NCBI GenBank assembly: GCA_017612755.1 | Contig: JAGAFH010000006.1 | Location: forward strand, 1-16,732 | DNA: 16,732 nt | Direction of reading: 5' to 3' | Source of the DNA: Clostridiales bacterium | GTDB taxonomy: Bacteria; Bacillota; Clostridia; Saccharofermentanales; Saccharofermentanaceae | Part shown: in pieces, positions 1 through 16,732 of the stretch | How positions within the stretch are numbered: the stretch's first letter is position 1 | How the letters are laid out: each line of letters starts with the position of its first letter | Translations under genes and position numbers: made by a program | The notes under the pieces: generated by a model | The model's database searches: none | What the model was told of the DNA's origin: nothing | What the model saw: only the letters and a program-made list of their open reading frames with translations

Positions 1-2
1 AC

Positions 3-605
3 GGTGATACAGGCGGACTTACAGAGCACTTCGTTTATAACGTAAGGACCCTTGAGAGACTCGGTGTTTCCGCTGTCATCATCGAGGACAAGACAGGTCT
101 TAAGAAGAATTCCCTCTTCGGCACAGAAGTTGCCCAGACCCAGGATTCCATCGAGAACTTCTGTGCAAAGATCTCTGCAGGTAAGGCTGTCCAGAGAACA
201 GATGATTTTATGATCATCGCTAGATGTGAGAGCCTTATCCTCGAGAAGGGTCAGGAAGATGCCCTTGAGAGATGCCACGCTTATGTTAAGGCCGGCGCTG
301 ACGGTATCATGATCCACTCAAGACAGAAGAGCCCCAAGGAGATCTTCGATTTCTGTGATGCTTTCCGTGAGACTGATAAGACAACACCCATCGTTGTTGT
401 TCCCACATCCTTCAATGAGGTAACAGCCGAGGAGCTGGCTTCCCACGGCATCAATATCATCATCTATGCTAACCAGATGCTCCGTGCAGCATACCCCGCA
501 ATGACACATGTTGCAGAGTCTATCCTCAAGAATCACAGAAGCGCTGAGATCGAGGGAGAGATCATCCCCTTCAAGCAGATCATCCGCATCATCGACGAAC
601 TTTAA
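3..605 (+). CDS. aepX: Phosphoenolpyruvate phosphomutase, 5'-truncated by window edge
   Basis: Cytosolic enzyme that rearranges phosphoenolpyruvate to phosphonopyruvate, the C-P bond-forming entry step of nearly all known phosphonate biosynthesis. The frame is open from base 3; only the last 200 residues are present, with the N-terminal part of the barrel outside the window. The first visible residues, GDTGG, fit the end of the Asp-x-Asp-Thr-Gly metal site. They are followed by EDKTGLKKNS, the PEP-mutase signature that separates this branch from isocitrate lyase-type relatives. The expected arginine (IIARCES) and histidine (GIMIHS) of the active site are also present, so the visible part looks functional. 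The stop codon sits inside the Shine-Dalgarno of the next gene (AAGGAG, 604-609), implying co-transcription with the cytidylyltransferase. The phosphonopyruvate decarboxylase and aminotransferase expected for aminoethylphosphonate are not in this window and may lie upstream. Family assignment is very secure; the final phosphonate is not determined. Confidence 0.95.
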   Translation, partial: GDTGGLTEHFVYNVRTLERLGVSAVIIEDKTGLKKNSLFGTEVAQTQDSIENFCAKISAGKAVQRTDDFMIIARCESLILEKGQEDALERCHAYVKAGADGIMIHSRQKSPKEIFDFCDAFRETDKTTPIVVVPTSFNEVTAEELASHGINIIIYANQMLRAAYPAMTHVAESILKNHRSAEIEGEIIPFKQIIRIIDEL

Positions 606-614
606 GGAGCAGTT

Positions 615-1319
615 ATGGAGATCGGAATACTGATGGCGGCAGGTATGGGAACGAGGATGAGACCTCTTACAAATACCATGCCCAAGCCCCTTGTAAAAGT
701 ACACGGAGTCCCCATGATCGAGACGGTCATCAAAGGCCTGAAGCTTCGGGGCGTTGAAGAGATATATGTGGTAACCGGATATCTGGGAGACCAGTTCGAT
801 TATCTTACGGAGAAATATCCCGAACTTAAGATCATCAGGAATACTGAGTATGAGACCATCAACAACATCTCTTCCGTTCATGCTCTCGGCGATATTATGG
901 GCAGGGCAGACTGCTTTATCTGCGAGGCCGATCTTTATATAACCGACCATTCCTTCTTCACCGTTGACCACAGTAAGTCCTGCTACTACGGCAGGATGGT
1001 GGAGGGATTCTCAGGAGACTGGGTATTCGATACGGACGAAAACGGAAGGATCACCAGAGTAGGAAAGGGCGGAACGGATGACTATAACATGGTAGGCGTG
1101 TCCTATATGAAAAAGGAAGATGCTGCCATTATCCGTGACGCTATAAACGAGGCTTATACAAAGCCGGGTTACGAAGATCTTTTCTGGGATGACATTGTAA
1201 ATATGAACCTGGATAAGATCGATATGGAAGTCATCCCCGTAACAGGAGACCAGATAGTTGAGATCGACTCCGTAGCTGAGCTCATAGAAGTCGACGACAG
1301 TTATAAGGGAGTTATCTGA
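615..1319 (+). CDS. pntC: LicC/PntC-type CTP:phosphonate (or phosphocholine) cytidylyltransferase
   Basis: A 234-aa nucleotidyltransferase of the GT-A-like sugar-nucleotide pyrophosphorylase fold. The N-terminus carries the signature LMAAGMGTRMRPLT followed by PKPLV (K24); EADLYI (D106) supplies the usual metal aspartate; FWDD (190-193) and EIDSVAELIEVDDSY near the C-terminus match the LicC/PntC branch. LicC makes CDP-choline from phosphocholine, while PntC makes CMP-2-aminoethylphosphonate from CTP and the phosphonate. The PEP mutase gene only 9 nt upstream is the reason to prefer a phosphonate substrate; this is inference from context, and phosphocholine or another small phosphate ester cannot be excluded by reading alone. 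The start is supported by AAGGAG five bases before ATG. Length is normal for a stand-alone enzyme, with no fusion to PEP mutase or an aminotransferase as seen in some organisms. Confidence 0.82.
   Translation: MEIGILMAAGMGTRMRPLTNTMPKPLVKVHGVPMIETVIKGLKLRGVEEIYVVTGYLGDQFDYLTEKYPELKIIRNTEYETINNISSVHALGDIMGRADCFICEADLYITDHSFFTVDHSKSCYYGRMVEGFSGDWVFDTDENGRITRVGKGGTDDYNMVGVSYMKKEDAAIIRDAINEAYTKPGYEDLFWDDIVNMNLDKIDMEVIPVTGDQIVEIDSVAELIEVDDSYKGVI
1305..1311 (+). promoter_or_regulatory. Shine-Dalgarno site fixing a GTG start
   Basis: AAGGGAG lies inside the last codons of the cytidylyltransferase gene, 10 nt before GTG at 1322. It supports the GTG start two bases after the preceding stop codon, and so translational coupling of the two genes. 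Confidence 0.7.
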
Positions 1320-1321
1320 CA

Positions 1322-2593
1322 GTGGCAGGACAGTTTCTTTACATCGATCCCGGAACGGGCAGCATGCTGTTTTCGATACTTATCGGTATCATCGGCGTTG
1401 CTGTTTATTTCCTCAGGACCCTTTTCGTAAAGATAAAGTTTATCATCTCCGGCGGTAAGCAGGCTAAGCTGGATATGGGCAAGCTCCCCATCGTCATCTT
1501 CTCCGACCACAAGAGATACTGGAATACTTTTGAGCCTATCTGCGATGAGCTGGAAAAGAGGGGAGTCGAGGCATATTTCTGGACTGCTTCCCCTGACGAT
1601 CCTGCTCTTTCCAAGGGTTATGAGCACATAAAGTGTGAATTCATAGGTGAGGGCAACAAGGCTTTCTCAAGGCTTAATCTTCTTAACGCAGACATAGTCC
1701 TGGCAACAACACCCAGCCTGGACGTCTTCCAGTGGAAGAGGTCTAAGAACGTTAAGTGGTATATCCATATTCCTCATTCCCCCGGAAATGTAAATATGTA
1801 CAGGATGTTCGGTATCGATTACTTTGATGCCATGCTCCTTTCCGGAAAACACCAGGAGGAACAGACCAGACAGCTGGAAGAGCTTCGAAAGCTGCCTGCC
1901 AAGGAAATCGAACTGGTGGGACTTCCTTACTGGGATGAGATGTACAAGAGGATAAAGGCTTCCGATGTGAAGAAGCACGATGGTCTTACAGTGCTCCTTG
2001 CACCGTCATGGGGACCTTCAAGCATCCTCAACGTATATGGTGAGAGATTTATAGATGAACTTATAAAGACGGGATATAACATCGTCATCAGACCTCATCC
2101 CCAGTCCTTTACGGCTGAGAAGGAGACTATGGACAGACTGATGGCCAAATATCCCGATGGTGAGAAGGTAGAGTGGAACAGGGATAATGACAACTTCGAT
2201 ATCCTTTCCAGAGCCGATATCCTCATCTCTGATTTCTCCGGAGTGCTCTTTGATTTCTCCCTTCTGTTTAACAAGCCTGTTATGTATGCAAATGCAGATA
2301 TCAATATGGATCCTTTTGATGCCTGGTGGATCGATGAGACCCCCTGGACCCTCCGTATCCTGCCTAAGCTGGGTAAGGCCATCACGAATGAGTCTATGGG
2401 AAATCTCAAGAACATGATCGACGAGTGTATCAATGATCCCCAATACGAAAAGAACAGGGACGAGGTAAGAAAGGATGCCTGGCAGCATCCCGGACAGTCG
2501 GCATCGCTGATCGCCGATTATCTCGTAAGGAAGCTGGCTGAGCTGAACCAGCCTAAGGAAAAGAAAGAAAGCAGCGAAAACGAAGCTGCCTGA
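1322..2593 (+). CDS. Membrane-anchored CDP-glycerol glycerophosphotransferase-family protein, copy 1
   Basis: A 423-aa member of the TagB/TagF-like family, which transfers a phospho-alcohol unit from a CMP-activated donor to a lipid-linked or polymeric acceptor at the inner membrane face. Residues 7-14 (YIDPGTGS) lead into one hydrophobic helix (about 15-35) and a basic stretch, so the protein is probably tethered. The catalytic region shows RPHPQS (H259) and ADILISDFSGVLFDFSL (D304, S306), the two best conserved family motifs. The usual HGT-type motif appears replaced by HIPHSPG (H152). Translation starts at GTG 1322. About two thirds of residues match the next gene, so the pair is a tandem duplication. 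Lying directly behind the cytidylyltransferase, it could use CDP-glycerol or, by chemical analogy, CMP-aminoethylphosphonate; the donor is unproven. Confidence 0.85.
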   Translation: MAGQFLYIDPGTGSMLFSILIGIIGVAVYFLRTLFVKIKFIISGGKQAKLDMGKLPIVIFSDHKRYWNTFEPICDELEKRGVEAYFWTASPDDPALSKGYEHIKCEFIGEGNKAFSRLNLLNADIVLATTPSLDVFQWKRSKNVKWYIHIPHSPGNVNMYRMFGIDYFDAMLLSGKHQEEQTRQLEELRKLPAKEIELVGLPYWDEMYKRIKASDVKKHDGLTVLLAPSWGPSSILNVYGERFIDELIKTGYNIVIRPHPQSFTAEKETMDRLMAKYPDGEKVEWNRDNDNFDILSRADILISDFSGVLFDFSLLFNKPVMYANADINMDPFDAWWIDETPWTLRILPKLGKAITNESMGNLKNMIDECINDPQYEKNRDEVRKDAWQHPGQSASLIADYLVRKLAELNQPKEKKESSENEAA

Positions 2594-2624
2594 TAAATAA
2601 AGAATTAAGAAAGAGGACAGAAAA

Positions 2625-3953
2625 ATGCAGATGCTTTATATCGATCCCGGAACGGGAAGCATGTTATTCACTATTCTTATAGGTGTATTCGGAGTAGGTG
2701 TTTATTTCCTCCGTACCCTTATAATGAAGATCAAGTTCATCATCTCCGGCGGCAAGCGCGAGAAGATGGACGGTAACAGACTTCCTATCGTTATCTTCTC
2801 GGATAACAAGAGATACTGGAATATCTTCGAACCCATCTGTGACGAGTTTGAGAAAAGGGGACAGGAAGTCCACTACTTCACTGCATCCTCTGACGACAAG
2901 GCTCTCGAGAAAAAGTACGAGCATATAAAGGCTGAGTTCATTGGTGAAGGAAACAAGGCTTTCTCCAAGCTCAACCTCCTCAATGCAACACTTGTCCTTT
3001 CAACCACCCCCAGCCTTGATGTCTTCCAGTGGAAGAGATCAAAGGAAGTTCAGTACTATGTGCACATTCCCCATGCTGCAGGAGATATCACTATCTACAG
3101 GATGTTCGGTATCGATTTCTATGATTCCATCCTTCTTTCAGGTCAGTTCCAGATCGATCAGCTCAAGAAGCTCTGGGAGATCAGAGGTGTCCCCGTTAAG
3201 GAGATGGAGCTGGTAGGAATCCCCTACATGGATGAGATGAAGAAGAGGGTAGATACAAATAAGTATGTAAGAAAAGAAGGAGAAGTTCCCACTGTCCTTC
3301 TGGCACCTTCCTGGGGTCCTTCCTCCATCTTCGCTTACTATGGCGGTAAGATCATCGATGAACTCCTTAAGACAGGATATAAGGTAGTAGTAAGACCTCA
3401 CCCCCAGTCCTTCGAGTCTGAGAAGGAGATGATGGATGAGCTTATGAGCAAGTATCCCAACAGCGACAAGCTGGAGTGGAACAGGGATACGGATAACTTC
3501 GATGTCCTCAACAGATCCGATATCCTTATCTCCGATTTCTCCGGTGTCCTCTACGATTTCTCCCTTGTATTCGATAAGCCCATCATCTATGCAGATACAT
3601 CTTTCGACAAGTCAGTTTACGATGCCGCATGGCTGGAGGACGATCTCTGGACATTCAGCATCCTTCCTTCCCTTGGACAGCAGCTCTCAGAAGATAACAT
3701 CGGTAAGATCAAGGATGTTATCGACGAGTGCATGAACGATCCCAAGTATCAGGCAGGAAGAGACAAGGCCAGATCCGAGACATGGGTATACATGGGTGAA
3801 GGCGCCAAGAGAACTGTCGATTACATGATGAATAAGTACAATTCCCTGGTGGAAGAGTCCCGTAAAAAAGCTGAGAAAGAAGCTGCAAAGCTGGGATCCA
3901 AAAAGAAAAAAGATAAAGAGAAGAAAGGTAAGGAAGAGGCGAAAAAGAAATGA
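2625..3953 (+). CDS. Membrane-anchored CDP-glycerol glycerophosphotransferase-family protein, copy 2
   Basis: A 442-aa paralog of the preceding gene with the same architecture: YIDPGTGS (5-12) plus a membrane helix, then the transferase domain with HIPHAAG (H150), RPHPQS (H259) and DILISDFSGVLYDFSL (D304, S306). All motif residues are kept, so both copies are probably active, perhaps on different acceptors or donors. The clearest difference is a C-terminal tail of about 33 residues (410-442) made almost entirely of lysine, glutamate and alanine, ending in repeated KKK; copy 1 has only a short, less basic tail. Such a tail could bind phospholipid headgroups or an anionic polymer (inference). 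The start is ATG 2625 with AGAGG eight bases upstream. The stop overlaps the next start (ATGA, 3950-3953), indicating coupled translation with the first YidC-like fusion gene. Confidence 0.85.
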   Translation: MQMLYIDPGTGSMLFTILIGVFGVGVYFLRTLIMKIKFIISGGKREKMDGNRLPIVIFSDNKRYWNIFEPICDEFEKRGQEVHYFTASSDDKALEKKYEHIKAEFIGEGNKAFSKLNLLNATLVLSTTPSLDVFQWKRSKEVQYYVHIPHAAGDITIYRMFGIDFYDSILLSGQFQIDQLKKLWEIRGVPVKEMELVGIPYMDEMKKRVDTNKYVRKEGEVPTVLLAPSWGPSSIFAYYGGKIIDELLKTGYKVVVRPHPQSFESEKEMMDELMSKYPNSDKLEWNRDTDNFDVLNRSDILISDFSGVLYDFSLVFDKPIIYADTSFDKSVYDAAWLEDDLWTFSILPSLGQQLSEDNIGKIKDVIDECMNDPKYQAGRDKARSETWVYMGEGAKRTVDYMMNKYNSLVEESRKKAEKEAAKLGSKKKKDKEKKGKEEAKKK

Positions 3954-6712
3954 GTTTTCTTACTGCTCTTTATACGGTATTAATAAAGCCTCTTGAGCTT
4001 ATATTTGAAATCATCTTCTCAATAAGCAACAGGATCGTACACCATCCGGGTCTTGCGATCATCTTCTTGAGCCTTGCCATGAACTTCCTGGTACTGCCTT
4101 TGTACAAAAGGGCAGATGCAATGCAGGAAGAGGAGCGAAAGACAGAAGAGAAGATAGGCCCCTGGCAGGAGAAGATCAAGAAGACCTTCAAGGGCGATGA
4201 GCGTTTCATGATGCTCCAGGCTTTTTACCGGGAAAATAACTATAAGCCTACGGATGCGCTTAAAGGATCCCTTTCCCTTATGCTGGAGATACCTTTCTTT
4301 ATCGCAGCCTACAGGATGCTGTCATCATTAAAGCTCCTGCAGGGAGTAAAGTTCGGCCCTATCGCCGATCTGGGAGCTCCGGATCACATGATCGTCATTG
4401 GTGCACTGGCCATAAACCTTCTGCCCATCCTTATGACCCTCATAAACATCATCTCCAGCGCTATCTACACCAAGGGACTTCCCACAAAGGCAAAGGTACA
4501 GCTTTACGGAATGGCCCTTATCTTCCTGGTGTTCCTTTATAATTCCCCGGCGGGACTTGTATTTTACTGGACACTTAACAACCTGTTCTCCCTTGTGAAG
4601 AACATCTTCTATAAGCTTAAGAACCCGAAGCTGGTACTGTCCGTAATGGCAGCGCTTGCAGGTCTTGCAGTGGCTCTTTATACAATAATATGCAGCAGTT
4701 CCATGTACAGCCACAGGATAGTAAAGCTCCTGATCTTTGCTGCAGCGCTTCTCATTCCCATCGTCCTTTATTTCTTAAAAGGGAAGATGAAGACGAAGGA
4801 AAGAGCAGCCTTTACGCCTGACAAAAAGGTGTTCTTTTTCGGATGCACATATATTATGGCCCTTACGGGACTTCTGATCCCGTCAGCCCTTCTGGCATCC
4901 TCGCCCACAGAGTTTGTTACCCAGTATCTTTTCTTTGATCCTAACTACTATCTGTGGTTCTCGGCCCTTACTGCGGCGGGACTCTTTATGGTGTGGATGG
5001 GATTTTTCTATATCCTTGCAAATGACACGGGAAAGCACATCATGGGTATCGTGGCCTTTGCCCTGGCCGGTGTCTTTACCGCTGACTATATGTTCTTCGG
5101 AACAAAGCTCGGAAGCGTATCCAACAACCTTCAGTATGAAGTAAAGCCCGAGTATTCTGCAAAGACCCAGTTGATCAACCTTCTGGTGGTCGTCCTTGTG
5201 GCAGCAGTCTTTGTAGTGATATTCAAGTTCTGGAAAAAGGGAGTGCCCCTTATCCTTCTTACGGCTACCCTGGCTATCGTTGGAATGTCCATAGTCAATA
5301 TGAACAAGGTCTCCAAGGGATATATGAAGGTTGATTATTATGTCCAGGAAGAAGATCCGGTCATAACCCTGAGCAAGGACGGAAAGAATGTCATAGTTCT
5401 CATGCTGGACAGAGGAATAGGAACGCTTGTCCCTTATCTTTTAGCCCAGAATCCTGAACTTGAGACCCAGTTTGACGGTTTTACATATTATCCCAATACT
5501 GTGGCAACAGGTATAAGGACTAATTTTGCCATGCCTGCCCTTACAGGCGGATACGAATATACAGCCGGCGCCATGAACAGAAGAGATGATATGCTCCTTA
5601 AGGATAAGACGGATGAGGCGCTTCTCGTCATGCCGGTACTGTTCTATGAGAACGGATATGATATCACTGTCTGCCAGCCTACTCTGGCAGGTTATTCCTG
5701 GGATCCGGATCTTTCCATCTATGATGATTATCCTGATTTCAACCTCTATATCACCAAGGGATATTTCAATGAATATAATGAACTCTTAAGTGGAGAGGAG
5801 AAGGCTCTTAAGGAGAGGAACATGTTCCTTTACAGCCTTTTTAAGGTCTCTCCCTGCCTTATCCAGGGTACAGTTTATAATGAGGGCCTTTATAATGATG
5901 CTGACCTTAATGCCGGTATCATGCATGTTAACGAGGACGGCACTGAGCTGTCTGTAATGCAGACTACTGACGGCCTTTACCGGGCATCAGGCCTTAACAA
6001 CAGATATATGAACGAGTATTCGGTCCTTACAAATATGATAAATATGACTCAGATATCTGACGACCCGGAAGGCAACTTCCTCTTCATGACTAACGATGCA
6101 TGCCACGAGCCCACGCTTCTTCAGCTGCCGGACTATACGCCCCAGATGAACGTGGACAACAGCGCATATATCATGAATCCTGAAGACTATACTATCGACG
6201 GCGTTAACCTGGAGATGGACAATGTGGACCAGGTGGCCCATTTCCATGTAAATATGTCAACATTTATGCTCCTGGGCGACTGGTTTGATTACCTTCGCGA
6301 ACAGGGTGTATATGATAATACCAGGATCATTATCGTAGGAGACCACGGAAGGGATGTCCACCAGATCGAACAGCTGGAGATATCTTCCGTCGGTATAGAT
6401 GCTGAATTTGCCAATCCTGTCCTTCTTGTGAAGGATTTCGATTCCGAAGGATTTGTTACTGACGATACATTTATGACAAATGCGGATGTTCCAACCATTG
6501 CTCTTTCAGGTATCGTGGAAGATCCCGTAAATCCTTTCACCGGAAATCCCATCAACAGTGATCCCAAGTTTGAGGGACCCATCGAAGTGATCTATTCCGA
6601 TTATTACGACATAGACGTAAATAACGGAAATGTCTTCATGCCCGGATTCTGGTACAGCGTACATGATGATATCTATGACGAAAACAACTGGGAGTATTTG
6701 GGGTTCTACTGA
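3950..6712 (+). CDS. YidC-like membrane domain fused to alkaline-phosphatase-superfamily phosphotransferase, copy 1
   Basis: A 920-aa integral membrane protein. Residues 1-226 match the YidC/Oxa1 core: HPGLAII-LSLAMNFLVLPLYKRADAMQ, KTFKGDERFMMLQAFYRENNYKP, LMLEIPFFIAAYRMLS, and FLVFLYNSPAGLVFYWTLNN. The pore-facing arginine of insertases (E. coli R366) falls on N45. Residues about 228-455 contain roughly six or seven further hydrophobic segments. Residues 475-920 form an extracellular domain of the LtaS/EptA/sulfatase superfamily: NVIVLMLDR (D487), a threonine before a small-residue motif (T524 in GIRTNFAMPALTGG, probable nucleophile), NDACHEP (H719) and IIIVGDHGRD (D798, H799). Such domains transfer phosphoglycerol or phosphoethanolamine-like groups, or hydrolyse phosphate or sulfate esters. 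There is no cleavable signal peptide; the start is ATG 3950 with AGGAAGAGG about ten bases upstream. The role in surface-polymer assembly is inferred from neighbours. Alternatively it could be a hydrolase. Confidence 0.88.
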   Translation: MSFLTALYTVLIKPLELIFEIIFSISNRIVHHPGLAIIFLSLAMNFLVLPLYKRADAMQEEERKTEEKIGPWQEKIKKTFKGDERFMMLQAFYRENNYKPTDALKGSLSLMLEIPFFIAAYRMLSSLKLLQGVKFGPIADLGAPDHMIVIGALAINLLPILMTLINIISSAIYTKGLPTKAKVQLYGMALIFLVFLYNSPAGLVFYWTLNNLFSLVKNIFYKLKNPKLVLSVMAALAGLAVALYTIICSSSMYSHRIVKLLIFAAALLIPIVLYFLKGKMKTKERAAFTPDKKVFFFGCTYIMALTGLLIPSALLASSPTEFVTQYLFFDPNYYLWFSALTAAGLFMVWMGFFYILANDTGKHIMGIVAFALAGVFTADYMFFGTKLGSVSNNLQYEVKPEYSAKTQLINLLVVVLVAAVFVVIFKFWKKGVPLILLTATLAIVGMSIVNMNKVSKGYMKVDYYVQEEDPVITLSKDGKNVIVLMLDRGIGTLVPYLLAQNPELETQFDGFTYYPNTVATGIRTNFAMPALTGGYEYTAGAMNRRDDMLLKDKTDEALLVMPVLFYENGYDITVCQPTLAGYSWDPDLSIYDDYPDFNLYITKGYFNEYNELLSGEEKALKERNMFLYSLFKVSPCLIQGTVYNEGLYNDADLNAGIMHVNEDGTELSVMQTTDGLYRASGLNNRYMNEYSVLTNMINMTQISDDPEGNFLFMTNDACHEPTLLQLPDYTPQMNVDNSAYIMNPEDYTIDGVNLEMDNVDQVAHFHVNMSTFMLLGDWFDYLREQGVYDNTRIIIVGDHGRDVHQIEQLEISSVGIDAEFANPVLLVKDFDSEGFVTDDTFMTNADVPTIALSGIVEDPVNPFTGNPINSDPKFEGPIEVIYSDYYDIDVNNGNVFMPGFWYSVHDDIYDENNWEYLGFY
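4067..4626 (+). repeat. Near-identical 560-nt block, unit 1 (YidC-like core)
   Basis: This stretch encodes residues 40-226 of fusion copy 1 and aligns without gaps to 6833-7392 in copy 2 (offset 2766). By hand count about 22 of 560 bases differ, nearly all silent; the only amino-acid change from residue 41 on is T179 to I. Just outside the block the two genes diverge clearly. Confidence 0.85.
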
Positions 6713-6715
6713 TAT

Positions 6716-9463
6716 ATGTCTTTTTTAACTGCGCTTTATACACTTCTTATAAGACCTTTGGAGCTCTTATTTGAGATAATATTCTGCATGGCAAACAGGA
6801 TCGTTCATCATCCGGGCCTTGCAATTATTGCATTGAGCCTTGCCATGAACTTCCTGGTACTGCCCCTGTACAAAAGGGCAGATGCCATGCAGGAAGAGGA
6901 GCGTAAGACAGAAGAGAAGATAGGCCCCTGGCAGGAGAAGATCAAGAAGACCTTCAAGGGTGATGAGCGTTTCATGATGCTCCAGGCTTTTTACCGGGAA
7001 AATAACTATAAGCCTACGGATGCGCTTAAGGGATCTCTTTCCCTTATGCTGGAGATACCTTTCTTTATCGCAGCCTACAGGATGCTGTCATCCTTAAAGC
7101 TCCTTCAGGGAGTAAAGTTCGGCCCTATCGCCGATCTGGGAGCTCCGGATCACATGATAGTCATAGGTGCCCTGGCCATAAACCTTCTGCCCATCCTTAT
7201 GACCCTCATAAACATCATCTCCAGCGCCATCTACACCAAGGGACTTCCCATTAAAGCTAAAGTACAGCTTTACGGAATGGCCCTTATCTTCCTGGTGTTC
7301 CTTTACAATTCCCCGGCGGGACTTGTATTTTACTGGACACTCAACAATCTGTTCTCACTTGTGAAGAACATCTTCTATAAGCTTAAGAACCCCAGGCTTA
7401 TCCTGGCCGTCATGTCTGCTCTTGCAGGCGTTGGCATCATAGGATATTCGGTATTTAAGCATAATGATCTTTATACCCAGAGATTTGTCAGACTGTTGAT
7501 CGTGGGGATCCTCTTTCTTATTCCCCTTGCGGTCATCATCCTTAAGAAGCATGTTTCCTTCCCAAAGAAGGATCTTTTGGGCAGGGAGAAGGCGAGAGCC
7601 TCACTCTTCTTTTTTCCTGCTCTGTTCATGACGGTCTTTACGGGACTTCTTATCCCCTCTGCAGTGATCGAATCTTCCGTTGCCGAGTTTACGGATCCCG
7701 CTGCCATGGCAGATCCCGTAAGGTATCTTTATTATTCAGGATGTATCGCGGCCGGCTATTTTATTATCTGGTTTGGTTTTTTCTATCTTCTTGCTTCGGA
7801 GACGGGGAAGAAGATCATGGGAATGATCTCATCTTCGGCAGCGGTAGTCTTTGTAGTGGATCATATGCTCTTCGGAAATGACCTGGGAACCCTTTCGCCT
7901 TCCCTGAAATATGAGGTCAAGCCTGAATATTCCGCAGCTAAACAGCTTATAAACCTGGTGGTCCTCTTTGTGGTCATCGCACTGGTGGTGCTGGCAGTCA
8001 GATTTCTGGGGAAGCAGACATCCTTTGTTATCATGGCAGCCTGCCTTGCTGTGGCAGGCATGTCAGTCATGAATATGAATTCCATATCAAAAGAGTATAA
8101 GACACTCGATTATATGGCGGATCAGAGTGAGACTCCCGAGTTTACCCTGAGCAGGGAAGGGCAGAATGTAGTGATCATAATGCTGGACCGTGCCCTGGGA
8201 GCCCAGATCCCTTATATCCTTAACGAGAGACCTGAGCTGATGGAGCAGTTTGACGGTTTCACCTATTATCCTGACACTTTATCCTTTGGCGGATATACTA
8301 TTTTCGGAACGCCACCTCTTTACGGAGGATATGAATATACCCCTGAGAATATGAACCTTAGAAGCGAAGACTCCCTGGAGGTAAAGCATGACGAAGCTTT
8401 GAGGGTAATGCCTTATCTTTTTGACGACAACGGATTTAATGTCACAGTCTGCGACCCCTCCTATGCGGGATATAAATGGACGCCGGATCTTTCCATCTAT
8501 TCTGATCATCCGGACATAAACACATATATAACGAATAATAAGTTTAACGACCTGGCGGATACATTGTCCGGCGGTACCGAGAGGATCAGGGAGAGAAATT
8601 TTTTCTTCTATTCCATCTTCAGATGCGCGCCTCTGCTCCTTCGCGGTAATATCTACAATCTGGGCGCATATAACGAGGCGGATCTTTCCAGCAGGATAGT
8701 GGCCTCCCAGTCTGTTGACAGCATGTCCGTAGCATCGGGATATGATCCTCTGTTTATGAATGCATATTCCGTTCTGGCCTGCCTTGACCAGATGACCATC
8801 ATAGATGAGGGGGGAAGCGACAACTTCCTTCTTATGACGAACGATACTACCCATGAGCCCACACTTCTCCAGGAGCCGGACTATACACCGGAGGCCTATG
8901 TCAACAATACGGAATTCGACCGGGATATGGAGCAGAGATATACCATTGACGGCAGGACCATGAGGATGGATAATTCCATGAGGATCATGCACTATGACGT
9001 AAATATGGCGGCTCTGATCCAGCTGGGAGAGTGGTTTGACTACTTAAGGGAACAGGGTGTCTATGACAACACCAGGATCATAATCGTATCTGATCACGGC
9101 CGCGATATCGGCCAGTTCGATGATATGAAATTCTTCGACGGGGACCTTGACGTGGAACAGGTAAATCCTCTTCTGCTGGTCAAGGATTTTGATGCGGATG
9201 GATTTACGGTATCCGATGAGTTCATGACAAACGGTGATGTCCCTGTACTGGCTTTTGACGGCCTTATCGAAGACCCGGTCAATCCTTTTACCGGAAATCT
9301 TATAACTAATGAAGACAAATATAGCGGAGATCTTCATGTCTTCCATTCTGACATGTGGTCTATCGATGATAATAACGGAAATACATTCTTAAGTGACGAC
9401 TGGTACAGCGTTCACGACAGTATATTTGAGGAGGAGAACTGGGAGTATTTGGGGTTCTATTGA
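6716..9463 (+). CDS. YidC-like membrane domain fused to alkaline-phosphatase-superfamily phosphotransferase, copy 2
   Basis: A 915-aa paralog with the same three-part layout. The YidC-like core (1-226) is almost identical to copy 1, including N45 in place of the insertase arginine. The following transmembrane section (about 227-456) is much more diverged. The extracellular domain keeps all superfamily ligands: NVVIIMLDR (D491), threonine T528 in GGYTIFGTPPLYGG, NDTTHEP (H713) and IIIVSDHGRD (D793, H794). The C-terminus NWEYLGFY is shared with copy 1. ATG 6716 begins three bases after the upstream stop; only a weak GGGG at 6700-6703 can act as ribosome site, so translation is probably coupled to copy 1. 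Retained active-site residues argue for function rather than decay. The acceptor and donor are unknown; it may act on a different polymer or position from copy 1. Confidence 0.88.
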   Translation: MSFLTALYTLLIRPLELLFEIIFCMANRIVHHPGLAIIALSLAMNFLVLPLYKRADAMQEEERKTEEKIGPWQEKIKKTFKGDERFMMLQAFYRENNYKPTDALKGSLSLMLEIPFFIAAYRMLSSLKLLQGVKFGPIADLGAPDHMIVIGALAINLLPILMTLINIISSAIYTKGLPIKAKVQLYGMALIFLVFLYNSPAGLVFYWTLNNLFSLVKNIFYKLKNPRLILAVMSALAGVGIIGYSVFKHNDLYTQRFVRLLIVGILFLIPLAVIILKKHVSFPKKDLLGREKARASLFFFPALFMTVFTGLLIPSAVIESSVAEFTDPAAMADPVRYLYYSGCIAAGYFIIWFGFFYLLASETGKKIMGMISSSAAVVFVVDHMLFGNDLGTLSPSLKYEVKPEYSAAKQLINLVVLFVVIALVVLAVRFLGKQTSFVIMAACLAVAGMSVMNMNSISKEYKTLDYMADQSETPEFTLSREGQNVVIIMLDRALGAQIPYILNERPELMEQFDGFTYYPDTLSFGGYTIFGTPPLYGGYEYTPENMNLRSEDSLEVKHDEALRVMPYLFDDNGFNVTVCDPSYAGYKWTPDLSIYSDHPDINTYITNNKFNDLADTLSGGTERIRERNFFFYSIFRCAPLLLRGNIYNLGAYNEADLSSRIVASQSVDSMSVASGYDPLFMNAYSVLACLDQMTIIDEGGSDNFLLMTNDTTHEPTLLQEPDYTPEAYVNNTEFDRDMEQRYTIDGRTMRMDNSMRIMHYDVNMAALIQLGEWFDYLREQGVYDNTRIIIVSDHGRDIGQFDDMKFFDGDLDVEQVNPLLLVKDFDADGFTVSDEFMTNGDVPVLAFDGLIEDPVNPFTGNLITNEDKYSGDLHVFHSDMWSIDDNNGNTFLSDDWYSVHDSIFEEENWEYLGFY
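6833..7392 (+). repeat. Near-identical 560-nt block, unit 2 (YidC-like core)
   Basis: Partner of the block at 4067-4626. Identity is about 96 percent by hand count with no indels, while flanking sequence in the same two genes is far less similar. The third paralog's corresponding region (about 9587-10146) is clearly diverged and not part of this near-identity. Confidence 0.85.
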
Positions 9464-9469
9464 TGTGAA

Positions 9470-12238
9470 ATGAATTTCTTTACTGCATTATACCTTTTGA
9501 TAATAAGACCGCTGGAGCTTATGTTCGAGATGATATTTGCCGTCACGAACAGACTTGTTCCTCATCCCGGTATCGCCATAATCTTTTTGAGCCTGGCTGT
9601 TAACTTTCTCGTGCTGCCTCTTTACAGGAGAGCAGATGCCATGCAGGTGGAAGAACGTGACAAGGAAGCCGGGATGGCTGAGGGCATCGCACACCTGAAG
9701 AAGACTTTCAAGGGCGATGAGCGTTTTATGATGCTCCAGACTTACTACAGGCAGAATGACTACAGTCCGACCCACGTTCTTAAAGGTTCGGTCTCTCTTT
9801 TCCTTCAGATACCTTTCTTCATGGCGGCGTACAGATTCCTTTCCGGAATGAAACTGATCAGAGGAGTATCCTTCGGCCCGATCAGGGATCTGGGAGCTCC
9901 CGATGCCATGTTTACCATAATGGGTTTTGACATCAACATCCTTCCCATACTTATGACCCTGATCAGTCTGGTGTCAGCTTATATCTACACCAGGGGACTT
10001 CCTGCCAAGTCCAGGATCCAGCTTTTCGTAATGGCTGCCTTCTTCCTGGTCTTCCTTTATAATTCCCCTTCGGGTCTTGCTTTTTACTGGCTTCTTAATA
10101 ACGTTTTTTCCATGATGAAAAATATATTCTACAGACTTAAGCGTCCGGGGCTGGTACTCTCTGTTATCGCTGCAGTCTGCGGAGCTTTGCTGATGGCATA
10201 TGCCCAGACATCCCATACCTATACTTCCAGGGTGGTCAATCTTACATTGGCAGGCATCGCCCTGGTCGTCCCCTTTGTTCTTGTGCTCTTTAAGGACAGG
10301 CTTCCTAAGATCAGGGTCGCTGATGCAAAGAAGGGAAACGGAGCCCTTTTCTTCCTGGGAGGACTTCTGGCATCTGCCCTCACCGGCATGCTGATCCCTT
10401 CGGAGGTTATGAAGACTTCTCCTGAGGAGTTTATCGACGAGATGACATATCACACACCCAATATCTATATCCTGTATTCGGGACTGATCGCCCTGGGACT
10501 TTTTGTGGTGTGGATGGGATTTTTCTATATCCTGGCTGCCCCTGCTGCAAAAAACCTTATGACCACCGGAATCCTTCTTATGGATGCGGTCTTTGTTACG
10601 GACTATATGTTTTTCGGGAAAGGTCTGGGCCAGCTCAATAACACACTGGTATTTGAAAAGGAGATCTTTTATTCCGGGCATCAGAAACTTATAAACCTGG
10701 CGGTACTTATAGTGGTGATCGCTGTTCTCGCATTTGTATTCATTAAGTTCAGAAAGATCGCTTTTGCAGTTGTCCTGGCGGGGGTCATTGCCGTTATCGG
10801 AATGTCCATTCCCAATATGAATAAGGTGCAGAGGGCTTTTTATAAAATGTCCTACATCAGGAAGAGCAATCCCCAGGCTACGATACCGTTGAGCACTGAA
10901 GGAAGAAATGTGGTAGTCATCTTCATGGACAGAGCTATCGGATGTTTTGCACCCTATATCTTTAATGAGGATCCCGATCTTCTCGAGCAGTTCGACGGGT
11001 TTACATATTATTCAAACTCCGTCGCTTTCGGATGCCATACCAAGTTTGCCGCAATGGCCCTGGAGGGAGGATATGAATATCTGCCCTGGCAGATAAACGA
11101 AAGGTCGGACGATCTTCTCGTAGATAAACAGAATGAGGCCCTTAAGGTAATGCCGGTGCTTTTCGACGAGAACGGCTTTGAGACTACCGTATGTGACCCG
11201 CCTTTTGCGGGATACAGGTGGACGCCGGATCTTTCCATCTATGACGACTATCCCGATATAAGGGCTTTTAATACGGAGGGCGCTTTTAATGATCTCAATG
11301 CCGAGTTCTCCCTTCAGACAGAAGTCATAAGGCAGCGGAATTTCTTCTGTTATTCCCTGTTTAAGGTGGTTCCCGTGGCATTTCAGGAGACCATCTACAA
11401 CAAGGGTATCTATAACAGGGTAGACGCGGATTATGATTACGAGGAGAATGATGATTTCACCCTGGGCCAGAGCAGGGACGGTTATCTGTCCTCAAACGGT
11501 GTTGAAGCAGAGTTTATGAACGCGTATACCGTCCTTACAAATCTTGATTATATTACTGATATACAGGATTCCGATGAGGATACTTTCCTTTTCTTTGCCA
11601 ACAATACCACCCACTGTATGCAGCTTTTGCAGGAACCGGAATATGAGCCCAGACAGCATGTTGACAATGTGGACTATGACGACGGGAACTGGGACAGGTT
11701 TACTGTAAACGGCAATACCTTGTTTATGGATTCCGATTGGAATATGATGCATTACCAGATAAACATGGCCTCATACAGGGAACTGGGTGACTGGTTCGAT
11801 TACTTAAGGGAACAGGGAGTTTATGACAATACAAGGATCATAATATGTTCCGATCACGGATTTGACCTGAATCTTTACGATTATGCAGAAATGCATGATG
11901 ATCTTGATTTCAACATCTGTTTTGTAGACTGCCTGCTTATGGTCAAGGACTTTGATGCGGAAGGATTTACCGTGTCCGATGAATTTATGACCAATGCGGA
12001 TGTACCGTATCTGGCAACCGAAGGGGTCATAGATGATCCGGTCAATCCCTTTACCGGAGCGCCTCTTTCCATGGATTATAAGAACGATGGGGATCTTCTT
12101 ATCTGTTATTCCCACGACTTTAATGTATCTGATGATCTGGCAGACGGGGCGACACAATTTGCCCGCTGCGGATGGTACAGGGTCGTTCCGGGAGATATAT
12201 ATGATCTTGATAATTACTCTTATGCAGGTTATTCATAA
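9470..12238 (+). CDS. YidC-like membrane domain fused to alkaline-phosphatase-superfamily phosphotransferase, copy 3
   Basis: A 922-aa paralog, the most diverged of the three. The YidC-like core is recognisable throughout (KTFKGDERFMMLQ, IPFFMAAYRFLS, FLVFLYNSPSGLAFYW) and again has asparagine (N45) at the insertase arginine position. Middle transmembrane helices span about 228-450. In the extracellular domain the key residues are present: VVVIFMDR (D487), T524 in GCHTKFAAMALEGG, NNTTHCMQ (H715) and ICSDHGFD (D795, H796). However, the motif neighbours differ: THEP of the other copies becomes THCM, the DHGRD arginine becomes phenylalanine (F798), and the proline after the nucleophile is lost. 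The C-terminus (about 880-922) is also unlike NWEYLGFY and has its own sequence with a cysteine. This suggests a changed substrate or acceptor. The gene starts at ATG 9470, six bases past the stop of copy 2. Confidence 0.87.
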   Translation: MNFFTALYLLIIRPLELMFEMIFAVTNRLVPHPGIAIIFLSLAVNFLVLPLYRRADAMQVEERDKEAGMAEGIAHLKKTFKGDERFMMLQTYYRQNDYSPTHVLKGSVSLFLQIPFFMAAYRFLSGMKLIRGVSFGPIRDLGAPDAMFTIMGFDINILPILMTLISLVSAYIYTRGLPAKSRIQLFVMAAFFLVFLYNSPSGLAFYWLLNNVFSMMKNIFYRLKRPGLVLSVIAAVCGALLMAYAQTSHTYTSRVVNLTLAGIALVVPFVLVLFKDRLPKIRVADAKKGNGALFFLGGLLASALTGMLIPSEVMKTSPEEFIDEMTYHTPNIYILYSGLIALGLFVVWMGFFYILAAPAAKNLMTTGILLMDAVFVTDYMFFGKGLGQLNNTLVFEKEIFYSGHQKLINLAVLIVVIAVLAFVFIKFRKIAFAVVLAGVIAVIGMSIPNMNKVQRAFYKMSYIRKSNPQATIPLSTEGRNVVVIFMDRAIGCFAPYIFNEDPDLLEQFDGFTYYSNSVAFGCHTKFAAMALEGGYEYLPWQINERSDDLLVDKQNEALKVMPVLFDENGFETTVCDPPFAGYRWTPDLSIYDDYPDIRAFNTEGAFNDLNAEFSLQTEVIRQRNFFCYSLFKVVPVAFQETIYNKGIYNRVDADYDYEENDDFTLGQSRDGYLSSNGVEAEFMNAYTVLTNLDYITDIQDSDEDTFLFFANNTTHCMQLLQEPEYEPRQHVDNVDYDDGNWDRFTVNGNTLFMDSDWNMMHYQINMASYRELGDWFDYLREQGVYDNTRIIICSDHGFDLNLYDYAEMHDDLDFNICFVDCLLMVKDFDAEGFTVSDEFMTNADVPYLATEGVIDDPVNPFTGAPLSMDYKNDGDLLICYSHDFNVSDDLADGATQFARCGWYRVVPGDIYDLDNYSYAGYS

Positions 12239-12279
12239 ATGATATTATCTATAGGAAACAGGAATTAAAGGGATATTGT

Positions 12280-12999
12280 ATGTTCAGTTTAGTTGTACCG
12301 GCTTACAGGGAAGGAAAGAGCATTAGATGCAATCTGTTAAAGATGGCAGCTGTTCTCAGGGATGCCGGAATCGACTATGAGATCGTGGCTGTAAATGACG
12401 GCTCCCCTGACAACACATATGATGAGATCGTTAAGGCCTCGGAAGAGGATCCTTCCATCTGTCCCGTTACCTATGACGTGAACAGGGGAAAGGGCGGCGC
12501 CATCAAGGAAGGAATTATGATGAGCAGTGGCGATATCTTCGGGTTTATAGATGCTGATCTTGATATCGATCCCGATCATCTGCCCGTATTTCTTGAAAAG
12601 ATGACCTCTTCCGGATCCGACGTGGTGATCGGAAGCAAGATGCACCCGGAGTCACAGCTTGATTACCCGGCCATGAGAAGATTTGTATCCTGGGGATATT
12701 ATGTTATCCTTAAAGTCCTTTTCGGCATGAAGACAAAGGACACACAGACAGGTATCAAGCTTTATAAAGGGAGCCTCATAAAGGAGATAGTCCCGAAACT
12801 CAAGGTGAACGGGTACGCCTTTGACATAGAGATACTGGCTCTTGCAAACAGCAAAGGCGCAGTCATCACTGAGATGCCTGTCAGGGTGGGATATACAAGA
12901 GACGAATCTTTCGGTAGAATTAGGTTTAAAGATATATGGAAGATGTTTACCGATACCATAGGTATCTGGTGGAATCTGAGGATCAGGAAAAAATATTGA
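12280..12999 (+). CDS. GT2 glycosyltransferase, polyprenyl-phosphate sugar synthase type (ALG5/DPM1-like)
   Basis: A 239-aa GT-A fold enzyme expected to move glucose or mannose from a nucleotide sugar to undecaprenyl phosphate on the cytoplasmic face. Visible motifs run in family order: SLVVPAYREG at the N-terminus, VNDGSPDNT (D40), NRGKGGAIKEG (69-78), the metal motif DADLDIDP (D91, D93), DTQTGIKLY (154-162) and GYAFDIEIL (178-186). The last two are characteristic of dolichyl/polyprenyl-phosphate glucose and mannose synthases. There is no C-terminal transmembrane tail, unlike GtrB/DPMS types. The start is supported by AAAGGGAT ending about seven bases before ATG. The stop overlaps the manA start (TGATG), so a mannose-derived product is attractive, but sugar specificity cannot be read from the sequence. 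Confidence 0.85.
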   Translation: MFSLVVPAYREGKSIRCNLLKMAAVLRDAGIDYEIVAVNDGSPDNTYDEIVKASEEDPSICPVTYDVNRGKGGAIKEGIMMSSGDIFGFIDADLDIDPDHLPVFLEKMTSSGSDVVIGSKMHPESQLDYPAMRRFVSWGYYVILKVLFGMKTKDTQTGIKLYKGSLIKEIVPKLKVNGYAFDIEILALANSKGAVITEMPVRVGYTRDESFGRIRFKDIWKMFTDTIGIWWNLRIRKKY

Positions 13000-13946
13000 T
13001 GAGCGGTAATGAAAAGATAATAAAGCTTTCTGCTTCATATAAAGGTTATATCTGGGGCGGAAGAAGACTTATAGATGATTTCGGCATGGACTGCGGCCTG
13101 GACAGGCTGGCAGAAGCCTGGCTTGTTTCCGCCCATCCGGAAGGACAGTCCTCCGTCATAAGCGGCAAGGACGAAGGCATGATCTTCGGTGATTATATCG
13201 AGAAGTATTATCCTGAGATCACGAAGAAGGCTCTGTCTTCATCTGACAGATTCCCGCTTCTCGTTAAGCTCCTTGATGCCCAGTCAGATCTTTCAGTACA
13301 GGTACACCCGGACAATGAGTACGGCCTTGCCAATGACGGCCAGCCCGGCAAATCCGAGATGTGGCTCATCCTGGACAGCGCTCCCGGTGCCGGTATCTAT
13401 GTAGGTTTCAAGCAGGACATGACGGAAGAGGAAGTCATCTCTGCCGTTGAGGACGGAACGGTCCTCGAAAAGATGAATTTCTATCCCACATCAAAGGGAG
13501 AGGTATACTTTATCCCCGTAGGCACGGTCCACGCCATCGGCGCCGGAAACCTTATCTGCGAAGTCCAGAATTCAAGCACCTGTACATACAGGCTTTTCGA
13601 CTATAAGCGCACCGACAAGGATGGCAATATGAGGGAACTTCATCTTGATAAGGCACTCGCCGTTATGAACTACAGTAAGTTTGATGCGAAGGTGGAGCCT
13701 GACGGAACAGATACTATCCTCAGGTGCGATGACTTTATATGTGATCTTTATGAGGTCAGCGGTTCAAAAGAGATAGAGACGGATCCTTCAAGGTTTGACT
13801 GCCTTATCTGTGTAAGGGGATGCGTAAGTGCTTCTGCCGGTGATTCATGCGAGGAATTAAGCGCCGGTCAGTCTGCTTTCGTCGCTCCCGGTGTTTCAAA
13901 GATAACCCTTACGGGAGATGCGACGGTAGTCCTCTGTCACACCTGA
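12999..13946 (+). CDS. manA: Mannose-6-phosphate isomerase, class I
   Basis: Zinc-dependent cytosolic cupin that interconverts fructose 6-phosphate and mannose 6-phosphate, feeding GDP-mannose and mannosylation or allowing mannose catabolism. At 315 residues it has the short Bacillus-type length. The metal site is clear: SVQVHPDNEYG (Q101, H103), GKSEMW (E120) and GTVHAIGAG (H178), followed by EVQNSSTCTYRLFDY. The N-terminus SYKGYIWGG fits the family start. The frame is open upstream to an ATG at 12936, but that would place 21 extra residues inside the previous gene; ATG 12999 overlaps its stop by one base and has AGGA ten bases before it, so it is chosen here. The end overlaps the convergent MATE gene by 10 nt. 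Placement last in the operon suggests precursor supply for a sugar in the polymer. Confidence 0.9.
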   Translation: MSGNEKIIKLSASYKGYIWGGRRLIDDFGMDCGLDRLAEAWLVSAHPEGQSSVISGKDEGMIFGDYIEKYYPEITKKALSSSDRFPLLVKLLDAQSDLSVQVHPDNEYGLANDGQPGKSEMWLILDSAPGAGIYVGFKQDMTEEEVISAVEDGTVLEKMNFYPTSKGEVYFIPVGTVHAIGAGNLICEVQNSSTCTYRLFDYKRTDKDGNMRELHLDKALAVMNYSKFDAKVEPDGTDTILRCDDFICDLYEVSGSKEIETDPSRFDCLICVRGCVSASAGDSCEELSAGQSAFVAPGVSKITLTGDATVVLCHT

Positions 13947-15304
13947 CCTTTTTTAAGTTTTTTTATCCTTAATGCAAAAGCTAAGAGAATAAACACAGCG
14001 CAGACAGTCCAGATTATGGGCTCGCATATTACTATGCCCAGATATCCCAGCATAACGGAGAGTTTTTTCGCGGTGATGACCTTAAGGATAAGCTCCATGG
14101 CGCTGGCTATCAGAGGTACATATTTTCCGCCGATGCCCTGAAGGGTGTTCCTTGTTATCAGGACGACAGAGAGCACAAAGTAGAAGGGCAGATCGAACTT
14201 CAGATAGAAGGCCGCAGTATCTATGACCTCCGCATTGGAGGAACCTGACACGAGCCTGATCAGAAGAGGCCCTATCGTATAGACCATCAGTATGAGGAGC
14301 GCATCAAGGACAAAGGAACAGATCATGGTCTTTCTTAAGCCTTCCTTGACCCTGTCGAACTTGCCGGCACCGTAGTTCTGACCCCCGAAGGTGGCCATGG
14401 CGGTAGCAAGGGTGCCCACCATCATCATGCAGGGTTCAGAGAGTTTTCTTGCCATGGTATGGGCTTCGATGATCTCAGGCCCGAATCCGTTTATGGCGCT
14501 CTGAAGGATCAGGGTGCCTATATTTACGATGGAGAACATGAGCGCGAAGGCGAGACCTGAAGTAAAAAGGTCCGCGAGTATGGGCTTTGACAGCACCATA
14601 TCCTTCCGGCTGATGTGAAGTTCCGGTACCCTGATCATGATATAGACCAGTGCTATGAGGGCTGATACGGCCTGGGAAGCTGCAGTGGCAAAAGCCGCCC
14701 CGGGAAGTCCCCAGTGAAACTTCCTGATAAACAGAAGGTCCAGGCAGATATTGAGTGTGACCGATACAACCAGGATGTAAAGGGGAGTCCTGGAATCGCC
14801 GATGGCCCTCAGAAGTCCGGAGAGGATATTATAAGAGAAGGAAAAGCACACCAGGAGGATGACCACGGATATATAGCCGTAGGCCATGTCGTAAAGGGAC
14901 TCCGGCACGTTTAGAAGCCGGTTCATAAGAGGTCTGATGGAAAGAAAACCGGCCACCGTTATGAATGCGCCCCAGGCGATACCGATAAAGAGGGTATTCG
15001 CCACTGCCGTCTTAAGCTTCTTTTCGTCCTGGGCGCCGAAGTGCTTTGACACTACCAGGGAAAAGCCGTTGCCCATTCCGAAAAGAAGGGAATTAAAAAG
15101 GCCGAAGATGGTAGATACGGAACCGATGGCGGACAGGGCATCATCGCCTAAGGAGTGGCCGATGATGGATATATCAGTCAGGTTATAAAACTGCTGGAGG
15201 ATATTGCTCAGGTAGATGGGCAGTGCAAAAAGAAGGATCACCTTCAGCGGATCGCCTTTTGTAAGATCGGTTATATTGTTCTTTTTTCCAACTGCCGTAC
15301 TCAT
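13937..15304 (-). CDS. MATE family multidrug/metabolite exporter
   Basis: Cation-coupled efflux protein of the MATE (NorM/DinF) family, 455 aa with about twelve hydrophobic segments. N-terminal NLTDISIIGHSLGDDALSAIGSVS and, at the matching place in the second half, MARKLSEP-MMMVGTLATAMATFGGQNYGAGK are typical of the two pseudo-symmetric halves. The first possible ATG (minus strand, 15313-15311) leaves only one or two bases to the ribosome site; the second ATG (15304-15302) sits about ten bases from AAGGAT, so it is preferred. The gene is transcribed against the phosphonate/polymer operon and tail-overlaps manA. Its own promoter lies in the intergenic region shared with the HD gene. Exported substrate is unknown, and there is no direct evidence that it serves the neighbouring pathway. 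Confidence 0.92.
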   Translation of the reverse strand: MSTAVGKKNNITDLTKGDPLKVILLFALPIYLSNILQQFYNLTDISIIGHSLGDDALSAIGSVSTIFGLFNSLLFGMGNGFSLVVSKHFGAQDEKKLKTAVANTLFIGIAWGAFITVAGFLSIRPLMNRLLNVPESLYDMAYGYISVVILLVCFSFSYNILSGLLRAIGDSRTPLYILVVSVTLNICLDLLFIRKFHWGLPGAAFATAASQAVSALIALVYIMIRVPELHISRKDMVLSKPILADLFTSGLAFALMFSIVNIGTLILQSAINGFGPEIIEAHTMARKLSEPCMMMVGTLATAMATFGGQNYGAGKFDRVKEGLRKTMICSFVLDALLILMVYTIGPLLIRLVSGSSNAEVIDTAAFYLKFDLPFYFVLSVVLITRNTLQGIGGKYVPLIASAMELILKVITAKKLSVMLGYLGIVICEPIIWTVCAVFILLAFALRIKKLKKGQV

Positions 15305-15314
15305 GTTTCGCATT

Positions 15315-15320
15315 ATCCTT
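15315..15320 (-). promoter_or_regulatory. Ribosome binding site deciding the MATE start
   Basis: On the minus strand AAGGAT lies ten bases before the ATG at 15304-15302 but only one base before the alternative ATG at 15313-15311. It is also one arm of a perfect 6-bp inverted repeat with a 4-nt loop (15315-15330) that could partly mask it. Confidence 0.6.
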
Positions 15321-15364
15321 ATTAAAGGATTATTAATCTATCACATCCATAATAAAATTGTCAC

Positions 15365-15380
15365 ATTTTTCACGAAAAAT
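15365..15380. promoter_or_regulatory. Palindrome in divergent promoter region, candidate operator
   Basis: ATTTTTC-AC-GAAAAAT is a perfect 7-bp inverted repeat with a 2-bp centre. It ends 4 bp before the -35 box of the HD gene promoter. Two copies of TCACAT (15341-15346 and 15361-15366) start exactly 20 bp apart beside it. A regulator site is an inference; AT-rich intergenic DNA can contain such symmetry by chance. Confidence 0.35.
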
Positions 15381-15384
15381 TTTC

Positions 15385-15412
15385 TTGAAAAAACCGGGGC
15401 GTGCTGTATCAT
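15385..15412 (+). promoter_or_regulatory. Sigma-A promoter for the HD/Nudix unit
   Basis: TTGAAA (15385-15390) and TATCAT (15407-15412) are separated by 16 bp, each one or two mismatches from consensus. The HD gene's ribosome site (AGAGG, 15431-15435) and TTG start follow within 33 bp, so the leader would be short. Confidence 0.65.
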
Positions 15413-15444
15413 CAGTTTAGTGACCTGAAGAGAGGCGGAAACAG

Positions 15445-16011
15445 TTGGCAGAGTTAGTAAGTGAATACAAGATCGCAAAAGAGATCTATGAACACGGTAA
15501 AGAGATAATCCTTACAGATGAGGCTCAGGAGATGAAGAAGTTCACCCAGCACGGTGATACTTCTGTTTTTGAGCATGCTGTTTCCGTTGCCAAGTACAGT
15601 CTCATATATGCCATCGCTTTTGAGAAGATCTTCGGGAAGGAACTGGATAAGAAGAGCCTTGTAAGGGGCGCGCTCCTTCACGACTATTTTCTTTACGACT
15701 GGCACGAGAAACATAAGGGCCACGGGCTTCACGGCTTTACCCATCCCAGGACCGCTGCCGACAATGCAGACAGGGATTTTGATCTTAACGACCGGGAGAA
15801 GGATATCATCAGTAAGCACATGTTCCCTCTTACTCCCATCCCGCCCAAGCACATCGAGAGTGCCATCGTATGTATCGCTGACAAGTGGTGTGCTATCTGT
15901 GAGACATTTAAGATAGATATATCATCTTATATTATATACAGGATCAATTTCCGTTTTGACCTGGTGAGAGGAAATATCAGGATCGGCAGGGAGAGCCACG
16001 CCCTCAAGTGA
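15445..16011 (+). CDS. HD-domain phosphohydrolase
   Basis: A 188-aa soluble protein of the HD superfamily, metal-dependent phosphohydrolases. Ligand candidates in order are H44 (SVFEHAVSVAKYS), H79-D80 (RGALLHDYFLYDW), H100 (GFTHPR), H125 (SKHMFPL) and D146 (IADKWCA). The substrate is not identifiable: relatives range from nucleotidases to signalling-nucleotide hydrolases. Translation begins at TTG 15445, nine bases after AGAGG; the next in-frame ATG (codon 30) would cut into the domain. Its stop overlaps the GTG start of the Nudix gene, so the two form an operon. Pairing of two predicted nucleotide-cleaning enzymes hints at housekeeping, but no specific pathway is supported. Confidence 0.87.
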   Translation: MAELVSEYKIAKEIYEHGKEIILTDEAQEMKKFTQHGDTSVFEHAVSVAKYSLIYAIAFEKIFGKELDKKSLVRGALLHDYFLYDWHEKHKGHGLHGFTHPRTAADNADRDFDLNDREKDIISKHMFPLTPIPPKHIESAIVCIADKWCAICETFKIDISSYIIYRINFRFDLVRGNIRIGRESHALK

Positions 16012-16481
16012 GTTCCGTACCTACCACTTTGTGCTACATCAGAAGGGGAAAGGATATCCTCTTCATCATCAAAGCTTCCAAAGGAAACATGAATGACGGT
16101 CTCTGGCTTGGTATCGGAGGTCATATCGAAAAGGGCGAGTCCCCGGAAGAATGTATCATCCGTGAGATAGGCGAAGAGACCGGCATTGAACCGGCTGAAC
16201 TTTCAGGTCTCAGACAGAGAGGGATCGTCTATTTCGAAAATGACAGATGTGACGACGAGACCATGTATGTCTTTGAGGCGGAGTATACAGGAAGCAAGGA
16301 TGTTACTTCATATCCCTGCGACGAGGGAGAGCTCCGCTGGGCGGATGTTAAAGATGTGTATGGACTTCCCATCTGGGAAGGGGATAAAGAGATATTTAAA
16401 TGCCTGTTCGAAAGCTGTGAAAACTTCACTTTAAAACTGATCTACGAGGGGTATGATCTCGTAAAAACAGTCAGGCTTTAA
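16008..16481 (+). CDS. Nudix hydrolase, MutT/8-oxo-dGTP diphosphatase-like
   Basis: A 157-aa Nudix protein. The full Nudix box is present at residues 38-60: G38, E44, then REIGEETGI (R52, E53, E56, E57, G59). The preceding sequence GLWLGIGGHIEKGES resembles the MutT/8-oxo-dGTPase subgroup, which removes oxidised nucleotides, but Nudix substrate prediction from sequence is weak. Start is GTG 16008, overlapping the HD stop by four bases; the ribosome site AGGGAG at 15988-15993 is 14 bases away, rather long, so coupling probably helps initiation. No terminator hairpin is visible after the stop, and the rRNA promoter begins 39 bases later. Confidence 0.9.
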   Translation: MSSVPTTLCYIRRGKDILFIIKASKGNMNDGLWLGIGGHIEKGESPEECIIREIGEETGIEPAELSGLRQRGIVYFENDRCDDETMYVFEAEYTGSKDVTSYPCDEGELRWADVKDVYGLPIWEGDKEIFKCLFESCENFTLKLIYEGYDLVKTVRL

Positions 16482-16519
16482 ATATTAAGAAAATTATATA
16501 AAAACATTACAAAAAATCT
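16480..16519 (+). promoter_or_regulatory. AT-rich upstream (UP-like) element of rRNA promoter
   Basis: About 40 nt of nearly pure A/T with phased A-tracts directly precede the -35 box, as is usual for strong rRNA promoters that contact the RNA polymerase alpha subunit. Confidence 0.5.
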
Positions 16520-16520
16520 C

Positions 16521-16549
16521 TTGACATTATAGGGTGAACGAGATATGAT
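16521..16549 (+). promoter_or_regulatory. rRNA operon promoter
   Basis: TTGACA (16521-16526, perfect consensus) and TATGAT (16544-16549, one mismatch) are spaced exactly 17 bp. Transcription would begin near 16556, giving a leader of about 146 nt before mature 16S rRNA. Confidence 0.9.
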
Positions 16550-16701
16550 ACTTGAGCACTTTGCGAAAGGGAGACCCGGAGCGAAGGGGCACGGATCTTG
16601 AAAATTGAACAGAATGCAGAACTTGAAACAACGAGCCTGAAGTTGATTCATAACGAATTGAGTTTAGTAAAGTAATTAAGAGCCAAAAGGCTCTCAGATT
16701 T
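16550..16701 (+). other. rRNA operon leader
   Basis: Untranslated leader between the promoter and 16S. The segment around 16599-16614 (TTGAAAATTGAACAG) is of the kind conserved ahead of 16S genes in Firmicutes and probably belongs to the antitermination/processing signals. No ORF is supported here. Confidence 0.7.
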
Positions 16702-16703
16702 TT
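16679..16703 (+). terminator. Terminator-like hairpin in the rRNA leader
   Basis: AGAGCC-AAAA-GGCTCT (16679-16694) forms a 6-bp GC-containing stem with a tetraloop, followed four bases later by five T residues. It sits directly before the mature 16S end. It may be a weak attenuator overridden by rRNA antitermination, or simply part of a processing stalk. Confidence 0.4.
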
Positions 16704-16732
16704 ATTTGAGAGTTTGATCCTGGCTCAGGATG
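16702..16732 (+). rRNA. 16S ribosomal RNA, 5' end only
   Basis: AGAGTTTGATCCTGGCTCAG at 16709-16728 is the universal 16S 5' sequence (E. coli positions 8-27), followed by GATG as in Clostridia. Position 1 by this numbering falls at 16702. The gene continues beyond the window. Confidence 0.97.

Follow-up and report, generated by a model that had tools for sequence, protein, structure and literature searches.

The fusion of a YidC/Oxa1 core with an outer-face alkaline phosphatase (AP) superfamily domain, which occurs three times in tandem here, belongs to a two-gene core together with a CDP-alcohol transferase (GLYPHOS), and the substrate class of this pair can be read from the phosphonate and choline supply genes found beside it. 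The three fusion genes lie in a 16,732-nucleotide stretch of a Clostridiales bacterium assembly (GCA_017612755.1, contig JAGAFH010000006.1), referred to here as the window. The original prediction, which had proposed a survey of the architecture and its gene neighbourhoods, was right about the make-up of the three genes but had missed both the GLYPHOS partner and the clue to the substrate offered by the supply genes.

The fusion genes are adjacent on the + strand and their lengths of 915–922 codons had been given exactly: fusion 1 (3950..6712, 920 aa), fusion 2 (6716..9463, 915 aa) and fusion 3 (9470..12238, 922 aa). Each encodes a YidC/Oxa1 core, about seven further transmembrane helices and an outside AP domain. 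The YidC cores of fusion 1 (residues 34–221, 4049..4612), fusion 2 (6815–7378) and fusion 3 (9569–10132), all on the + strand, scored 88–93 bits with PF02096. The expected YidC/Oxa1 relation was confirmed by Pfam 60KD_IMP (E of 9e-25, 2e-24 and 2e-22 for fusions 1, 2 and 3 over residues 34–221) and NCBIfam yidC_oxa1_cterm (87–89 bits, cut-off 84.3), both of which were over cut-off in all three proteins. Hydropathy averaged over 106 sequences and read by eye gave five YidC helices, then the anticipated extra helices, seven in number, and an acidic outside domain; a basic loop follows the first of the five core helices.

The outside domain of fusion 1 (residues 475–920, 5372..6709, + strand) carries D487, T524, H719, D798 and H799, which are invariant in all 233 aligned fusions (some of these share contigs), and the intact ligands of the original prediction were borne out. 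As the match to Pfam Sulfatase is weaker (17.2, 20.9 and 27.8 bits for fusions 1, 2 and 3 with a cut-off of 25, so that only fusion 3 passes), the AP assignment was made from the alignment, that is, from the invariant residues and from a match between fusion residues ca. 293–848 and separate proteins with transmembrane helices and a sulfatase domain (hhalign Prob 99.6, E 3.3e-24; profile columns 294–849). The five-helix membrane part common to these separate AP proteins corresponds to TM8–12 of fusion 1 (residues 293–450, 4826..5299, + strand; hhalign), and T524 and D798 plus H799 align with their Thr and DHG, the catalytic roles being assigned by analogy. The AP domain profile matched LtaS 4uoo weakly (E 0.013) and the phosphonate monoester hydrolase 2w8s at E 1.4e-4. 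Judged by sequence, the layout is LtaS/EptA-like, as the AP domain lies outside and comes after membrane helices. Conservation within the fusions is highest in the YidC core (72.4% mean identity, with 52.2% for the AP domain), and between fusions 1 and 2 this core is 98.9% identical while the AP domains share 52.7%. The division of labour suggested earlier for the three copies fits this pattern of a conserved core and diverged outer domains.

At the position of the basic groove residue of canonical YidC, Asn was found in 228 of 230 fusions, with Thr and Ser once each (three of the 233 aligned fusions are gapped there). In fusion 1 this is Asn45 (codon 4082..4084, + strand), which aligns with the basic groove residue of YidC in E. 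coli (R366) and B. halodurans (HMMER alignments to 3wvf and 3wo7). Of 38 canonical YidC rows, 37 have R or K here and one has Tyr; the rows L022 and L153 are identical. W207, which matches Y517 of E. coli YidC, is Trp in 233/233 fusions. The window's genome also has a separate canonical YidC, and contains 12 YidC-fold matches, where 38 of 40 other genomes have one or two.

Upstream of the fusions on the same strand are genes for head-group activation and transfer. A phosphoenolpyruvate (PEP) mutase gene, ppm (3..605, + strand; PEP_mutase, 138 bits), has its 5' end cut by the contig, and it falls below the TIGR02320 cut-off (304 bits over positions 84–281 of 284, cut-off 319.55) because of this truncation; its product has the Ppm motif EDKXXXXXNS described in PMC6697681 as EDKTGLKKNS. 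The sequence before the window may lie on contig C55, a putative continuation that overlaps positions 1–347 of the window at 97.4% and carries TPP-enzyme and class-V aminotransferase genes, which are candidates for the decarboxylase and the AEP aminotransferase of the pathway. Next to ppm is a LicC/PntC-like nucleotidyltransferase (615..1319, + strand; NTP_transferase 49 bits, NTP_transf_3 44 bits), the product of which clusters with LicC-like proteins of choline loci but, given the adjoining ppm, is probably a CTP:aminoethylphosphonate cytidylyltransferase. GLYPHOS 1 (1322..2593, 44.5 bits with PF04464), a TagF/TarL-like CDP-alcohol phosphotransferase with a hydrophobic N-terminus forming a YIDPGTG membrane hairpin, and GLYPHOS 2 (2625..3953, 44.1 bits), which overlaps fusion 1 by 4 nt, are both encoded on the + strand and above the curated PF04464 cut-off of 22.1 bits. 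The GLYPHOS profile matched TagF-like Cps3D 8qoy (E 2.9e-7) and TarL 8va1 (E 0.0047). Downstream of fusion 3 is a GT2-family glycosyltransferase (12280..12999, + strand; PF00535, 90.6 bits), whose position suggests a possible role on the acceptor side.

The pairing seen in the window recurs elsewhere. GLYPHOS was found in the examined stretch of 72 of 79 fusion loci, and in 69 of these 79 within 250 nt of the fusion on the same strand (GLYPHOS matches below 60 bits and fusion matches below 300 bits were dropped); among the seven loci where it was absent from the examined stretch, one (L108) has only 105 bases before the fusion. Of 391 genomes, 12 have the fusion; strong GLYPHOS matches occurred in 11 of these and none of the other 379 (Fisher p 1.7e-20, with thresholds for strong matches chosen after the lists were seen), and the complete genome G241 has the fusion without a strong GLYPHOS match. 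The best 120 relatives listed for the fusion cover 93–100% of the query. At E ≤ 0.001 we obtained 6434 proteins for the fusion and 7828 for a second architecture, YidC–GLYPHOS, each among 8000 candidates, and these sets may include ordinary YidC proteins of similar length. Plasmid and phage records were searched with fusion 1 and none reached 80% cover; among the matches listed (8 of 27 and 8 of 12) only the YidC part was matched.

Head-group supply genes adjoin the GLYPHOS–fusion pair in 21 of 79 loci, with choline modules in 17 and phosphonate modules in four, including the window. The remaining 58 have neither module in the examined stretch, though in six there is a lone strong LicC-like gene; this count omits licA/licB matches of up to 250 bits, HTH–LicC–LicA matches of up to 600 bits and ppm matches of up to 200 bits (one of these, at L059, is of 39 bits). 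The recurrent cytidylyltransferases at the loci resemble LicC/PntC, and choline kinase or PEP mutase genes accompany them. Locus L181 has a contiguous fusion–GLYPHOS–PntC–AEPT–Ppm–Ppd run, and in the same genome a second fusion–GLYPHOS pair (L182) faces LicC and HTH–LicC–LicA, so that one genome other than the window's has one phosphonate pair and one choline pair. The window's genome likewise has, besides the phosphonate locus, a choline-type GLYPHOS locus (L133) with LicA/LicC and a BCCT transporter. Of the 12 fusion genomes, 10 encode PEP mutase, as do 22 of the 379 others (p 1.9e-10), an association that partly reflects shared descent, as nine of the 11 genomes of the window's genus have PEP mutase (two of these nine, G200 and G329, are without a strong fusion, and G329 has the other architecture). 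Outside this genus, and with both architectures counted, the comparison is 4/5 versus 19/375 (p 5e-5). It should be noted that 16 of the 21 genomes carrying either architecture also encode LicD, by which CDP-choline is known to be used, so that CDP-choline has another possible user there. A head-group-specific GLYPHOS clade was also sought, but choline loci cluster only in part and the few phosphonate loci (4/79) are scattered in the GLYPHOS tree, and we draw no conclusion on specificity from it. As read from these sequences, the supply genes beside GLYPHOS point to head groups other than those of CDP-glycerol or CDP-ribitol.

The second architecture joins YidC to GLYPHOS instead, with the AP domain in a protein of its own that lies in the same stretch in six of 10 loci. 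The modules common to the two architectures are homologous (E 3.3e-24 and 8.9e-45), and the best 120 YidC–GLYPHOS relatives have 80–100% query cover, with both Pfam domains in 111 of them. In this architecture GLYPHOS itself lacks a long helical membrane part. All 16 YidC–GLYPHOS proteins keep Lys at the groove position, which indicates that loss of the basic residue is unneeded for the membrane-crossing step proposed below. Independent capture of YidC by the two architectures, which a quick tree had made likely, was not upheld by a single-clade test, in which one origin was not rejected (p 0.593) and the log-likelihood was 5.3 higher for the tree constrained to a single clade. We claim only that YidC has swapped partners, with an inner transferase in one architecture and an outer one in the other, and do not claim convergence.

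We propose, with about even confidence, that the three fusions are paralogous outer-face transferases of a system in which a phospho- or phosphono-head group, carried in the cytoplasm by a CMP/CDP donor, is delivered to the cell surface. The supply genes observed would account for the synthesis of 2-aminoethylphosphonate and its activation to CMP-AEP, and the TagF-like GLYPHOS would then pass the nucleotide-linked head group to an inner-leaflet membrane lipid. The YidC fold with its groove Asn may no longer be mainly a protein insertase and would instead let the charged head group, or the whole lipid, cross the membrane. Thr524, one of the residues observed in the outer domain, could then attack the lipid phosphorus with release of the lipid alcohol, as the LtaS Thr attacks phosphatidylglycerol in the account given in PMC4192460, and the head group would be placed on a surface glycan or teichoic acid. 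A common YidC donor module with differing outer domains would suit paralogues that serve different acceptors or positions. The head group loaded is most likely aminoethylphosphonate or phosphocholine, with flipping, donor lipid and acceptor as the more conjectural parts of the scheme; phosphatidylcholine has been considered as a head-group donor for PptA (PMC10434233), and the acceptor of GLYPHOS could instead be soluble or linked to a polyprenyl. More tentatively, and on balance with somewhat less than even confidence, we suggest that the YidC/Oxa1 fold is the lipid flippase of a synthase–flippase–transferase machine, wired to the inner or the outer enzyme depending on the architecture. The lipid-facing platform or translocation groove of the original prediction fits the partner swap, the loss of the basic residue and the published scrambling by YidC-family proteins, and scrambling, donor lipid and acceptor remain its putative elements.

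The known task of YidC is membrane insertion, and the YidC part might act in cis as an insertase or chaperone for the multi-helix transferase or for partner proteins with no substrate transport at all. The conserved fold and many conserved YidC motifs agree with this, as does the report in PMC8920935 that the E. coli Arg is dispensable if Y517 is aromatic or polar, given the Trp at W207 throughout the fusions. We nevertheless consider an insertase in cis unlikely, as the window's genome retains its canonical YidC, the residue replaced by Asn is described in the same paper as strictly conserved and positively charged, the basic residue (R73) is essential in YidC2 of S. mutans, where the neighbouring position is Trp (PMC8920935), and the second architecture joins YidC to a GLYPHOS lacking a long helical membrane part.

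It is similarly improbable, in our estimation, that the YidC part does no more than thin the membrane or serve as a scaffold on which GLYPHOS docks beside the outer transferase, while other scramblases move the lipid. The partner swap could indicate module coupling rather than transport, but the degree of conservation of the YidC core would not be expected of a pure scaffold, and lipids are scrambled in vitro by YidC, Oxa1 and Get1 in reconstituted liposomes (PMC10491306). We give a comparably low probability to the module making or polymerising glycerol- or ribitol-phosphate teichoic acid, with GLYPHOS as a CDP-glycerol polymerase, the fusion as an LTA synthase, and the phosphonate and choline genes decorating the polymer via LicD or GLYPHOS. 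The TagF/TarL polymerases represented by PF04464 and the nearest solved relatives, the weak likeness of the AP domain to LtaS, the LytR–CpsA–Psr-type proteins in five of 79 loci (one cluster member was profile-scanned) and the frequent presence of LicD are all in keeping with this. However, the recurrent cytidylyltransferases are of the LicC/PntC-like kind, and no separate glycerol-phosphate cytidylyltransferase was found among ten neighbour proteins scanned.

Our preferred outer-face transferase reading draws on several known systems and matches none of them fully. The fusion shares with the LtaS/EptA/PptA class the order of membrane helices and outside AP domain, the Thr nucleophile and the Asp/His ligands, and LtaS takes its donor group from a lipid head group (PMC4192460), but the fusion is only weakly related to LtaS by profile, is joined to a YidC core plus two linker helices, and is paired with a cytoplasmic CDP-alcohol transferase. 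Compared with YidC/Oxa1 insertases, it has the same 60KD_IMP profile, five core helices and basic loop, but differs in the groove Asn and in being part of a 920-residue enzyme. GLYPHOS has the PF04464 domain of TagF/TarL and aligns to Cps3D and TarL, but differs in its YIDPGTG hairpin and in its company, as it is usually found next to the fusion or, in the second architecture, is joined to YidC. The choline loci have the permease-like, choline kinase and cytidylyltransferase genes of the Lic-1 pathway (LicA, LicB, LicC, LicD) beside the module, with GLYPHOS and the fusion in place of LicD; LicD is encoded in 16 of the 21 genomes with either architecture. The phosphonate loci resemble the Pnt pathway in having Ppm with a cytidylyltransferase domain, a PntC-like enzyme and, at L181 and putatively for the window, a decarboxylase and an aminotransferase, but the pathway described in PMC6697681 has LicD-like transferases nearby; the later Pnt steps are called enigmatic there, and the terms YidC and sulfatase are absent from the main text of that paper. 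Outside bioRxiv itself and the bulk of subscription journals, our literature search found no paper describing a YidC–AP fusion; one LtaS paper came up, in which the word YidC is absent. Neither of the two outcomes that would have counted against the original prediction, the lack of a YidC relation or a published account of the fusion, was thus encountered, as the YidC relation is real and no such paper was found.

If our reading is true, the insertase fold also works as a dedicated translocator of lipids, and the in vitro lipid scrambling by insertases would gain a physiological setting. Late steps that are missing from phosphonate tailoring would also be named, and gut and rumen bacteria would have a route to phosphocholine transfer other than LicD. 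The database names of these proteins would then need to be changed, as two of three legible names among the fusion relatives and all three among the YidC–GLYPHOS relatives are YidC insertase or translocase.

The window reads as a run of genes on the forward strand, beginning with a PEP mutase gene incomplete at its 5' end (3–605, matched by Pfam and NCBIfam profiles, the latter under its cut-off owing to the truncation) and followed by profile matches to a LicC/PntC-like nucleotidyltransferase (615–1319) and two PF04464 CDP-alcohol phosphotransferases (GLYPHOS 1, 1322–2593, and GLYPHOS 2, 2625–3953). Next come the three fusion ORFs, each with profile matches (3950–6712, 6716–9463 and 9470–12238), a GT2 glycosyltransferase identified by profile match 3' of fusion 3, and a phosphomannose-isomerase-like protein (12936–13946), whose called start overlaps the GT2 gene and whose real start is probably near 13000. 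The window genes read as a single operon, given the 4-nt overlap of GLYPHOS 2 with fusion 1 and spacers of 3 and 6 nt between the fusions. The original prediction of three fusions between a YidC core and an extracellular alkaline-phosphatase-superfamily (AP) domain was confirmed: all three exceed the Pfam 60KD_IMP and NCBIfam yidC_oxa1_cterm cut-offs (residues 34–221), with the E. coli and B. halodurans YidC structures as their top PDB sequence matches, and residues D487, T524, H719, D798 and H799 are unchanged in 233/233 aligned fusions (the Pfam Sulfatase cut-off was exceeded by fusion 3 alone among the three). Hydropathy averaged across 106 sequences was read as 5 + 7 helices, and together with charge it places the acidic C-terminal domain outside, the cytoplasmic loops being mostly basic.

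The fusions have at least 120 relatives, and each of the 120 listed covers 93–100% of fusion 1. We studied 117 fusion ORFs across 79 loci (78 named genome loci plus the window), the named loci including MAGs of Lachnospiraceae, Oscillospiraceae and Saccharofermentans, along with Schwartzia succinivorans, Solobacterium and Eggerthellaceae. In the window's genome, which is 70% complete, 12 YidC-fold matches were counted; one is canonical, and inspection gives at least nine distinct fusion genes, a minimum because some of the other matches sit at contig ends. For comparison, of 40 other genomes in the class, 38 carry one or two YidC-fold matches and two carry none.

GLYPHOS was found in 72 of the 79 loci, and in 69 it lies on the same strand within 250 nt of a fusion. 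When strong matches were defined as E < 1e-100 for the fusion and E < 1e-150 for GLYPHOS, thresholds chosen after the lists were seen, 12 of 391 genomes of the class had a strong fusion and 11 a strong GLYPHOS, every one among those 12 (Fisher p 1.7e-20). The remaining genome, G241, gave no strong GLYPHOS match at E < 1e-150 in the genome search; the gene preceding its fusion (L132:7447–10077) codes for a membrane protein of 760 aa that matches DUF6541 below the threshold. The GLYPHOS profile aligns with the TagF-like Cps3D. The YIDP membrane hairpin with which GLYPHOS starts also seems to occur as free-standing proteins of 86–93 aa (L131:7696–7962, L146:9626–9886, L148:9361–9642 and L150:7265–7528) and, in one case (L128:6781–9051), N-terminally in an AP protein; the YIDP letters were observed in L131 and L128 only, and L146, L148 and L150 are profile matches. 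Separately, a conserved run of genes, comprising a CBS pair, a SASA esterase, an SCP2-like protein, an SDR and a protein labelled by eye as radical-SAM, lies 3' of the module in L041, L045, L057, L080, L082, L087 and L091.

The neighbouring genes indicate head-group supply. Pfam identified a choline kinase, an EamA permease (presumably LicB), a winged-helix nucleotidyltransferase and HTH-nucleotidyltransferase-choline kinase triple proteins as recurrent neighbours, and we assigned a choline module to 17 of the 79 loci, a phosphonate module to four and neither to 58. L067 of Schwartzia succinivorans DSM 10502 and L106 of Butyrivibrio sp. INlla21, both cultured rumen commensals, combine a fusion and GLYPHOS with phosphonate genes. 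PEP mutase occurs in 10/12 fusion genomes vs 22/379 others (p 1.9e-10), with that of the window's genome counted as two incomplete pieces. This association is due in part to shared descent; when the window's own genus was removed and the two architectures described below were pooled, the counts were 4/5 vs 19/375 (p 5e-5). Fusion and PEP mutase lie within about 5 kb in five of the ten fusion genomes having PEP mutase, a count for which at most two candidate fusions were scored per genome and L181–L185 were chosen for near coordinates. Of 21 genomes having either architecture, 16 carry LicD, which counts against an exclusive role for the module.

Single genomes can hold both kinds of supply. 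L181 has an uninterrupted fusion-GLYPHOS-PntC-AEPT-Ppm-Ppd run, where AEPT (aminotransferase), Ppd (decarboxylase) and PntC are names we assumed from family and context. Some 60 kb off in that genome lies L182, in which a second fusion and GLYPHOS face LicC, HTH-LicC-LicA and a BCCT-transporter-like protein (likeness from first residues only). Trimethylamine-type methyltransferase-like and corrinoid-like proteins, again recognised from first residues only, adjoin this choline-type pair (L182:12044–14853, genome G113). In the window's genome, contig C55 (L125) encodes an aminotransferase of class V, a TPP enzyme and a protein joining cytidylyltransferase and PEP mutase, and on contig C67 a GLYPHOS is accompanied by LicA/LicC and a BCCT transporter. 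Positions 1–347 of C55 overlap 1–347 of the window at 97.4% identity (9 mismatches/347 bases, same assembly), and the two may be variants from different strains or reflect a recent duplication of the phosphonate genes. A winged-helix domain is fused to a LicC-like nucleotidyltransferase in L093:4588–6387, L133:1480–3249 and L067:16457–17356, two of the three also with choline kinase, which suggests a putative regulator built into the activation enzyme.

Distant GLYPHOS matches proved to be YidC-GLYPHOS fusions (the four scanned scored 108–118 bits for PF02096 and 37–57 bits for PF04464), and both domains are present in 111 of the 120 listed relatives of the YidC-GLYPHOS query. Ten such loci include a separate AP protein in the same stretch in six cases (by a profile derived from two of those ten, and counting L129, where the match is under the Pfam cut-off and 2.2 kb distant), PEP mutase in three and a LicC-like protein in six. 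The separate AP proteins match window fusion residues of about 293–848, covering five helices and the catalytic sites, and the GLYPHOS parts of both architectures align (E 8.9e-45). The same three modules are thus arranged either as GLYPHOS + YidC-AP or as YidC-GLYPHOS + AP, and as YidC is joined to the cytoplasmic enzyme in one form and to the extracellular enzyme in the other, it most plausibly sits between the inner and outer enzymes along the substrate path. The tree is compatible with one capture of YidC as well as with two.

When fusion 1 was aligned with HMMER to the YidC proteins of E. coli and B. halodurans, Asn45 stood in place of the basic groove residue; the position is Asn in 228/230 fusions, Lys in 16/16 YidC-GLYPHOS proteins and R/K in 37/38 canonical rows. 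PMC8920935 calls this residue strictly conserved, and describes it as essential in YidC2 of S. mutans, which has Trp at the adjacent position, and as dispensable in E. coli YidC if that position is aromatic or polar. The fusions, like S. mutans YidC2, have Trp next to the groove position, and the substitution points to an insertase function that may be lost or altered. The Lys of the second architecture indicates that the Asn change is unnecessary for the module as such.

Mean pairwise identity across 106 fusions is 72.4% for the YidC core, 30.7% for the TM6–7 linker, 42.8% for TM8–12 and 52.2% for the AP domain, and within the window, fusions 1 and 2 are 98.9% identical in the core and 52.7% in the AP domain. 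At the DNA level, 3955–4662 and 6721–7428 share 91% over 708 bases and later pieces 63–66% where alignable, the likeness dropping close to the domain border; domain-limited gene conversion of the YidC parts is probable on this alignment. A uniform YidC would fit a shared donor module, perhaps kept so by gene conversion, and the AP domains would fit divergence to serve different acceptors, a division of labour among copies having been originally proposed.

Published passages describe lipid scrambling in vitro by YidC, Oxa1 and Get1 (PMC10491306), attack of the LtaS Thr on phosphatidylglycerol with release of diacylglycerol (PMC4192460), phosphatidylcholine as a donor that PptA may use (PMC10434233), and phosphonate activation by nucleotidyl transfer, with the subsequent steps termed enigmatic (PMC6697681). 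Our literature search returned no publication on a YidC-AP or YidC-PF04464 fusion. The earlier suggestion of YidC as a lipid-facing platform finds partial support; the flipping of the lipid, the lipid that serves as donor and the acceptor are all inferred, and we put the chances of the whole account being right at about even. Every module is a member of an already known family, and what is new here is the usual GLYPHOS partner, a substrate class that can be read from the neighbouring genes, and the partner swap.
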